From the NCBI GenBank assembly GCA_902590115.1, contig CACIVM010000003.1, forward strand, positions 25,229 through 89,228: a stretch of DNA of 64,000 bases, given 5' to 3'. Every line of letters begins with the position of its first letter. Position 1 is the first letter of the stretch. Below are positions 1-64,000 of this stretch, in pieces. The notes below the pieces were generated by a model, which was given only the letters and a program-made list of their open reading frames with translations, was not told where the DNA came from and did no database searches. This DNA is from an uncultured Pelagibacteraceae bacterium (GTDB taxonomy: Bacteria; Pseudomonadota; Alphaproteobacteria; Pelagibacterales; Pelagibacteraceae). Both the position numbers and the translations under genes were made by a program.

Positions 1-224
1 AATTCTAACTCTTTTTGAATCATTCTTCCAACTTTAGGCCATACATTTAAAGCAATTTTAATATCATTATATTTAGGTAACGGAACAGTCAAAAAATTTA
101 CTGGAGTTATAAAGTTAACAGTATGCCCAAGTTTTTTTAATTCTTCTTTTAATTGTTCAAGGGTTCTCACTACACCATTTATTACCTGTTCTTTGCAAGC
201 TCCTGTGACTATTAATATTCTCAT
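1..224 (-). CDS. glycosyltransferase family 1/4-like protein, N-terminal part (truncated by window edge)
   Basis: Minus-strand reading from ATG at 224: MRILIVTGACKEQVINGVVRTLEQLKEELKKLGHTVNFITP..., the typical N-terminus of GT4-type glycosyltransferases; runs off the window. Confidence 0.7.
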   Translation of the reverse strand, partial: MRILIVTGACKEQVINGVVRTLEQLKEELKKLGHTVNFITPVNFLTVPLPKYNDIKIALNVWPKVGRMIQKELE

Positions 225-227
225 GGA

Positions 228-1043
228 TTATTTATTAACGATTTTTAAATATGGTTCGTAATTTACAACTTCTTCTCTTATTTTGTCCCAATCTATAACT
301 TCCATTCTACCATCAAAATGCTCAACTAAAAATGTTGCTCCCTCAACCCAGTCGCCACAGTTTAGGTAATTTATTCCATCAAGATTTTGGTTTGCAGCAT
401 GATGTATATGACCACATATAATACCATCAGCTTTTTTCTTCTTTGCGTAATTTGCTAAGGTCTTTTCATAGTCACCAATATACTTAACTGCATTTTTAAC
501 TTTATGTTTTAGATATTTTGCTAAAGACCAATTTGGCTTTTTGAATAATCTTCTGATGAAATTTATTACTACATTAAATTCTAACAGAAAGCTGTATGCT
601 ACTGCTCCAACTTTTGATAACCAAGGTGCATATTTCATTACACCGTCCCATGCATCGCCGTGTACTACTATATATTTTTTATTATCACTTGAAACATGTA
701 AGCAGCGGTTTATAACTTCGATACCACCAAAATGAAGTGGTAAAAATTTTCTAAAAACGTCATCATGATTACCAATTATATATTTTACTTTTGTTCCGTG
801 TCTTGCTTTTCTTAAGGTTTTTTGAATAACGTCATTATGTTCCTGAGGCCAATAAAAATTATTTTTCAAAGCCCATATATCAATAATGTCACCTACGAGA
901 TATAAATTTTCTGATTTTGAATGCTTATAAAATTCAAGTAGCTTATTTGCAGAACTTTTTCTGTGTCCTAAATGAACATCACTTATAAAAATGCTTTTAT
1001 AATTTAAAATTTTTCCTTTAGATTTTGTTTGAATTGTTTCCAT
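228..1043 (-). CDS. metallophosphoesterase, UDP-2,3-diacylglucosamine hydrolase-like
   Basis: SDVHLGH...GDIID...GNHD...VHGD...GHIHH metallophosphoesterase motifs; internal Met (METIQTK) preferred as start over the 1082 ORF start. Confidence 0.85.
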   Translation of the reverse strand: METIQTKSKGKILNYKSIFISDVHLGHRKSSANKLLEFYKHSKSENLYLVGDIIDIWALKNNFYWPQEHNDVIQKTLRKARHGTKVKYIIGNHDDVFRKFLPLHFGGIEVINRCLHVSSDNKKYIVVHGDAWDGVMKYAPWLSKVGAVAYSFLLEFNVVINFIRRLFKKPNWSLAKYLKHKVKNAVKYIGDYEKTLANYAKKKKADGIICGHIHHAANQNLDGINYLNCGDWVEGATFLVEHFDGRMEVIDWDKIREEVVNYEPYLKIVNK

Positions 1044-1107
1044 AAATTTAATAAAACGAATCTCTAGTAACAGTTGAATCATATAAATGTTACAGAATTG
1101 TTAAAAA

Positions 1108-2004
1108 ATGATTAAGAAACTAAATTTTGCAGTTATATTCAACGCCAATGCAGCAGGCGGTAGAAAACTTAAGTTAATTAATAAGGTCATTTATCTTCTA
1201 GAGAAAAATCACACTGTAGAACTTTTTAAAACTCAAAGTGAAGAACATGCGAGAAAAGTGTTTAAAGAATTGTCTAATAAACAATTTGATCGATTAGTAT
1301 TTGCTGGAGGTGACGGAAGTGTTTGCTTTGGTATCAATGAAATGTTTAAAAGTGACAATTTAAAAGACAAATTAGTTGGATACATACCTGCAGGTACTGC
1401 AAATATTCTGCAAATAGAAACTCAAATTAAGAAAAAGGCTGAGGAGATTTACAATGTCCTCGTATCAGATAATCATAAGAAAATTTCATTAGCAAAAATA
1501 AATGATAAGTATTTTTTCTTAATGGCTGGTGTAGGTTTTGACTCTAGAATTGTTGAGTCCATAAATACAAATATTAAAAAGTATCTCGGAAAAGTAATTT
1601 TTGCTTTTAAAGGTTTTCAGCATTTTTTATTTTTAAAGAATAATAAAATGGAGGTTGAGTTAGAAAATGAAAAAATAATGGCTGATTGGATTTTATGTAC
1701 TAATTCAAAATACTATGCTGGTCCCCATTCTATTACAAACGATACAAATATATTTGAAAACAAGATAGTGGCTTACATATTTAAAGACCTAACCAGAATA
1801 AAATTGCTTTACTATGTTTGGTTAATATTGACTAAGGGTGACTTAGGTCCAGCAAAAAGTGTGATCAAAAAAGAACTGGACAGATTAAAAATAAATGGTG
1901 TTAACAATAAAGTTCTATCTCAGGTTGACGGTGAAAATTGTGGTTACGTAAACAGTCTTGAAATCCAAAAAACAGACAGGTTTATCAATTTATTAGTTCC
2001 GTAA
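1108..2004 (+). CDS. diacylglycerol kinase family lipid kinase
   Basis: NANAAGGRK, FAGGDGSVCFGINEM, GYIPAGTANI motifs of the DAGK catalytic domain. Confidence 0.85.
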   Translation: MIKKLNFAVIFNANAAGGRKLKLINKVIYLLEKNHTVELFKTQSEEHARKVFKELSNKQFDRLVFAGGDGSVCFGINEMFKSDNLKDKLVGYIPAGTANILQIETQIKKKAEEIYNVLVSDNHKKISLAKINDKYFFLMAGVGFDSRIVESINTNIKKYLGKVIFAFKGFQHFLFLKNNKMEVELENEKIMADWILCTNSKYYAGPHSITNDTNIFENKIVAYIFKDLTRIKLLYYVWLILTKGDLGPAKSVIKKELDRLKINGVNNKVLSQVDGENCGYVNSLEIQKTDRFINLLVP

Positions 2005-2110
2005 AATTTTCTAAATTTTTTTTCAACTTTTAGTTTAAAAGGTTTTTCTAAATTTCATTTGAAAACTTTTTAAAACTGTTCTAAGATTTTTAAGTTTTTG
2101 GAGGAACAAT

Positions 2111-2311
2111 ATGAAAAAAAAATTGAAAAAAAACGAAAAAAAGAAAAAGAAAATACTAAAATCAATCGATAAGCTTAAAAATAAAATAAGCACTAAACAA
2201 AAAAAACTATCAAAGGTTGAACTAAAGATAGCTAGTCTCGAGAAAAAAATTGCTGAAAAAAAAGCTAGCAAAAATAATAAAGAGCCTATCGCAGCATCTT
2301 TAAATAATTAG
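2111..2311 (+). CDS. Lys-rich small protein, coiled-coil-like
   Basis: 66 aa with 25 Lys by hand count; ggaggaac SD just upstream; followed by a hairpin terminator. Confidence 0.6.
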   Translation: MKKKLKKNEKKKKKILKSIDKLKNKISTKQKKLSKVELKIASLEKKIAEKKASKNNKEPIAASLNN

Positions 2312-2330
2312 TTTATATAGAAATTAAATG

Positions 2331-2353
2331 CCCCTGATCCTAAAAATCAGGGG
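2331..2353. terminator. Rho-independent type terminator between convergent genes
   Basis: CCCCTGAT-cctaaaa-ATCAGGGG perfect 8-bp stem followed by TTTATTTT. Confidence 0.8.
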
Positions 2354-2354
2354 T

Positions 2355-2699
2355 TTATTTTAATTCACCAAAAAGGTTTAAAAGTATTACTCCTGAAACA
2401 ATTAAGATTAATCCAACAGTTCCATAAAGGTTTGGGGTTTGATTATATTTAAATATTCCAAATAATGTAACTGCGGTTATCGTTAATGCTCCGTAGGTCG
2501 CATAAGTAAATCCAACTGGAATTATTGTCATTGCTCTAGATAAACAAAAAATACAAACAACAATACTTGAAATACAAAAAAGTGTAGGCGTAAGCTTAGT
2601 AAAACTTTCTGTAGTTTTTAAAAAACCGTTAGTGGCAATACCTGTAATGATTGCAAGAGTTAAATAAATATATCCTGAAAATAAACTTAAACTCTTCAT
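2355..2699 (-). CDS. small multidrug resistance (SMR/EmrE-like) family membrane protein
   Basis: 114 aa, four hydrophobic segments, YATYGALTITAVTLFGIFKYNQTPN pattern of the SMR family. Confidence 0.75.
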   Translation of the reverse strand: MKSLSLFSGYIYLTLAIITGIATNGFLKTTESFTKLTPTLFCISSIVVCIFCLSRAMTIIPVGFTYATYGALTITAVTLFGIFKYNQTPNLYGTVGLILIVSGVILLNLFGELK

Positions 2700-3643
2700 T
2701 TTGCTTTTGCGAATTGCCCTCCATCACGATAACGCCACAACCATTTTTCCATAGCTTGTTCGACGTCTTTTGGTTTTATCTCTAAATCACTAATCGTAAG
2801 TTCTTTATTTGAAACAACATTATCAGCTTCTGATAAAATTTCACATTGATCTCTTGTTAAAACTGGTGGGATCGGTAACAAGCTTAAAATTGAACTTTGT
2901 ATTTTCGCTATCGCCATAGGCATCTCTATAACAAATCTTTTTTTATTTATAGTTTTCATTATAGATTTTACCATATCACCGAAACTTATTACTGTAGGAC
3001 CACCTATTTCATAAATTTTTCCTTCGTTCTTTTTTGCTTGTATAGCTTTAACAATTGCATCAGCCACATCCGTTACCATTATTGGTTGAAATTTATAATC
3101 TATTCCCACAATTGGAATTACTGGTGAAAAACTTAATTTTGAAAATAAATTTGTAAAATTATCTTCAGGTCCGCATACAACACTTGGTCTTATTATTACT
3201 GTGTTTTTAAAGTTTATTAGAGATTTTTCTTCTCCAGCAAATTTAGATCTTTGATATGCAGATTTTGAATCTTTGTTAGCTCCTATTGCTGAAACATGAA
3301 TATATTTTTTTACTTTATGTTTTTCACATAATCTCGAGATAATATCCGGGATATCTGAATGAATTTTTATAAATTTTTGCTTTCTGTTTTCAAACAATAT
3401 TCCAATTAAATTAATGACTACATCTGAATTACTGATAGCCTCCTCTATTTTATCAAAATTGTTTGAGTTAAAATCGATTAACTCTATAGAGCCTGGAGGA
3501 GCTTGTGTCTTTAAATACCCTTTTTGAAACGGGTTTCTAGTTAGAATGATGCATCTATATTGTTTATTCGTCAAATTTCGAACAAGATATCGTCCTATAA
3601 ATCCACCACCACCAAGTATTGTTGCTATTGGGTAATTGTTCAT
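2696..3643 (-). CDS. NAD(P)-dependent epimerase/reductase, complex I NDUFA9-like
   Basis: ILGGGGFIGRYLVRNL Rossmann motif; HVSAIGANKDSKSAYQRSKFAGE. Confidence 0.85.
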   Translation of the reverse strand: MNNYPIATILGGGGFIGRYLVRNLTNKQYRCIILTRNPFQKGYLKTQAPPGSIELIDFNSNNFDKIEEAISNSDVVINLIGILFENRKQKFIKIHSDIPDIISRLCEKHKVKKYIHVSAIGANKDSKSAYQRSKFAGEEKSLINFKNTVIIRPSVVCGPEDNFTNLFSKLSFSPVIPIVGIDYKFQPIMVTDVADAIVKAIQAKKNEGKIYEIGGPTVISFGDMVKSIMKTINKKRFVIEMPMAIAKIQSSILSLLPIPPVLTRDQCEILSEADNVVSNKELTISDLEIKPKDVEQAMEKWLWRYRDGGQFAKAK

Positions 3644-3657
3644 GGTATTTAGATAAT

Positions 3658-4284
3658 ATGGTAAAAATTCATAGAATTAAAGGAGACATTACATCCGAAA
3701 TCGTAAAATCTTTTAAGAATAGTGTGGCAATTGATACGGAAGCCACTGGTCTTAAAATACCAGGAAGAGACAAGTTAAGTTTAATTCAAATTTGCGGTGA
3801 AAATGAAGATGTATTTATTATTCAGCCAGATAGAAGTAAATATAGTGCTCCTAATTTAGTTTCGGTATTAGAAAATCCAAAAATATTAAAAATAGGTCAC
3901 TTCTTAAGATTTGATAAAAGTGCGATAGAATATTTTCTTAAGTGTAAAATGAATAATATTTTTGATACTAAGATAGCATCAAAAGTGGTTCGCACTTATA
4001 CAGACCAGCATGGTTTGAAAAATTTAGTTTATGAATTTTGTAACAAGAATTTAGACAAGAGACAGGGAAGCTCTGATTGGAATAAAGATATAAATGAATT
4101 ATCAGATAAGCAATTAGAATATGCTGCAGGAGATGTCATTTACTTACACAAGATTAAATCTCAGCTAGAAAAAATGCTAATTAGAGAAAAAAGAATGGAT
4201 TTATTTAATCGTTGTATACAATTTTTAGACACTAGAATTGAGCTTGATCATAACGGATTTAAATTTGATATTTTTGAACATTAA
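3658..4284 (+). CDS. ribonuclease D-like 3'-5' exonuclease
   Basis: AIDTEATGL ... DTKIAS ... YAAGDVIYL DEDD exonuclease motifs; start at MVKIHRIKGD rather than the ORF start at 3619. Confidence 0.85.
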   Translation: MVKIHRIKGDITSEIVKSFKNSVAIDTEATGLKIPGRDKLSLIQICGENEDVFIIQPDRSKYSAPNLVSVLENPKILKIGHFLRFDKSAIEYFLKCKMNNIFDTKIASKVVRTYTDQHGLKNLVYEFCNKNLDKRQGSSDWNKDINELSDKQLEYAAGDVIYLHKIKSQLEKMLIREKRMDLFNRCIQFLDTRIELDHNGFKFDIFEH

Positions 4285-5252
4285 TGAAAAGAAATAATTT
4301 TATAAGCATTGCAAAAAAAGCTGCCTCAATTCAAATTAAAGAACTAAAAAAAATTAATAAAGTTTTTAATAAATCTTTTGTTCAAGCAGTAGATTTAATT
4401 TCAAATTGTAAGGGTAAAGTCATCGCTGCTGGAATCGGAAAAAGCGGTTTAATTGCAAGAAAAGTTTCTGCTACTCTCTCGTCAGTGGGCATTTCATCTT
4501 TTTATTTAAATCCGGGCGAAGCAAATCACGGTGATTTGGGTCAAATAGATAAGAGAGATGTTTTACTCGTATTTTCTTATTCGGGAAACACCTATGAAAT
4601 TTCAAATATGCTTAAGTACGCTAACAGATTCAATATAAAGATAATAGGAGTTGCATCAAAAAAAGAAAGTATTCTATTAAAAGCGAGTGACGTTAAGATT
4701 TTGTTGCCTCCAGTTTTGGAAGCAGATCCAACTAGGATGGTGCCAACAAGCTCAACCTCTATCACTTTATTATTTGGTGATACTTTGGCAATAGCTTTGA
4801 TGCACAAACTAAAATTTTCTAAGGATCGTTTTAAAGTTTTTCACCCAGGAGGAAATATCGGAAAAAACCTTTTAGCTGTTAAGGATATTATGATTTCTGG
4901 AAAAAAAATGCCAACTATTCATTTAAATAAAAATATGAATGAAGCAATTAAAATAATAAATAGTAAAAAACTAGGATTAGTTGTTGTATTAAAAAAAAAT
5001 CTTATCCAAGGAATAATTACTGATGGGGATGCTAGACGTAGCATGAGGCATTATAAAAAGGAAAACTCAATTAATAAAATAATGACAAAAAACCCACTTA
5101 CAATTGAAGAGGATTTACCAGCTACCAAAGCTCTTTCGATAATGAATGATAAAAAAATTACAAGTTTATTAGTAGTAAAAAAAAGAAACAAGGGTAAAAA
5201 ATTAGCTGGAATTGTTCATATTCACTCGCTTTTAGAATTTGGAATAAAATGA
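4284..5252 (+). CDS. kdsD: KpsF/GutQ family arabinose-5-phosphate isomerase (SIS + CBS domains)
   Basis: GIGKSGLIARKVSATLSSVGISSFYLNPGEANHGDLG; C-terminal CBS pair. Confidence 0.92.
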   Translation: MKRNNFISIAKKAASIQIKELKKINKVFNKSFVQAVDLISNCKGKVIAAGIGKSGLIARKVSATLSSVGISSFYLNPGEANHGDLGQIDKRDVLLVFSYSGNTYEISNMLKYANRFNIKIIGVASKKESILLKASDVKILLPPVLEADPTRMVPTSSTSITLLFGDTLAIALMHKLKFSKDRFKVFHPGGNIGKNLLAVKDIMISGKKMPTIHLNKNMNEAIKIINSKKLGLVVVLKKNLIQGIITDGDARRSMRHYKKENSINKIMTKNPLTIEEDLPATKALSIMNDKKITSLLVVKKRNKGKKLAGIVHIHSLLEFGIK

Positions 5253-5866
5253 ATTTAAAAAAAAGAAGAAAGTTAATTATTCAAATATTGTTGTTTATTA
5301 CAGCTTCTTTACTAATCTTCCATACTTATTATAAAGACAATAATGATAAGTTTAATAAAAATTTAACAAAAAAAAGTATTGAAATTCAAAAAGATAATCA
5401 AGGTGAAGGGATTAAGGATGTCGTTGATAAAGAAGAATTAAATTTTTTTGAAAATGTGGAATACAATGGAGTTGACCTTAACGGAAATAGATATGTAGTA
5501 AAATCTAAATCTGCAAAGTTTAAATCAGATTTTCCCGAATTAGTAAAAATGACATCGATGACAGCGATTTTCTACTTTAAAGATAATACAACACTAAAAA
5601 TATTTGGAAATTACGGCTCTTATAATAACAAAACTTTTGATATGGAGTTTAGAGAGGAAATATTAGCTGAATATGATAATAATTTTTTGTATGCTGATAA
5701 CATAAATTATTTTAACAAAAAAAGTTTCCTAGAAATATTTGGAAATGTGAAACTGGAGAATGATAGTGGTGAAGTTAAGTCAGATAGAATTGAACTTGAT
5801 TTGGAGACAAAAAAAGCTAAATTTTCTATGCTTAACGATAACACTGTAAAAGCAAAAATAAAATGA
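5249..5866 (+). CDS. lptC: LPS export system protein LptC
   Basis: N-terminal TM, LptC-like beta domain, directly upstream of lptB. Confidence 0.75.
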   Translation: MNLKKRRKLIIQILLFITASLLIFHTYYKDNNDKFNKNLTKKSIEIQKDNQGEGIKDVVDKEELNFFENVEYNGVDLNGNRYVVKSKSAKFKSDFPELVKMTSMTAIFYFKDNTTLKIFGNYGSYNNKTFDMEFREEILAEYDNNFLYADNINYFNKKSFLEIFGNVKLENDSGEVKSDRIELDLETKKAKFSMLNDNTVKAKIK

Positions 5867-6618
5867 GAAAAGGTTTTAGGATAATTAAATTTAAAAAAAG
5901 TAAACCAATACTAAGCGTAAAAGATGTGAATAAGTCTTTTGAAGGCAGGCCAATCTTAAAAAAGATTTCCTTAGAATTGTTCCCTGGTGAAATAGTTGGA
6001 TTATTAGGTCCTAACGGTTCTGGTAAATCAACACTTTATAGCATAATCATTGGTGAGCACTCTACTGATAACGGAAAAATTCTTTTGAATGGAAAAGAAA
6101 TTCAAGATGAGCCGATTCATGAAAGAGCTAAAAGTGGAATTGGATATTTAAGTCAACAACGAAGTGTATTTGGGATGTCAGTTTATGATAACTTACTTGG
6201 GGTTTGCCAATTGTCGATAAAAGATCAAGAAAAACAGATCTCTACAGTAGAAAAATTATTAGATGAATTCAACTTACAACATTTAAGAAATTTACATAGT
6301 CAAGTTTTAAGTGGTGGTGAGGTTAGAAGACTAATGATGGCAAGAATACTTATAAATAAACCTAAAGTAATTTTGCTTGATGAACCAATGGCTGCTTTAG
6401 ATCCAATTGTTGTACAAGATATACAAAAGTATATTTTAAAAATTCAATCTTATGGCTGTGCAATATTAGTTACTGATCACCAAGTAAAGAATCTTTTCGA
6501 CGTGGTAGATCGAGCGTACGTCCTTGGTGAACAATCAATTATTGCAGATGGGACGCCTAACGAGATATTGAAATCTTCAAAAGCAATTAAATTATACTTT
6601 GGGCCACAATATAAGTAA
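5863..6618 (+). CDS. lptB: LPS export ABC transporter ATP-binding protein LptB
   Basis: GPNGSGKST Walker A, LSGGEVRR signature, LLDEPMAALDP; LptB family. Confidence 0.93.
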   Translation: MRKGFRIIKFKKSKPILSVKDVNKSFEGRPILKKISLELFPGEIVGLLGPNGSGKSTLYSIIIGEHSTDNGKILLNGKEIQDEPIHERAKSGIGYLSQQRSVFGMSVYDNLLGVCQLSIKDQEKQISTVEKLLDEFNLQHLRNLHSQVLSGGEVRRLMMARILINKPKVILLDEPMAALDPIVVQDIQKYILKIQSYGCAILVTDHQVKNLFDVVDRAYVLGEQSIIADGTPNEILKSSKAIKLYFGPQYK

Positions 6619-6626
6619 CTCAATAA

Positions 6627-7973
6627 ATGCGTTTAAAAAAATTTGATATCATAAATTCAAAAAAAATTCAGAATTTTAAAAAAACTATAAAAGTTGACAG
6701 CGATAAATCATTATCTATTAGGTCGCTGCTGTTAGGTTCTATAAGTGAAAACATATCAAAAATAGATAACTTATTAGAATCTGAGGACGTATTTTCAACG
6801 ATAAAATGTTTAAAAAAAATGGGTGTTACCATCAAGAAAAAAGGTAAGATTTTTTATGTGTATGGCAAGGGATTAGGATCACTTTTTGCAAAAAAAGGAA
6901 CAAAGCTTAACTTTGGAAACTCAGGTACTCTTGCAAGATTATTGATTGGAATATTAAGCACGACTCCAGATATAGACATAAAATTATCAGGTGACACTTC
7001 TTTAAAAAAAAGAAATATGGAGTCGTTAATAAAATTAATGAATGAATTTGGAGCAACTTTTTATCCAAACTCCAAAAGAACTTTACCCTTTAATCTAAGA
7101 TCGTCAGACATACCCATAGGAATAAATTACAAAGCTGGTAAATCTGCTCAGCTCAAAAGTGCAGTTATACTTGCTGGTTTAAATTCATTTGGTAACACAA
7201 ATATTATAGAAAAAAAGAAAACTAGAAATCATACTGAGCTTCTTTTAAAAAAAAATTCTAATGCAATAAAGTTAAGATCAACTGAGGACGTCAATAATAT
7301 CAAAATATTTGGAAAAAAAACATTACACTCAAACAATATGAAAATTTTTGGTGATCCATCCTCTGCTGCCTTTTTTACAGCACTTACAGTATTGAAAAAA
7401 AAATCTAAATTAACTATTAAAAATGTTTTACTTAATCCAACAAGAATTGGTTTTTATTTTTTACTAAAAAAATTTGGAGCAAATATAATCTTTAAAAAAA
7501 TTAAAATGTACAATAATGAGAAAATTGGCGACATCATAGTAAAAAGTTCAAACCTAAAACCAATTCAAGCTGGTTCTAAATATTATTTCAATTCAACTGA
7601 TGAATATCCTATTCTTTTTATAATAGCTGCCTTGACTAAAGGTAAGTCAACTTTTAAAGGAATTGAAGAATTAAAAAATAAAGAAAGTGATAGAATTAAA
7701 GAAATGCAAAAGATTATTAAACAAATTGGAATTAGATCGATATATAAAAATGGAGATTTAGTTATATTTGGGGAAAAAAAAATAAAAACTAATAGAGTAA
7801 TTGATGTTCCGTCTTTGGGAGATCATAGAATTTGTATGAGCGCATTAATTTTAAGCTTAATTACTGGTGTCAAGTCAAAAATAAAAAATTTTGAAACTGT
7901 AAGAACTTCTTTTCCCTCTTTTTTAAAATTGGTTAGATATTTAGGAAGCGATTATGAAATTAAAAGTAGGTGA
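6627..7973 (+). CDS. aroA: 3-phosphoshikimate 1-carboxyvinyltransferase
   Basis: DKSLSIRSLLLGS, NFGNSGTLARLLIG, GDHRICMSALILSL EPSP synthase motifs. Confidence 0.93.
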   Translation: MRLKKFDIINSKKIQNFKKTIKVDSDKSLSIRSLLLGSISENISKIDNLLESEDVFSTIKCLKKMGVTIKKKGKIFYVYGKGLGSLFAKKGTKLNFGNSGTLARLLIGILSTTPDIDIKLSGDTSLKKRNMESLIKLMNEFGATFYPNSKRTLPFNLRSSDIPIGINYKAGKSAQLKSAVILAGLNSFGNTNIIEKKKTRNHTELLLKKNSNAIKLRSTEDVNNIKIFGKKTLHSNNMKIFGDPSSAAFFTALTVLKKKSKLTIKNVLLNPTRIGFYFLLKKFGANIIFKKIKMYNNEKIGDIIVKSSNLKPIQAGSKYYFNSTDEYPILFIIAALTKGKSTFKGIEELKNKESDRIKEMQKIIKQIGIRSIYKNGDLVIFGEKKIKTNRVIDVPSLGDHRICMSALILSLITGVKSKIKNFETVRTSFPSFLKLVRYLGSDYEIKSR

Positions 7974-8613
7974 AACATTTCTCGTGGCAGCAGATGGTTC
8001 AGCTGCTAGTGGAAAAACGACCGGGGCAAAAATTATCTCAAAAAAATATGGGCTAAAATTTTTGTCCTCCGGTTTACTTTACAGATATGCGAGTTATTTA
8101 CTAATTAAAAATAAGCCCTCCAATTCCATTAGTTTTTTAAAATTTAAATTTAAAAATCTAAAATATAGTAAAATTACAAAGCTTAATTTAAATACTGCGG
8201 AAATTTCTGAGCACACCTCAATTATAGCCAAACAAAAAAAAATTAGGGAGATTTTAAAAAATTACCAAAAAAATTTCGCAAAAAAAAATAAAAAAGTGTG
8301 TATTGAAGGTAGAGACATAGGGTCTGTTATTATGCCAAATGCAGATATTAAATTTTTTTTTAGATGTGATCTTAGGACTGCTTCATTAAGAAGATATAAG
8401 GAACTTAAAAAAAGAAATAAAAATATTTCTCTAAAAGACGTTAAGAAATCTCTAAAAGTAAGAAATTTACGTGATATTTCAAGGAAGAATAGCCCTTTAC
8501 TGAAAAGCAATGATGCGATAATTGTGGACACCGGAAAGTTAAAAAATATTAAATCTATGATATTTAAAATGAGTTTAGAAATAAATAAAAAATTGAAGTC
8601 TTATGGCAGATAA
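7954..8613 (+). CDS. cmk: (d)CMP kinase
   Basis: ADGSAASGKTTGAK P-loop; EGRDIGSVIMPNADIKFFF; position between aroA and rpsA. Confidence 0.93.
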   Translation: MKLKVGETFLVAADGSAASGKTTGAKIISKKYGLKFLSSGLLYRYASYLLIKNKPSNSISFLKFKFKNLKYSKITKLNLNTAEISEHTSIIAKQKKIREILKNYQKNFAKKNKKVCIEGRDIGSVIMPNADIKFFFRCDLRTASLRRYKELKKRNKNISLKDVKKSLKVRNLRDISRKNSPLLKSNDAIIVDTGKLKNIKSMIFKMSLEINKKLKSYGR

Positions 8614-10321
8614 TACTGATATTAAAATTACTTCAATGAAATCAAATAAAGAGTTTGAGTCCCTCCTGATAAAAGACTTCAAAGACAGAAAATTAAAAGA
8701 GAACGAAATTATCAAAGCTACTGTTACAGAAATAACAAAAAATTTTATTGTTGTTGATTGTAAAGCTAAAATGGAGGGAATGATACCTGTTGAAGAATTT
8801 AGCAATAATAATGAACTAGATAAATTAAAAGTTGGGTCAATAATTGATGTTTATTTGGAAAGAGTTGAAAGCTACAAAGGTGAAATAGTAATTTCAAGGG
8901 AAAAAGCCAGACGGATGGTTGCTTGGAAGAAAATGGAAAAAGTTTTTGAAAGTCAGGAAATAATTGAAGGATATATCACTGGCAAAATTAAGGGTGGATA
9001 TATATGTACTGTAGATGGTTTACCAACTTTTATGCCAGCATCTCAAATTGATGTACGACCGTTGAAAAAAATTGACCACTTAATGAATATCCCGGTTAAG
9101 GTAATTGCGACACGTATAGATAGAAGCAGAGGAAACGTTTGTACAAGCCGAAGAGCAGTATTAGAAAAAGATAAAAATGCTGAAGTCAGGGAAATGCTAA
9201 AAAATATAAAAGAGGGCGATATAGTCGATAACGCAAAAGTAAAAGCCACGACTGACTGGGGAGTTTTTTTAGATATTAATGGTTTAGATGCTTTATTACA
9301 TGTTAGTGACTTATCGCATGGAAGGGTAAAAAAGCCTTCTGAACTTATTTCAATAGGTCAGAATATAAAAGTTAAAATTACAAAAATAGATAAAGCCACA
9401 AACAGAATATCAGCTTCTATAAAAGCTCTCACCGAAGATCCTTACGAAAATATTTCAAAAAAATATAAAATTGGAGAATTATATAGTGGAGTTTGCACAA
9501 AGCTCATGGACTATGGGGCTTTTGTAAAATTGGAAGAGGGTATTGAAGGTCTTATACACAATAGTGAGCTTTCATGGGAAAGCAAAAATGTAAACCCTTC
9601 AAAAATTTTATCCGTATCTCAAAAAATAAATGTTAAAATAGTGAGTATTGAGCCAGAGAATAAAAGAATTTCGCTTTCTTATAAGGCAACCCTGGATAAC
9701 CCTTGGAATGATGTAAAGAAACAAGTTGGATCTATAATTTCTGTAAAAGTAAAAAATGTTACTGATAAAGGTATATTCGCAACTTTAGATAACGGCTTAA
9801 CAGGAATGGTATATTATAAAGACGTTTCTTATGAGGATAGCGAACAAGGCCTATCTAGATTCAAAAAAAATGATAATATTCAAGTGAAAGTGATGGAAGT
9901 AAAAGATGAAAAAATCAAACTATCAATTAAAGCTCTAGAAAAAGATCCGATGGATTGGCTTAAGGATAATAAAAAGAAAATTGGAGACATTATCACAACG
10001 AGAATTAGCTCTGTTATGGCAAATGGTGTTAAAGTCTCGTTAGATCCTGATAAAAAATTGATAGCAACAATTAAAAAAGCTGAGCTTGCAAAAGACTCTG
10101 TTGACGCAAGACCAGAAGTTTTTTCTAAAGGAAACGCATTAGATGCAAAAATTTTGGACTTGAATTTTGAGAAAAGAAAAATTGTTTTAAGTGTAAAAGC
10201 TGCTCAAATTGACGAAGAAAAAAGTCTCGTGGCTAAATTTGGTAAAGGTGCAAAAGCTGGCGCAACCCTTAAATCAATATTTGAAAAAGCATTAAGTGGT
10301 GGAAAGAAGAAGAAAAAATAA
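8603..10321 (+). CDS. rpsA: 30S ribosomal protein S1
   Basis: Multiple S1 repeats (GVFLDINGLDALLHVSDLSHGR, GAFVKLEEGIEGLIHNSELSW). Confidence 0.96.
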   Translation: MADNTDIKITSMKSNKEFESLLIKDFKDRKLKENEIIKATVTEITKNFIVVDCKAKMEGMIPVEEFSNNNELDKLKVGSIIDVYLERVESYKGEIVISREKARRMVAWKKMEKVFESQEIIEGYITGKIKGGYICTVDGLPTFMPASQIDVRPLKKIDHLMNIPVKVIATRIDRSRGNVCTSRRAVLEKDKNAEVREMLKNIKEGDIVDNAKVKATTDWGVFLDINGLDALLHVSDLSHGRVKKPSELISIGQNIKVKITKIDKATNRISASIKALTEDPYENISKKYKIGELYSGVCTKLMDYGAFVKLEEGIEGLIHNSELSWESKNVNPSKILSVSQKINVKIVSIEPENKRISLSYKATLDNPWNDVKKQVGSIISVKVKNVTDKGIFATLDNGLTGMVYYKDVSYEDSEQGLSRFKKNDNIQVKVMEVKDEKIKLSIKALEKDPMDWLKDNKKKIGDIITTRISSVMANGVKVSLDPDKKLIATIKKAELAKDSVDARPEVFSKGNALDAKILDLNFEKRKIVLSVKAAQIDEEKSLVAKFGKGAKAGATLKSIFEKALSGGKKKKK

Positions 10322-10609
10322 TTGGTTAAATTATCAATAATCCAAAAATTAAAAAAAAAGTATCCTAATATCCCGCAATATACATTAAAAAGATTAGTAG
10401 ATTTAACATTTTCAAAGATTTCTAAAGAATTGGAAAGAGGTAACTCTGTTGAACTTAGAAAATTTGGAAGGTGGTCTGTTAAAAATTCAAAAAAAAAGTA
10501 TAATGCAATCAACCCTAAAACTGGTCAAAAAATTTATGTTCCAAATAAAAAAAAAATAATTTTTAAAATGTCAAAAAACTTAAAATCTAAGATTAATAGT
10601 AAATTATGA
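10322..10609 (+). CDS. ihfB: integration host factor beta-like HU-family DNA-binding protein (TTG start)
   Basis: VELRKFGRWSVKNSKKKYNAINPKTGQKIYVPNKKKIIFKMSKNLK; directly downstream of rpsA. Confidence 0.88.
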   Translation: MVKLSIIQKLKKKYPNIPQYTLKRLVDLTFSKISKELERGNSVELRKFGRWSVKNSKKKYNAINPKTGQKIYVPNKKKIIFKMSKNLKSKINSKL

Positions 10610-11295
10610 AAAAGAAGATTTTTATAGCCTGTGACACAACAAATATAAAAAAAGTAAAAAATATAATTAAACACACTAAATCAAGTAAATTTGATATAAA
10701 CTATAAGTTCGGATTAGAATTTTTTTATTCAAAAAATGGAAGATCTTTTATTTCAAAAATGGCAAGCTTGCCAATTTTTTTAGATCTTAAATTAAATGAT
10801 ATTCCTAATACTGCTGTCTCGGCTTTAAATGCAATAAAAGATCTTAAAAATATAAGATATCTCACAATTCACGCAAATGGTGGTCTCGAAATGATTTCAA
10901 ATATAAAAAAAGTTGCAAAAAAAAATAACAAAAAATTAAAGATTTTAGCAGTTACAGTTTTGACAAGCTTTAACGAAAAATCTATTAAACAAATAGGTTA
11001 TTCCAAAAAAATAAAGGAAATAGTAATTAAACAATCAAAACTTGCAGAAAAAGCAAAATTAGATGGAATTGTATGTTCGGCTCATGAGATTAAATTTATA
11101 AAAAAAATTTCAAAAAAAATGGAAATCATCACACCGGGAATAAGAATGATTAAAGAAAAATTTGACGACCAAAAAAGAGTTGTCACACCATTGGAAGCTT
11201 TTAAAAAAGGAGCTACTGGAATTGTTGTCGGCAGAAGTGTTACTAAAGGTGAGATTAAAAAAAATTTCGCAAAACTGCTTAACCATCTAAGCTAA
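10606..11295 (+). CDS. pyrF: orotidine 5'-phosphate decarboxylase
   Basis: FLDLKLNDIPNT; LDGIVCSAHE; ITPGIR; GIVVGRSVTK. Confidence 0.93.
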   Translation: MKKKIFIACDTTNIKKVKNIIKHTKSSKFDINYKFGLEFFYSKNGRSFISKMASLPIFLDLKLNDIPNTAVSALNAIKDLKNIRYLTIHANGGLEMISNIKKVAKKNNKKLKILAVTVLTSFNEKSIKQIGYSKKIKEIVIKQSKLAEKAKLDGIVCSAHEIKFIKKISKKMEIITPGIRMIKEKFDDQKRVVTPLEAFKKGATGIVVGRSVTKGEIKKNFAKLLNHLS

Positions 11296-11907
11296 ATGAA
11301 ATTAAAAATTTGCGGCTTATCTAATCCAAATGAAGTTAAAGCATGTACAGAATTTGGTGCGGACTACTGTGGATTTATTTTAAATTTTCCGAAGAGTCAT
11401 AGAAATATATCTTTTGAAACTGCAGATTTTTTGACACAAATTAAAAAAATTAAATCCAAATTTGTTGGAGTGTTAGTTAATCCATCAGATGAAGATCTAG
11501 AAAAATTTGCAAAACTAAATTTAGACTATTTCCAGCTTTACGGGAATTATAACGACGAAAAATTGCTTAAAATTAAAAAAAAATTTCAAATCAAAGTCAT
11601 TTCTTCTATTCAAGTAAAAAAAAAAGAAGATATTTTTAAATACAAACTTTTTGAAAAAAACTCTGATATAATATTATGGGATAGTTCCGGATATGAAAAG
11701 AGTTATTCCTGGAATTATGAATGGATCAAGTCTATAAAGGTTAGTGCTCAAAAGATGATAGCTGGAAATATAACATTAGAAAAAATTAGTAAATTTTCTT
11801 CTTTAGCTGATATTATAGACGTCTCTGGAGCCTTAGAAACGAATAAAGTAAAAGATATTAATAAGATAAAAGAATTTATTTTGAAAGTGAAAAAAAATGA
11901 AGATTAA
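11296..11907 (+). CDS. trpF: phosphoribosylanthranilate isomerase
   Basis: KICGLSNPNEV; DYCGFILNFPKSHRNI; start abuts pyrF stop. Confidence 0.92.
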   Translation: MKLKICGLSNPNEVKACTEFGADYCGFILNFPKSHRNISFETADFLTQIKKIKSKFVGVLVNPSDEDLEKFAKLNLDYFQLYGNYNDEKLLKIKKKFQIKVISSIQVKKKEDIFKYKLFEKNSDIILWDSSGYEKSYSWNYEWIKSIKVSAQKMIAGNITLEKISKFSSLADIIDVSGALETNKVKDINKIKEFILKVKKNED

Positions 11908-13141
11908 AAAAGGTATACCTTTAATAGATCAACATGATAAAAATTTCATGTATGGCGGAAAGTTCGGCGGAAATTTTATACCTGAAACTTTAAAAAAACC
12001 AATTGATGATCTGACTAAACTTTTTCATAAATTAAGAAACGACAAGGGTTTTTTAAAAGAAAGGGATTATTACTTCGAAAATTATGTCGGTGCCCCAACT
12101 CCTTTTATTAAATTAGATAATCTAACTAAACATCTAAAAGGAGCACAAATTTATGCAAAAGTAGTTTCAGAGGCAAATGGTGGAGCACATAAAATTTATA
12201 ATGCTACTGTTCATTGCTTACTAGCAAGAAGATCGGGTAAAAAATTTGTGATAGGTGACACAGGTGCTGGATACGCTGGAAAGATGTTGAGTATGGCAGC
12301 AAAAAAATTTGGATTAAAATGTAAAATTTTTATGGGTGCTAAAGATATCAAAAGACAACAACCTAATGTAAAAGCAATAAAAAAAAATGGTGCTGAAGTT
12401 GTTCCAGTTTATTCAGGAAGTCAGACACTTGTTGATGCGGTCTCTGAATGTATGAGATATTGGGTTGCTAACTGTAACCATGCACACATGGCAGTAGGCT
12501 CAACCGTAGGTCCCTCTATCTTTGTCAGAATATGTGGATGGAGTACAAGTCAAATTTCTAGAGAACTTAAATCACAAATCATTGACGAATTTGGATCAAT
12601 GCCAAAAAAAATAAAACTATATAATTGTGTTGGTGGTGGCTCATCCAGTTTTGGTTTTTGGAATGAATTTATGGATTATAACAGAAAACAAGTTGAGTTT
12701 ATTGGTGTTGAGGCTGGTGGTCCAACTAAAAGCAAAAAACATGCTGCACCTCTAACTTATGGATCAAAAATTGGTATTCTTCATGGGGCAGCTCAATATG
12801 TAAATCAAAACTCTGATGGACAAATTGAAGAAACAGAATCTATTTCAGCAGGTCTCGATTACCCGGGTGTTTCTCCACTTCACTGTTTTTTAAAAGATGT
12901 AAAACGAGCAAGATATACAGCTGCTAGTGATGAAGATGCTTTAGAGGCTTATAAATTGGTCACTAAATATGAAAATTTAAAACCATCATTGGAACCAAGC
13001 CATGCTTTTTCTGTTGCAATTAAAGAGGCTCGTAAACTTAGTAAAGATACAATAGTAATTGTTAATAGTTGTGGAGATGCTCATAAAGATAAAGATATTT
13101 TAGAAAAAAGATTAGGAAAAAAATATGCCAAATTTAATTAA
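11897..13141 (+). CDS. trpB: tryptophan synthase beta chain
   Basis: GGAHKIYNA PLP Lys region, VGGGSSSFG glycine loop. Confidence 0.97.
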   Translation: MKIKKGIPLIDQHDKNFMYGGKFGGNFIPETLKKPIDDLTKLFHKLRNDKGFLKERDYYFENYVGAPTPFIKLDNLTKHLKGAQIYAKVVSEANGGAHKIYNATVHCLLARRSGKKFVIGDTGAGYAGKMLSMAAKKFGLKCKIFMGAKDIKRQQPNVKAIKKNGAEVVPVYSGSQTLVDAVSECMRYWVANCNHAHMAVGSTVGPSIFVRICGWSTSQISRELKSQIIDEFGSMPKKIKLYNCVGGGSSSFGFWNEFMDYNRKQVEFIGVEAGGPTKSKKHAAPLTYGSKIGILHGAAQYVNQNSDGQIEETESISAGLDYPGVSPLHCFLKDVKRARYTAASDEDALEAYKLVTKYENLKPSLEPSHAFSVAIKEARKLSKDTIVIVNSCGDAHKDKDILEKRLGKKYAKFN

Positions 13142-13925
13142 TCTTGCTTTTAAAAAAGTAAAGCAAGAAAACAGGCCTGCTCTTTTGACTTATACAGTTG
13201 CGGGTGATAATTCTAAAAAAAAATCTTTGGAAATACTTAAATCTATATCTAATTATGCAGATATTCTGGAGTTAGGTATGCCTCATAATGCTCTTGTTGC
13301 AGATGGAAATCAAATACAAACAAGTGCTTATAGGGCAATTAAAAATGGAATTAAATTAAAAGATATTTTTCAAATAGTAAAAAACTTTAAAAAAAGTAAA
13401 AAACAAAAGCCAATAATATTAATGGGTTATTATAATATGGTTTATCAATTTGGAGAAAATAATTTCTTAAACATTTGCAAAAAAGTAGGTGTTGATGGTT
13501 TAATTTTGGTAGATCTCCCTTGGCCTGAGAATAAAAATTTCTCTTATAAATGTAAAAATAAAGGTATAACCTTTGTACAACTTTTGTCACCGACTACATC
13601 TGTTAAAAGGATAAAGAAAATTTTAAAAGACTCCCATGAAATGATTTACTATATAAGCATGTTATCAACAACAGGGGGAAAATTAAAAATATCGCCAAAA
13701 GCAATAATGAATAGTTATAACAGAATAAAAAGGCTATGTCCTAAAAAGAACATTGTGATAGGATTCGGTATAACGGATAAGTCAATTAATAAGTTTAAAG
13801 GTGCTAATGGGGTAGTAATAGGGTCTCAATTGTGTAAAACATTGACAAAATCAATTAAAGCTAGACAAAATCCTGTCACAAAGTTAAGTAGTATTGTTAA
13901 GAAATTAAAAGGGAAAATAATTTGA
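13125..13925 (+). CDS. trpA: tryptophan synthase alpha chain
   Basis: LELGMPHNALVADG; ILMGYYNMVYQFG; downstream of trpB. Confidence 0.95.
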   Translation: MPNLINLAFKKVKQENRPALLTYTVAGDNSKKKSLEILKSISNYADILELGMPHNALVADGNQIQTSAYRAIKNGIKLKDIFQIVKNFKKSKKQKPIILMGYYNMVYQFGENNFLNICKKVGVDGLILVDLPWPENKNFSYKCKNKGITFVQLLSPTTSVKRIKKILKDSHEMIYYISMLSTTGGKLKISPKAIMNSYNRIKRLCPKKNIVIGFGITDKSINKFKGANGVVIGSQLCKTLTKSIKARQNPVTKLSSIVKKLKGKII

Positions 13926-14842
13926 ACTGGATTACAAAATTTATAAAACCGAAGATTAAATCTTTATTCAAGAAAAAGTCCTCAAATGACGACGAGACTT
14001 TATGGACAACATGTGGTTGTAAGAATTTGATTTACAAAGAGGATCTTAAAGATAATTATAATTGTTGCCCTAAATGTGGAGCTCATCATAAACTGTCTTG
14101 TAACGAGAGATTTGAGTTATTTTTCGATAATGGTGAGTTTGAATTAATTGAAACACCTTTGCCACACGATGATCCACTAGAATTTGTAGATAAAAAAAAA
14201 TACTCAGATAGACTAAAAGCAGCAAGAAAATTAACCAATCAGAATGATGCAGTTGCAATTGCAAAAGGTAGAGTTGGTAAAATACCTGTTACGGTTGGAG
14301 CTCAGGATTTTAGATTTATTGGAGGATCTTTTGGTTCTGCATCTGGAGAAGCTTTTATAGCAGGTGTCCAACATTCTATTGAAAATAAAACACCTTTTGT
14401 TTTTTTTAGTTGTAGTGGGGGGCAGCGCATGATGGAGTCATCTATTGCATTAATGCAAATGACCAGAACAACTTTGGCCGTTAATGAATTAAAAAAAAAT
14501 AATTTACCTTATATTGTTATAATGTCTGACCCAACTACTGGAGGTGTTACTGCGTCCTGGGCTAGTCTAGGTGATATATTAATCGCCGAAAAAAACGCGA
14601 CAGTGGGTTTTAGTGGTAGAAGAGTCATACAAGATACAGTAAGAGAAACCTTACCTGAAGAATTTCAAAAAGCAGAGTATGTTCTAGAACACGGAGGAAT
14701 AGATCTTGTTATTGAAAGAAAATATTTAAACACGACAGTAAGTACTTTATTAAATGTGTTGTTGAAAAAAGCTGAGATGGAAGCTAAAAATCAGTTATCT
14801 GATGTTGTCACAATCGATAAATCTCTACAGTCAGCTAGCTAA
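13922..14842 (+). CDS. accD: acetyl-CoA carboxylase carboxyltransferase subunit beta (TTG start)
   Basis: CGCKNLIYKEDLKDNYNCCPKCGAHHKL zinc finger; GGQRMMESSIALMQM; SDPTTGGVTASWASLGDI. Confidence 0.96.
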   Translation: MNWITKFIKPKIKSLFKKKSSNDDETLWTTCGCKNLIYKEDLKDNYNCCPKCGAHHKLSCNERFELFFDNGEFELIETPLPHDDPLEFVDKKKYSDRLKAARKLTNQNDAVAIAKGRVGKIPVTVGAQDFRFIGGSFGSASGEAFIAGVQHSIENKTPFVFFSCSGGQRMMESSIALMQMTRTTLAVNELKKNNLPYIVIMSDPTTGGVTASWASLGDILIAEKNATVGFSGRRVIQDTVRETLPEEFQKAEYVLEHGGIDLVIERKYLNTTVSTLLNVLLKKAEMEAKNQLSDVVTIDKSLQSAS

Positions 14843-16067
14843 AAAAAAAATTTTTAAACAAAAAATTAAATTCGGTTTAAAAAGAATAAAGAAAGTTCTT
14901 GAGTTACTAAATAATCCTGAAAAAAAACTAAAGAATGTAATCAATATTGTCGGATCAGATGGTAAATATTCTGTTTTAACTTCTTTAAAATATATTATTG
15001 AAGAAAACGGGCAAAAAACATCTGCATTTATATCTCCTAGCCTGATTGATATTCGTGAAAGATTTTGGATTGGTGATCGTTTTTTATCTTATAAAGAAAT
15101 AAAAAAAACTATAAGTATTATAGAAAAATTAAAAATTCCCTTAACTATATTTGAGTTATTTACTTTAATTTATATTATAAACGTAGCAGAGAAAGGAAAT
15201 GATTACAATTTAGTAGAAGCAGGTGCTTTATTTGCTAAAGACAGTACAAATTTATTTGATTTCCCTAAAAGCCAGGTGATTGTTAATATTAATAAGCAAC
15301 ATTTAAATTTTGTAAAAAAAAAAAATATTAGAGAAATAATAAAACAAAAGGTAGGTTATTTAAGCAATTATACAAAAATATATATTAACAATCAGACTAA
15401 ATCCAATTTAAGAAATATCAAAAAAATTTTAAGAAAAAATTTAAGTGAAAAAGTATATTCAAACAATTGGAAATTGATAAAAAGATCAAATACTTATTTT
15501 TATAAAGATATCAATACAACTATACCTTTAAAGAATAAAAATATCCATTCAATGGGATTGTGGCAAAATTTATGTATATCAATAAAAATAGCTAAGGACT
15601 TAGGTATAAACAATAAAATTATTAAAAAGGCTGTACCAAAAATAAGATTTACGGGAAGAATGCAATATATTAACAAAGGTAAAATAAAAAATAAACTTTT
15701 TAAAAACGAAGAATTATTAATTGATGGATGTCACTCTCAAGTAAGTGCTAAGAATCTTGTAAAATATTTGAATACTATAAACTTACCAAAGTATGGAATT
15801 TGTGGAATGACAATAAATAAAAATCCATCTGATTTTTTGGGAGAATTTAAAGGCGTATTCGAAAAAATAATTACGGTGCCATTGAATAACAACAAAAATT
15901 ACGTTTCGCCAAATACTTTAAAAAAGATTTGCTTAAAAAATAAAATAAGAAGTGAAACTGCTTTCAATTTTATAAAAGCGATAAAAGAGCTTTCTTCATC
16001 TGAAAAAAAAATAATTTGTGTATTCGGCTCTCTTTTCTTAATTGGAGAATTTTTAAAAAAAAATTAA
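14802..16067 (+). CDS. folC: folylpolyglutamate/dihydrofolate synthase-like protein with divergent motifs
   Basis: Follows accD as in many alphaproteobacteria; FGLKRIKKVLELLNNPEKKLKNVINIVGSDGKYS aligns with the FolC N-terminus; 41-nt overlap with accD. Confidence 0.75.
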   Translation: MLSQSINLYSQLAKKKIFKQKIKFGLKRIKKVLELLNNPEKKLKNVINIVGSDGKYSVLTSLKYIIEENGQKTSAFISPSLIDIRERFWIGDRFLSYKEIKKTISIIEKLKIPLTIFELFTLIYIINVAEKGNDYNLVEAGALFAKDSTNLFDFPKSQVIVNINKQHLNFVKKKNIREIIKQKVGYLSNYTKIYINNQTKSNLRNIKKILRKNLSEKVYSNNWKLIKRSNTYFYKDINTTIPLKNKNIHSMGLWQNLCISIKIAKDLGINNKIIKKAVPKIRFTGRMQYINKGKIKNKLFKNEELLIDGCHSQVSAKNLVKYLNTINLPKYGICGMTINKNPSDFLGEFKGVFEKIITVPLNNNKNYVSPNTLKKICLKNKIRSETAFNFIKAIKELSSSEKKIICVFGSLFLIGEFLKKN

Positions 16068-16384
16068 ATATTTTCTTTTATCCAAGAAACTATATTTGAC
16101 TTTGTACTAGCACCAACTTTTGTAGCTTTGAGCTCACCATTTTTAAATAATAACATAGTGGGTATACCTCTAATACCGTATTTTACTGGGGTATTTGGTT
16201 CGTTATCAATATTATGTTTAGCGATGACAACATCATTTTTAAGCTCTTCAGAAATTTCCTCAAGCACAGGAGATATCTGCTTACACGGGTTGCACCATTC
16301 CGCCCAAAAATCCACCACAGTTGGTTTTTCAGATTTTAAAACCTCTGTCTCAAAATTTTCATCTGTTGTTGGTTTTGTTGGCAT
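16064..16384 (-). CDS. trxA: thioredoxin
   Basis: VDFWAEWCNPCKQISPVLEEI; WCxxC-type active site. Confidence 0.95.
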   Translation of the reverse strand: MPTKPTTDENFETEVLKSEKPTVVDFWAEWCNPCKQISPVLEEISEELKNDVVIAKHNIDNEPNTPVKYGIRGIPTMLLFKNGELKATKVGASTKSNIVSWIKENI

Positions 16385-16418
16385 GTATCCTTAATAAGTA
16401 TTTTTATTTCAAAGTCAA

Positions 16419-17840
16419 CTACGCAGAAGAATAAACTTTTTCCAAATCTTCAACGTACGCGTTAATATCGTCTAATATTTTCAGTTTTTCTGGCTGTTCT
16501 TCTCTCTCATATTTTGCTCTTAAAGTGTCTATCTCTGAATATGTTCTTGGAATTGTGTTCCATTTTTCGTTATTTGTACTCAAAAGTTTTTTAGCTACAT
16601 CTTTATGAATCAAATCGTAGTCAGACTTACTCAATATTTCAGGCCTTTCTATATACAAAAGCTTTTTTCCAAAATACTGAAGTCTTTTATCTTTAAATTT
16701 TGATAGAATTGAAAGTTTTTCACTCCAAGGGACAGAATGGAACTTTGACATTATGTTATTATCTTCTGCTGAAGTAAATTTCTCATAAATACTTTCTTCA
16801 GGATAAATATCTTCTTGAGATTTAAATTGATCTTTTTCTTGTACTTCTATTGCTTTAATCGTTGATACTCTTTCAGCAAATTCTTTATTTTCTTTTACAA
16901 GTTTGGCCCTTGCCTCTAATTTTTTTAATCCAATCATTTTATATTCGTCGAATTTTTCATAATAAGAGGGATTCATTAATATTGGATGTTTGTTATGCCT
17001 TACAGTTCTTATAAATTTAGGTTGTTTTTTCATTGCCGCCGTCAAGTCATCGAAGGATAAATCAAAATACTGCAAAGGATCATGTCTTAGATCGTAACAA
17101 AGCGGCCATGAAAATTTAGGATGTTCACACACAAACGTTTGTACGTATGGTCTGCTTTTTCCATAAAAATATTCATTAGTACAAAATAATTTTTCATTCT
17201 TGATTATTTCAAGAGCTATATTTTTGTCTAATGTCAAATGACTAGCTTTCCAAACATTTGGTGCCTTATTAGCTATAATTTTAGCAATACCTAGGGTGGC
17301 TACCACATCTCCTATTGCATTATGCGCGTCCCCATGCTCGATACCATTTAATGGAGCCATTTGATCAAGTTTGTAAACAGCATTTCCTTTTTCATTAATA
17401 GGATTTTTTAAAGTATCTGGATAATAAAAATTTGCAGCCCTAGCTAAACCTAGAACGTCGCCACGGTTGCTTCCATTTGTGCTTGTTATGTAAGGATATT
17501 CTAAAGTTTGGAAAAGTGTGGATCTGAGAAAATTTTCGTCAAATTCTATTGAATTAAAGCCAATATAAGTAGCCTTCCCCCATCTTTTTAAAGTCTCAAC
17601 AAATTGCCTCACCATTTCGTAATGTGAAAGATTAGACTGCTTAAGCATTACAGGTGAAGTTTTATTCACTATTAATGCTGAGGCTTCTGGAATAATGCCA
17701 GGGTTTAATCTACACCTGGCATCGAACCTATCTAGCTCATCTAGGTTATCATTGGTTAAAATTGCTCCGATTTGGATTATTTGACCCCAATAAATATTGG
17801 ATGAGCTAGTCTCAAAATCATAGAAAACATAGTTAGCCAT
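16419..17840 (-). CDS. sbcB: exodeoxyribonuclease I
   Basis: VFYDFETSSSNIYWGQIIQIGAILTNDNLDE DEDD exonuclease; GDAHNAIGDVVATLGIAKII; exonuclease I C-terminal domain. Confidence 0.9.
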   Translation of the reverse strand: MANYVFYDFETSSSNIYWGQIIQIGAILTNDNLDELDRFDARCRLNPGIIPEASALIVNKTSPVMLKQSNLSHYEMVRQFVETLKRWGKATYIGFNSIEFDENFLRSTLFQTLEYPYITSTNGSNRGDVLGLARAANFYYPDTLKNPINEKGNAVYKLDQMAPLNGIEHGDAHNAIGDVVATLGIAKIIANKAPNVWKASHLTLDKNIALEIIKNEKLFCTNEYFYGKSRPYVQTFVCEHPKFSWPLCYDLRHDPLQYFDLSFDDLTAAMKKQPKFIRTVRHNKHPILMNPSYYEKFDEYKMIGLKKLEARAKLVKENKEFAERVSTIKAIEVQEKDQFKSQEDIYPEESIYEKFTSAEDNNIMSKFHSVPWSEKLSILSKFKDKRLQYFGKKLLYIERPEILSKSDYDLIHKDVAKKLLSTNNEKWNTIPRTYSEIDTLRAKYEREEQPEKLKILDDINAYVEDLEKVYSSA

Positions 17841-18132
17841 TTAATCTAAGATTGCCTTTCTCTATATTCTCAATTTCTTTTTCTATACACTCAGTCTCTT
17901 TTAACGTTTTCCTGTATGTATAGGCGTCTTCAAAATCTATAATGAGATCCATTATTTTTGTAGGTAAATTAATGAACTTAATTATAAAGGTTATTATTAA
18001 GTGCTCTCTTTCAGCCTCTTTAGACGCTTTTTCAGTTATCGATTTATAAAGAAAATAATCCTCCATTGATTTAAGCCACTTTTTATTGTGTCTTAATTTA
18101 TTTCGAAGGTAATTTAGAACTTTATTATTCAT
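17833..18132 (-). CDS. hypothetical helical protein upstream of sbcB
   Basis: 99 aa ORF, overlaps sbcB start by 8 nt and next small gene by 8 nt; operon arrangement. Confidence 0.6.
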   Translation of the reverse strand: MNNKVLNYLRNKLRHNKKWLKSMEDYFLYKSITEKASKEAEREHLIITFIIKFINLPTKIMDLIIDFEDAYTYRKTLKETECIEKEIENIEKGNLRLNG

Positions 18133-18298
18133 TACCTTCTCCTTTTTGATTATCTCTTAGCTTCTCTTTTGTGATTGTCTCTACTGTTTTGCTGATAGAT
18201 AATTTCACATCTGGCACAATAGACTCAGATAGAATTATCAGTTTTTGATAAGTTTCATGTGATAATGAAACATTCCGATACTTAGTATAATCGGTCAT
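18125..18298 (-). CDS. ribbon-helix-helix-like small protein (57 aa), not in the supplied ORF track
   Basis: Hand translation: MTDYTKYRNVSLSHETYQKLIILSESIVPDVKLSISKTVETITKEKLRDNQKGEGNE*; beta strand + two helices pattern of CopG/RHH; AGAAAGGAAG SD. Confidence 0.6.
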   Translation of the reverse strand: MTDYTKYRNVSLSHETYQKLIILSESIVPDVKLSISKTVETITKEKLRDNQKGEGNE

Positions 18299-18374
18299 TT
18301 GCTTCCTTTCTCTACAGTCCTGATCGATAGATACACCTCTATTGTACAGAACAATTAGTTTTTGTTTACGTTAT

Positions 18375-18431
18375 GTAGGGAAAGTGAATTTACAGACAAG
18401 GAAGCCAAATATGTAAATACACTTTCCCTAC
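18375..18431. promoter_or_regulatory. large inverted repeat in the divergent intergenic region
   Basis: GTAGGGAAAGTGAATTTACA (18375-18394) versus TGTAAATACACTTTCCCTAC (18412-18431): 19/20 complementary, 17-nt spacer. Confidence 0.8.
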
Positions 18432-18464
18432 GGCTTTCAATTAATATAATAACTAACATTAAAA

Positions 18465-18569
18465 ATGTCAACTAAAAAAAAAATAGAAAAATTTAACTTA
18501 GAAGATTTTGTTGGAAAAAGTAGGATTGAAAAAAAAAATTATATTATTGCAGAAAGTAAAAAAACTTAG
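18465..18569 (+). CDS. possible small ORF (34 aa)
   Basis: Hand translation: MSTKKKIEKFNLEDFVGKSRIEKKNYIIAESKKT*; only evidence is ORF and position. Confidence 0.3.
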   Translation: MSTKKKIEKFNLEDFVGKSRIEKKNYIIAESKKT

Positions 18570-18589
18570 TGCCTTTATTTTTTTCATCG

Positions 18590-19621
18590 TTATTTTAAAA
18601 TTTTGATTTTTTCTTTATTGTCTAAAATATTATCTTTCACTTCCTCAGGATCCTTTATATTTCCTAGTGTATTCATAATTGATCTGGCGTCTCTACCAAA
18701 TCCGTCAGTAGCTGCCATTGCTTGTTCCAATTTTTTTCTTAAATCTTTTATTCCTTCAAAATGCTTTTCAAATCTAGAGCTTATATTTCTTAAATCACTA
18801 TAAATTTGAGTAGCATGTTGTTGTACCTTTAAAGTTTGAAAACCTAAGTGATAAGACTGTAATAATGCTGATAAAGAATTAGGCCCTGAAACTGTAACTT
18901 TATACTTTGTTCTTAATTCTTGTAACAATAATTCTTTTGATTTTGGATCTCTGTAACTTGAAATTTCTGAGAATAATCCTTCTGTTGGAACATAAATAAT
19001 CGCAAAATCTGTACTTTTTGGTGGAGCAATATATTTTGCATTTACCGATTTAGCTTTTAGTCTAAAAGCAGCCGCTAAATCTTTTCTCGCCTCTGCCTGA
19101 GCCTCTTTATCATTTATTTTATAGGCATCATCAATCGCCTTATATTTTTCAACTGGCCAATGGCTGTCAATTGGTAACAAAACTTCTTGAAGTTTAATAG
19201 CAAATTCAACTGTTTCAGATGTATCATCTTTCATTTTTACATTAGCGATAAATTGTGATGCTGGTAGTAAGTCTTTGAGAAGAGCGCCTAATCCAAATTC
19301 TGCTAGCGTTCCATAAGATTTAACGCCACTTAATATTCTACTAAAACTTTCTTGGCTTTTATTTAATTCACTTACTTGTTTGTTAAAAACCCCAACTTTC
19401 TCATCCACCCTAGTTAAAGCGCCAGTCATATCTTTTGCAATCTCTTTGCTCATGTTTCCAAACGATTGACTAAAAGAATTTTTAAGTGAGTTTACCTCGT
19501 CTTTTAAAATTTGTTCATTGTTTAAATTACTATCTGTTTTTTTTTTTCTGAGAATAATAAAGATTAATAACAAATTTAAGATTATTAAAGCAGAAATTGC
19601 TAAAAAAATTATCGAATCCAT
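18590..19621 (-). CDS. rmuC: DNA recombination protein RmuC
   Basis: N-terminal TM, coiled coil, FAIIYVPTEGLFSEIS...VSGPNSLSALLQSYHLGFQTL RmuC domain. Confidence 0.9.
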   Translation of the reverse strand: MDSIIFLAISALIILNLLLIFIILRKKKTDSNLNNEQILKDEVNSLKNSFSQSFGNMSKEIAKDMTGALTRVDEKVGVFNKQVSELNKSQESFSRILSGVKSYGTLAEFGLGALLKDLLPASQFIANVKMKDDTSETVEFAIKLQEVLLPIDSHWPVEKYKAIDDAYKINDKEAQAEARKDLAAAFRLKAKSVNAKYIAPPKSTDFAIIYVPTEGLFSEISSYRDPKSKELLLQELRTKYKVTVSGPNSLSALLQSYHLGFQTLKVQQHATQIYSDLRNISSRFEKHFEGIKDLRKKLEQAMAATDGFGRDARSIMNTLGNIKDPEEVKDNILDNKEKIKILK

Positions 19622-19665
19622 AATTTATAATATACCATTTAAAAATTTAAATGATTATAATATTT

Positions 19666-19702
19666 TTTTGTATAGGGGCAAATTTTTATTGCCCCTACAA
19701 AA
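19666..19702. terminator. strong 3' hairpin lacking a U-tract
   Basis: TTTTGTA(ta)GGGGCAA ... TTGCCCCTACAAAA, 14 bp with a 2-nt bulge; adjacent to the stop codon at 19704-19706 on the minus strand. Confidence 0.6.
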
Positions 19703-19703
19703 G

Positions 19704-19895
19704 TTAAATGTTCACCGGTGTTTTTTTTAAGTGCTTTAAAATTTTTCCAGAATTTACGCCCGCTTTAATTTTATAGCCGGACGTTCCATTAGCATTAACC
19801 TCAACTGCTTTTCTGGATTTTTGCATTTTGTTAATAAGTTCAGCCTGTGATTTGTTTAGGCTGAATTCTTTTAACATTTTAGAATGTCTATTCAT
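19704..19895 (-). CDS. hypothetical small basic protein (63 aa)
   Basis: Isolated ORF with a promoter-like AT-rich upstream region and a 3' hairpin. Confidence 0.55.
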   Translation of the reverse strand: MNRHSKMLKEFSLNKSQAELINKMQKSRKAVEVNANGTSGYKIKAGVNSGKILKHLKKTPVNI

Positions 19896-20012
19896 AGACC
19901 CCCCAATTGTTTCTATTCAACCTACTTTTAACTCATGTAGATGAGCCACTTTTCCACCATGTGGATGGTATATTAATATTAATATATTATAATATTTATT
20001 ACAACAAAATTT

Positions 20013-20150
20013 ATGAGAAATAGTACGCTTGGAATAATAATTGTAATAGCTGGTGTGTTGGTTATTTTTACAAAACATGAAAGTGCATGGATTATATCTG
20101 CGATTCTAATAGGTGGAGGTTCTGGTCTATTTTTTTGGAAGGATAAATAA
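20013..20150 (+). CDS. small single-/double-pass membrane protein (45 aa), not in the supplied ORF track
   Basis: Hand translation: MRNSTLGIIIVIAGVLVIFTKHESAWIISAILIGGGSGLFFWKDK*. Confidence 0.5.
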   Translation: MRNSTLGIIIVIAGVLVIFTKHESAWIISAILIGGGSGLFFWKDK

Positions 20151-20157
20151 TTTTTCA

Positions 20158-20379
20158 ATGGGTAGAAAATTTTTTTTTATAGTTAATGGCTCAATTGGTG
20201 CTTTAATATTTTATTATTTTGTAAGAAAGATACAAATATATTATGATGTTAATATTTCAATTGATGGTTATGGCCTGGCTGGGGCTGTTTGGTACGGATT
20301 AGGATTAGGTTTTATATTTGGAGTAAAATTTATAAGAGTGCAAGATATACTTAAATTAATTAAAAAAATAAAATTTTAG
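20158..20379 (+). CDS. small membrane protein
   Basis: MGRKFFFIVNGSIGALIFYYF... two hydrophobic segments; ATG at 20158 preferred over the 20113 ORF start, which overlaps the 45-aa ORF. Confidence 0.5.
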   Translation: MGRKFFFIVNGSIGALIFYYFVRKIQIYYDVNISIDGYGLAGAVWYGLGLGFIFGVKFIRVQDILKLIKKIKF

Positions 20380-20384
20380 TATTT

Positions 20385-20999
20385 ATGAAAAAAATTTGTA
20401 TTATTTTTGGGCATCCAAATTCTAAAACTTCTTTTAACAGCGCTGTAAGAGATACATTTATTGAGGAAGCAAAAAAAGATGGTCACAAAATTGATTTAAT
20501 AAATCTTTTTGATGAAAAGGAACAATTGCCTTTTTATAATCAAGAAATTAATCCTCCGCCTCAACTGGTTTTAGATTATAGAAAGAGATTGGAAGACTGT
20601 GATGTGATGTTCTTAATCAGCCCTTGTCATAACTTGAGATTATCTAGTATTACAGAAAATTTCGTGGATTGGTGCCTGCACCCGCGCTGGTACTTTAGCT
20701 ACAGGTCTTTAGTGCCTGGGAGTAAGTTTTTTAAAAATTATGGTTATCCAGTTCCTGGAGCCATGAAAGGAAAATTGGGAATAATTGCGATTAGCTATGG
20801 AGGACCTATGGTAAGCTACTGGAATTTTTCTTTTTTTGATAATATTCCATATAGAAGAATTAAAAAAACTGTTTTTCAACTTGGTGGGCTTTCGACAAAA
20901 TACATAAGGTTTTACTCAGTATTGCCCCAAATGGACAAAAAAGTATTTGATAATCATATGGAACGAGTTAAAGAATTAGTAAGAAGTTTAAAAAAATAA
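20385..20999 (+). CDS. NAD(P)H-dependent oxidoreductase / flavodoxin-fold quinone reductase family
   Basis: IIFGHPNSKTSFNSAVRD; FLISPCHNLRLSSITENFVDWCL; GKLGIIAISYGGP. Confidence 0.8.
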   Translation: MKKICIIFGHPNSKTSFNSAVRDTFIEEAKKDGHKIDLINLFDEKEQLPFYNQEINPPPQLVLDYRKRLEDCDVMFLISPCHNLRLSSITENFVDWCLHPRWYFSYRSLVPGSKFFKNYGYPVPGAMKGKLGIIAISYGGPMVSYWNFSFFDNIPYRRIKKTVFQLGGLSTKYIRFYSVLPQMDKKVFDNHMERVKELVRSLKK

Positions 21000-21030
21000 A
21001 AAAACGTTTATGTTGGTTTTGAGGTAGTTT

Positions 21031-21478
21031 ATGGAAAAATTTAAAAACTGGATGGTAGAAAGTGCTAACATCATGTTCGATGACAGTAAAAATGATTTAA
21101 GATCTCTTCCAAAATCTGTTCGATTACAAATTTTAATAGTTCTCTCTTTTATTTGGTCAACAGTTTTTAGTCTATATGTTTTTAGTTTGACTACTTTTAT
21201 TTGGGGGTGGGCCAGGTGTAGTTCTTGCTCACATAGGTCTTATAATAGCAGTCTATATTACATTTAAATTTTTTCATAAAGCCGAGAAAGAGAGAAAAAG
21301 TGTTTTTGAAACTGGAAATTATAATCCAGCAAAAATTTTTGTATTATTCTTTATAGTTTTTTTTATTTTCATTTTTACGAAGGGAATAGAAGTTTTAACA
21401 AAATCTAACTCTTATACAATTCAATATGATGGACCAAAAAAATCTACAATTGAAAGAATTAAAGAATTTGTAAAATAA
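21031..21478 (+). pseudogene. membrane protein gene interrupted by a +1 frameshift in a G5 run
   Basis: Frame 0 ends after ...SLTTFIWGW|ARCSS; the shifted frame continues ...GGPGVVLAHIGLIIAVYITFKFFHKAEKERKSVFETGNYNPAKIFVLFF...FVK* to 21478; removing one G from 21203-21207 joins them. Confidence 0.7.
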
Positions 21479-21481
21479 TAT

Positions 21482-22129
21482 ATGTGTGGCAGGTTTGCAC
21501 AATCGCAAATAATTAAAAATACGTCCGACATAATCAAAAGTGTTATAGGTAAAGTTGAAACAATCGATAATTTCAATATTAGTCCTGGCCAAGAAGCTGC
21601 GGTTATTAAAAAATATAGCAATGGAAGAGCTTTAGAAACTTCCTTTTTTTCTATCTTTCCTTCATGGGCTAAGGAAAAAGAGGGGTTTAGACCTTTACAT
21701 AACACCAGGATAGAAAGTTTAAATAAACCTTATTTCAAAAAACTAATTTCACAAAATAGATTATTAGTTCCTTGTAGTTATTTTTTTGAGTGGTTAAAAC
21801 ATGAATCTGGAAAAAAAATTCCTTATTGTTTTAAAATGAAGAATGAAAGTGAAGTAATGTTTTTTGCTGGTATCTTCGAAAGAAATCAATTTAGTATAAT
21901 TACAAGAGAAGCAACTGATTTAAACAAAAAGATTCATCACCGTCAGCCGATGATAGTAAATAAATCTAAAATAAACGATTATCTTAATTTAAAAAATGAT
22001 GCGTTGAGTGTTTTAAAGTCAATTAAGTCGCCTGATCTTGATTTTTATGAGATTAGTTCAAATATAAATAACCCAAAGAATAACTACAAAGAGCTGATAT
22101 TTCCATTGCCAAATAAAGCTCTTATATAA
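21482..22129 (+). CDS. SRAP domain protein (YedK/HMCES family)
   Basis: MCGRFAQS catalytic Cys2 start; PSWAKE; NTRIESL; CSYFFEWLK; HHRQPMIV. Confidence 0.93.
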   Translation: MCGRFAQSQIIKNTSDIIKSVIGKVETIDNFNISPGQEAAVIKKYSNGRALETSFFSIFPSWAKEKEGFRPLHNTRIESLNKPYFKKLISQNRLLVPCSYFFEWLKHESGKKIPYCFKMKNESEVMFFAGIFERNQFSIITREATDLNKKIHHRQPMIVNKSKINDYLNLKNDALSVLKSIKSPDLDFYEISSNINNPKNNYKELIFPLPNKALI

Positions 22130-22140
22130 TAAAATATTTT

Positions 22141-22938
22141 ATGAATAAAATTAATTTCAAACCAACGACTAATAATGTTGGCTGTTTTGTGGAAACAGAT
22201 TTAAAAATTTTAGATAGAAGTAAAATCAAACAAATAAAATTAAATTTAGATAATTATGGTGTTCTTTTTTTTAAAGATCAATCTTTAACACCCCAAGAAT
22301 ATATGAATTTTTCATCTTATTTTGGATCCCCAGCAAAATATCCAATGCTTAAACCTCACAATGACTTTAAACATATTTATGTAATAGAGCGTAAAAAAAG
22401 TGACACCGGGAAAAGTTTTGGAGAGGGCTATCATACTGACTCTCAATATCTTGAAAATCCTCCACGTTATACTTTTCTACAAGCTATTGATGTGCCGAGT
22501 GAGGGTATAGGAAATACTCTATTTTCCAATCAATTTTTAGCATACCAAGCTTTACCTGGGGATTTAAAAAAAAAAATTAATAAATTAAAGGGTCTATTTT
22601 CATCTCAGGGAAAAATTGCTGATACACGAGTTCAAAGAGAAAAAGAACATGGAACTAATGGGACAAAAGAAATTAAAGCTATTCACAAAATTGTTCAAAC
22701 AATAAACGGGAAAAAGTCTATCTATTGCTCACCAGGGCATTTAATCAAATTTATAAACTGTGATAGTAATCAAGAGAGGCTAATAAGTTTTCTTTCTTCT
22801 CACCAAATAAAAAAAGAATTTACTTATAGCTATAGTTGGAAAAAAGGTGATATTGCTATTTGGTCAAACAGATCTATGCTTCACGCAGCTACAGCATTTA
22901 ATGGTGATAGAAAAATGTTCAGAATAACTATTCAATAA
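22141..22938 (+). CDS. TauD/TfdA family Fe(II)/2-oxoglutarate dioxygenase
   Basis: YHTDSQY HxD motif, LHAAT distal His, R near C-terminus. Confidence 0.88.
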   Translation: MNKINFKPTTNNVGCFVETDLKILDRSKIKQIKLNLDNYGVLFFKDQSLTPQEYMNFSSYFGSPAKYPMLKPHNDFKHIYVIERKKSDTGKSFGEGYHTDSQYLENPPRYTFLQAIDVPSEGIGNTLFSNQFLAYQALPGDLKKKINKLKGLFSSQGKIADTRVQREKEHGTNGTKEIKAIHKIVQTINGKKSIYCSPGHLIKFINCDSNQERLISFLSSHQIKKEFTYSYSWKKGDIAIWSNRSMLHAATAFNGDRKMFRITIQ

Positions 22939-23959
22939 TATTTATGTGGCCCATTTTTCGTCCAGGCCGTATTTCATTTTTTTTATAGTCAAAAAAGAAT
23001 TCATTAGAGCTAAAATTTTTTTTTCTATAATTAATAATTTCATTTCCAATAATATTTATCATTTTTCCTCTTTTTATTTTTTTTAGTGGAACAAATTCTA
23101 GGTTACAACATGCTCTTACATGCTGTGAAAACTGTGAAGAATTAGAAGCATGAGTTGTTATCCATCCACTATTATGTGGTCGTGAGGCGCTTTCGTTTAC
23201 TAATAGCTGACCTTCTTTGTCTATAAAAAATTCTACAGCCATTGTACCTATATATCTATGATTATTCAAAATTTTTTTTGTAAAGTCTTTTGCTTTTTCG
23301 TATACATCTTGTGATATATCAGCCGGAACAATTGTCTCCCTTAAAATTTTTGCTTTATGTTTATTTTCAAAAGGTTCAAATATGTTAATTTTACCGTCTA
23401 AATATCTAGTCGCTATAACTGAAATCTCTTTTTTTAAATCAACTTTTTTTTCTAAAATAAAATTATTATCAAATTTTATCTTATATTTTTTTAGATCATC
23501 TAAAGAATTTAATTCATAGGTTGAAAGGCCATCGTACCCAAAGTCACCTTTAAGTAATCCAGGTATTAAATTATCATTCTTAATTATTTCTTCAATGCTA
23601 TTTATTTCTATATAATTTGTTGTCGGCAGCCCCAAAGATTTAAAAAAATCTTTTTCTTTTTTTCTAGATGACACAAGAAGATTTATCTCAGGTTTAGGGA
23701 ACACTTTTTTGTATTTTTCTATGATTTTTAAAGTATCAAAATCAAATTTTTCAAATTCCATCGTAGCTACATCAATTTTTTCCGCAAATTCAATAATCTT
23801 ATTTTTTTCTTTTTTATTAAAATGAATGTATTCATCACATAAATTTTTTGATGGCCCGTCTATATCGTCGGATAAAATTACTGTTTTGATATTTAGCTCT
23901 CTGGCAGCCAAACAAAGGCCCATACTAAGTTGTCCAGAGCCGCATATACCAAGTTTCAT
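22928..23959 (-). CDS. purK: 5-(carboxyamino)imidazole ribonucleotide synthase
   Basis: ATP-grasp; GICGSGQLSMGLCLAARELN; NESASRPHNSGWITTHAS; overlaps purE by 4 nt. Confidence 0.93.
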   Translation of the reverse strand: MKLGICGSGQLSMGLCLAARELNIKTVILSDDIDGPSKNLCDEYIHFNKKEKNKIIEFAEKIDVATMEFEKFDFDTLKIIEKYKKVFPKPEINLLVSSRKKEKDFFKSLGLPTTNYIEINSIEEIIKNDNLIPGLLKGDFGYDGLSTYELNSLDDLKKYKIKFDNNFILEKKVDLKKEISVIATRYLDGKINIFEPFENKHKAKILRETIVPADISQDVYEKAKDFTKKILNNHRYIGTMAVEFFIDKEGQLLVNESASRPHNSGWITTHASNSSQFSQHVRACCNLEFVPLKKIKRGKMINIIGNEIINYRKKNFSSNEFFFDYKKNEIRPGRKMGHINIIE

Positions 23960-24453
23960 CTTTTTTTAGGTTTTTTTCTTACTGATTTAGTTAATTTAGA
24001 CCTGAATTTTTCCAGTCTCATAGCAACTTTTTTGTCTTGTAGTGCGATTATTGATGCGGCTATTAACCCGGCATTTGTGCCACCATCTATGGCAGTAGTT
24101 GCAACGGGAACCCCACTTGGCATTTCATTGGTTGAAAAAAGTGCGGCGATGCCATCGCTTTTCTTATCTTTAATCGGTACACCAATGACAGGTAATTTTT
24201 TTTTTAGTAACGATGCACACATACCAGCTAAGTGAGCAGCTCTCCCCGCGCCTGCACAAATTACTGAATAATGGTTATGGGCATTTTTTGCGAATTGATA
24301 TAATCTATGAGGAGTACGATGAGCGCTTACAATTAAAACATCATGTTTCACACCAAGTTGTTTAAGAATAATTTCACAATCTTTCATTACCGGATAATCG
24401 CTTTGAGAACCCATTATAACTGCAACTTTAAGTGTTTTTTTGATTATAGTCAC
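23956..24453 (-). CDS. purE: 5-(carboxyamino)imidazole ribonucleotide mutase
   Basis: VAVIMGSQSDYPVMKDC; VSAHRTPHRLYQFA; ICAGAGRAAHLAGM. Confidence 0.95.
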   Translation of the reverse strand: MTIIKKTLKVAVIMGSQSDYPVMKDCEIILKQLGVKHDVLIVSAHRTPHRLYQFAKNAHNHYSVICAGAGRAAHLAGMCASLLKKKLPVIGVPIKDKKSDGIAALFSTNEMPSGVPVATTAIDGGTNAGLIAASIIALQDKKVAMRLEKFRSKLTKSVRKKPKKR

Positions 24454-24733
24454 AAATCAATTTATCAATTTGAATAAATAAATCAATAATTGCTAGTGAA
24501 TTATTAACGCCAATCAGATTTTGGCTCTAAAATTCATGTATTTTGCAGAATTTTGTAATTCAAAAATTGAAATATTCTTAGTTTGGTTTTTTTTGTTTTT
24601 AAACTTATTTTTTTTTGATTTTATATTTAAACGCATAATACATGTATAATTGATTATCAGTTTGGCAGTAATGTCTTTTTTGCAACTTAGAAATGAATAA
24701 TTTAAAAAAATGTCGAATGTAAGGCAAAATCAC

Positions 24734-25129
24734 TTAAATTTTAGCTAGAATATTTTTCGGGATTTTTTGTATTGATCCGTCAGATTTAACTGTTGCCAAT
24801 TCAACTTCTGAAGAAAATAATAGTTTATTATTGTTAAATATTTTCTGGTCTAAAACCAATCTAACGGCTGTTTTTTTTAATATTTTAGTCACAACCTTAA
24901 GATTGTCCTCGAACTTAGCTGATTTAATGTACTTTGCTCTTATCTCTTTTACTAAGAAAATTAAGTTATATTGATTTTTTAAATCAAAATGCTTAAGCTT
25001 TAATTGTTGATATATCATTTCAGTTCTAGCTCTCTCTATAAACTTTAGGTAATTTGCGTAATAAACCACACCTCCTGAGTCGGTATCTTCGTAATACACC
25101 TTGGTTTGATAAGTAAAATTTTTAGTCAT
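24734..25129 (-). CDS. ybgC: YbgC/FadM-type acyl-CoA thioesterase
   Basis: YYEDTDSGGVVYYANYLKFIERARTE hot-dog motif. Confidence 0.9.
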   Translation of the reverse strand: MTKNFTYQTKVYYEDTDSGGVVYYANYLKFIERARTEMIYQQLKLKHFDLKNQYNLIFLVKEIRAKYIKSAKFEDNLKVVTKILKKTAVRLVLDQKIFNNNKLLFSSEVELATVKSDGSIQKIPKNILAKI

Positions 25130-25261
25130 AAATTATTATACTACATATTTTGAACAATTTTGTGACAATTTAACTTCAAAAAGTAGAGTTAAGTAAGCAG
25201 TTAAATAAATTTAAATAAAGATAATATATCTTTTTAAGTTCCTAAAGGAGGTTGACTCAAG

Positions 25262-25462
25262 ATGAAATTGATAAATATTATTCTAATATGTTCCTTATTG
25301 GTAGGTTGTGCAGGTGGCAACGTTGCTAAAATAAAATTTGGCAAAAGATGTTCTGTAGCGGACTCCAAGGGTAATTTTCAAGCTAGTTATGTTTGGTTTG
25401 TAAGTAAACAGGCTCTAGACCAGTTTGATAGTCGTATAAACAAAAAAAATTGTGAAAGTTAA
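25262..25462 (+). CDS. small lipoprotein
   Basis: MKLINIILICSLLVGCAGG lipobox; strong SD AAAGGAGG. Confidence 0.7.
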   Translation: MKLINIILICSLLVGCAGGNVAKIKFGKRCSVADSKGNFQASYVWFVSKQALDQFDSRINKKNCES

Positions 25463-25493
25463 GTCTATTTGACAATTATTTAATTTATTATAA

Positions 25494-25517
25494 TAAGGGG
25501 TATGTATTTACCCCTTA
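25494..25517 (+). terminator. 3' hairpin downstream of the lipoprotein gene, no U-tract
   Basis: TAAGGGG-tatgtattta-CCCCTTA. Confidence 0.55.
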
Positions 25518-25575
25518 TATATAAAAAATTTATCCATTTAACGAAATTTCATATATTAAAAGAAAAAAAAAAATA

Positions 25576-26619
25576 ATGGTAAAAATTCTTTTAATTGTGC
25601 TATTAATTAGCCTTACAAATAATTTAATGGCTGACAAACCTTATCATATATTGCCAGATGGTACTTTTAGAAATCCTGAAGGTTCGCCTAAAAGAGATCC
25701 AAATGTAAAATGGTCATATAAAATTTTTAATGAGGAAAGAAAAAAAATTCAAATAGATTTTCCATCAAATCATGTTATCCCAGAAAATAAAGTTTTAGAA
25801 AATTTTGATAAATATAAAAATACAGATAGTATTACATGGCTGGGTCATGCTACCTTTTTAATAAGATTAGGTAATACAACAATAATAACTGACCCTTTTT
25901 TTTCGAAGAATGCTGGTCCATTAATATTTGGACCAAAAAGATATGTAGATCCAGCCATAAGTTTAAAAAATTTACCCAAAATAGATTTATTCTTACAAAC
26001 ACACAATCATTATGATCATCTAGACTTATCATCAATTCGAAATTTCCCTTATAAAAAAAGCAAAGTAATAACTCCACTTAAATTATCAAAATATTTTAGT
26101 GGCTTCAAAGATGTAAATGAACTTGATTGGTATCAAAAAATTAAAATTAATGAAGAATTGAGTGTTACCTTATTACCTGCAGTTCATTGGTCTAAAAGAA
26201 CATTATTTGATACCAATAAAACTCTTTGGGGAAGCTTTTTAATACAATTTAAAGATAAAAAAATTTTTTTTGCTTGTGATACAGGCGTTGGAGATATTTA
26301 CAAAAAATTAGGTAAAGATTATGGGCCAATAGATTTAACGTTTATAAATATTGGCGCTTATAATTTTTTCCCGATAATGCCAGTAAAAGATAAATCAATT
26401 TATCACACTAATCCTGAGGAGGCTCTTAGTATTGGGAGGGATTTAAAGTCAAAAAAAATGATTGGAATGCATTGGGGTACTGTTATTTTGTCTCTAGAGC
26501 CTATAATGGATCCACCAAAAAGATTTAAAAAAAATGCTACCAAGTTTGGTTTCACAGAAAATGATATATATAATTTTAAGATAGGACAAGTTTCAAAGCT
26601 TAGTGATATTCTGAATTAA
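25576..26619 (+). CDS. MBL-fold metallohydrolase, NAPE-PLD/UlaG-like, with signal peptide
   Basis: WLGHATFLIRLGNTTIITDPFFS; QTHNHYDHLD; FFACDTGVGD. Confidence 0.88.
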   Translation: MVKILLIVLLISLTNNLMADKPYHILPDGTFRNPEGSPKRDPNVKWSYKIFNEERKKIQIDFPSNHVIPENKVLENFDKYKNTDSITWLGHATFLIRLGNTTIITDPFFSKNAGPLIFGPKRYVDPAISLKNLPKIDLFLQTHNHYDHLDLSSIRNFPYKKSKVITPLKLSKYFSGFKDVNELDWYQKIKINEELSVTLLPAVHWSKRTLFDTNKTLWGSFLIQFKDKKIFFACDTGVGDIYKKLGKDYGPIDLTFINIGAYNFFPIMPVKDKSIYHTNPEEALSIGRDLKSKKMIGMHWGTVILSLEPIMDPPKRFKKNATKFGFTENDIYNFKIGQVSKLSDILN

Positions 26620-27782
26620 TTAAGTTTTTTTTTAAACTCTCTATCTATCATAGACGTTAGTGAGTCTACTAATTTATCTGAAAATTTAAAAATTTCATTC
26701 GAGTGATATTCAAATGATAAATTTCTTTGAGGATTTGTTTTGTCTTCTACGATGATATTTGAATTTGGATTATTGTCTTTTAGATACACTAATAAGATCC
26801 AGTTGTCGTCAGTCTCCTCATCTAATTTTATAAATATTTCTGAAGTTTCATATCTTCTATCAATTACCCTTAACAAAGACATTTTTTTTGGTAACCATCT
26901 CTTATTGAGTTGAAAAATACAGGAAGTCATACTTCTGTAAAAACTTTCTAAAGTGTACTCAATTTTTTCTCTGGCTAAATTAAATTGTCTCTCTTTTTCC
27001 AATAGATCAGTTCTTGTGTCATCATCAGATATTTGGATACCAAGTTGCTCAATTCTTTCTCTAATTTTCTGATCTCTTATAGCTTGATATTTTAATTTTA
27101 TTTTTTCTATTCTCTCCTCGACTTCACTATAATTTTCTCTTTCCTGATCAAGTACAAACTTTTCAAGATTTTTAATCTCAATTTCCTCTCTCTTTCTAAA
27201 TTGTTCAATCTTTTTTTCTATTTTTATTTTTTCGAAGAATCTTCTTTGTTTATCTGCTTGCTCTTTTCTTAATTTAGCTTGTTCCTCTCTAATAAATTTT
27301 TTAATTTCTTGTTTTCTCTCTTTTTCTAAATTTTTTTCGAATTTTAAATTTTCTTGAATCTTTTTAAGTTCTGCTTCTTTCAGAATTTTTGAGCGTTTTA
27401 ATGTTTCATCTTTTTCTTTTTGAATTTCTTTTATTCTTTTAATTCTTTTTTTTTCTTTTTCTTCTTCTATGATTTTTTTTACTGTACTTAATTTATTTGA
27501 TATATTTTGAAAAAAATTTAGAAGTATCTTATCTAGATCAAAATTGATTTTAAAATTTGGTTTTAATCTGTCGCTAAAATTTATTAATTTTCTAATTGTT
27601 TCCTTCGTTCGATTGCTAGTATTAATTCTAATTCTTTTTTTTACTCTTTTTTTAAATCTTTTTTTTTTGGTAAATTTGTATTTTTTTATCTTTTTTTTGC
27701 TAATTCTTTTTTTATATCTTTTGACAATTTTTCTTTTCTTTTTACCTCTTTTTTTTAATTTTTTTTTTTTTCTTATTTTCAT
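26616..27782 (-). CDS. hyperbasic N-terminus + coiled-coil protein of unknown function
   Basis: 388 aa; 38 of first 60 residues K/R; long charged coiled coil; non-charged C-terminal region (~100 aa). Confidence 0.75.
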   Translation of the reverse strand: MKIRKKKKLKKRGKKKRKIVKRYKKRISKKKIKKYKFTKKKRFKKRVKKRIRINTSNRTKETIRKLINFSDRLKPNFKINFDLDKILLNFFQNISNKLSTVKKIIEEEKEKKRIKRIKEIQKEKDETLKRSKILKEAELKKIQENLKFEKNLEKERKQEIKKFIREEQAKLRKEQADKQRRFFEKIKIEKKIEQFRKREEIEIKNLEKFVLDQERENYSEVEERIEKIKLKYQAIRDQKIRERIEQLGIQISDDDTRTDLLEKERQFNLAREKIEYTLESFYRSMTSCIFQLNKRWLPKKMSLLRVIDRRYETSEIFIKLDEETDDNWILLVYLKDNNPNSNIIVEDKTNPQRNLSFEYHSNEIFKFSDKLVDSLTSMIDREFKKKLN

Positions 27783-27807
27783 TAGAGACTCAATTAATAA
27801 CAGTAAC

Positions 27808-29001
27808 TTAATTATAAATATAGTCTCTAGTAGAAGGGGCTGTGTTTAATTTTTTTATTAGTTGAAACTGATAAACTACTTGATCACCATACTTAAAAGC
27901 TGCCTCACATGAACTTAGATAAAATTCAAACATTCTGTAAAACTTTTCATCAAACATCGATAAAACCTTATCTTTATTTCTTGCAAATCTCTCCTTCCAG
28001 TGTCTCAACGTATGCGCGTAATGCATTTTAAGAACCTCCAAATCTGAGATGATTAAACCTGATTTTTCGATTGGTCCAGCTACCTCACTCAAGCTCGGTG
28101 TGTAGCCTCCTGGAAAAATATACTTTGTGATCCATGGATGCGGATTTCTTGGTGGGTTAATTGAGCCGATAGTATGTATTAATGCTATACCGTTATCCTT
28201 CAATAAACTGTGAACTTGAGTAAAAAACTTTCGATAAAACTTTCGTCCGACATGTTCAAACATACCTACTGAGACTATTCTGTCGTATTTTTCATTTTGT
28301 AATTCTCTATAATCAGAAAGTTTAAAATCAACTTGATTACTTAAATTTAAATCTTTAACTCTTTTCGTACTATAATCGTATTGGTTTTTGGATAGTGTTA
28401 TTCCTCTAACTCTACTTTTTGTTTGTCTAGCTATCTCAGTAGCCAGTGTCCCCCAGCCGCTTCCTATATCAAGTACTTTTTGATCTGGTTTAATGTTTAA
28501 TTTTTTAATTAAATGATTGATCTTATTTTGCTGGGCCTGTTCAAGAGTATCCTTCTCGCTTTTGAAATAAGCACAGGAATATTGCTTCAAAGGATCAAGA
28601 AACAGAAAATATAGCTCGTCGGATATATCATAATGATGAGCAACATTCATTTTAGATTTTTTTATGAAATTAAAATTTGTTAGATATCTTAAAGAACCTC
28701 TAAATCTATTCAATAGCTCACTAAATTTATTAGTTTCGCTTCTTCCAATATTTTCAAGAGCAATATTTAAAAATGAGGTGAGATTTCCACGTTTAAAATA
28801 AATTGTTCCGTCGGTATAGGCCTCTCCAAAATACAAATCAGGATATATGAGCAATTTGTAATGAAGTGTTTTGTCAGTAATTTTCAATATAATTTTTTCG
28901 GAAAATTCTTTTTGTCCAATTTTGTGCTCATTTTCAAAAGCGTCAATTAGTGTAAATCCGCCTTTTTTAATCAATTTATTTAAAAATTTTGCTAGTTGCA
29001 T
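27808..29001 (-). CDS. cfa: cyclopropane-fatty-acyl-phospholipid synthase family SAM methyltransferase
   Basis: AHHYDISDELYFLFLDP; YSCAYF; VLDIGSGWGTLA. Confidence 0.92.
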   Translation of the reverse strand: MQLAKFLNKLIKKGGFTLIDAFENEHKIGQKEFSEKIILKITDKTLHYKLLIYPDLYFGEAYTDGTIYFKRGNLTSFLNIALENIGRSETNKFSELLNRFRGSLRYLTNFNFIKKSKMNVAHHYDISDELYFLFLDPLKQYSCAYFKSEKDTLEQAQQNKINHLIKKLNIKPDQKVLDIGSGWGTLATEIARQTKSRVRGITLSKNQYDYSTKRVKDLNLSNQVDFKLSDYRELQNEKYDRIVSVGMFEHVGRKFYRKFFTQVHSLLKDNGIALIHTIGSINPPRNPHPWITKYIFPGGYTPSLSEVAGPIEKSGLIISDLEVLKMHYAHTLRHWKERFARNKDKVLSMFDEKFYRMFEFYLSSCEAAFKYGDQVVYQFQLIKKLNTAPSTRDYIYN

Positions 29002-29885
29002 TATGCAGCTCTATTTTTTTCTTGATTAAATTTTAGTTTAACCAGATTTTTGATTAAAGAGTTTTTTTCACTTTTACTTAAATTTACAAGTGGCGGGAGA
29101 AGATATGAATATTTTTTATCTTTATCAGATAAGTAGCTATGAATAGCAGAGATAAGATTATACTTATCAAATGATTTTCTAACCTCAATTAATTTCTTAT
29201 TATAAATTTGAGCATTTTTGGTTTCATAATCATCGAAAACTCTTCGAGCTAAAGAATGAGTAATATTTGTTGTTGCAGAAATACATCCGTCACACCCTTT
29301 TTCTAAACCGAGTAATAATTTTTCTTCACTACCTGGAAACATTAAAAAGTTTTTAATTTTCAAGTTATTGAAAAGATTATAAGTTGAGTCTTTACACCCA
29401 ATTATATTTTTTCTAAAGTCTTTGACAAGTTTAGAAACTATTTCTTTAGAGAATTTATAACCACTAAGTTTTTCAAAATTATAAAGAATTATTTTTATAT
29501 TTTTATATTTTTCAATTATTAATGAGAAGAAATTATAAACTCCCTGGTCACTGTTACCTTTGTAATATGCAGGAGGCATTATCAAATAAGTGTCAAAGTT
29601 ATAATTTTTTCCATATCCAATTAAATCTAATGTTTCATTGAGAGAATTACACCCTGTTCCGAGAAAAAAATTCTTTTTAAATTTATTATGAGAAATATTT
29701 GAAATTAACTCTTTTTTTTCCGTGTTTGAGATCAGTTGGCTTTGACCTGTAGAACCAAAAAAGAAAACACCGTGAAGACCTTGTTTTATCAAGTTTTCTG
29801 CATGACTCACTGTAGCCTCAACATTTAGCGATAAATCTTTATTTAGTAAACTAAGTGTTGCAGCGTATACACCTCTTGTCAACAT
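29001..29885 (-). CDS. dihydrodipicolinate synthase (DapA) family aldolase
   Basis: LIKQGLHGVFFFGSTGQSQLIS; ILYNFEKLSGYKFS; IIGCKDST Schiff-base Lys region. Confidence 0.85.
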   Translation of the reverse strand: MLTRGVYAATLSLLNKDLSLNVEATVSHAENLIKQGLHGVFFFGSTGQSQLISNTEKKELISNISHNKFKKNFFLGTGCNSLNETLDLIGYGKNYNFDTYLIMPPAYYKGNSDQGVYNFFSLIIEKYKNIKIILYNFEKLSGYKFSKEIVSKLVKDFRKNIIGCKDSTYNLFNNLKIKNFLMFPGSEEKLLLGLEKGCDGCISATTNITHSLARRVFDDYETKNAQIYNKKLIEVRKSFDKYNLISAIHSYLSDKDKKYSYLLPPLVNLSKSEKNSLIKNLVKLKFNQEKNRAA

Positions 29886-29925
29886 AATCTTACCTAATTT
29901 ATTATTTAATATAATATAATTTAAA

Positions 29926-30867
29926 ATGAAAATTCTAATTGTACAACAGAGATTTGGTATAGGAGATATGATAATTTTTACTCCTTATTTGCATGCTATC
30001 TCTCAATATCATGGAGTGCCAGTTACAATTTTGGCAAAAAAAAGTTCAAAAGCAGATGAGCTTTTCGAGGATGATAATCACATTGATGAAATTATATTTT
30101 TGGATAAAAAACAAGATGGTATTAAAGGTATGCATTCTTTATGCAATAAAATAAAAAAATATAATTTTAATAAGTGTTACATATTTAATAGTTCTTTAAG
30201 ATATAAGATCATTATGAAATTAGCTGGAATAGAAGAAATAAATCAATACCCTATATTTAAGTCTAAAGACATAATTTTTCAAACCGCAAGAGATTTTACA
30301 GAGAAGGTCTTAAAGAGAAAAATTTCTACACAATCTAAGTTAGTTATAAATAAAAATTTAATTTCAAAAGTCAAAATTGATTATAAAATGAATAATGATA
30401 TAAAACATATTATTTTAGGCGTATCTGCTTCAGGAGAAACGAAAAAATGGCATAAAGAAAGTTACATTAAGTTAATAAGAAAGATATCCGAAAAAAATGC
30501 ATGTAAATTTTATATTGCAGCTGGTCAAGATGATAGTTTTAATGTTAATTCAATTTTAAACTCTGTATCAGGAGATAAGTGTATTTCTCTTGTTCATCTA
30601 TCAATAAAAGAAATCATGCCAATAATTAAAAATGCCGACCTGTATGTTGGTAATGATACTAGCTTTATGCATATAAGTTCTGCTCTTGGAGTTAAAAGTT
30701 TAGGAATTTTTATGGACACTCCAGCTTACAGCTATAGTGGATACTCAAAAAATATAATTCCTATAGTTCCAGAGGGGGAGACATTAGAGTCAACTACTCA
30801 TGATACTCTTGGTAAAGATAAAATTTCATTTGATAAAGTATTAAAATCATCATTGTTAAACTTATAA
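29926..30867 (+). CDS. glycosyltransferase family 9 (heptosyltransferase-like)
   Basis: QQRFGIGDMIIFTPYLHAIS; NADLYVGNDTSFMHISSALGVKSLGIF. Confidence 0.88.
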   Translation: MKILIVQQRFGIGDMIIFTPYLHAISQYHGVPVTILAKKSSKADELFEDDNHIDEIIFLDKKQDGIKGMHSLCNKIKKYNFNKCYIFNSSLRYKIIMKLAGIEEINQYPIFKSKDIIFQTARDFTEKVLKRKISTQSKLVINKNLISKVKIDYKMNNDIKHIILGVSASGETKKWHKESYIKLIRKISEKNACKFYIAAGQDDSFNVNSILNSVSGDKCISLVHLSIKEIMPIIKNADLYVGNDTSFMHISSALGVKSLGIFMDTPAYSYSGYSKNIIPIVPEGETLESTTHDTLGKDKISFDKVLKSSLLNL

Positions 30868-30869
30868 TT

Positions 30870-31379
30870 TTATGAAAAGTCTGTTTTTAAAATTTTATCT
30901 TTAGCCTCGTTTACAAGTTGACTTAATCTCTCAGTTTTTAAGTCTCTATTTAAATCTGGATGAATTTTTTTCTGTAATCCCGCGGCGGCTTTAATTACCT
31001 CATCTTTTTGACATCCCTTTTTTAGGCCAAGTAATTTATAAGCTTCATCAATAGTAAGACTTGAGGAACCTTGTGATTGTCTTCCAAAACCTGAGGTATT
31101 AGCTTGGGAATTTTTTAAAAATTGTATCAATCTCCAAAGCTGAAACATTTGTAATGCAGTTAATCCCTTAATTTTAAGACCAGATAATAGAATCAATAAA
31201 AATGGTAATGAAAAGATAAATTTCCCTCCTACAGTCAAGATAACTGCTAAAAATACTGAAATTATAACGGCTAATTTTTTTAAAAATTGAGCGATTTTTT
31301 TTGAACTAGTTTTTGCAAACCAATTTAAAAATAAATAAATAATGACAAAAATGATTATTCCAAATAAAAATAAATTCAT
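30870..31379 (-). CDS. membrane-anchored DnaJ-domain protein
   Basis: C-terminal EAYKLLGLKKGCQKDEVIKAAAGLQKKIHPDLNRD J-like domain; N-terminal TM segments. Confidence 0.8.
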   Translation of the reverse strand: MNLFLFGIIIFVIIYLFLNWFAKTSSKKIAQFLKKLAVIISVFLAVILTVGGKFIFSLPFLLILLSGLKIKGLTALQMFQLWRLIQFLKNSQANTSGFGRQSQGSSSLTIDEAYKLLGLKKGCQKDEVIKAAAGLQKKIHPDLNRDLKTERLSQLVNEAKDKILKTDFS

Positions 31380-31392
31380 ATAAATTTCTCAT

Positions 31393-33477
31393 ATGAATAT
31401 ACCAAAATTAAAAAAAGTTGAGAGTAAAAAAAAATACCACGAAATTGAGCTAAGTGATGAATATAGCTGGATAGATCAGGAAGATATTTTGGAAGTTCTG
31501 AAAGATCCAAATAAATTACTACCAGAGGTAAGAGATTATATTGATAAATATAACGAAATTACCGAAAATTACTTCAAGGATGTAAAAGATTTACAAAAAA
31601 AAATATTTAAGGAAATAAAATCAAAAATAAAACTTGAAGACACATCTCTAAAATTTAAAGACAAAAAATACTATTATTGGACAAAAACTGAAAAGGAAGG
31701 AAATTACGCAAAAAGAATAAGACAAGTTATTGATGAGTCAAAATCGGAGGAAGTTTTTTTTGATGGAGATATTGAAAAAGCAAGACATAAATCTGATTAT
31801 TTTGGTGTCGGGACTGTAGCAGTATCTCATTGTGATAATTTAATGGCCTATTCTTTAGATTTAAAAGGTTCAGAATATTATACAATTTATGTAAGAGATC
31901 TAAATAAAAATAAAAATTTTGAAGACAAAATAGAAAATACGAGTGGTAGTATTACATGGTCACTTGATAGTAAAAGTTTTTATTATTCAAAGCTTGATAA
32001 ATTTCACAGACCAAGAAAAATTTTTAAACATATAGTTGGTCAACCAAGCCATGAAGATAATTTAATTTTTGAGGAAAAGGATGAAACTTTTACATGTAGT
32101 ATAGGCCTAAGCTCAGATGAAAAATTTTTTATAATAACTACTTCGGATCACGTAACGACTGAAGAATATTTTTTTTCAACTAATGATAAAGTACCCAAAC
32201 CAGAATTGTTTAAAAAAAGACAAAAAGAAATTAGATACTCGATTGATTCATGGAAGGGTTTTTTTTATATACATACTAATGAAAATGCAAAAGATTATAA
32301 AATTCAAAAGTGTAAAGTTACAGATATAAAAAATATTATCGATTTCATTAAACCAAAAAAGTTTACCATAATAGGTGGTTTAGAATTTTTGGATAATTTT
32401 ATTATAAGGGGAGAAAGATTTAACGCTGTACCGAAGTTATTTGTAAGAAATTTAAATACTGACTCAGAGGAAGAAATAATTATTTCAAATGAAAAAATTG
32501 GTTCTCCAAGTGCGTCGTTAATGCAAAAAGATACTAATACCTCTAAAATTAGAGTGAGTTGGGAAAGTATGTCAACTCAAAATAGAATTTATGAATTTGA
32601 TATTCTTAGTAAACAAAAAAAATTAGTTAAAGAGACTGAAGTGCCGTCTGGACATAATCCAGAGAACTATATTACTGAAAGAATAGAAGCAACTTCACAC
32701 GATGGAAGAAAGATTCCCATAACATTATTAAGACATAAGAACACCAGACAAGATGGTAAATCAAAACTATTACTTTATGCTTACGGTGCATATAATCACA
32801 GTATTCCAGTCACATTTAGTCCTTCTCGCTTCTGTTTAGTAGACAGAGGAATAACTTATGCGATTGCACATGTAAGAGGCGGGGGTGATGTTGCTGATTT
32901 TTGGCACGAGGAAGCAAAAAAAGATAAGAAGAAAAATACTTTTAAAGATTATGTTTCTTGTGCAAATCATCTTATTGAACAAAGATATACATATAAGGGT
33001 GGTATATGTTTTTACGGCGGTTCTGCTGGTGGTTTAACTGGCGGAGCAGTGTTAAACATGTCTCCTGAGTTATTTTTTTGCGCATTATTATTAGTGCCAT
33101 TTGTCGATACCATGACTACAATGTTAAATGAAAAGCTACCTTTAACACCAGCTGAATGGGAGCTATGGGGGAACCCAATTAAAAATGTCAAAGATTTTAA
33201 AAATATTTTATCTTATTCTCCTTACAATAATATTGAGAAAAAGGACTATCCTTCAATGTTAATTACCACATCTTTATTTGACAATAGAGTTCTTTATTCA
33301 GAGCCAGTAAAATATATTGCAAGACTTCAAGATAAAAAAACTGATAATAATTTTCAATTATTAAAATGTAAAACTAAAGCTGCAGGCCATGGTGGAATGA
33401 GTGGTCGTGATAATTCTATTAAAGAATTAGCTGAAGAATTTAGTTTCATTTTAAAAAATTCAGAAATTTTTAAATAA
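31393..33477 (+). CDS. ptrB: oligopeptidase B (S9A)
   Basis: YGGSAGGLTGGAVLN nucleophile elbow; LLYAYGAYNHSIPVTFSPSRFCLVDRGI; C-terminal GHGGMSGR. Confidence 0.93.
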   Translation: MNIPKLKKVESKKKYHEIELSDEYSWIDQEDILEVLKDPNKLLPEVRDYIDKYNEITENYFKDVKDLQKKIFKEIKSKIKLEDTSLKFKDKKYYYWTKTEKEGNYAKRIRQVIDESKSEEVFFDGDIEKARHKSDYFGVGTVAVSHCDNLMAYSLDLKGSEYYTIYVRDLNKNKNFEDKIENTSGSITWSLDSKSFYYSKLDKFHRPRKIFKHIVGQPSHEDNLIFEEKDETFTCSIGLSSDEKFFIITTSDHVTTEEYFFSTNDKVPKPELFKKRQKEIRYSIDSWKGFFYIHTNENAKDYKIQKCKVTDIKNIIDFIKPKKFTIIGGLEFLDNFIIRGERFNAVPKLFVRNLNTDSEEEIIISNEKIGSPSASLMQKDTNTSKIRVSWESMSTQNRIYEFDILSKQKKLVKETEVPSGHNPENYITERIEATSHDGRKIPITLLRHKNTRQDGKSKLLLYAYGAYNHSIPVTFSPSRFCLVDRGITYAIAHVRGGGDVADFWHEEAKKDKKKNTFKDYVSCANHLIEQRYTYKGGICFYGGSAGGLTGGAVLNMSPELFFCALLLVPFVDTMTTMLNEKLPLTPAEWELWGNPIKNVKDFKNILSYSPYNNIEKKDYPSMLITTSLFDNRVLYSEPVKYIARLQDKKTDNNFQLLKCKTKAAGHGGMSGRDNSIKELAEEFSFILKNSEIFK

Positions 33478-33479
33478 CT

Positions 33480-33508
33480 CTTGAAAACTTAAATTTAATA
33501 CCTACATA
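33480..33508 (+). promoter_or_regulatory. sigma32-like heat-shock promoter of hsp20
   Basis: CTTGAAA - 14 nt - CCTACATA, resembling CTTGAAA-N13-15-CCCCATNT. Confidence 0.7.
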
Positions 33509-33565
33509 AGGATTGTTGGTTGCTATTTAGGATCAACATTTAACCTTGCTAACAAAGGAGGATTT

Positions 33566-34009
33566 ATGACAAGTAAGGAAATATCAATCTTTAATTCACT
33601 CAGACCTTTTAGCATTGGCTTTGACGATATGTTTGAGCAATTCGAGTCAATGTTAGGTAATGGCAGTCTGGCAATTCATAATAATTATCCGCCATATAAT
33701 ATACGTAAGGCAGGTAATGATAAATATGCAATCGAAATTGCAGTTGCTGGCTTTAATAAAGACGATGTTGAAGTTGAATATGAAGACAATCTTTTAACAA
33801 TAAAAACTAAAGATGTTAAAAGATCTGAAAAAAAAGAGGGCGACGAACTTATTCATAAAGGAATATCACAAAGATCGTTTGCGAGATCATTCTCAATTGC
33901 TGATGATGTCAAAGTCGGTGAAGCAAGACTAAAAGATGGTCTTTTGACAATAAATTGTGAAAAAATCGTTCCAGACTATAAGAAAAAAAGACTTATCGAA
34001 ATTAGATAA
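33566..34009 (+). CDS. Hsp20/alpha-crystallin small heat shock protein
   Basis: YPPYNIRKAGNDKYAIEIAVAGFNKDDVEVEYEDNLLTIK; ibpA-like. Confidence 0.95.
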   Translation: MTSKEISIFNSLRPFSIGFDDMFEQFESMLGNGSLAIHNNYPPYNIRKAGNDKYAIEIAVAGFNKDDVEVEYEDNLLTIKTKDVKRSEKKEGDELIHKGISQRSFARSFSIADDVKVGEARLKDGLLTINCEKIVPDYKKKRLIEIR

Positions 34010-34017
34010 GTATGGCC

Positions 34018-34045
34018 TTACTTGCGGAGTTAACTCCGCAAGTAA
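34018..34045. terminator. perfect 28-nt palindrome downstream of hsp20
   Basis: TTACTTGCGGAGTTAACTCCGCAAGTAA equals its own reverse complement; no U-tract on either side. Confidence 0.6.
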
Positions 34046-34058
34046 ATTATCTATCTGA

Positions 34059-34358
34059 TTAAAAACAGTTTTTGCTTGAAAAACCAACTATCTTATCGTT
34101 TTTATTTATTTCAAAAGTTCTCTGACATTTTATTTTAAGCTTTTCAGATTTATAAATATAAAATCTATTGCTACTATTTTTTTTAAAACTAATTTCATCA
34201 GGTTTCCCAAATACAATTTTTAAATCTTCCTCAGTTTTATTGAGATATTTGCTCATATTTTGTTCTTCATTATTTATATTTTCGTTTATTTTATCAGAGA
34301 CCGTTTGACAGGCTGAGAGTAAAACTAAAAAACAAAAAATGAGTGTATTTTTTTTCAT
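34059..34358 (-). CDS. small lipoprotein
   Basis: MKKNTLIFCFLVLLSACQ lipobox; start at internal Met (34358) preferred. Confidence 0.7.
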   Translation of the reverse strand: MKKNTLIFCFLVLLSACQTVSDKINENINNEEQNMSKYLNKTEEDLKIVFGKPDEISFKKNSSNRFYIYKSEKLKIKCQRTFEINKNDKIVGFSSKNCF

Positions 34359-34383
34359 ATTCAACTCCGTGTAGAATACACTC
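34341..34383 (-). promoter_or_regulatory. 9-bp stem enclosing the RBS and start codon of the lipoprotein gene
   Basis: GAGTGTATT...AATACACTC perfect inverted repeat, 25-nt loop containing CGGAGTTGAATATG (minus strand). Confidence 0.55.
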
Positions 34384-34491
34384 AAATCTTATAAACAGAA
34401 ATATTGACTATAGGTTGTAATTTCAAAATTTAAGGCATTTTCTTAAGATTTTTATAGTAAAAAAGAGTATTTAAAATAATCAGGAGGAATC

Positions 34492-35802
34492 ATGTTAGAT
34501 AAATATTTTAATTACAAAAAACACAACACTAATTTTAGAACTGAGGTTATTGCCGGCGTTACAACTTTTTTAACGATGGCGTATATAATGTTTTTAAACC
34601 CATTTATTTTATCTGGTGAATTTGCTGGACCAGAAAAAGGTTTTTTTGACTTTGGGGCTGTCTTCACCGCAACAATTATTGCTACAGCAATAGCTTGTTT
34701 TATTATGGCATTTTACGGAAAAACTTGGCCTATAGGATTGGCGCCAGGAATGGGAATAAACGCATTTGTTGCTTTTGGAGTAGTTGCCGGAATGGGTTAT
34801 ACACCTCAGCAAGCTCTTGGGGCTGTTTTAGTTGCAGGAGTATTATTTTTAATTATCTCATTAACACCAATAAGAGCTTGGCTTATTAATTCAATACCTA
34901 GAAGTTTGAAATTAGGAATTGGTGCAGGGATAGGTTTTTTTCTCGCCATTATTGGTTTAGAGATAATGGGAGTTGTAGGAGACCATCCGGTTACATTAGT
35001 TACCTTGGGAGATATCAAAAATCCACTTGTAATACTTGGTTGTTTAGCTTTCGTTTCGATGATCGTTATGGAAAAAATGAAAATTAGAGGCAATATAATA
35101 ATTGGTATTTTAGTTTTCAGTATAATTGCATGGATAACAGGATTAGGAAAATTTAATGGAGTAGTTAGCACTCCTCCACCTATGACATATTTGTTCGACT
35201 TTGATCTAGGTGCTGCATTTACTGCAGGAATGTCTACCGTCATTTTTACTTTATTATTTATTGATTTTTTTGATACCGCAGGGACATTGACTTCAGTAGC
35301 TAATGTTGCTGGTAAAGTTGGAAAAGATGGTAAGGTTCAAGATATTAATAAAGCAATGTTATCAGATAGTGTCGGCACGGTCGCAGGTGCACTAATGGGC
35401 ACAACTACTGTTACAAGCTATGTTGAGTCAGGTGCTGGAGTAAAAGCTGGTGGAAGAACTGGCATGACTTCATTAGTAATTGGAGTTTTATTTCTAGCTT
35501 GTCTATTTTTTTCTCCACTAGCTACTAGTTTACCTAAAGAAATAGATGGAGCTGCATTGTTATATGTAGCTGTATTATTTGTTAGAAATATCACTGATAT
35601 AGACTGGAATGACATAGCTGAGTCTGCCCCTGCAGTTGTAGCAATGGTCACAATGCCTTTAACTTATAGTATAAGTCATGGTATTGCTCTAGCATTTATA
35701 ACTTACGCTTTAATCAAAATTTTTACAGGAAAATTTAATACTACCTCTCCTGCTATTTGGTTAATAGCAGTATTGAGTGTTGTAAGTTTTGCAGTTGCAT
35801 AA
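34492..35802 (+). CDS. NCS2 family purine permease (guanine/hypoxanthine, AzgA-like)
   Basis: EVIAGVTTFLTMAYIMFLNP; APGMGINAFVAF; DFFDTAGTLTSVA; SYVESGAGVKAGGRTGMTSLV. Confidence 0.95.
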   Translation: MLDKYFNYKKHNTNFRTEVIAGVTTFLTMAYIMFLNPFILSGEFAGPEKGFFDFGAVFTATIIATAIACFIMAFYGKTWPIGLAPGMGINAFVAFGVVAGMGYTPQQALGAVLVAGVLFLIISLTPIRAWLINSIPRSLKLGIGAGIGFFLAIIGLEIMGVVGDHPVTLVTLGDIKNPLVILGCLAFVSMIVMEKMKIRGNIIIGILVFSIIAWITGLGKFNGVVSTPPPMTYLFDFDLGAAFTAGMSTVIFTLLFIDFFDTAGTLTSVANVAGKVGKDGKVQDINKAMLSDSVGTVAGALMGTTTVTSYVESGAGVKAGGRTGMTSLVIGVLFLACLFFSPLATSLPKEIDGAALLYVAVLFVRNITDIDWNDIAESAPAVVAMVTMPLTYSISHGIALAFITYALIKIFTGKFNTTSPAIWLIAVLSVVSFAVA

Positions 35803-35808
35803 ATTTTA

Positions 35809-35829
35809 GGGGCTAGTTTGGCTGGCCCC
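35809..35829 (+). terminator. Rho-independent terminator
   Basis: GGGGCTAG-tttgg-CTGGCCCC followed by TTAAGTTTTTTT. Confidence 0.85.
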
Positions 35830-36354
35830 TTAAGTTTTTTTGATTTTTTTTAGATCTTCTATTCGAATTTCTTCATATTTTTCAAAGGGTTGAACAATCC
35901 ATGGGTTATAATCTAATCTTTGAGCACAAAAATCCGGCTCAAATGTTGAGTCAGCTTTTTTCCATAAAACAGCAGTTTTAATGTCTTTGATCTTACCTTT
36001 TAAGGACTTATAATTTTTTAACCATTCGATACTTCGATTAAGCGTCACTCCAGTATCAGATAAATCATCGCATAACAGAATGTTACCACTCATATTTTGA
36101 ACAGTTGAGCTAAGCTCTCTAGAAAATATGAGTTCTCCTTGCTGATCCTCTATGTCTTTACCTGAGTAAGATTCAACGGCAAGATAAGCACATTTTAATT
36201 TAAATACTCTACTTAAAACATCAATTATTGGTGCACCTCCTCGCATAATGCCAATAAGAAGATCGGGTTTATAGCCACTGTCGTAAATCTTTATTGCAAG
36301 CTTTTCAACAATTTGATTATACTCTTTCCAGTCAATGATTAGTTTCTTTGCCAT
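35830..36354 (-). CDS. purine phosphoribosyltransferase (Gpt/xanthine-type)
   Basis: LIGIMRGGAPIIDVLSR; ILLCDDLSDTGVTL PRPP loop. Confidence 0.88.
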   Translation of the reverse strand: MAKKLIIDWKEYNQIVEKLAIKIYDSGYKPDLLIGIMRGGAPIIDVLSRVFKLKCAYLAVESYSGKDIEDQQGELIFSRELSSTVQNMSGNILLCDDLSDTGVTLNRSIEWLKNYKSLKGKIKDIKTAVLWKKADSTFEPDFCAQRLDYNPWIVQPFEKYEEIRIEDLKKIKKT

Positions 36355-36387
36355 AAAAAAAATTAAATTATTTTGAAGGAGTTGTAA

Positions 36388-36675
36388 ATGAAAGGATACG
36401 TTGTTTGTGTTTATAAAAGTATAAGTAGTGAAAAAAAACTTAAAGAATACGCTGTTATGGCTAGAGCAGCAGTTGAAAAATATAAAGGTAAATTCCTTGT
36501 GAGAGGTGGAAAGTCAAAAATAAATGAAGGTGAAAGTTCTCCTAGAACAGTTGTTATAGAGTTTTCATCTTTTGATGAAGCTAATAATTTTTATAATTCC
36601 GAGGAATATCAAAAAGCTCACTCTATTTTAGAAAATCACGCAATAAGACAACATCAAACTATTGAGGGTATTTAG
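36388..36675 (+). CDS. DUF1330-family protein
   Basis: GKFLVRGGK...VVIEFSSFDEANNFYNSEEYQKA. Confidence 0.9.
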   Translation: MKGYVVCVYKSISSEKKLKEYAVMARAAVEKYKGKFLVRGGKSKINEGESSPRTVVIEFSSFDEANNFYNSEEYQKAHSILENHAIRQHQTIEGI

Positions 36676-37295
36676 TATTGTATTGGCTCATCATCGATTG
36701 ACCTCCATAAATACCAGGTAGCCACCGAGCAATAAGGAGAATATCTTTTTTGAAGCTTGTCTAAGAATTTTTTTGGTGGAAAATATTTCTTTTTATAATT
36801 ATTAGAAATGGCTCTTAATAATCCAATATCTTGAATTGGCCAAATATTTGAACGATTAAATGTAAATAATAAAATCATTTCAGCGCTCCACCTGCCAATC
36901 TGTCTCAAACTAGATAAATATTCAATTGCTTCTTCATCATCTAATTTTTTGATTAAACTTGGATCAAATTCTTTGTTAATTAATTTTAAAGCTAGCTCCT
37001 TGATGCCTCTTGCCTTTTGCCTACTTAAACCACAGGATCTTATCTGAGCTGAAGATAGTTTAGACACGTTAGCGGGATTAATTTTGCTAACTTTTATCCT
37101 AAATTTTTTAAACACTGCATTAGCTGCAGAAACACTTATTTGTTGTCCAATTATACTTTTACATAAAGAAAAGAAAATATCTTTACGCGTTGTTAAAAAT
37201 TTGTCATTGTACTTCTTAATTAAATTTTTGATCACCTTATCTTTTTTTGATAACGACCTTGTGGCTTTATTCCAGTAATCTGGTTTTTTTTTCAC
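36672..37295 (-). CDS. DNA-3-methyladenine glycosylase II (HhH-GPD)
   Basis: SIIGQQISVSAANAVFKKF; LRQIGRWSAEMILLFTFNR. Confidence 0.88.
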   Translation of the reverse strand: MKKKPDYWNKATRSLSKKDKVIKNLIKKYNDKFLTTRKDIFFSLCKSIIGQQISVSAANAVFKKFRIKVSKINPANVSKLSSAQIRSCGLSRQKARGIKELALKLINKEFDPSLIKKLDDEEAIEYLSSLRQIGRWSAEMILLFTFNRSNIWPIQDIGLLRAISNNYKKKYFPPKKFLDKLQKRYSPYCSVATWYLWRSIDDEPIQY

Positions 37296-38170
37296 GATCT
37301 TGGACTTACAATTTGTTTTTTTAGTTTTGTTTCTCTCATAAAGATTATTAACGAGCTAGTAATAATTAAACCTGCACCAATTAAAGTTAAAACTCTTGGA
37401 ATTTCATTCCAAATGAAATAGCCGAGCAAAATAGCAAATACAAGATTTAAGTATTTTGTTGGTGTGACTAAAGAAGCTTCAGCAACTCTTAAAGATATTG
37501 TAAGCAAAATATTCGCTACTGATCCAATGATGCCTGTAAATATCAATAGAAATAACTCAAATTTATTGGGCATAACCCAGCCAAAAGGTAAAGTGCACAA
37601 ACCAACCAGCATACTTAACACTGAAAAGTATAAAGCAATCCTGTAATTAGGTTCTGAGGTGGATAAACTTCTTATACTTAAAGCAACGCATGCAAAAAAA
37701 ATGCAAAATATTATTGGAAAAACATAATAAATATTCAGTTCTTCATAAGCTGGTTTTATAATTAAAAGCATTCCAACAAAGCCTATGAAAACTGCTGACC
37801 ATCTTCTAATTCCAACTTTTTCTGAGAGAAAAAATATCGATCCTAATGTAACAAATATAGGTCCTCCAAAAGTAAGACTTACCACATCTGCTAACGGTAT
37901 CTTTCTCAAAGCTATAAAAAGAGCAATTATTGCTAATGTTCCTGATATAGCTCTAAATGCGTGTAATTTTGGTCTAGTAGTTTTATAGAAAGTTTTTAAT
38001 TCATTTCTTGGCACTAACATCAAAATGGGTATTAAACCAAAAAAAAACCTTGCAAATAAAACTTCACCTACGGGAAATTGATCAAGCCACTTTACACATG
38101 CGTCCATCATGGCAAAACATGCCACTGATGCAATACCGTACAATACGCCTATTTGATTTTTTGTAAGCAA
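37292..38170 (-). CDS. EamA/DMT family transporter
   Basis: 10 TM; ARFFFGLIPILML; LRKIPLADVVSLTFGGPIFVTL. Confidence 0.88.
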   Translation of the reverse strand: MLTKNQIGVLYGIASVACFAMMDACVKWLDQFPVGEVLFARFFFGLIPILMLVPRNELKTFYKTTRPKLHAFRAISGTLAIIALFIALRKIPLADVVSLTFGGPIFVTLGSIFFLSEKVGIRRWSAVFIGFVGMLLIIKPAYEELNIYYVFPIIFCIFFACVALSIRSLSTSEPNYRIALYFSVLSMLVGLCTLPFGWVMPNKFELFLLIFTGIIGSVANILLTISLRVAEASLVTPTKYLNLVFAILLGYFIWNEIPRVLTLIGAGLIITSSLIIFMRETKLKKQIVSPRS

Positions 38171-38201
38171 TTTAATATCCTTTGATACTATTTAACATAA
38201 A

Positions 38202-38660
38202 ATGACGAATTTGAGAAAAGCGATTATCTGTGGTGGTTGTTTCTGGGGAATTGAAGAAAACTTCAGAACCAAACCTGGAATTATATCAACAGAGGTAGGC
38301 TATGCAGGAGGCAATAGCAATAACACTAGTTATGAGGATGTGTGTTCAGGAAAAACAGGTCATGCAGAGTGTGTAAAATTGACTTATGATGAAAAATTAA
38401 TTTCATATGAAAAAATATTGGATCTTTTCTTCAAAATGCATGATCCAACACAAAAGGACATGCAATACCCTGATATCGGTACGCAATATAGGAGTGAGAT
38501 ATTCTATGTTGATGAAACTCAAAAAAAAATAGCATTAATGGAAAAAAATAAATTTAATAATTTACATAAAAATAAAGTAGTTACAAATATTAACCCACTG
38601 AGCACATACGTAAAAGCAGAAGAATATCATCAAAAATATATATTCAAAAAAAATAGATGA
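38202..38660 (+). CDS. msrA: peptide-methionine (S)-S-oxide reductase
   Basis: GGCFWGIEENFRTKPGIISTEVGYAGG. Confidence 0.96.
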   Translation: MTNLRKAIICGGCFWGIEENFRTKPGIISTEVGYAGGNSNNTSYEDVCSGKTGHAECVKLTYDEKLISYEKILDLFFKMHDPTQKDMQYPDIGTQYRSEIFYVDETQKKIALMEKNKFNNLHKNKVVTNINPLSTYVKAEEYHQKYIFKKNR

Positions 38661-39481
38661 AACCTTTAGTTGAAACAGATTGGTTGCTAAAAAATATAAA
38701 AAATGTAAAAATAATCGATGCATCTTGGCACTTACCGAATTCTGGAAGAATAGCAGAAGAAGAATTCAAAAAAAATCATATCGAGGGGTCAATTTTTTTT
38801 GACATCGAAAAACATTCAAAAAAAAATACAACACTTCCTCATATGATGCCCGATGCTAAGAATTGGCAGAAGGTTATATCAAGTTTTGGTATAAATAACG
38901 AAGACCATATTATAATTTATGATAATTCAAGCGTTTATAGTTCTTGTAGACTTTGGTTTAGTTTTATTTATTTTGGACATAATACAAATCTTGTTTCTGT
39001 TTTAAACGGAGGTTTTAAAAAATGGTTAAAAGAGAGTAAAAAAGTAACTTCCTTAAAAACCAATTATAAAAAATCAGATTATCGAGTAAATGAGAATAAA
39101 AACTTAATTTTTAATAGAGAGAATGTTGATCAAAACATTATATCGAAAAAATATAAATTAGTAGATGCAAGAAGCAAGGAGAGGTTTCAAGGAAAAATTC
39201 CAGAGCCAAGACCAGGTTTAAAATCAGGATCTATCCCTGGTTCAGAAAATATACCTTACAATTTTTGTATAAATTCAGATGACAACACTTTTAAAAGTGT
39301 AGAAGATCTTAAGACAATTTTTGGTAAACTTAACTTAAAAGAGAATACTGTTTTCACTTGTGGTTCTGGCATAACTGCTTGTGTATTAGGTCTAGCAAAT
39401 TCTCTAATTAATGATACAAATCCCATTATTTATGATGAGTCTTGGTCAGGATACGGTTTAAAACATGACAACAAAAAATAA
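38657..39481 (+). CDS. thiosulfate/3-mercaptopyruvate sulfurtransferase
   Basis: Two rhodanese domains; CGSGITACVL active site. Confidence 0.92.
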   Translation: MKPLVETDWLLKNIKNVKIIDASWHLPNSGRIAEEEFKKNHIEGSIFFDIEKHSKKNTTLPHMMPDAKNWQKVISSFGINNEDHIIIYDNSSVYSSCRLWFSFIYFGHNTNLVSVLNGGFKKWLKESKKVTSLKTNYKKSDYRVNENKNLIFNRENVDQNIISKKYKLVDARSKERFQGKIPEPRPGLKSGSIPGSENIPYNFCINSDDNTFKSVEDLKTIFGKLNLKENTVFTCGSGITACVLGLANSLINDTNPIIYDESWSGYGLKHDNKK

Positions 39482-40328
39482 AATAAAAGTTATTGTAATT
39501 TTTTTATTTATAATAATTATAAGTATAATAATCGCACGTCATTTTGTTGGCCTACATTTCAAAAAAAAATTTAGTGTTCGACCAGCACCTGGTGTAATTG
39601 TGCAGTTAGTTGAGAGTTCTATTTTTAACAAAACGATAGAGACCTTCGGTACAGCTTTAGCAAAAAACTCGAAAACTTACAGAATTAAAAAAGATCAAAT
39701 AGTTGGAAATTTTAATATAGATGGCAGATTTGTAAAAAAAGGTGAAATTATTGCTGCATTAAAAGATGCAAAAAATATAATTGCAGATTTTGATGGTAAA
39801 TTAGGAAAAAGAGAAATTGCACAAGGAGTTTTAGGAACTGATAGCCTTATTATAACTCTAGATGACTTAAAAAAAATGGTTATAGATATCAAGGTTCCTG
39901 AAAATTATGCATCAATTTTAAAAAAAGGATTAAGAGTAGAAATATTATCTTCCTCTGGAAAAAAATATAATGGTAAAACAGAGTCTATTAGTTCTAGAAT
40001 AGATCCTTCAACTAGATCAATATTGGCTAGAGTAATTGTTAATAATCAAAAATATGAGATTATTCCTGGCCAATTGATGACTGTGAAAGTAATTTATGAC
40101 GAGACTAGACATCTTTCAGTGCCAGAGAGTGCGGTAATTATTCAAGGTAAAACTGCTTTTATATATGTTGTCAAAAATGATTTGGCTGTAAAAACAGACA
40201 TTGTTATAGGAAAAAGAAATTTTGGAAAAGTTTCTGTGCTCTCTGGAATTAGTAAAGGAGATAGAGTAATAAGCGAAGGCATATCAAAAGTCAGAAATAA
40301 TTTAAAGGTAAAAATTTTAAATAATTAA
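39465..40328 (+). CDS. RND efflux periplasmic adaptor subunit
   Basis: Signal anchor; RIDPSTRSILARV; VPESAVIIQGKTAFIYVV; precedes an RND permease. Confidence 0.88.
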   Translation: MTTKNKIKVIVIFLFIIIISIIIARHFVGLHFKKKFSVRPAPGVIVQLVESSIFNKTIETFGTALAKNSKTYRIKKDQIVGNFNIDGRFVKKGEIIAALKDAKNIIADFDGKLGKREIAQGVLGTDSLIITLDDLKKMVIDIKVPENYASILKKGLRVEILSSSGKKYNGKTESISSRIDPSTRSILARVIVNNQKYEIIPGQLMTVKVIYDETRHLSVPESAVIIQGKTAFIYVVKNDLAVKTDIVIGKRNFGKVSVLSGISKGDRVISEGISKVRNNLKVKILNN

Positions 40329-40333
40329 TATTT

Positions 40334-43300
40334 ATGTTTCTTACAGATCTATCAATTAAAAGACCAGTTGTTGCCTCGGTAATGAGTCTAATTTTAGTAA
40401 TATTTGGTTTAGTTACTTTTCAAGAAATTCCAACTGATGAACTTCCAAATGTACAGCCGCCTGTAGTGACAATACAAACAAATTATTCAGGGGCATCTGC
40501 TGAGATAATCGATACACAAATTACTCAAAAAATTGAGGATATCGTTGGAGGAACTCCAGGTTTAGAAACTGTAGACTCCTTTAGTGAGGATGAAAGCTCA
40601 AGGATAACATTAACTTTTGAAAATGGTCTTAACCTTGACGATGTTGCAAATGATGTGAGAAGCGCAGTAGCTAGAATTCAAGATAATTTACCTGACGGTT
40701 CTGACTCACCAGAGATTTTTAAACAAAACGCAGGCATGAGAACTACAATGTGGCTATCATTTAATTCTGAAACTATGACGGATCTTGAATTGACTGATTA
40801 TGCAGATAGATATCTTACTGATTTATTCTCTACTGTGCCTGGTGTTGGTAGAGTAAGACTAGGAGGAGAAAGAGAGCTATCATTAAGAGTCTGGCTTGAT
40901 CCTATCGCATTAGCAGCAAGAGATCTTACAGTTCAAGAGGTTGAGACGGCTATCAGAAGAGAAAATGTTGAGTTTCCTGCTGGTAGAATAGAGTCTAAAG
41001 ATATAGATTTAACAATTCAATTAGATAAAGCATACAAAAATGCTGAGACTTACAAAAATTTACCTTTAAAAAGAGCCAGAGATGGTTCAATTATTAATCT
41101 TGGAGATATTTCAAAAGTCGAGGTAGGTGCTGAGTCAACAAGAACCCTTTTTAAAGGAAATGGTAAACAGGTCGTTGGTATCGGCATTTATCAACAGTCT
41201 GATGCAAACACAATAAAAGTAGCTAATGGTGTAAAAGACAAAATTAAAGAAATTAAAAATTCTTTGCCACCAAGCACTTCGTTAGAAGTTTCATTCGATA
41301 GAAGTAATTATATAAAAAGTGCAATAAAAGAAGTTTATAAAACTCTATTTTTTGCAATTATTTTAGTTACATTTATCATTTATTTGTTTTTAGGAAACAT
41401 CAGATCGTTAATAGTACCTGTTATTGCTTTACCGGTTTCATTGATATCGACATTCTTATCAATATATATTTTTGAATATTCAATAAACCTTTTCACATTG
41501 ATGGCATTAGTTCTAGCTATTGGAATAGTAGTCGATGATGCGATAGTAATGTTAGAAAATATAGTAAGAAGAATTGAGTTAGGAGAAACACCTTTAGTTG
41601 CTGCGTATAAAGGTGCTAAACAAGTTTCGTTTGCGATCATAGCAACCACTGTTGTTTTAGTAGCAGTATTTGTTCCGTTAATCTTTATTAAAGGTATCAC
41701 TGGGGTGCTATTTACTCAAACAGCAATTACGTTGGCTTCAGCAGTAGTAATATCAAGTTTCGTTGCTTTATCTTTAAGTCCAATGTTAGGAAGTAAATTT
41801 TTAAAAAAAGATATGAAGAAATCAAATTTAGTTATTAAATTTGAAAAATTTTTAGAAACAATAAGGAAAAACTATAGAGAGTCTTTGGTTGCTTGGATAC
41901 AAAAAAAAAGAATTATTATTTCTTTTTTAGGTGTCACTTTAATAACAACTATTTTTTTATACAATTATACACCAAAAGAACTGATAGCTCCTGAAGATAG
42001 AGGTGCTTTTTTTGTTATAATAAAAGCACCACAAGGATCTGGTTTTAATTTTACAAAATCAAAAGCTGAGCAAATAGAAAAATTGTTGTTACCAAAAGTT
42101 GGTGACGGTGAGTATCGTAAACTTATTATGCGAGTCCCAGGTTTTGGAAAGTCAGCAAAACAAGTAAATAGTGGTTTTATAATAGTATTACTTGAGCATT
42201 GGAAATTACGAGATAGGCATGGTGTAAAAATAATGCGTGAGAGTTTTAGTGAAATATCAAAAGTCCCTGGTGTTCTAGCATTTCCAATAATGCCGCAAGG
42301 TATAAGAACTGGCGGCGTTGAAAGTCCAGTGCAATTTGTGTTACTTGGAAATACTTATAATGAATTAATTAAATGGAAAGAAATAATCAAAAATGAAGCT
42401 AGAAAAAATCCTGGCTTAACCTCTATACAAGATGATTTTGATTTAAATAAACCACAATTAAATGTGCAAATTAATCAAAAAAAAGCTGCAGATTTAGGTG
42501 TCTCTACTGAGGATATTGGTAGAACCTTAGAGACAATTTTTGGTTCAAAGACAGTTACACAATTTAATCAAGAGGGTAAAGAATACTCTATAATACTGCA
42601 AGGTGATATTAAGGATAGGCAAGAACCAAATAGTATAAGTAAAGTTTTTGTAAGATCTAAAAATAATGGAAAATTAATATCAATATCAAATCTAGTAACT
42701 TACAATGAAGAAGGCCAATCCCCTTTTTTATCAAGATATAATAGACAAAAGGCGGTCACTATATCTGCCAGATTAGTTGGAAATTATACACTTGATGAAG
42801 CATTAAAATTTTTAGTGAATGTCGTCGAGAAAAATACTCCAAAAGCTAAAATTGCATATAAGGGGGAGAGTGAAGAATATAAAAAAACTAATAATGAATT
42901 ATATGCAATATTTATTTTAGCATTATTAACAGCTTATCTTGCAATGTGTGCCCAGTTTGAAAGTTGGCGACATCCATTGACGATAATGTTAACTGTTCCA
43001 TTAGCAATATTGGGTGGTATATTAGGCTTACTAGTAGTTGGATCATCTCTTAATGTTTATAGTCAGATTGCGCTAATAATCTTGATTGGCTTATCAGCTA
43101 AAAACGGAATTCTTATAGTTGAATTTGCAAATCAATTAAGAAAACAAGGAAAGAAAATCGAAGTAGCAATCGTGGATGCGGCAGCTATTAGACTTAGACC
43201 TATACTAATGACAAGTTTATCAACTATATTTGGGGTTATGCCACTAATATTAAGTTCTGGTCCCGGAGCAGCAAGTAGATTAACAGTAGGTATAACGATA

Positions 43301-43429
43301 TTTGGTGGAATGTTATTTTCAACTTTTTTCACATTATACGTAATTCCAACTATGTATTCAATAATCGGGAAAAATAGTCAAAATATTGACTCTGTTGAAG
43401 TTGAACTAAATAAGCAACTTAAAAAATAA
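40334..43429 (+). CDS. RND efflux transporter permease (AcrB/MexB-like)
   Basis: 1031 aa; LALVLAIGIVVDDAIVMLEN; NGILIVEFANQLR; AcrB family. Confidence 0.96.
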   Translation: MFLTDLSIKRPVVASVMSLILVIFGLVTFQEIPTDELPNVQPPVVTIQTNYSGASAEIIDTQITQKIEDIVGGTPGLETVDSFSEDESSRITLTFENGLNLDDVANDVRSAVARIQDNLPDGSDSPEIFKQNAGMRTTMWLSFNSETMTDLELTDYADRYLTDLFSTVPGVGRVRLGGERELSLRVWLDPIALAARDLTVQEVETAIRRENVEFPAGRIESKDIDLTIQLDKAYKNAETYKNLPLKRARDGSIINLGDISKVEVGAESTRTLFKGNGKQVVGIGIYQQSDANTIKVANGVKDKIKEIKNSLPPSTSLEVSFDRSNYIKSAIKEVYKTLFFAIILVTFIIYLFLGNIRSLIVPVIALPVSLISTFLSIYIFEYSINLFTLMALVLAIGIVVDDAIVMLENIVRRIELGETPLVAAYKGAKQVSFAIIATTVVLVAVFVPLIFIKGITGVLFTQTAITLASAVVISSFVALSLSPMLGSKFLKKDMKKSNLVIKFEKFLETIRKNYRESLVAWIQKKRIIISFLGVTLITTIFLYNYTPKELIAPEDRGAFFVIIKAPQGSGFNFTKSKAEQIEKLLLPKVGDGEYRKLIMRVPGFGKSAKQVNSGFIIVLLEHWKLRDRHGVKIMRESFSEISKVPGVLAFPIMPQGIRTGGVESPVQFVLLGNTYNELIKWKEIIKNEARKNPGLTSIQDDFDLNKPQLNVQINQKKAADLGVSTEDIGRTLETIFGSKTVTQFNQEGKEYSIILQGDIKDRQEPNSISKVFVRSKNNGKLISISNLVTYNEEGQSPFLSRYNRQKAVTISARLVGNYTLDEALKFLVNVVEKNTPKAKIAYKGESEEYKKTNNELYAIFILALLTAYLAMCAQFESWRHPLTIMLTVPLAILGGILGLLVVGSSLNVYSQIALIILIGLSAKNGILIVEFANQLRKQGKKIEVAIVDAAAIRLRPILMTSLSTIFGVMPLILSSGPGAASRLTVGITIFGGMLFSTFFTLYVIPTMYSIIGKNSQNIDSVEVELNKQLKK

Positions 43430-44015
43430 TGTATTTTTTTTTGTCCAGGTTTTTTTTACAAATAGTTAACTGTTTTCTATATTTTTTTGCCATTTCTTTC
43501 ACTGATTTTGCGTAGATAATTGCTTTTTTATCTGTTGAATAATTTTTGTAATCTCCCCAACCTTTATAATAAGCTAAATATTGTCGGTAGGCATCAGATT
43601 TTGGGATTTTAAGAATTTTGTTAGTTTTGTTGATATACCAACCAACAAAATCAACGGAGTCTTTAAATCTCGCTCTGGTCGCTAATGGATTACTGGTCTC
43701 TTTTTTGTATTGCTCCCAAGTCCCCTTTACAGCCTGAGAGTAACCAAATGAAGTTGACGGTCTTTTAAATGGTATTACCTTAAATATTTTTACCCTTGGT
43801 GGTTTAGCTAACCAATTAAAGTCGCTCTCCTTTTTAATAAATGCGAGTTGTATATAAATTGGGGCACCCCATTTTTCATAAGATGCTTTAGCATGTTTGT
43901 ACCAAAGATATCGTTCCTCAAAAATTTGACAACTATCACTTGTATTTTTTGGAACTGAAGAGCAGGAAAGTAATAATAAAAAAAATGTAATTATTATAAA
44001 AGTTTTACGAATCAC
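43419..44015 (-). CDS. transglycosylase SLT-like lipoprotein
   Basis: LLSCSS lipobox; IKKESDFNW ... SFGYSQAVKGTWEQYK SLT motifs. Confidence 0.82.
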   Translation of the reverse strand: MIRKTFIIITFFLLLLSCSSVPKNTSDSCQIFEERYLWYKHAKASYEKWGAPIYIQLAFIKKESDFNWLAKPPRVKIFKVIPFKRPSTSFGYSQAVKGTWEQYKKETSNPLATRARFKDSVDFVGWYINKTNKILKIPKSDAYRQYLAYYKGWGDYKNYSTDKKAIIYAKSVKEMAKKYRKQLTICKKNLDKKKYIIF

Positions 44016-44029
44016 TTTCTTATTATAAA

Positions 44030-44509
44030 TTATTTATTTTTTCTTCTCCATTCTTCCGGCTTATGAAATTTTCCTTTCCAAAGGCCTTTTTTATTAATTT
44101 TTGCAAAATTTTCTTGATCAACATATTTTTTTGAATATTTTTTGTAGACAATTGCATATCCATTTATAACCATCAAACTATTAATATTTTTTTTATTTAC
44201 AAAGCAGGTTCCTAGAAGTCTTCCATAAAAATCTTTATCGGAATAAAAACATTTTACATTATTTTTTTTGATAAAAAAGATTAATTTTTTTTTTGACTCT
44301 ATACCGCAATTATATTTAGTTGAAACATAATCGTAACATATTTGATTTAATTCAGGTGCATCAATACCATGAAGTCTTATTTTTTTATTCTTTAAGATTA
44401 TAGTATCTCCATCAATTACTCTTGCCTTACCTATTAAAAATTTATTTTCACTTGAAAAAATTTTTTGGTTTAAAAAGATTGAAAATATTAGTAAAAAAAG
44501 AAGTTTCAT
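44030..44509 (-). CDS. thermonuclease (SNase)-family protein with signal peptide
   Basis: ARVIDGDTIILKNKKIRLHGIDAPELNQ; YGRLLGTCFVNKKNINSLMVINGYA. Confidence 0.93.
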   Translation of the reverse strand: MKLLFLLIFSIFLNQKIFSSENKFLIGKARVIDGDTIILKNKKIRLHGIDAPELNQICYDYVSTKYNCGIESKKKLIFFIKKNNVKCFYSDKDFYGRLLGTCFVNKKNINSLMVINGYAIVYKKYSKKYVDQENFAKINKKGLWKGKFHKPEEWRRKNK

Positions 44510-44889
44510 TTTTTTAAAATTAAAATTAAATTAAGTGACAAATATCCAATAATTATTCCAAAAATGTTTGATACTAAATCGAGAATTTGAAAAGACCTAT
44601 TAGGAATAAAAAAATGAAAAAATTCTAAAATAATTGAAAATATTATAATAAATAAAATAAACTTATTTAACCTTTTTGCATTATATTGAATTATTCCACC
44701 AAGTAAAGTTATATATAAAAAAGCAAAAAAGTGATTTAATGAGGTTCCCACTGAGTGATCAAGAATATTAGGTTGTATTGCAAAGTCCCCATATAAAATC
44801 TTACCTATTATACTTCCAGGATAAATATATATAATGATTAGTATAATGAGAGAGAAATAATAAAATAATTTTAATATATTTTTATTCAT
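44506..44889 (-). CDS. VanZ-like family membrane protein
   Basis: HFFAFLYITLLGG ... ILEFFHFFIPNRSFQILDLVSNIFGIIIGYLS. Confidence 0.82.
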   Translation of the reverse strand: MNKNILKLFYYFSLIILIIIYIYPGSIIGKILYGDFAIQPNILDHSVGTSLNHFFAFLYITLLGGIIQYNAKRLNKFILFIIIFSIILEFFHFFIPNRSFQILDLVSNIFGIIIGYLSLNLILILKK

Positions 44890-44934
44890 ATTATTTTAAT
44901 ATAGTAAATATTTATAACTTTTAAATCATATTAT

Positions 44935-45654
44935 ATGGTTAAATTGATTTTAGTCAGACATGGACAAAGCACCTGGAATGCTGAAAATAAATTTACAGGT
45001 TGGGTTGATGTTGATCTTTCTAAAAAAGGGGAAGAAGAGGCAAAAAAATCCGGTCAGTTAATTAAATCTAACAATTTAAAAATTCATGTTTCTTTCACTT
45101 CGTTCCTGAAGAGAGCAATCAGAACACTCACAATTATTTTAGATGAAAATGATTTAGAAAAAAAATTTAACGCATCCTGGGAAATTAATGAAAGGCATTA
45201 CGGGGCATTAACAGGATTAAATAAAGATGAGACAAAAAAAAAGCTTGGAGATGAACAATTTAAAAAATATAGAAGATCCTGGGATATTTCACCTCCACCA
45301 ATATCAACTGATGACAAGTGTCTTGAAAATTTTAGCCCACTTAATTCCGGGATCCCAAAAGAAAAAGTACCTAAAACAGAATCTCTTAAGGACACCTACA
45401 ATAGAGTCATTCCCTTCTTTAATCAGAATGTTGCAAAAAATTTGAGAAATAATAATAATGTTTTAATTAGTGCTCATGGGAATTCATTAAGAGCCTTGTG
45501 TAAGTTTCTTTTTAATATTTCCGATACAAATATTAATAAGCTAGAAATTCCTACTGGAAACCCCCTAATAATAAATTTTGATGAAAGTTTAAACATTAAA
45601 AATTTTAATTATTTAGATAAATCAAGAGAGAAGGAAATAATTGTTAATCAATAA
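44935..45654 (+). CDS. gpmA: 2,3-bisphosphoglycerate-dependent phosphoglycerate mutase
   Basis: LVRHGQSTWNAENKFTGWVDVDLSKKG; ERHYGALTGLNK. Confidence 0.96.
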   Translation: MVKLILVRHGQSTWNAENKFTGWVDVDLSKKGEEEAKKSGQLIKSNNLKIHVSFTSFLKRAIRTLTIILDENDLEKKFNASWEINERHYGALTGLNKDETKKKLGDEQFKKYRRSWDISPPPISTDDKCLENFSPLNSGIPKEKVPKTESLKDTYNRVIPFFNQNVAKNLRNNNNVLISAHGNSLRALCKFLFNISDTNINKLEIPTGNPLIINFDESLNIKNFNYLDKSREKEIIVNQ

Positions 45655-46345
45655 ATTTTAATTCATTAATTTTATCAAATATTTTTTTTGTGTTTATATG
45701 AATGAATCTATTATTACTTATGTGACCTTTTAATTTTTTAAGAGATATAAGCTCATCCCATATTAGATTTATTGAAAATTTTTTGACTTTTACATTTTCA
45801 AAAACTCCATTATTTAAAATCTGCATACCTGTATAGATATAATTATTTGTTGTTTCTCTTGAAACTATATTTTCAATATTCAAAGAAAAATCGCCTTTAA
45901 AAGTTTCATCATAACTAAGTTTTTTAGGAGCTAATAATAAAATACAAACATTGTCTCTAAAATATTTTTTTTCTAAAATTTCTAGTTCTTTAGAATAATC
46001 TTTATTCCAGACAGTGTCAGGGTTAATTACAATAAATGGCTCTTTTTTAAATTTTTTTGTACCCTTTAAGATTCCTCCGCCAGTGTCCAGTATCTGATTA
46101 TCTTCATCTGAGATAGTTATTTTGACACTAAAAGAGTTATTTCTAATATATGTTTTAATTTGATCTGATAAATGATGAACATTAATTACGATTTCATCTA
46201 CACCATGATTTTTAAGTAGTATGATAGATCTCTCTAATAAACATTTATTGTTTACTTTTATCAAAGGTTTTGGAATTTTGTCTGTTATTGGCTTTAATCG
46301 AGTACCAAGTCCTGCAGCTAATATCATTGCTTTTTTTATTTTCAT
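45644..46345 (-). CDS. murU: nucleotidyltransferase, MurNAc-1-P uridylyltransferase (MurU)-like
   Basis: AMILAAGLGTRLKPITDKIPKPLI; adjacent kinase. Confidence 0.78.
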   Translation of the reverse strand: MKIKKAMILAAGLGTRLKPITDKIPKPLIKVNNKCLLERSIILLKNHGVDEIVINVHHLSDQIKTYIRNNSFSVKITISDEDNQILDTGGGILKGTKKFKKEPFIVINPDTVWNKDYSKELEILEKKYFRDNVCILLLAPKKLSYDETFKGDFSLNIENIVSRETTNNYIYTGMQILNNGVFENVKVKKFSINLIWDELISLKKLKGHISNNRFIHINTKKIFDKINELKFID

Positions 46346-47304
46346 TTCAATTTATTATTTTGTATTTTGTTTAAAGGTAAAAGTTTTTTAAGTTTTTTTT
46401 TAAAATTGTAAAATATAGGATTTCTTAAAGTTTCATTAATTTGCTTCCAAGTATTTGGAAGATATTTCAGATATCCTTTTTTTCTATCTCTCTTATACAA
46501 TCTGACAAAAATTCCAAGAATTTTGAGGTTTCTTTGCAAAGAAAGAATATCAAAATCATTTTTCATTTTTTCCTTATCTTTAATTTTTAAACAGGATTTC
46601 TTGATATAAAAATTAAAAAGTTTTTCCTTATTTTTTTTTGATATTTTTAAACGTATATCGTTAATTAAAGATGCTAGGTCGTAAAGTGGATTGCCTATAA
46701 TTGCATCTTGGCTATCAATTATCGCTGGTTTTTTTTTATAAAACATTATATTTGAAGCGTGAAAATCTCTGTGAACCATAAATTTATTTTTATAACTTAA
46801 TTTTTTAAATAATTTTGTTAATTCTTTTTTTAAAATTACTTTTATCTTAAAAAGATTTTTATTTTTAAAATTATATTTTAAATACCAGTCAAAAAATAAA
46901 TCTGATTCTTTATGTAAAATATTAAGATTATATTTTTGAATAGTAATTTTTTTTTTTCTATAAATGAAACTTTTATTTATTTTAATATTTTGTAATTTAA
47001 TGATAAGAAAAATTAATGGCTTGTAAAGATTGTATAAGTTTTTTCTCTTTTTTGCCAAATCAAAATATGATATTTTTCCAAAATCACTTATTTCTATCAT
47101 ATTTTCTTCAAAAAATTGGTTTAGTAATTTAGGTGCTAAAATTTTATTTCTATTTAGAATTTCATTAATTGCACAATATAATATTAGATTAGTGAAATGA
47201 TCTTTTTTAGATTTTACTATTATTGAAGTTTTATTCGCCCTTTGTAGTCTATAAAATTCTCTAAAAGAGGCATCACCGGATATTTTTTTTAGCTTATAGA
47301 TCAT
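46342..47304 (-). CDS. amgK: aminoglycoside-phosphotransferase-fold sugar kinase (AmgK-like)
   Basis: MVHRDFHASNIMFYKKKPAIIDSQDAIIGNPLYDLASL; between tsaE and murU. Confidence 0.78.
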   Translation of the reverse strand: MIYKLKKISGDASFREFYRLQRANKTSIIVKSKKDHFTNLILYCAINEILNRNKILAPKLLNQFFEENMIEISDFGKISYFDLAKKRKNLYNLYKPLIFLIIKLQNIKINKSFIYRKKKITIQKYNLNILHKESDLFFDWYLKYNFKNKNLFKIKVILKKELTKLFKKLSYKNKFMVHRDFHASNIMFYKKKPAIIDSQDAIIGNPLYDLASLINDIRLKISKKNKEKLFNFYIKKSCLKIKDKEKMKNDFDILSLQRNLKILGIFVRLYKRDRKKGYLKYLPNTWKQINETLRNPIFYNFKKKLKKLLPLNKIQNNKLK

Positions 47305-47749
47305 TTAATTTGAAATTCTTCCATTTTCCTTGGCCTTTAAATTTTAATTTTCTTTCTTCTGTGAAATTTGTATGTTCAAAAAAAATACTTATTTTATTTT
47401 TTATTTTAAACTTAATCTGTTCAGGCCACTCGATTATTTTGATTGATTTTTCATCATCCGTGAAAATATCAAGCTGATCAATATCTTCTTTTGTTTTAAG
47501 CCTGTATAAATCATAATGCTTTATTTTTTTATTTTTAAGATCATACTCATAAAGTAAATTAAATGTCGGGCTTAAGACCTCTGTAATTTTCATATTATTA
47601 TTTTTTTGTAGAAAGTTAATTAAAAGTCTTGTGAATGTTGTTTTTCCGGTGCCAATTTGACCATATAGAAAAATGCAATCAGAAGTATCTAGTTTCCTGC
47701 CAATTTTTTTTGTTATTTTTGATAATTGGTCTAAAGATTTTATTATCAT
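47294..47749 (-). CDS. tsaE: tRNA threonylcarbamoyladenosine biosynthesis ATPase TsaE
   Basis: LYGQIGTGKTTFTR; SPTFNLLYEYD. Confidence 0.93.
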   Translation of the reverse strand: MIIKSLDQLSKITKKIGRKLDTSDCIFLYGQIGTGKTTFTRLLINFLQKNNNMKITEVLSPTFNLLYEYDLKNKKIKHYDLYRLKTKEDIDQLDIFTDDEKSIKIIEWPEQIKFKIKNKISIFFEHTNFTEERKLKFKGQGKWKNFKLNDL

Positions 47750-47761
47750 TAGAAAAATGTT

Positions 47762-49051
47762 CTAATATCTATATGTATCAGGTTTATAGGGGCCTTTTTG
47801 TTCTACGTTTATATAATCTGCTTGATCTTTAGATAGTTTGGTTAATTTTGCTCCCACTTTTTCTAAGTGTAAAGTTGCGACTTTTTCATCTAAATGTTTT
47901 GGTAATACATAAACTTTATTCTTGTAATTATTTGAGTTTTTCCATAGTTCAATTTGTGCTATTACTTGATTAGTAAATGACGCACTCATCACAAAACTTG
48001 GATGACCAGTAGCGCAACCCAGGTTTACTAATCGACCTTCAGCCAAAAGTATAATTCGTTTTTTACTCGGCAATTCAATCTCATGAACTTGTGGCTTAAT
48101 TTCATTCCATTTATAATTCTTCAAAGCATCAACTTGAATTTCATTATCAAAATGTCCGATGTTACATAAAATTGCTCTATCTTTCATGGATCTCATATGA
48201 TCTGCCGTCACAACATCTTTATTTCCAGTAGCAGTAACAACAATATCAGCATCCTTTATTGCTTCTTCCATCAACACTACCTCATATCCTTCCATTGCGG
48301 CTTGTAAAGCACATATTGGGTCTGTCTCTGTGACTAAAACTCTAGCTCCACTTTGTCTAAGTGATGCTGCACTGCCTTTGCCTACATCACCAAAACCTGC
48401 TACTATCGCTACCTTACCGGACATCATAGTATCAGTAGCCCTTTTTATTCCATCAACTAAACTTTCTCTACAACCATATAAATTATCAAATTTTGATTTG
48501 GTCACAGAGTCATTCACATTGATTGCTGGAATTAATAATTTTTTATCATTTTCCATTTTTAGTAAAGCTTTTACACCTGTAGTAGTCTCTTCAGAAACTC
48601 CTTTTACTGATTTTAAAAGATCTTTATATTCGTTGTGCATCAAAGCTGTAAGGTCGCCCCCATCATCTAGTATTAGATTTGGTTTCCATTTTTTGTTACC
48701 TTCGATAGTTTGTCTGACACACCACCAGTATTCTTTTTCAGTTTCACCTTTCCATGCAAAAACTGGTATACCTGATTTGGCAATAGCAGCTGCGGCATGA
48801 TCTTGAGTAGAAAAAATATTGCATGAGGACCATCTTACTTCTGCTCCCAGCATTACTAAAGTTTCAATTAAAACTGCTGTTTGAATAGTCATATGAAGGC
48901 AACCAACAATTTTTGCACCCTTAAGAGGAAGTTTATTTTTATACTCCTTTCTCAAAGCAATCAAACCAGGCATTTCGCTTTCTGCTAATGAAATTTCTTT
49001 TCTGCCAAAGTCAGCGAGTTTAAGATCTTTTACTTTATAATCTTGAGACAT
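47762..49051 (-). CDS. ahcY: adenosylhomocysteinase
   Basis: [50 protein letters not shown]. Confidence 0.97.
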
Positions 49052-49077
49052 ATTTAGAGTTTATTAGCAATAATAAC

Positions 49078-49100
49078 AACGGTTATCAAGATAACACGTT
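49078..49100 (-). promoter_or_regulatory. hairpin between histidine kinase gene and ahcY
   Basis: AACGGTTATC-aa-GATAAC(a)CGTT: 10 bp with a 1-nt bulge; overlaps the kinase stop codon region. Confidence 0.45.
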
Positions 49101-50625
49101 AGGTAAACTTAGGTAATAATACTTCAATTTGTGCCCCTTTTGTGTTCACTCTGTTAGAAGCAGCTATAGTTCCTTTATGTAGCTCTACAATATTTTTCAC
49201 TATATTTAGGCCTAGTCCTGAATGTTTGCCAAAGCTTTTTGGTCTATTGCTATAGAATCTTTTAAAAATTCTTTCTGGGGCCGCCTCGGCAAATCCTGGT
49301 CCTTGATCTTTAATTAGAATCACAAAGTTTTTTGAAGTTTCTGAAATATCGATCTCTATAATTTGACCGTCATCACTAAAAGAAATAGCGTTATCTAACA
49401 AATTTGCGACTACTTGCTCTAATCTATTTTCTATACCTAAAATATGGTAATTTTTTCCATCTTTATCTCCTAAGTTTATATTAATTTTCAAGTTTTTGTT
49501 TTGGTTTGATATATCATGCCTAAAATCTTCAACTACATTATTAATAGTTTGAACTAGGTTTACTTTCCTCATTTTCTCTCTTGATAGAGATGCTTCATCT
49601 TTTAACATTTGGGAGTAGTCTGTGATTAATCTCTCAATTCTCTCTACATCATGATTTATAATTTGTAGTAGTTTATCTCTGTCAAAATCTTTTGTAGTTT
49701 TGTCGAGTAATTCAGAGGCTCCTTTTAAAGACGCAAGTGGATTTCTAATTTCATGTGCTAAATCTGTTGAAAATGTTTCAGCCCTATTAGTTCTTTTTTG
49801 CAACTCTCTGGTCATTTCATCAATTGATTTTGTAAGAATTCCAACTTCATCTTTTCTAATTATAAAACTATCCATATTAATATTTTTTGAAGTCTTATTT
49901 TTTATTGACTGAGTATAAAAAACTAACGAGCCAATAGGTTTTAGAATATACTTATTTAAAAAAAGTGAAAAAATTAAGATTACAAGTCCTATAGCTAAAA
50001 CTGTTCTTAAAATAAAATTTTTTCTCTCGCTCACAGCAATTAAAATATCATTGGCTTCCTCACTAACAATAATGTAACCAACTTTTTTATTAAATCTACT
50101 TACTTCTCCTAATGTGCTGACAAAAAAATTATTTTTAACTTTTTCCTCTAATACAATAGGGTAATTTTGTTGTTTTTTCAAAATAGTTTCTTTAATTAGA
50201 TTTATACTTTTTTCAATTTCTTCACTTTTGACATTGTCTTTTATACTAATATTTTGATCTTCAATTTTTCCTTCAAATATTTCCTCGGGTTTCTGAAAAA
50301 CACTCTGATCAAGATCTAAAATATTAGTATCACCTATAAGATCACCGTCTAAGGAATAGAACCGAACACGATCAAGACCTTGAAAAAGAAAACGTGTTGA
50401 AAGTAAAAAAGTTCTTATATTTTGTTCATCAAAAGTTATGTTTAGTCGATCTAAATGATCGTTAGTATTATTTATTATTGTATAATGGTTTTGTGTTCTT
50501 TTTTTTACTAAATTAGGTTGAATAGCATTTAAATATAATATGGTTAGGATACCTAAAATTGAAAAAACTAATAAATTGAATAACAAAAATTTTCTTAAGA
50601 TAGAGTTTGAATTTTTTTGTTTCAT
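49099..50625 (-). CDS. sensor histidine kinase, ChvG/BvrS-like
   Basis: DLAHEIRNPLASLKGASELL H-box; GLGLNIVKNIVELH; downstream of a ChvI-like regulator. Confidence 0.88.
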   Translation of the reverse strand: MKQKNSNSILRKFLLFNLLVFSILGILTILYLNAIQPNLVKKRTQNHYTIINNTNDHLDRLNITFDEQNIRTFLLSTRFLFQGLDRVRFYSLDGDLIGDTNILDLDQSVFQKPEEIFEGKIEDQNISIKDNVKSEEIEKSINLIKETILKKQQNYPIVLEEKVKNNFFVSTLGEVSRFNKKVGYIIVSEEANDILIAVSERKNFILRTVLAIGLVILIFSLFLNKYILKPIGSLVFYTQSIKNKTSKNINMDSFIIRKDEVGILTKSIDEMTRELQKRTNRAETFSTDLAHEIRNPLASLKGASELLDKTTKDFDRDKLLQIINHDVERIERLITDYSQMLKDEASLSREKMRKVNLVQTINNVVEDFRHDISNQNKNLKININLGDKDGKNYHILGIENRLEQVVANLLDNAISFSDDGQIIEIDISETSKNFVILIKDQGPGFAEAAPERIFKRFYSNRPKSFGKHSGLGLNIVKNIVELHKGTIAASNRVNTKGAQIEVLLPKFT

Positions 50626-51323
50626 TAGCTAACATTCCATCTATATCCACTTCCATATCTTGTTTCAATCGCTGAAAATTTTTCATCTACTTTCTTGAAT
50701 TTTTTCCTAATTCTTTTTACATGACTATCAATGGTTCTATCCTCTATTTCAGTGTTTTCTTTGTAGGCAATATCCATTAAGTGTGCTCTCTCTTTTATAA
50801 CACCTGGTCGTTTAGCTAATTCTTTTACAATTAAAAACTCGGTTGTAGTCAATTTATCGGGCAGAGCCTTGCCGCCCCACTCGCACTCTAATTGTGAAGG
50901 ATCAAGTTTGAGTTTTCCATGAATGATAATATTTTTATTATCGTCTGAAACATCAGTTTTTTTTCTTAATTGAACTCTTATTCTTTCAATAAGAATTTTC
51001 ATTGAAAATCCACCTGATTTTTTTACAAAATCATCTGCTCCTAGCTTTAAACCAAGCAGCTCATCAACTTCTTCATCTTTAGAGGTTAAAAAAATAATTG
51101 GTATTGACATTTTCTTTCTTAATTTTTTTAATAATTCTTCCCCGTCCATTTTTGGCATTTTGATATCAACAACCGCAAGATCTGGGGGATTCCTTGTTAA
51201 GCCAATTAAAGCGGACTCACCGTCAATATAGGTTTGAACTTTAAAACCTTCTCTTTCTAAAGCAATAGATATCCCGGTTAATAGGTTTCTATCATCATCT
51301 ACTAAAGCAATTGTATTTGTCAT
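50625..51323 (-). CDS. OmpR-family response regulator, ChvI/BvrR-like
   Basis: ALVDDDRNLLTGISIALEREGF; LAVVDIKMPKMDGEELL; winged helix C-terminus. Confidence 0.9.
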   Translation of the reverse strand: MTNTIALVDDDRNLLTGISIALEREGFKVQTYIDGESALIGLTRNPPDLAVVDIKMPKMDGEELLKKLRKKMSIPIIFLTSKDEEVDELLGLKLGADDFVKKSGGFSMKILIERIRVQLRKKTDVSDDNKNIIIHGKLKLDPSQLECEWGGKALPDKLTTTEFLIVKELAKRPGVIKERAHLMDIAYKENTEIEDRTIDSHVKRIRKKFKKVDEKFSAIETRYGSGYRWNVS

Positions 51324-51372
51324 AATTTAACTTTCATAATTAAATTGTCAAAATTTAGGCGACTTTTTTAAA

Positions 51373-54144
51373 TTAATTAGTCTCCCCCCAATTATATCCT
51401 GAATTAACATTTACTTTCAACGGAATTGAAAATTTATGGTATTCAGAGCTAGACACAGACTCCATAATTTTAGCTATGTTAGACATTGAATAATTCTTAT
51501 TATCTAACTTAGTTTCAAAAATTAGCTCATCATGTATCTGCAACAACATTTTTGCACTTAATTTTTTATCATTAATTTTCTTTTGCTCAATTTTTATCAT
51601 GGCCAACCTTATTATGTCAGCTGCGGTGCCTTGTATCGGTGCATTAATTGCTGCTCTTTCTTGAAAGCTTCTCACACTAAAATTTTTATCATTTATTCCT
51701 CTTAAATGGATTCTCCTACCAAAAATATTTGTTACATATCCCTGTCTCCTGCAATTTTTTATTGTAGTATTCATATAGTCTTTAATTTCAGGAAACTTTT
51801 TAAAATAGGAATTGATAAATTCTTGAGCTTCGTTATTTGAAACTGATATTTGTTTTGCCAGTCCATATTGGGTTATCCCATAAATGATACCAAAATTAAT
51901 TGCTTTTGCTTTTCTTCTTTGATCATCTGAAACCTTTTTTATTGGAACGCTAAAAACTTCACTAGCAGTTAAATTGTGAATATCTTGATTGCTTTTAAAA
52001 GCTTTTTTTAATTCCTTAACATCAGCTATATCTGCAAGAATTCTCATTTCTATTTGATTATAGTCTGCAGAAATTAAAATATTATCTTTTTCTGCTATAA
52101 AAGCCTTTCTAATTTCTTTGCCATCAGAGGTTTTAATAGGAATATTTTGCAGATTTGGGTCACTTGAGGCTAATCTACCGGTATTAGTTGCTGCTAAGAG
52201 AAAGGATGTATGGACTCGTTTTGTTTTTTTACTAATGTGATCTTGCAAAGCATCAGAGTAAGTGCTTTTTAATTTAGAGACTTGTCTCCATTCTAAAACT
52301 AAATTTGGAAATTTTTGGCCTGTTAAAGCCAAGTCCTCCAGTATTTTAGCGCTTGTTGCTAAACTTCCTTTTTTTGTTTTTTTCAATTTGGCAATTTTTA
52401 ACTCATTATAAATAATTTCACCAAGTTGTTTCGGAGAGCCGATGTTAAATTCTTTACCTGATATTTTAAAAATTTCCTCTTCAATTTTTTCAATTCTTTT
52501 TTCAAATTTTTTTGAGAGCTCTTTTAAATATCGATCATCAACTTTTATACCGTGTGTTTCTATTTGCGATAAAATTTCAACCATAGGTTTTTCAAAAACT
52601 TCATAAATATTTTCAAGTTTTTCATCCTTAACTCTTTTAGATAGAATTTCGTAAAGTCTAAGAGTTACATCGGCATCTTCTGCTGCATATTCCGTTGCCT
52701 CATCCAATCCTACTTCTGAAAAATTTAATTGTTTTTTACCTGTTCCAACTAAATCTTTATATGAGATAGTTTTGTGACCAAGATGCAATTCTGATAAAGT
52801 ATCCATGTTGTGTCGATTATTTCCAGCATCTAATGTATAAGAAAGAAGCATTGTATCTTCAACAGAAACTAAGTTTACTCCATGTTTTTTAAAAATTATA
52901 TAATCATACTTTATATTTTGACCTACTTTTTTAATACTTGCATCTTCCAAGATCGGTTTCATTTTATTTATAACTAAATCTTTTTTAAGGTTTTTGACTC
53001 CTTTATGTCCAATGGGAATATAATATGAAATATTTGGTGCATAACTCACCGAGATACCTACTAGTTCTGCATCTTGGGGATTAAGAGAAGAGGTTTCTGT
53101 GTCAACTGAAATAACACTTTTTTCATTTAGATTGCTTATCAATTTATCTAGGTCTTTCTCTTTAATAATATTTTTGTAAAGTTTTTTGTTAATTTTTGAT
53201 TGTTCAAATAATTTTACATTAAGGTCTGTTTTTTTTTCAACCGGCTCACCATAAAAACTTATTGCTTGGCTCAACAATCGATTGAACTCCATTTCTCTCA
53301 AAAAGGTATAAAGTTTATTTTTATCAATATCTTTTATCAAAAATTCATTTAAATCATTTTTAACCGGTACATCGTCTTTTAAAGTAACTAATTTTTTACT
53401 TAATAAAGCTTTATCTTTATTTGCAATTAAAGTTTCTCTTCTTTTATTTTGAGAAATTTCTGCTGCCTTACTTAGTAAATTATCTAAATTTTTGTATTTG
53501 ACGATAAGTTCAGAGGCTGTCTTAACCCCTATACCTGGTACACCAGGTATATTGTCAGAAGAGTCACCTGCTAAGGACTGTACATCTATAACCTGTTGCG
53601 GCTTTACACCAAATTTTTCAAAAACTTCTTTTTCTCCTATAACTTTACTTTTCATTGGATCAAAAAGTCTAATTTTATTAGAAACCAGTTGCATCAAATC
53701 TTTATCAGACGAAATAACAGTAACCTTCGCTCCAATATCGGTAATTTTTTTGGAATAAGTTGCTATTAAATCATCTGCCTCATAATTTAAAAGCTCTATA
53801 GAAGGAAGATTAAATGCTTCAACTGACTTTCTTATATATTCAAATTGAGGCACAAGATCATCCGGAGCTTCAGATCGATTTGCTTTATATTCACTATAAA
53901 TTTCATTTCTAAAATTTTTTCTAGCTGAGTCAAAAATTACTGCAAAATGAGTTGGTTTATTATTTGTATCATCTGATCTTGCTTCCTCTAAAAGTTTAAA
54001 AAGCATTGAACAAAATCCACTTACAGCACCCGTGGGCAATCCGTCGCTCTTTCTTGATAGAGGGGGCAAAGCGTAGTATGCTCTAAAAATATAACCAGAT
54101 CCATCAATTAGATAAAAATGATCAGTTTTTTTTATAGTAGACAT
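51373..54144 (-). CDS. polA: DNA polymerase I
   Basis: 5'-3' exo, VDTETSSLNP 3'-5' exo, SADYNQIEMRILA pol motif A, QIHDELIFE motif C. Confidence 0.97.
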   Translation of the reverse strand: MSTIKKTDHFYLIDGSGYIFRAYYALPPLSRKSDGLPTGAVSGFCSMLFKLLEEARSDDTNNKPTHFAVIFDSARKNFRNEIYSEYKANRSEAPDDLVPQFEYIRKSVEAFNLPSIELLNYEADDLIATYSKKITDIGAKVTVISSDKDLMQLVSNKIRLFDPMKSKVIGEKEVFEKFGVKPQQVIDVQSLAGDSSDNIPGVPGIGVKTASELIVKYKNLDNLLSKAAEISQNKRRETLIANKDKALLSKKLVTLKDDVPVKNDLNEFLIKDIDKNKLYTFLREMEFNRLLSQAISFYGEPVEKKTDLNVKLFEQSKINKKLYKNIIKEKDLDKLISNLNEKSVISVDTETSSLNPQDAELVGISVSYAPNISYYIPIGHKGVKNLKKDLVINKMKPILEDASIKKVGQNIKYDYIIFKKHGVNLVSVEDTMLLSYTLDAGNNRHNMDTLSELHLGHKTISYKDLVGTGKKQLNFSEVGLDEATEYAAEDADVTLRLYEILSKRVKDEKLENIYEVFEKPMVEILSQIETHGIKVDDRYLKELSKKFEKRIEKIEEEIFKISGKEFNIGSPKQLGEIIYNELKIAKLKKTKKGSLATSAKILEDLALTGQKFPNLVLEWRQVSKLKSTYSDALQDHISKKTKRVHTSFLLAATNTGRLASSDPNLQNIPIKTSDGKEIRKAFIAEKDNILISADYNQIEMRILADIADVKELKKAFKSNQDIHNLTASEVFSVPIKKVSDDQRRKAKAINFGIIYGITQYGLAKQISVSNNEAQEFINSYFKKFPEIKDYMNTTIKNCRRQGYVTNIFGRRIHLRGINDKNFSVRSFQERAAINAPIQGTAADIIRLAMIKIEQKKINDKKLSAKMLLQIHDELIFETKLDNKNYSMSNIAKIMESVSSSEYHKFSIPLKVNVNSGYNWGETN

Positions 54145-54187
54145 AATTATATATTACCTCAAATTTTTATATATATTTATAAAGTAT

Positions 54188-55120
54188 ATGAATAAAAAAG
54201 CTTTAACTGTTGAAAACCTTAATAAAGTTTATTCTAATAAGGATAAGAACATTGCGGATATAAAGGCATTAAATAATATTTCATTTGAAGTCAATAAAGG
54301 TGAAATTTTTGGTTTGTTGGGTCCAAATGGAGCTGGCAAAACTACTTTTCTAAATATTTTAGCTGGAACAGTTGTAAAAACCTCAGGTGAAATTAATGTT
54401 TGGGGTTTTGATCTTGATAAAAACCCTAGGCAAGTTAGAGCTTCTTTAGGAATAGTTCCTCAAGAGGTAAATCTCGATGCTTTTTTTTCACCGAGAAAGT
54501 TACTAGAGCTACAGGCTGGGCTATATGGGGTTAAAAAGAAAGAGAGAATTACTGACGAGATCTTAAAAATTGTTTCATTGGAAAAAAAAGCCAATGCCTA
54601 CTCTCGAAGTTTATCTGGAGGAATGAAAAGAAGACTTTTAATTGCAAAAGCTATGGTGCACCAACCACCTATTTTGATTTTAGATGAGCCAACAGCAGGG
54701 GTGGATATAGAGCTAAAACAAAATCTATGGAGAAATGTTAAAAAATTAAATAATAGTGGTGTAACAATAATACTCACTACGCATTATTTATTCGAAGCAG
54801 AGGAAATGTGCGATCGTATAGCTATATTAAATAAAGGAAATTTCGTCGCTATAGATACTCCTAAAAAGTTATTGGAAAAAATTAAAATTAAAAGAATTAA
54901 ATTAAAAATTGAAAATTTAAACTCTATAAATAACCTAGAAATTAAAGGTTTAAATATTATTGAGAAGTACGATAACATTTTAACAATAAGTTATGAGAAA
55001 GATAAATATAGCTTTAACAAACTTCTAAATGAATTAAACGCTAAAAAGCTTAGAATACAAGATATTTCAACAGATGATGGAGATTTAGAAGAAGTATTTG
55101 TTGAATTAACAAAAAACTAG
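54188..55120 (+). CDS. ABC-2 type transporter ATP-binding protein
   Basis: GPNGAGKTTFLN; LSGGMKRRLLIAKAM; LDEPTAGVD. Confidence 0.93.
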   Translation: MNKKALTVENLNKVYSNKDKNIADIKALNNISFEVNKGEIFGLLGPNGAGKTTFLNILAGTVVKTSGEINVWGFDLDKNPRQVRASLGIVPQEVNLDAFFSPRKLLELQAGLYGVKKKERITDEILKIVSLEKKANAYSRSLSGGMKRRLLIAKAMVHQPPILILDEPTAGVDIELKQNLWRNVKKLNNSGVTIILTTHYLFEAEEMCDRIAILNKGNFVAIDTPKKLLEKIKIKRIKLKIENLNSINNLEIKGLNIIEKYDNILTISYEKDKYSFNKLLNELNAKKLRIQDISTDDGDLEEVFVELTKN

Positions 55121-55151
55121 ATTTAAGTAAAAAAAATTTGTAAGGTAACTT

Positions 55152-55703
55152 ATGGAAACTATAAAAAATATAACTCAAGTTAGCTTTATTAAAATCTGTT
55201 TTATCGTTTTTTTGAGTTCGATACTTTTAGCTATATCCTCAAAAATTAAAATACCCTTTTACCCCGTTCCAATGACCATGCAAACATTTGTTGTTTTAAT
55301 ATTAGGAATTAGCTTGGGTTGGAAAATAGGACTGTCAGCGGTTTTCATTTATCTTTTAGAGGGAATTTTTGGATTACCTGTGTTTTCTGGCACTCCAGAA
55401 AAAGGTTTAGGTATAACTTATTTTACTGGTCCAACTATGGGCTATTTAATTGGCTTCATGGTTACTGTATTCATTGCTGGTAAATTTAAATATAGTAACA
55501 GTTTTTTCTTTAATTTTTTAAAATTAATATTTGCAACTTCATTCATTTATATACTAGGAATTTTTTGGCTGGGTAGTTTGATAGGATGGGAAAAACCAAT
55601 ATTTGATCTTGGTGTAAAACCATTTCTTTTAGCTGAACTTTTTAAGATATTAATAGCAACTTTAATATTGCCAAAAATTCTGAAAATAAGAGATTTTACG
55701 TAA
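55152..55703 (+). CDS. bioY: BioY biotin transporter S component
   Basis: IPFYPVPMTMQTFVVLILG; GTPEKGLGITYFTGPTMGYLIGF. Confidence 0.93.
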   Translation: METIKNITQVSFIKICFIVFLSSILLAISSKIKIPFYPVPMTMQTFVVLILGISLGWKIGLSAVFIYLLEGIFGLPVFSGTPEKGLGITYFTGPTMGYLIGFMVTVFIAGKFKYSNSFFFNFLKLIFATSFIYILGIFWLGSLIGWEKPIFDLGVKPFLLAELFKILIATLILPKILKIRDFT

Positions 55704-55704
55704 T

Positions 55705-56280
55705 TTATCTTGGTGATCTTTTGCTTAGAATTCTTTGTAAGGTTCTTCTATGCATTTTTAAACGTCTAGCTGTTTCTGAAACATTTCGATTACATAATTC
55801 AAAAACTCTGTGAATATGTTCCCATTTAACTCTGTCAGCTGACATTGGATTTTCTGGTGGCTTGGCTTTTGATTCGGGTGCTGCAAGTAAAGCAGCTTCT
55901 ACATCATCTGCATCCACAGGCTTTGCAATATAATCAATGGCACCTGCTTTGACTGCTGCGACTGCTGTTGGTAAATTCCCGTATCCGGTGAGCATTACGA
56001 TCCTACTATCTTTTCTGTTGGCGTATAACTCTTTAACGACATCTAAACCGTTGCCATCTTCAAGTCTTAAGTCGATTACTGCAAAATTTGGAGGTGATTT
56101 ACGAACAATGTCTAGACTGTCAGCTACCGTTTTTGCCTCTTTTACTGCGAAACCCTTTTTTTCCATGGCTCTGGATAGTCGACCTCTTAAAGGATCGTCA
56201 TCATCCAATATTAGGAGTGATTTATCGCTAAATTCGCTCAACTTTAGCTGGTTTTGGAGCTTTTGATCTATTGGTCTCAT
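55705..56280 (-). CDS. regA: RegA/PrrA/ActR-type response regulator with Fis HTH
   Basis: LILDDDDPLRGRLSRAMEKKGF; C-terminal NVSETARRLKMHRRTLQRILSKRSPR typical of RegA. Confidence 0.92.
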   Translation of the reverse strand: MRPIDQKLQNQLKLSEFSDKSLLILDDDDPLRGRLSRAMEKKGFAVKEAKTVADSLDIVRKSPPNFAVIDLRLEDGNGLDVVKELYANRKDSRIVMLTGYGNLPTAVAAVKAGAIDYIAKPVDADDVEAALLAAPESKAKPPENPMSADRVKWEHIHRVFELCNRNVSETARRLKMHRRTLQRILSKRSPR

Positions 56281-56355
56281 AAGATGTATATGAGTATCTT
56301 TCTTGAAATTTCAACAGTCTTTTTAAATTTTTTTCTTTACAAAAATAGAAAAACG

Positions 56356-56409
56356 CCTTACATGCGAAATTATAAGGTTTTTTCTGAATTTTTTTTTAAA
56401 ACCTTTTTT
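56356..56409 (+). promoter_or_regulatory. candidate attenuator: mutually exclusive hairpins in the ODC leader
   Basis: CCTTA(56356-60)/TAAGG(56373-77) competes with AAGGTTTT(56374-81)/AAAACCTT(56398-405) which is followed by a T-run. Confidence 0.4.
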
Positions 56410-56415
56410 GTGTAA
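56362..56415 (+). CDS. possible leader peptide (uORF) upstream of ODC
   Basis: Hand translation: MRNYKVFSEFFFKTFFV*; overlaps hairpin arms; no strong SD seen. Confidence 0.3.
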   Translation: MRNYKVFSEFFFKTFFV

Positions 56416-56435
56416 ACAACAGGGGAACACATGAG

Positions 56436-57614
56436 ATGCAAAAATTTAGTAACGTTGGTGAAGTAGTTAACTCTCTAAAACCAGTTAATCCAGTATACTG
56501 TATAAGACCTGATTATATAAAAAAGGCAGTGAACTTTTTTAAAGTTAATTTTCCAGGAAATGTATTATATGCGGTTAAAACAAATCCTAATGAGTTTGTC
56601 ATAAAGAGTCTTATTAAATCTGGAATTGAAAGATTCGATGTAGCATCAATTAATGAAATTAAATTATTAAAAAAATTGAATTCAAAAGCAAAATTGTACT
56701 TTATGCACACAATAAAAGCGAAGGAAGATATTTCTTCCGCATATTTTGATTATGGTGTGAAAGACTTCGCATTAGACTGCAAAGAGGAATTACGGAAAAT
56801 TTTAGATTCAACAAACAATGCTAAAGATTTAAATCTCTATGTGAGGGTGGCGATTTCAAATGAGCACGCCGAAATTGATTTATCGAGAAAATTTGGTGCT
56901 TCGCCAGGCGAAGCTCTTGGCCTCGTAAGATTATGTAGGCAACATGGAAAAAGAATTGGTATTAGTTTTCATGTAGGATCACAGTGCATGCATAAAATTT
57001 CTTTTTCAAAAGGAATAAAGGAAGTTGGATCAATAATAAAAAAAACAAAAATAGTTCCAGATGTAATAAATATTGGTGGTGGATTTCCGTCTATATATCC
57101 CGACTTAAAACCTGAACCCTTAGTAAATTATATGAATGAAATCAAAGAGGCCTTAGAAAATCTAAAACTAGAGTCTCGACCTGAGGTTATATGTGAACCT
57201 GGAAGAGCTCTTGTATCTGAGAGTGGTTCTACGATAGTTAGGGTTAATTTAAGAAAAAAAAATAAGCTTTTCATAAACGATGGAACTTACGGGAGCTTAT
57301 TTGATGCGGGTGTTCCTAACTTCGTTTTGCCTGCTAAGATAATTTCTAACAATAAAGTTCAATCAAAGAAGATTACTGATTTTAATTTTTATGGGCCCAC
57401 ATGTGATAGTCTAGACTATATGAAAGGTCCGTTCTTATTACCCAATAATATAAAGGAGGGTGATTATATTGAGCTGGGGCAACTTGGGGCTTACGGCTTA
57501 ACTTTTAGAACTAAGTTTAATGGTTTCTACTCAGATCATATTGTTCAAGTTAATGACTCTCCAATTTTGTCTATGTACGATGATTCAAGCAAGTTGAATT
57601 ATCTTGTTGCCTAA
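56436..57614 (+). CDS. type III PLP decarboxylase (ornithine/lysine decarboxylase family)
   Basis: NVLYAVKTNPNEFVIKSLIKSGIERFDVAS PLP Lys; ICEPGRALVSESG; YGPTCDSLDYM; AGGGGAAC RBS. Confidence 0.9.
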   Translation: MQKFSNVGEVVNSLKPVNPVYCIRPDYIKKAVNFFKVNFPGNVLYAVKTNPNEFVIKSLIKSGIERFDVASINEIKLLKKLNSKAKLYFMHTIKAKEDISSAYFDYGVKDFALDCKEELRKILDSTNNAKDLNLYVRVAISNEHAEIDLSRKFGASPGEALGLVRLCRQHGKRIGISFHVGSQCMHKISFSKGIKEVGSIIKKTKIVPDVINIGGGFPSIYPDLKPEPLVNYMNEIKEALENLKLESRPEVICEPGRALVSESGSTIVRVNLRKKNKLFINDGTYGSLFDAGVPNFVLPAKIISNNKVQSKKITDFNFYGPTCDSLDYMKGPFLLPNNIKEGDYIELGQLGAYGLTFRTKFNGFYSDHIVQVNDSPILSMYDDSSKLNYLVA

Positions 57615-58657
57615 TGAATAAAAGAAATGATCCTAAGCTCGGACATAATAAAAAATCTTTTTTAAAAAAACCAGTATCACATATAGATATAACAAGTTTT
57701 AACTCTACCAAAATTATTGAGTCCATGGAAAAAATGTCTTTTACGTCTAGAGACACCGCAAATGCTGCTAAAATTTATAACGAGATGATTGAAGATAAAG
57801 ATTGTTCAATCTTTCTTACCTTAGCTGGTTCAACATCTGCGGCTGGATGCATGCAGGTGTACTCCGACCTGGTTAAGTTTAATATGGTGGATGCTATCGT
57901 TGCAACTGGGGCGTCAATTATTGATATGGATTTTTTTGAAGCCTTAGGGTTCAAACATTACCAAGGATCCCAATTTCAGAACGATAATGAATTAAGAGAT
58001 CATTATATAGACAGGATATACGACACGTATATAGATGAAGAGGAACTTCAAGCTTGTGATAAAAAAATTTGTGACATAGCTGACAAATTACCAGCAAAAC
58101 CTCATACATCTCGAGAATTTATAAAAGAATTAGGTAAGTATCTTAAGACAAATGCAAAAAAGAAAGGCTCTTTAATTGAGGTTGCATATGACAATAATGT
58201 TCCGATTTTCTGCCCCGCTTTCACTGATAGTTCTGCAGGTTTTGGTTTGGTAATGCATCAGGAAAAAAATCCTAAAAATCATCTAACCATCGACTCTGTA
58301 AGAGAATTTAGAGAATTAACAGAGATAAAAATTAAATCAAAGAATTCTGGCTTATTCATGATTGGAGGCGGAGTACCAAAAAATTTTGTACAAGATACAG
58401 TAGTATGCGCTGAACTTTTGGGAAAAAAAGTTGATATGCACAAATATGCTGTTCAAATTACAGTTGCTGACACTAGAGATGGAGCTTGTAGCAGTTCAAC
58501 ATTAAAAGAGGCTAGCTCATGGGGGAAGGTAGATACAACTAAAGAACAAATGGTCTTTGCAGAGGCTACGAGTGTTCTTCCTCTTATTGCGAGTAAAGCT
58601 TATCATAAAGGCAGCTGGAAAAAAAGAAATAGAAGAAATTTCCAGAACTTATTTTAA
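57614..58657 (+). CDS. deoxyhypusine synthase family protein (homospermidine synthase-like?)
   Basis: FLTLAGSTSAAGCMQVYSDLVKFNMVDAIVATGASIIDMDFFEALG; KEASSWGKVD conserved catalytic Lys region. Confidence 0.9.
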   Translation: MNKRNDPKLGHNKKSFLKKPVSHIDITSFNSTKIIESMEKMSFTSRDTANAAKIYNEMIEDKDCSIFLTLAGSTSAAGCMQVYSDLVKFNMVDAIVATGASIIDMDFFEALGFKHYQGSQFQNDNELRDHYIDRIYDTYIDEEELQACDKKICDIADKLPAKPHTSREFIKELGKYLKTNAKKKGSLIEVAYDNNVPIFCPAFTDSSAGFGLVMHQEKNPKNHLTIDSVREFRELTEIKIKSKNSGLFMIGGGVPKNFVQDTVVCAELLGKKVDMHKYAVQITVADTRDGACSSSTLKEASSWGKVDTTKEQMVFAEATSVLPLIASKAYHKGSWKKRNRRNFQNLF

Positions 58658-59533
58658 ATGAAAAAAACAAAAATAGCTTTAGTACAGATGCAAATGACAT
58701 CTGATATAAAAAAAAACTTATTAAATGCAAAAAAGAAAATTAAAATAGCGAAAAGTAAAGGTGCAAAGATAGTTTGTTTGCCTGAGCTTTTTGCTTCAAA
58801 GTATTTTTGTCAATCTGAAAAACACTCTAATTTTAAACTCGCTGAAAAAATACCTGGTCCGATTTCTACAAAATTTTCACTCTTAGCAAAGGAACTAAAG
58901 TTAATTATTATTTTACCGATTTTTGAAAAAAGGGCAGCAGGTATTTATCATAATACTTGTTTAGTTATAAAAGAAAACGGTAAGATCGCTGGAAAATATA
59001 GAAAGATGCATATACCAGACGATCCGCAGTATTATGAAAAATTTTATTTTACACCTGGAGATCTTGGTTTTAAGTCAATTAAAACTAAAGAAGGCAATCT
59101 AGGAATTTTAATTTGTTGGGATCAGTGGTTTCCTGAAGCTGCTCGATTAACAGCTCTGGAAGGAGCAGATATAATTTTTTATCCTACAGCGATTGGGTGG
59201 CACCCTAAGGAAAAAAAGAAGCATGGTAAAGCTCAGCTTAATTCATGGCTATCAATTCAAAAGTCACACGCAATTTCTAATGGAATTTTTGTAGCGGCTG
59301 TTAATAGAACAGGTATAGAAAATGATGGAAGAAAAAGAATTCAATTTTGGGGGCACTCAATAGTTTTTGATCCAAATGGTAGGGCTATTACAAAAGCTGG
59401 TGAGAAAGAAAAGATTTTAATTTGTGAAATTAATTTTAAAAAAAATGAAATAGTTAGGCAGCATTGGCCCTTCTTCAGAGATCGGCGAATAGACTCATAT
59501 AAAGGGATATTAAAAAATCCTAAGAATGTCTAA
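58658..59533 (+). CDS. aguB: N-carbamoylputrescine amidase (nitrilase family)
   Basis: CLPELFASKYFCQ; YRKMHIPDDPQYYEKFYFTPGD; GILICWDQWFPEAARL. Confidence 0.93.
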   Translation: MKKTKIALVQMQMTSDIKKNLLNAKKKIKIAKSKGAKIVCLPELFASKYFCQSEKHSNFKLAEKIPGPISTKFSLLAKELKLIIILPIFEKRAAGIYHNTCLVIKENGKIAGKYRKMHIPDDPQYYEKFYFTPGDLGFKSIKTKEGNLGILICWDQWFPEAARLTALEGADIIFYPTAIGWHPKEKKKHGKAQLNSWLSIQKSHAISNGIFVAAVNRTGIENDGRKRIQFWGHSIVFDPNGRAITKAGEKEKILICEINFKKNEIVRQHWPFFRDRRIDSYKGILKNPKNV

Positions 59534-60578
59534 ATTTAATTACTCAATTTATTATAAAATGCCAGCAGAATGGGATAGACAAATCTCAACTTGGGTTTCT
59601 TGGCCACATAATAAAAATGACTGGCCGGATAAATTTGATAAGATTCCAAAGGTTTTTTTTGAAATAGTATATTATTTATCTATTGACCAAAAAGTAAATA
59701 TTATCTTCAAAACAATTCAACAAAAATTAAATGCATTCAACCATCTAAAAATTAGAAATGCAAATATGAAAAATATAAGTTTTTTTATTTTTAAAACTAA
59801 TAGAGTTTGGATAAGGGATTATGGTCCTATTTTTGTAAAAGATAAACAAGGAAAAAAAGTTATTATTAACTGGAAATTCAATGCTTGGTCAAAGTATAGA
59901 GATTTTAAAAGTGACAATAAAATCAATTACCTGATAGCAAAAAAAACAAAAAAAATAATTGTAATACCTAAACATAATAAAAAAACAGTCGTACTCGAGG
60001 GTGGTGCTATAGACGTAAATGGTGAGGGAATTTTAATTACCACAAAAGAGTGTCTATTAAGCAAAGTCCAACAAAGAAATCCTGGTTTTACTATAAGTGA
60101 TTATGAAAAAATATTTGCAAAATATTTAGGGGTAAAAAAAGTAATTTGGCTTGAGAAAGGCATTAAAGGTGATGATACTCACGGTCACATTGATGATGTA
60201 GCTAAATTTGTATCAAAAAATAAAATATTTATTAATGATACAAAAAATAAAAAAGACGTAAATTATAAAAATATTAAGAAAAATCTAAAAATTTTGCAAA
60301 AGGAAAAAAATCTAGACAATAAAAAATTTGAAATAATCAAAATTCCTCTTCCTAATCCAAAATTTTTTAGAGGTACCAGAGTTCCTGCAAGCTATATGAA
60401 TTTTTATATTACCAATAAAAAAGTTTTAGTTCCTACTTTTAGAGATGTTAAGGACAAAGTAATTTTGAAAATATTTAAAAAACATTTTAAAAACAAAAAA
60501 ATAATTCCAATAGACTGCTCAGACCTTATTTGGGGGTTCGGTGCAATACATTGTATGACAATCCAAGAGCCTCAATAA
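59526..60578 (+). CDS. aguA: agmatine deiminase
   Basis: MPAEWDRQISTWVSWPHN; RVWIRDYGPIFV; GFGAIHCMTIQEPQ catalytic Cys. Confidence 0.94.
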   Translation: MSKFNYSIYYKMPAEWDRQISTWVSWPHNKNDWPDKFDKIPKVFFEIVYYLSIDQKVNIIFKTIQQKLNAFNHLKIRNANMKNISFFIFKTNRVWIRDYGPIFVKDKQGKKVIINWKFNAWSKYRDFKSDNKINYLIAKKTKKIIVIPKHNKKTVVLEGGAIDVNGEGILITTKECLLSKVQQRNPGFTISDYEKIFAKYLGVKKVIWLEKGIKGDDTHGHIDDVAKFVSKNKIFINDTKNKKDVNYKNIKKNLKILQKEKNLDNKKFEIIKIPLPNPKFFRGTRVPASYMNFYITNKKVLVPTFRDVKDKVILKIFKKHFKNKKIIPIDCSDLIWGFGAIHCMTIQEPQ

Positions 60579-60590
60579 TAGTATTTAATT

Positions 60591-61868
60591 TCAAATTATA
60601 TCTTGATCCCAAGTAATTTGAACACATGCTCCATTGGTCTTATTATCATTATAAAAATAAAGTTTTGCCCCTTTGCGCTCTAATAAAGTTTTTCCTAGAA
60701 ATGTACCTAGTCCTGTACCGGATTGTGAGCTTACTTTTTTCGACTTTGACTTAACGTATGGCTCACCTAGAATTTCAATAACGTCCCTCGGAAATCCAGG
60801 TCCATCGTCTTGAATCTTTATTATTGATTGTTTTTTTTTGTTTTCTATTTTAATTGTCACTTTATTTTTTGAAAATTTAACAGCATTACCAATAAAATTT
60901 CTTAATCCATAGATTATTTCTGGTGATCTTTGCACGTTTTGATCATTTGTCTCATTAATGGTCTCTAATTTTATTTTTTTTGGTGATGTTTCTTTAAACG
61001 ATTCTATAATTTCCTCTATTAAGTCTTCGAATCTTGTTAAACTAAAAAATTTATCTTCTACAATTTGTTTCTTTGAAATTTTTTTTAATATTTCACTACA
61101 TCTCCTGGTTTGACTTAGTAGCAAGTCAATGTCTTTAGAGTAGTTGGCGTCATCTCCTATTTCTTTTTTTAACTCTTTAGCAACCACTGTTATTGTCGCT
61201 AGAGGCGTTCCTAAAGAATGTGCAGCAGCTGCGGCTTGCCCGCCAAGAGATTCTAACTCATACTCTTTATAAATTACTTCTTGGAGCTTAATAAATGCTT
61301 CAGACGTTTTCTTTTTTTCCCCAGCAAATCTAATTCCAAAATAACTTAGAAATATCAATCCTATTAATATTGAAACAATTATTCCAGTTTTGTAAAAATT
61401 TGGAAAATGTAATAAGTTCATCTCTACACCTGGCAATGGCAAATGGAAAAAAGCCAGTAATAAAATTAATATGGTTGTAATAATTCCTAATATAATCGTG
61501 GTTCCCATGCTTAAAAAAGTTGATGAAACTATTGCTGGAATTATAAGCAAAATGGAGAATGGATTGAATATCCCGCCTGTAAGATATAATAATAAACTTA
61601 GTTGAATTAAGTCGTAGATTAAAAATATTGAAGCATAAAAATCTTTTAGCTGATTAACTTTAATAGCAAATTGAAGATATAGATTGGTGCACAATCCAAT
61701 AAGAATTATCAGATAACTTATTTCAATAGGAAAAAGTAATTCTAAATAAAAATAAACTAGATTGATAGCAATAAACTGACCAAAAATTGCAATATATCTT
61801 AAAATTGTTAATGTGGTTTTATCTAAGTTAAGGTTCTCTGTTGTCCTAAAAATAGTTGAAAAATTCAT
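60591..61868 (-). CDS. regB: RegB/PrrB-type redox sensor histidine kinase
   Basis: 6 TM N-terminus; GGQAAAAAHSLGTPLATI H-box; TRRCSEIL containing the redox-Cys region. Confidence 0.92.
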   Translation of the reverse strand: MNFSTIFRTTENLNLDKTTLTILRYIAIFGQFIAINLVYFYLELLFPIEISYLIILIGLCTNLYLQFAIKVNQLKDFYASIFLIYDLIQLSLLLYLTGGIFNPFSILLIIPAIVSSTFLSMGTTIILGIITTILILLLAFFHLPLPGVEMNLLHFPNFYKTGIIVSILIGLIFLSYFGIRFAGEKKKTSEAFIKLQEVIYKEYELESLGGQAAAAAHSLGTPLATITVVAKELKKEIGDDANYSKDIDLLLSQTRRCSEILKKISKKQIVEDKFFSLTRFEDLIEEIIESFKETSPKKIKLETINETNDQNVQRSPEIIYGLRNFIGNAVKFSKNKVTIKIENKKKQSIIKIQDDGPGFPRDVIEILGEPYVKSKSKKVSSQSGTGLGTFLGKTLLERKGAKLYFYNDNKTNGACVQITWDQDII

Positions 61869-61878
61869 AAAATGATAA

Positions 61879-63963
<2,085 letters not shown>

Positions 63964-64000
63964 TTAATATAAAATGCCCCACTTTTCAGAAGCCTAATTA

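Follow-up and report, generated by a model that had tools for sequence, protein, structure and literature searches.

A 64,000-nt stretch of DNA from an uncultured SAR11 bacterium (the window) carries a long inverted repeat in front of a minus-strand operon that includes sbcB, the gene of exonuclease I. Does this repeat act in DNA, as the binding site of a regulator or as a recombining or mobile element, or does it act in RNA? SAR11 bacteria, which rank among the most abundant cells on Earth, possess few regulators and face heavy pressure from phages. We believe that the repeat is probably a 5'-terminal mRNA stem-loop, i.e., a translational-control leader, the loop of which can pair with the Shine-Dalgarno (SD) sequence and start codon of the first gene, encoding a ribbon-helix-helix-like (RHH) protein.

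Results

The repeat and its carriers

The repeat spans positions 18375-18431; its two arms of 20 nt each form 19 of 20 pairs (95% complementary) around a 17-nt loop. These values, obtained by a recount of the arms, agree with those of the initial annotation, which had also called the repeat longer than other dyads here. It is indeed the sole hairpin of its class (17-nt arms with at most 2 mismatches, a loop of 5-40 nt) in the 64-kb window. Ten Markov-simulated windows contained 0-3 hairpins of this class each, and none with arms of at least 30% GC. The arm sequence (at most 3 mismatches) occurs at two sites in the window and at two in the whole 0.73-Mb assembly, which are the two arms themselves.

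The window genome belongs to a SAR11 family, its named relatives being Pelagibacteraceae. Among 297 genomes of this family the arms are found in three, namely, the window genome (G000) and two of the 296 others (G269 and G058). The hairpin block is nearly invariant across these genomes, and the leader after it is diverged. The only arm difference, in G058, is compensated on the opposite arm; the U.U mismatch (18419/18387 in the window, 8 bp from the loop) is retained in all three. Comparison across relatives was the test by which the repeat was originally to be judged, and complementarity of the arms is retained in both G269 and G058.

A repeat of the REP/MITE type is ruled out by the copy number, one in the 0.73-Mb window assembly and one in each other carrier; the remnant of a small mobile repeat considered earlier is excluded for the same reason. 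No intrinsic terminator (a GC-rich stem, a short loop and a T run) was found in 18100-18700, and the loop is 17 nt long. An Rfam scan of the window region and of L052, a leader of group C described below, gave no match at the gathering score; only sub-threshold chance matches to eukaryotic and viral families appeared.

Table 1. Position of the repeat and of the neighbouring features in the window
Feature	Position	Strand	Remark
rmuC	18590..19621	-	Left neighbour of the inserted stretch; Pfam RmuC 2.9e-44
749-bp stretch with promoter, hairpin leader, RHH gene and most of the 99-aa gene	17841..18589	-	Absent where rmuC directly precedes sbcB
Predicted sigma-70 promoter TTGACA-17-TATATT, reading towards the hairpin and RHH gene	18443..18471	-	11/12 consensus match
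5' arm of the putative leader hairpin, GTAGGGAAAGTGTATTTACA in the transcript	18412..18431	-	Kept in G269 and G058
17-nt hairpin loop, UAUUUGGCUUCCUUGUC	18395..18411	-	Complementary to the RHH SD/start
3' arm of the putative leader hairpin	18375..18394	-	U.U mismatch 18419/18387
RHH Shine-Dalgarno sequence and start codon, AAAGGAAGCAAATGA	18295..18309	-	Proposed loop target
57-aa ribbon-helix-helix-like protein	18125..18298	-	Relative of an abundant pelagiphage protein
99-aa protein	17833..18132	-	Overlaps the RHH frame by 8 nt
sbcB (exonuclease I)	16419..17840	-	Core gene; overlaps the 99-aa gene by 8 nt

An insert between rmuC and sbcB

The minus-strand order is rmuC, promoter, hairpin, RHH gene (57 aa), 99-aa gene, sbcB and a thioredoxin-like gene (Table 1). 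The genes named initially (a 57-aa minus-strand ORF followed by 99 aa and exonuclease I) are as described, and it was right to tie the repeat to the RHH-sbcB operon. The exonuclease I matches two Pfam families, Exonuc_X-T_C (1.9e-17) and RNase_T (1.1e-7). Members of a family of about 100 aa (window 17833-18132; L021, L022, L046, L052, L185 and others), which recurs in RHH-headed operons, are diverse and have conserved W, P and E; those scanned gave no Pfam or PHROG match.

Only a few bases separate the end of rmuC from the start of sbcB in each of the 28 close relatives examined. Here the two genes lie about 0.7 kb apart (749 bp in the window, 698 bp in G269), and in G058 the hairpin and RHH gene are present, the latter overlaps sbcB by 8 nt, and the 99-aa gene is missing. 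Taken together, these layouts suggest that the promoter, hairpin and RHH gene behave as an inserted cassette giving sbcB a new leader. sbcB itself is a core gene (136 of the 169 genomes of the genus and 14 of 14 high-quality ones), and the cassette is rare. Since the hairpin occurs in only 3 of these 169 genomes, the suggestion that it serves as a DNA substrate of exonuclease I finds no support.

Two further differences between the carriers were observed. The usual order rmuC-sbcB-trx is altered in G058 (L016:6220-7284), where rmuC is turned round and followed by a 121-aa gene encoded on the other strand. In G269, an RlmN-like gene lies between a 63-aa gene and rmuC; the window lacks it at that place (19621-19704), and no match to it turned up when the assembly of the window genome (64% complete) was searched.

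Could the repeat be a DNA-level element, i.e., a recombination or insertion site, a cruciform or the remnant of a mobile repeat with which the cassette arrived? It does belong to the rmuC/sbcB insert, and relatives of the RHH gene are common in viral contigs. We nevertheless regard this as very improbable: there is one copy per genome, the repeat lies inside the insert, after the promoter and not at the insert ends, and the equivalent hairpins found elsewhere are leaders at other chromosomal sites. The single copy and internal position also largely refute the cruciform or replication/recombination site that had been proposed.

Predicted promoter and leader

The promoter in Table 1 is the best of four matches in 18100-18700. 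Its -10 box is separated from the hairpin by 11, 11 and 10 nt in G000, G269 and G058, respectively, and the sequence of this gap is diverged. Since the predicted promoter ends 11 nt before the repeat, the latter should most likely form the 5' end (the first 60 bases or so) of the RHH/99-aa/sbcB mRNA; it would extend from about +4 to +60, the predicted start being 3-4 nt before the 20-bp stem. The promoter scan revealed no good plus-strand (antisense) promoter entering the repeat.

The initial annotation placed the repeat in a divergent intergenic region, next to a 34-aa plus-strand ORF. This ORF exists as a frame (18465-18569); however, it begins within the -35 box of the minus-strand promoter, and the frame is broken in G269. 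The term "divergent intergenic region" is therefore probably wrong, and the region is probably a promoter plus leader. The 34-aa frame may be a gene remnant.

The RHH protein and the operator alternative

The RHH assignment made earlier is plausible by the predicted fold of the 57-aa protein (AF2 pLDDT 80), the best Foldseek matches being of the RHH type (TCP domain, MatP, Reg576); all of them are weak (E > 0.8), and the searches of Pfam (the profile search originally suggested), PHROGs and PDB sequences were empty. We consider the RHH fold moderately supported. All three genomes have the same putative RHH strand, YRNVSLS, and phage relatives carry the nearly identical YRNVSLT. The family is very common in viral contigs, with at least 458 relatives in IMG/VR and one named representative, gp21 of pelagiphage HTVC027P. 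RHH genes of the pelagiphage type also occur on short contigs (L036, L041) filed under Flavobacteriaceae and Actinomycetota MAGs, which are probably misbinned phage contigs.

Binding of the own promoter region is common among RHH repressors. The repeat could accordingly be a DNA operator, with the RHH protein (or another regulator) binding the arms as half-sites just past the promoter and repressing its own operon. The position of the repeat relative to the predicted start agrees with this, as does the identity of the strand in the three genomes. The lone arm change is symmetric, and covariation of the stem alone fits a symmetric DNA operator too. On the other hand, the 80 best of the at least 458 phage relatives were examined, and none has a comparable repeat or an arm-like site upstream. 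A phage origin of the hairpin was considered separately and rejected: the single IMG/VR match to the arm pattern lies in a tail-region gene, in which no second arm fits the pattern, and blastn of the hairpin against phages gave only weak AT-rich matches.

Predicted pairing of the loop with the RHH start

In each of the three genomes (group A) the best duplex of the loop within its own leader is with the RHH SD, at -14.1 (G000), -13.2 (G269) and -13.6 (G058) kcal/mol. Shuffled loops were equally good in 5%, 4.5% and 0.2% of trials, respectively; the energies for G000 and G269 are only marginally better than those of shuffled loops. Compared with 70 other start regions of the window, the start that belongs to the loop comes second, first and first, respectively. 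It should be kept in mind that any CUUCCU pairs with a Shine-Dalgarno sequence.

Complementarity to the downstream ribosome start is accompanied in group A by one clear change of partners. In G058 both the loop and the start region are changed, and the pairing energy of this start is -13.6 kcal/mol for its own loop, as opposed to -7.4 and -5.7 kcal/mol for the other two loops; the G058 loop pairs well also with the starts of the other two genomes. Taken alone (three genomes, two of them similar), this covariation is suggestive of a pairing in RNA. A conserved leader ORF is absent from the three group A genomes, where the putative loop target is the RHH gene itself.

We also considered the loop as a sensor of phage RHH mRNA and rejected this, as the group A loops have no clear preference for phage RHH starts; the G058 loop alone is slightly better on these than on other phage starts.

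Leaders of other SAR11 RHH operons

RHH relatives of other SAR11 genomes stand first in operons of variable content, which carry RmuC, ExoI-like and PD-(D/E)XK nucleases and the recurrent protein of about 100 aa. Many of their leaders contain a long hairpin, the sequence of which is unrelated between groups; several RHH loci examined have none. In addition to group A we distinguish groups B (L043-L049), C (L051-L061), D (L056), E (L030) and F (L185). The 15 leaders of these six sequence groups share a design: the stem is 17-24 bp long, and in every one a mismatch, mostly U.U, lies 7-10 bp from the loop, often with a second mismatch about 3 bp further on. Across the groups the loop varies from 9 to 32 nt and the arms share little sequence. 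Of 18 hairpins of the long class, 16 fall in RHH leaders, the background being 237 kb of RHH loci; since loci are related within groups, the independent number is that of the groups.

Group C leaders are long structured RNAs by prediction, beginning about 205-215 nt before the RHH start and reaching to it. Their parts are hairpin 1, another conserved domain (CCUAG..GGGAGAAC..GUUCUCUU..UUAGG), a short upstream ORF (uORF) that has an SD of its own, and a hairpin over the RHH SD. The stem, the SD-covering hairpin and the pairing between loop and uORF together have 10 pairs with two-sided changes, compared with 5.4 expected in shuffles (none of 500 was as good) and 0-3 in slid controls. One-sided G-U changes occur in these helices as well. 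The group C loop, CUGACUU, pairs just after the AUG of the uORF. In groups C, D and F alike, the loop finds its best target at the AUG of a short uORF lying 55-65 nt ahead of the RHH gene, and this ORF precedes a hairpin covering the RHH SD; the target sequences differ (AAGUCAG, UGCAAGUC and GAGAAAGC, respectively).

The loops of groups B and E have no significant target downstream or upstream, and they pair with the start no better than expected by chance. This would suit a simpler role, in which the 5'-end stem sets mRNA stability, as a decay shield or an RNase III cleavage site, and the complementarity of loop and SD is incidental. Processed stems often contain an internal mismatch, such a mismatch is present here, and the predicted start immediately precedes the stem. 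We consider this role quite improbable, because it leaves unexplained the change of the G058 loop that matches its start region, as well as three different loop-uORF pairs at the same position.

The other leaders bear on the operator too. Loop length and arm sequence vary between groups, yet the mismatch recurs at nearly the same distance from the loop; the one-sided G-U changes of group C and the covariation of loop and start fit RNA and not DNA. An operator thus fits the position and the symmetric arm change, and it explains less than an RNA leader does, given the covariation of loop and SD, the unrelated leader-specific hairpins, the G-U pairs in relatives and the fixed distance between promoter and hairpin. 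We hold it to be unlikely, although it is the strongest competitor of the leader.

Group B operons (L045:5260-7784, L047, L049) contain a 525-aa protein without a Pfam match beside an ARPP-1-domain protein and RmuC/ExoI; they are a possible defence island.

Discussion

With the repeat read as an RNA leader, it is tempting to propose the following mechanism. The inserted cassette would place sbcB behind the RHH gene. We infer that an RNA is made from the predicted promoter, and that the loop of its 20-bp hairpin pairs with the RHH SD/start about 65-80 nt downstream. The resulting pseudoknot (a helix of 8-12 bp formed by a 17-nt loop that the 20-bp stem closes) would keep translation of the RHH gene low. 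Because of the 8-nt overlaps by which the 99-aa and sbcB frames run into the gene before them, translation of both would be coupled to that of the RHH gene and should follow it. Release would come from a signal, perhaps cleavage of the stem, a binding protein or infection. Control would act through the uORF in groups C, D and F and directly on the RHH gene in the group of the window.

Leaders of like design and unrelated sequence before related SAR11 operons suggest an undescribed family of RNA switches. The available part of an RNA screen (PMC6429828) presents uORFs and protein-binding candidates in the SAR11 strain HIMB5, and this locus is not named there. If our reading is true, these unreported structured leaders would show how operons of phage-related RHH proteins and DNA nucleases can be kept off at translation; a core gene such as sbcB could come under new control through a small insertion. 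A bolder proposal would be an inducible RNA-gated defence module: a SAR11-wide family of switches, each with a private loop-start code, silencing phage-derived RHH proteins and nucleases (ExoI, RmuC, PD-(D/E)XK) until an infection-related opening of the hairpin. We think that this is improbable as a whole.

Comparison with known systems

The sbcB product matches the PADLOC model RTasSbcB at 6.5e-91, and RmuC of related islands matches RTasRmuC. These models describe reverse-transcriptase-associated proteins. Here sbcB belongs to the core of the genus, and the loci viewed revealed no recognisable reverse transcriptase; the match is thus a matter of SbcB homology alone, and on the same grounds we reject a retron/DRT-type ncRNA.

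Operons of the CopG/Arc type, headed by ribbon-helix-helix proteins, are autoregulated. The locus shares with them a small RHH-like protein encoded first, an effector gene next and a dyad between promoter and gene. Unlike theirs, the dyad here is one long near-perfect hairpin in the predicted transcribed leader; its sequence is not common to close RHH relatives, and its loop matches a ribosome start.

The SAM-V riboswitch, an H-type pseudoknot that sequesters the SD, likewise has a stem-loop near the 5' end and controls translation by a pseudoknot at the Shine-Dalgarno region (PMC6061858). Compared with SAM-V, the SAR11 leaders have a long stem of variable sequence and a loop of 9-32 nt, with no conserved ligand pocket and no Rfam match.

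The closest likeness in logic is to plasmid leaders. The replication genes of IncIalpha/IncB (repY-repZ) and IncFII R1 (CopT-tap-repA) plasmids have leaders with a 5' stem-loop. As in the SAR11 leaders, this stem-loop has internal mismatches or bulges, and its loop pairs near a downstream ribosome start; with groups C, D and F the plasmids further share a short leader ORF, the translation of which would open a hairpin covering the SD. Group A differs in having no conserved leader ORF. The IncIalpha/IncB pseudoknot activates, whereas the one proposed here would repress; the plasmid loops are targets of antisense RNAs, whereas no plus-strand antisense promoter is evident here; and the plasmid leaders control rep genes, whereas ours precedes a chromosomal RHH-nuclease operon. 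Lacking a leader ORF in the window and any recognisable antisense promoter, the SAR11 leader is not a member of the plasmid class; it resembles that class in logic.
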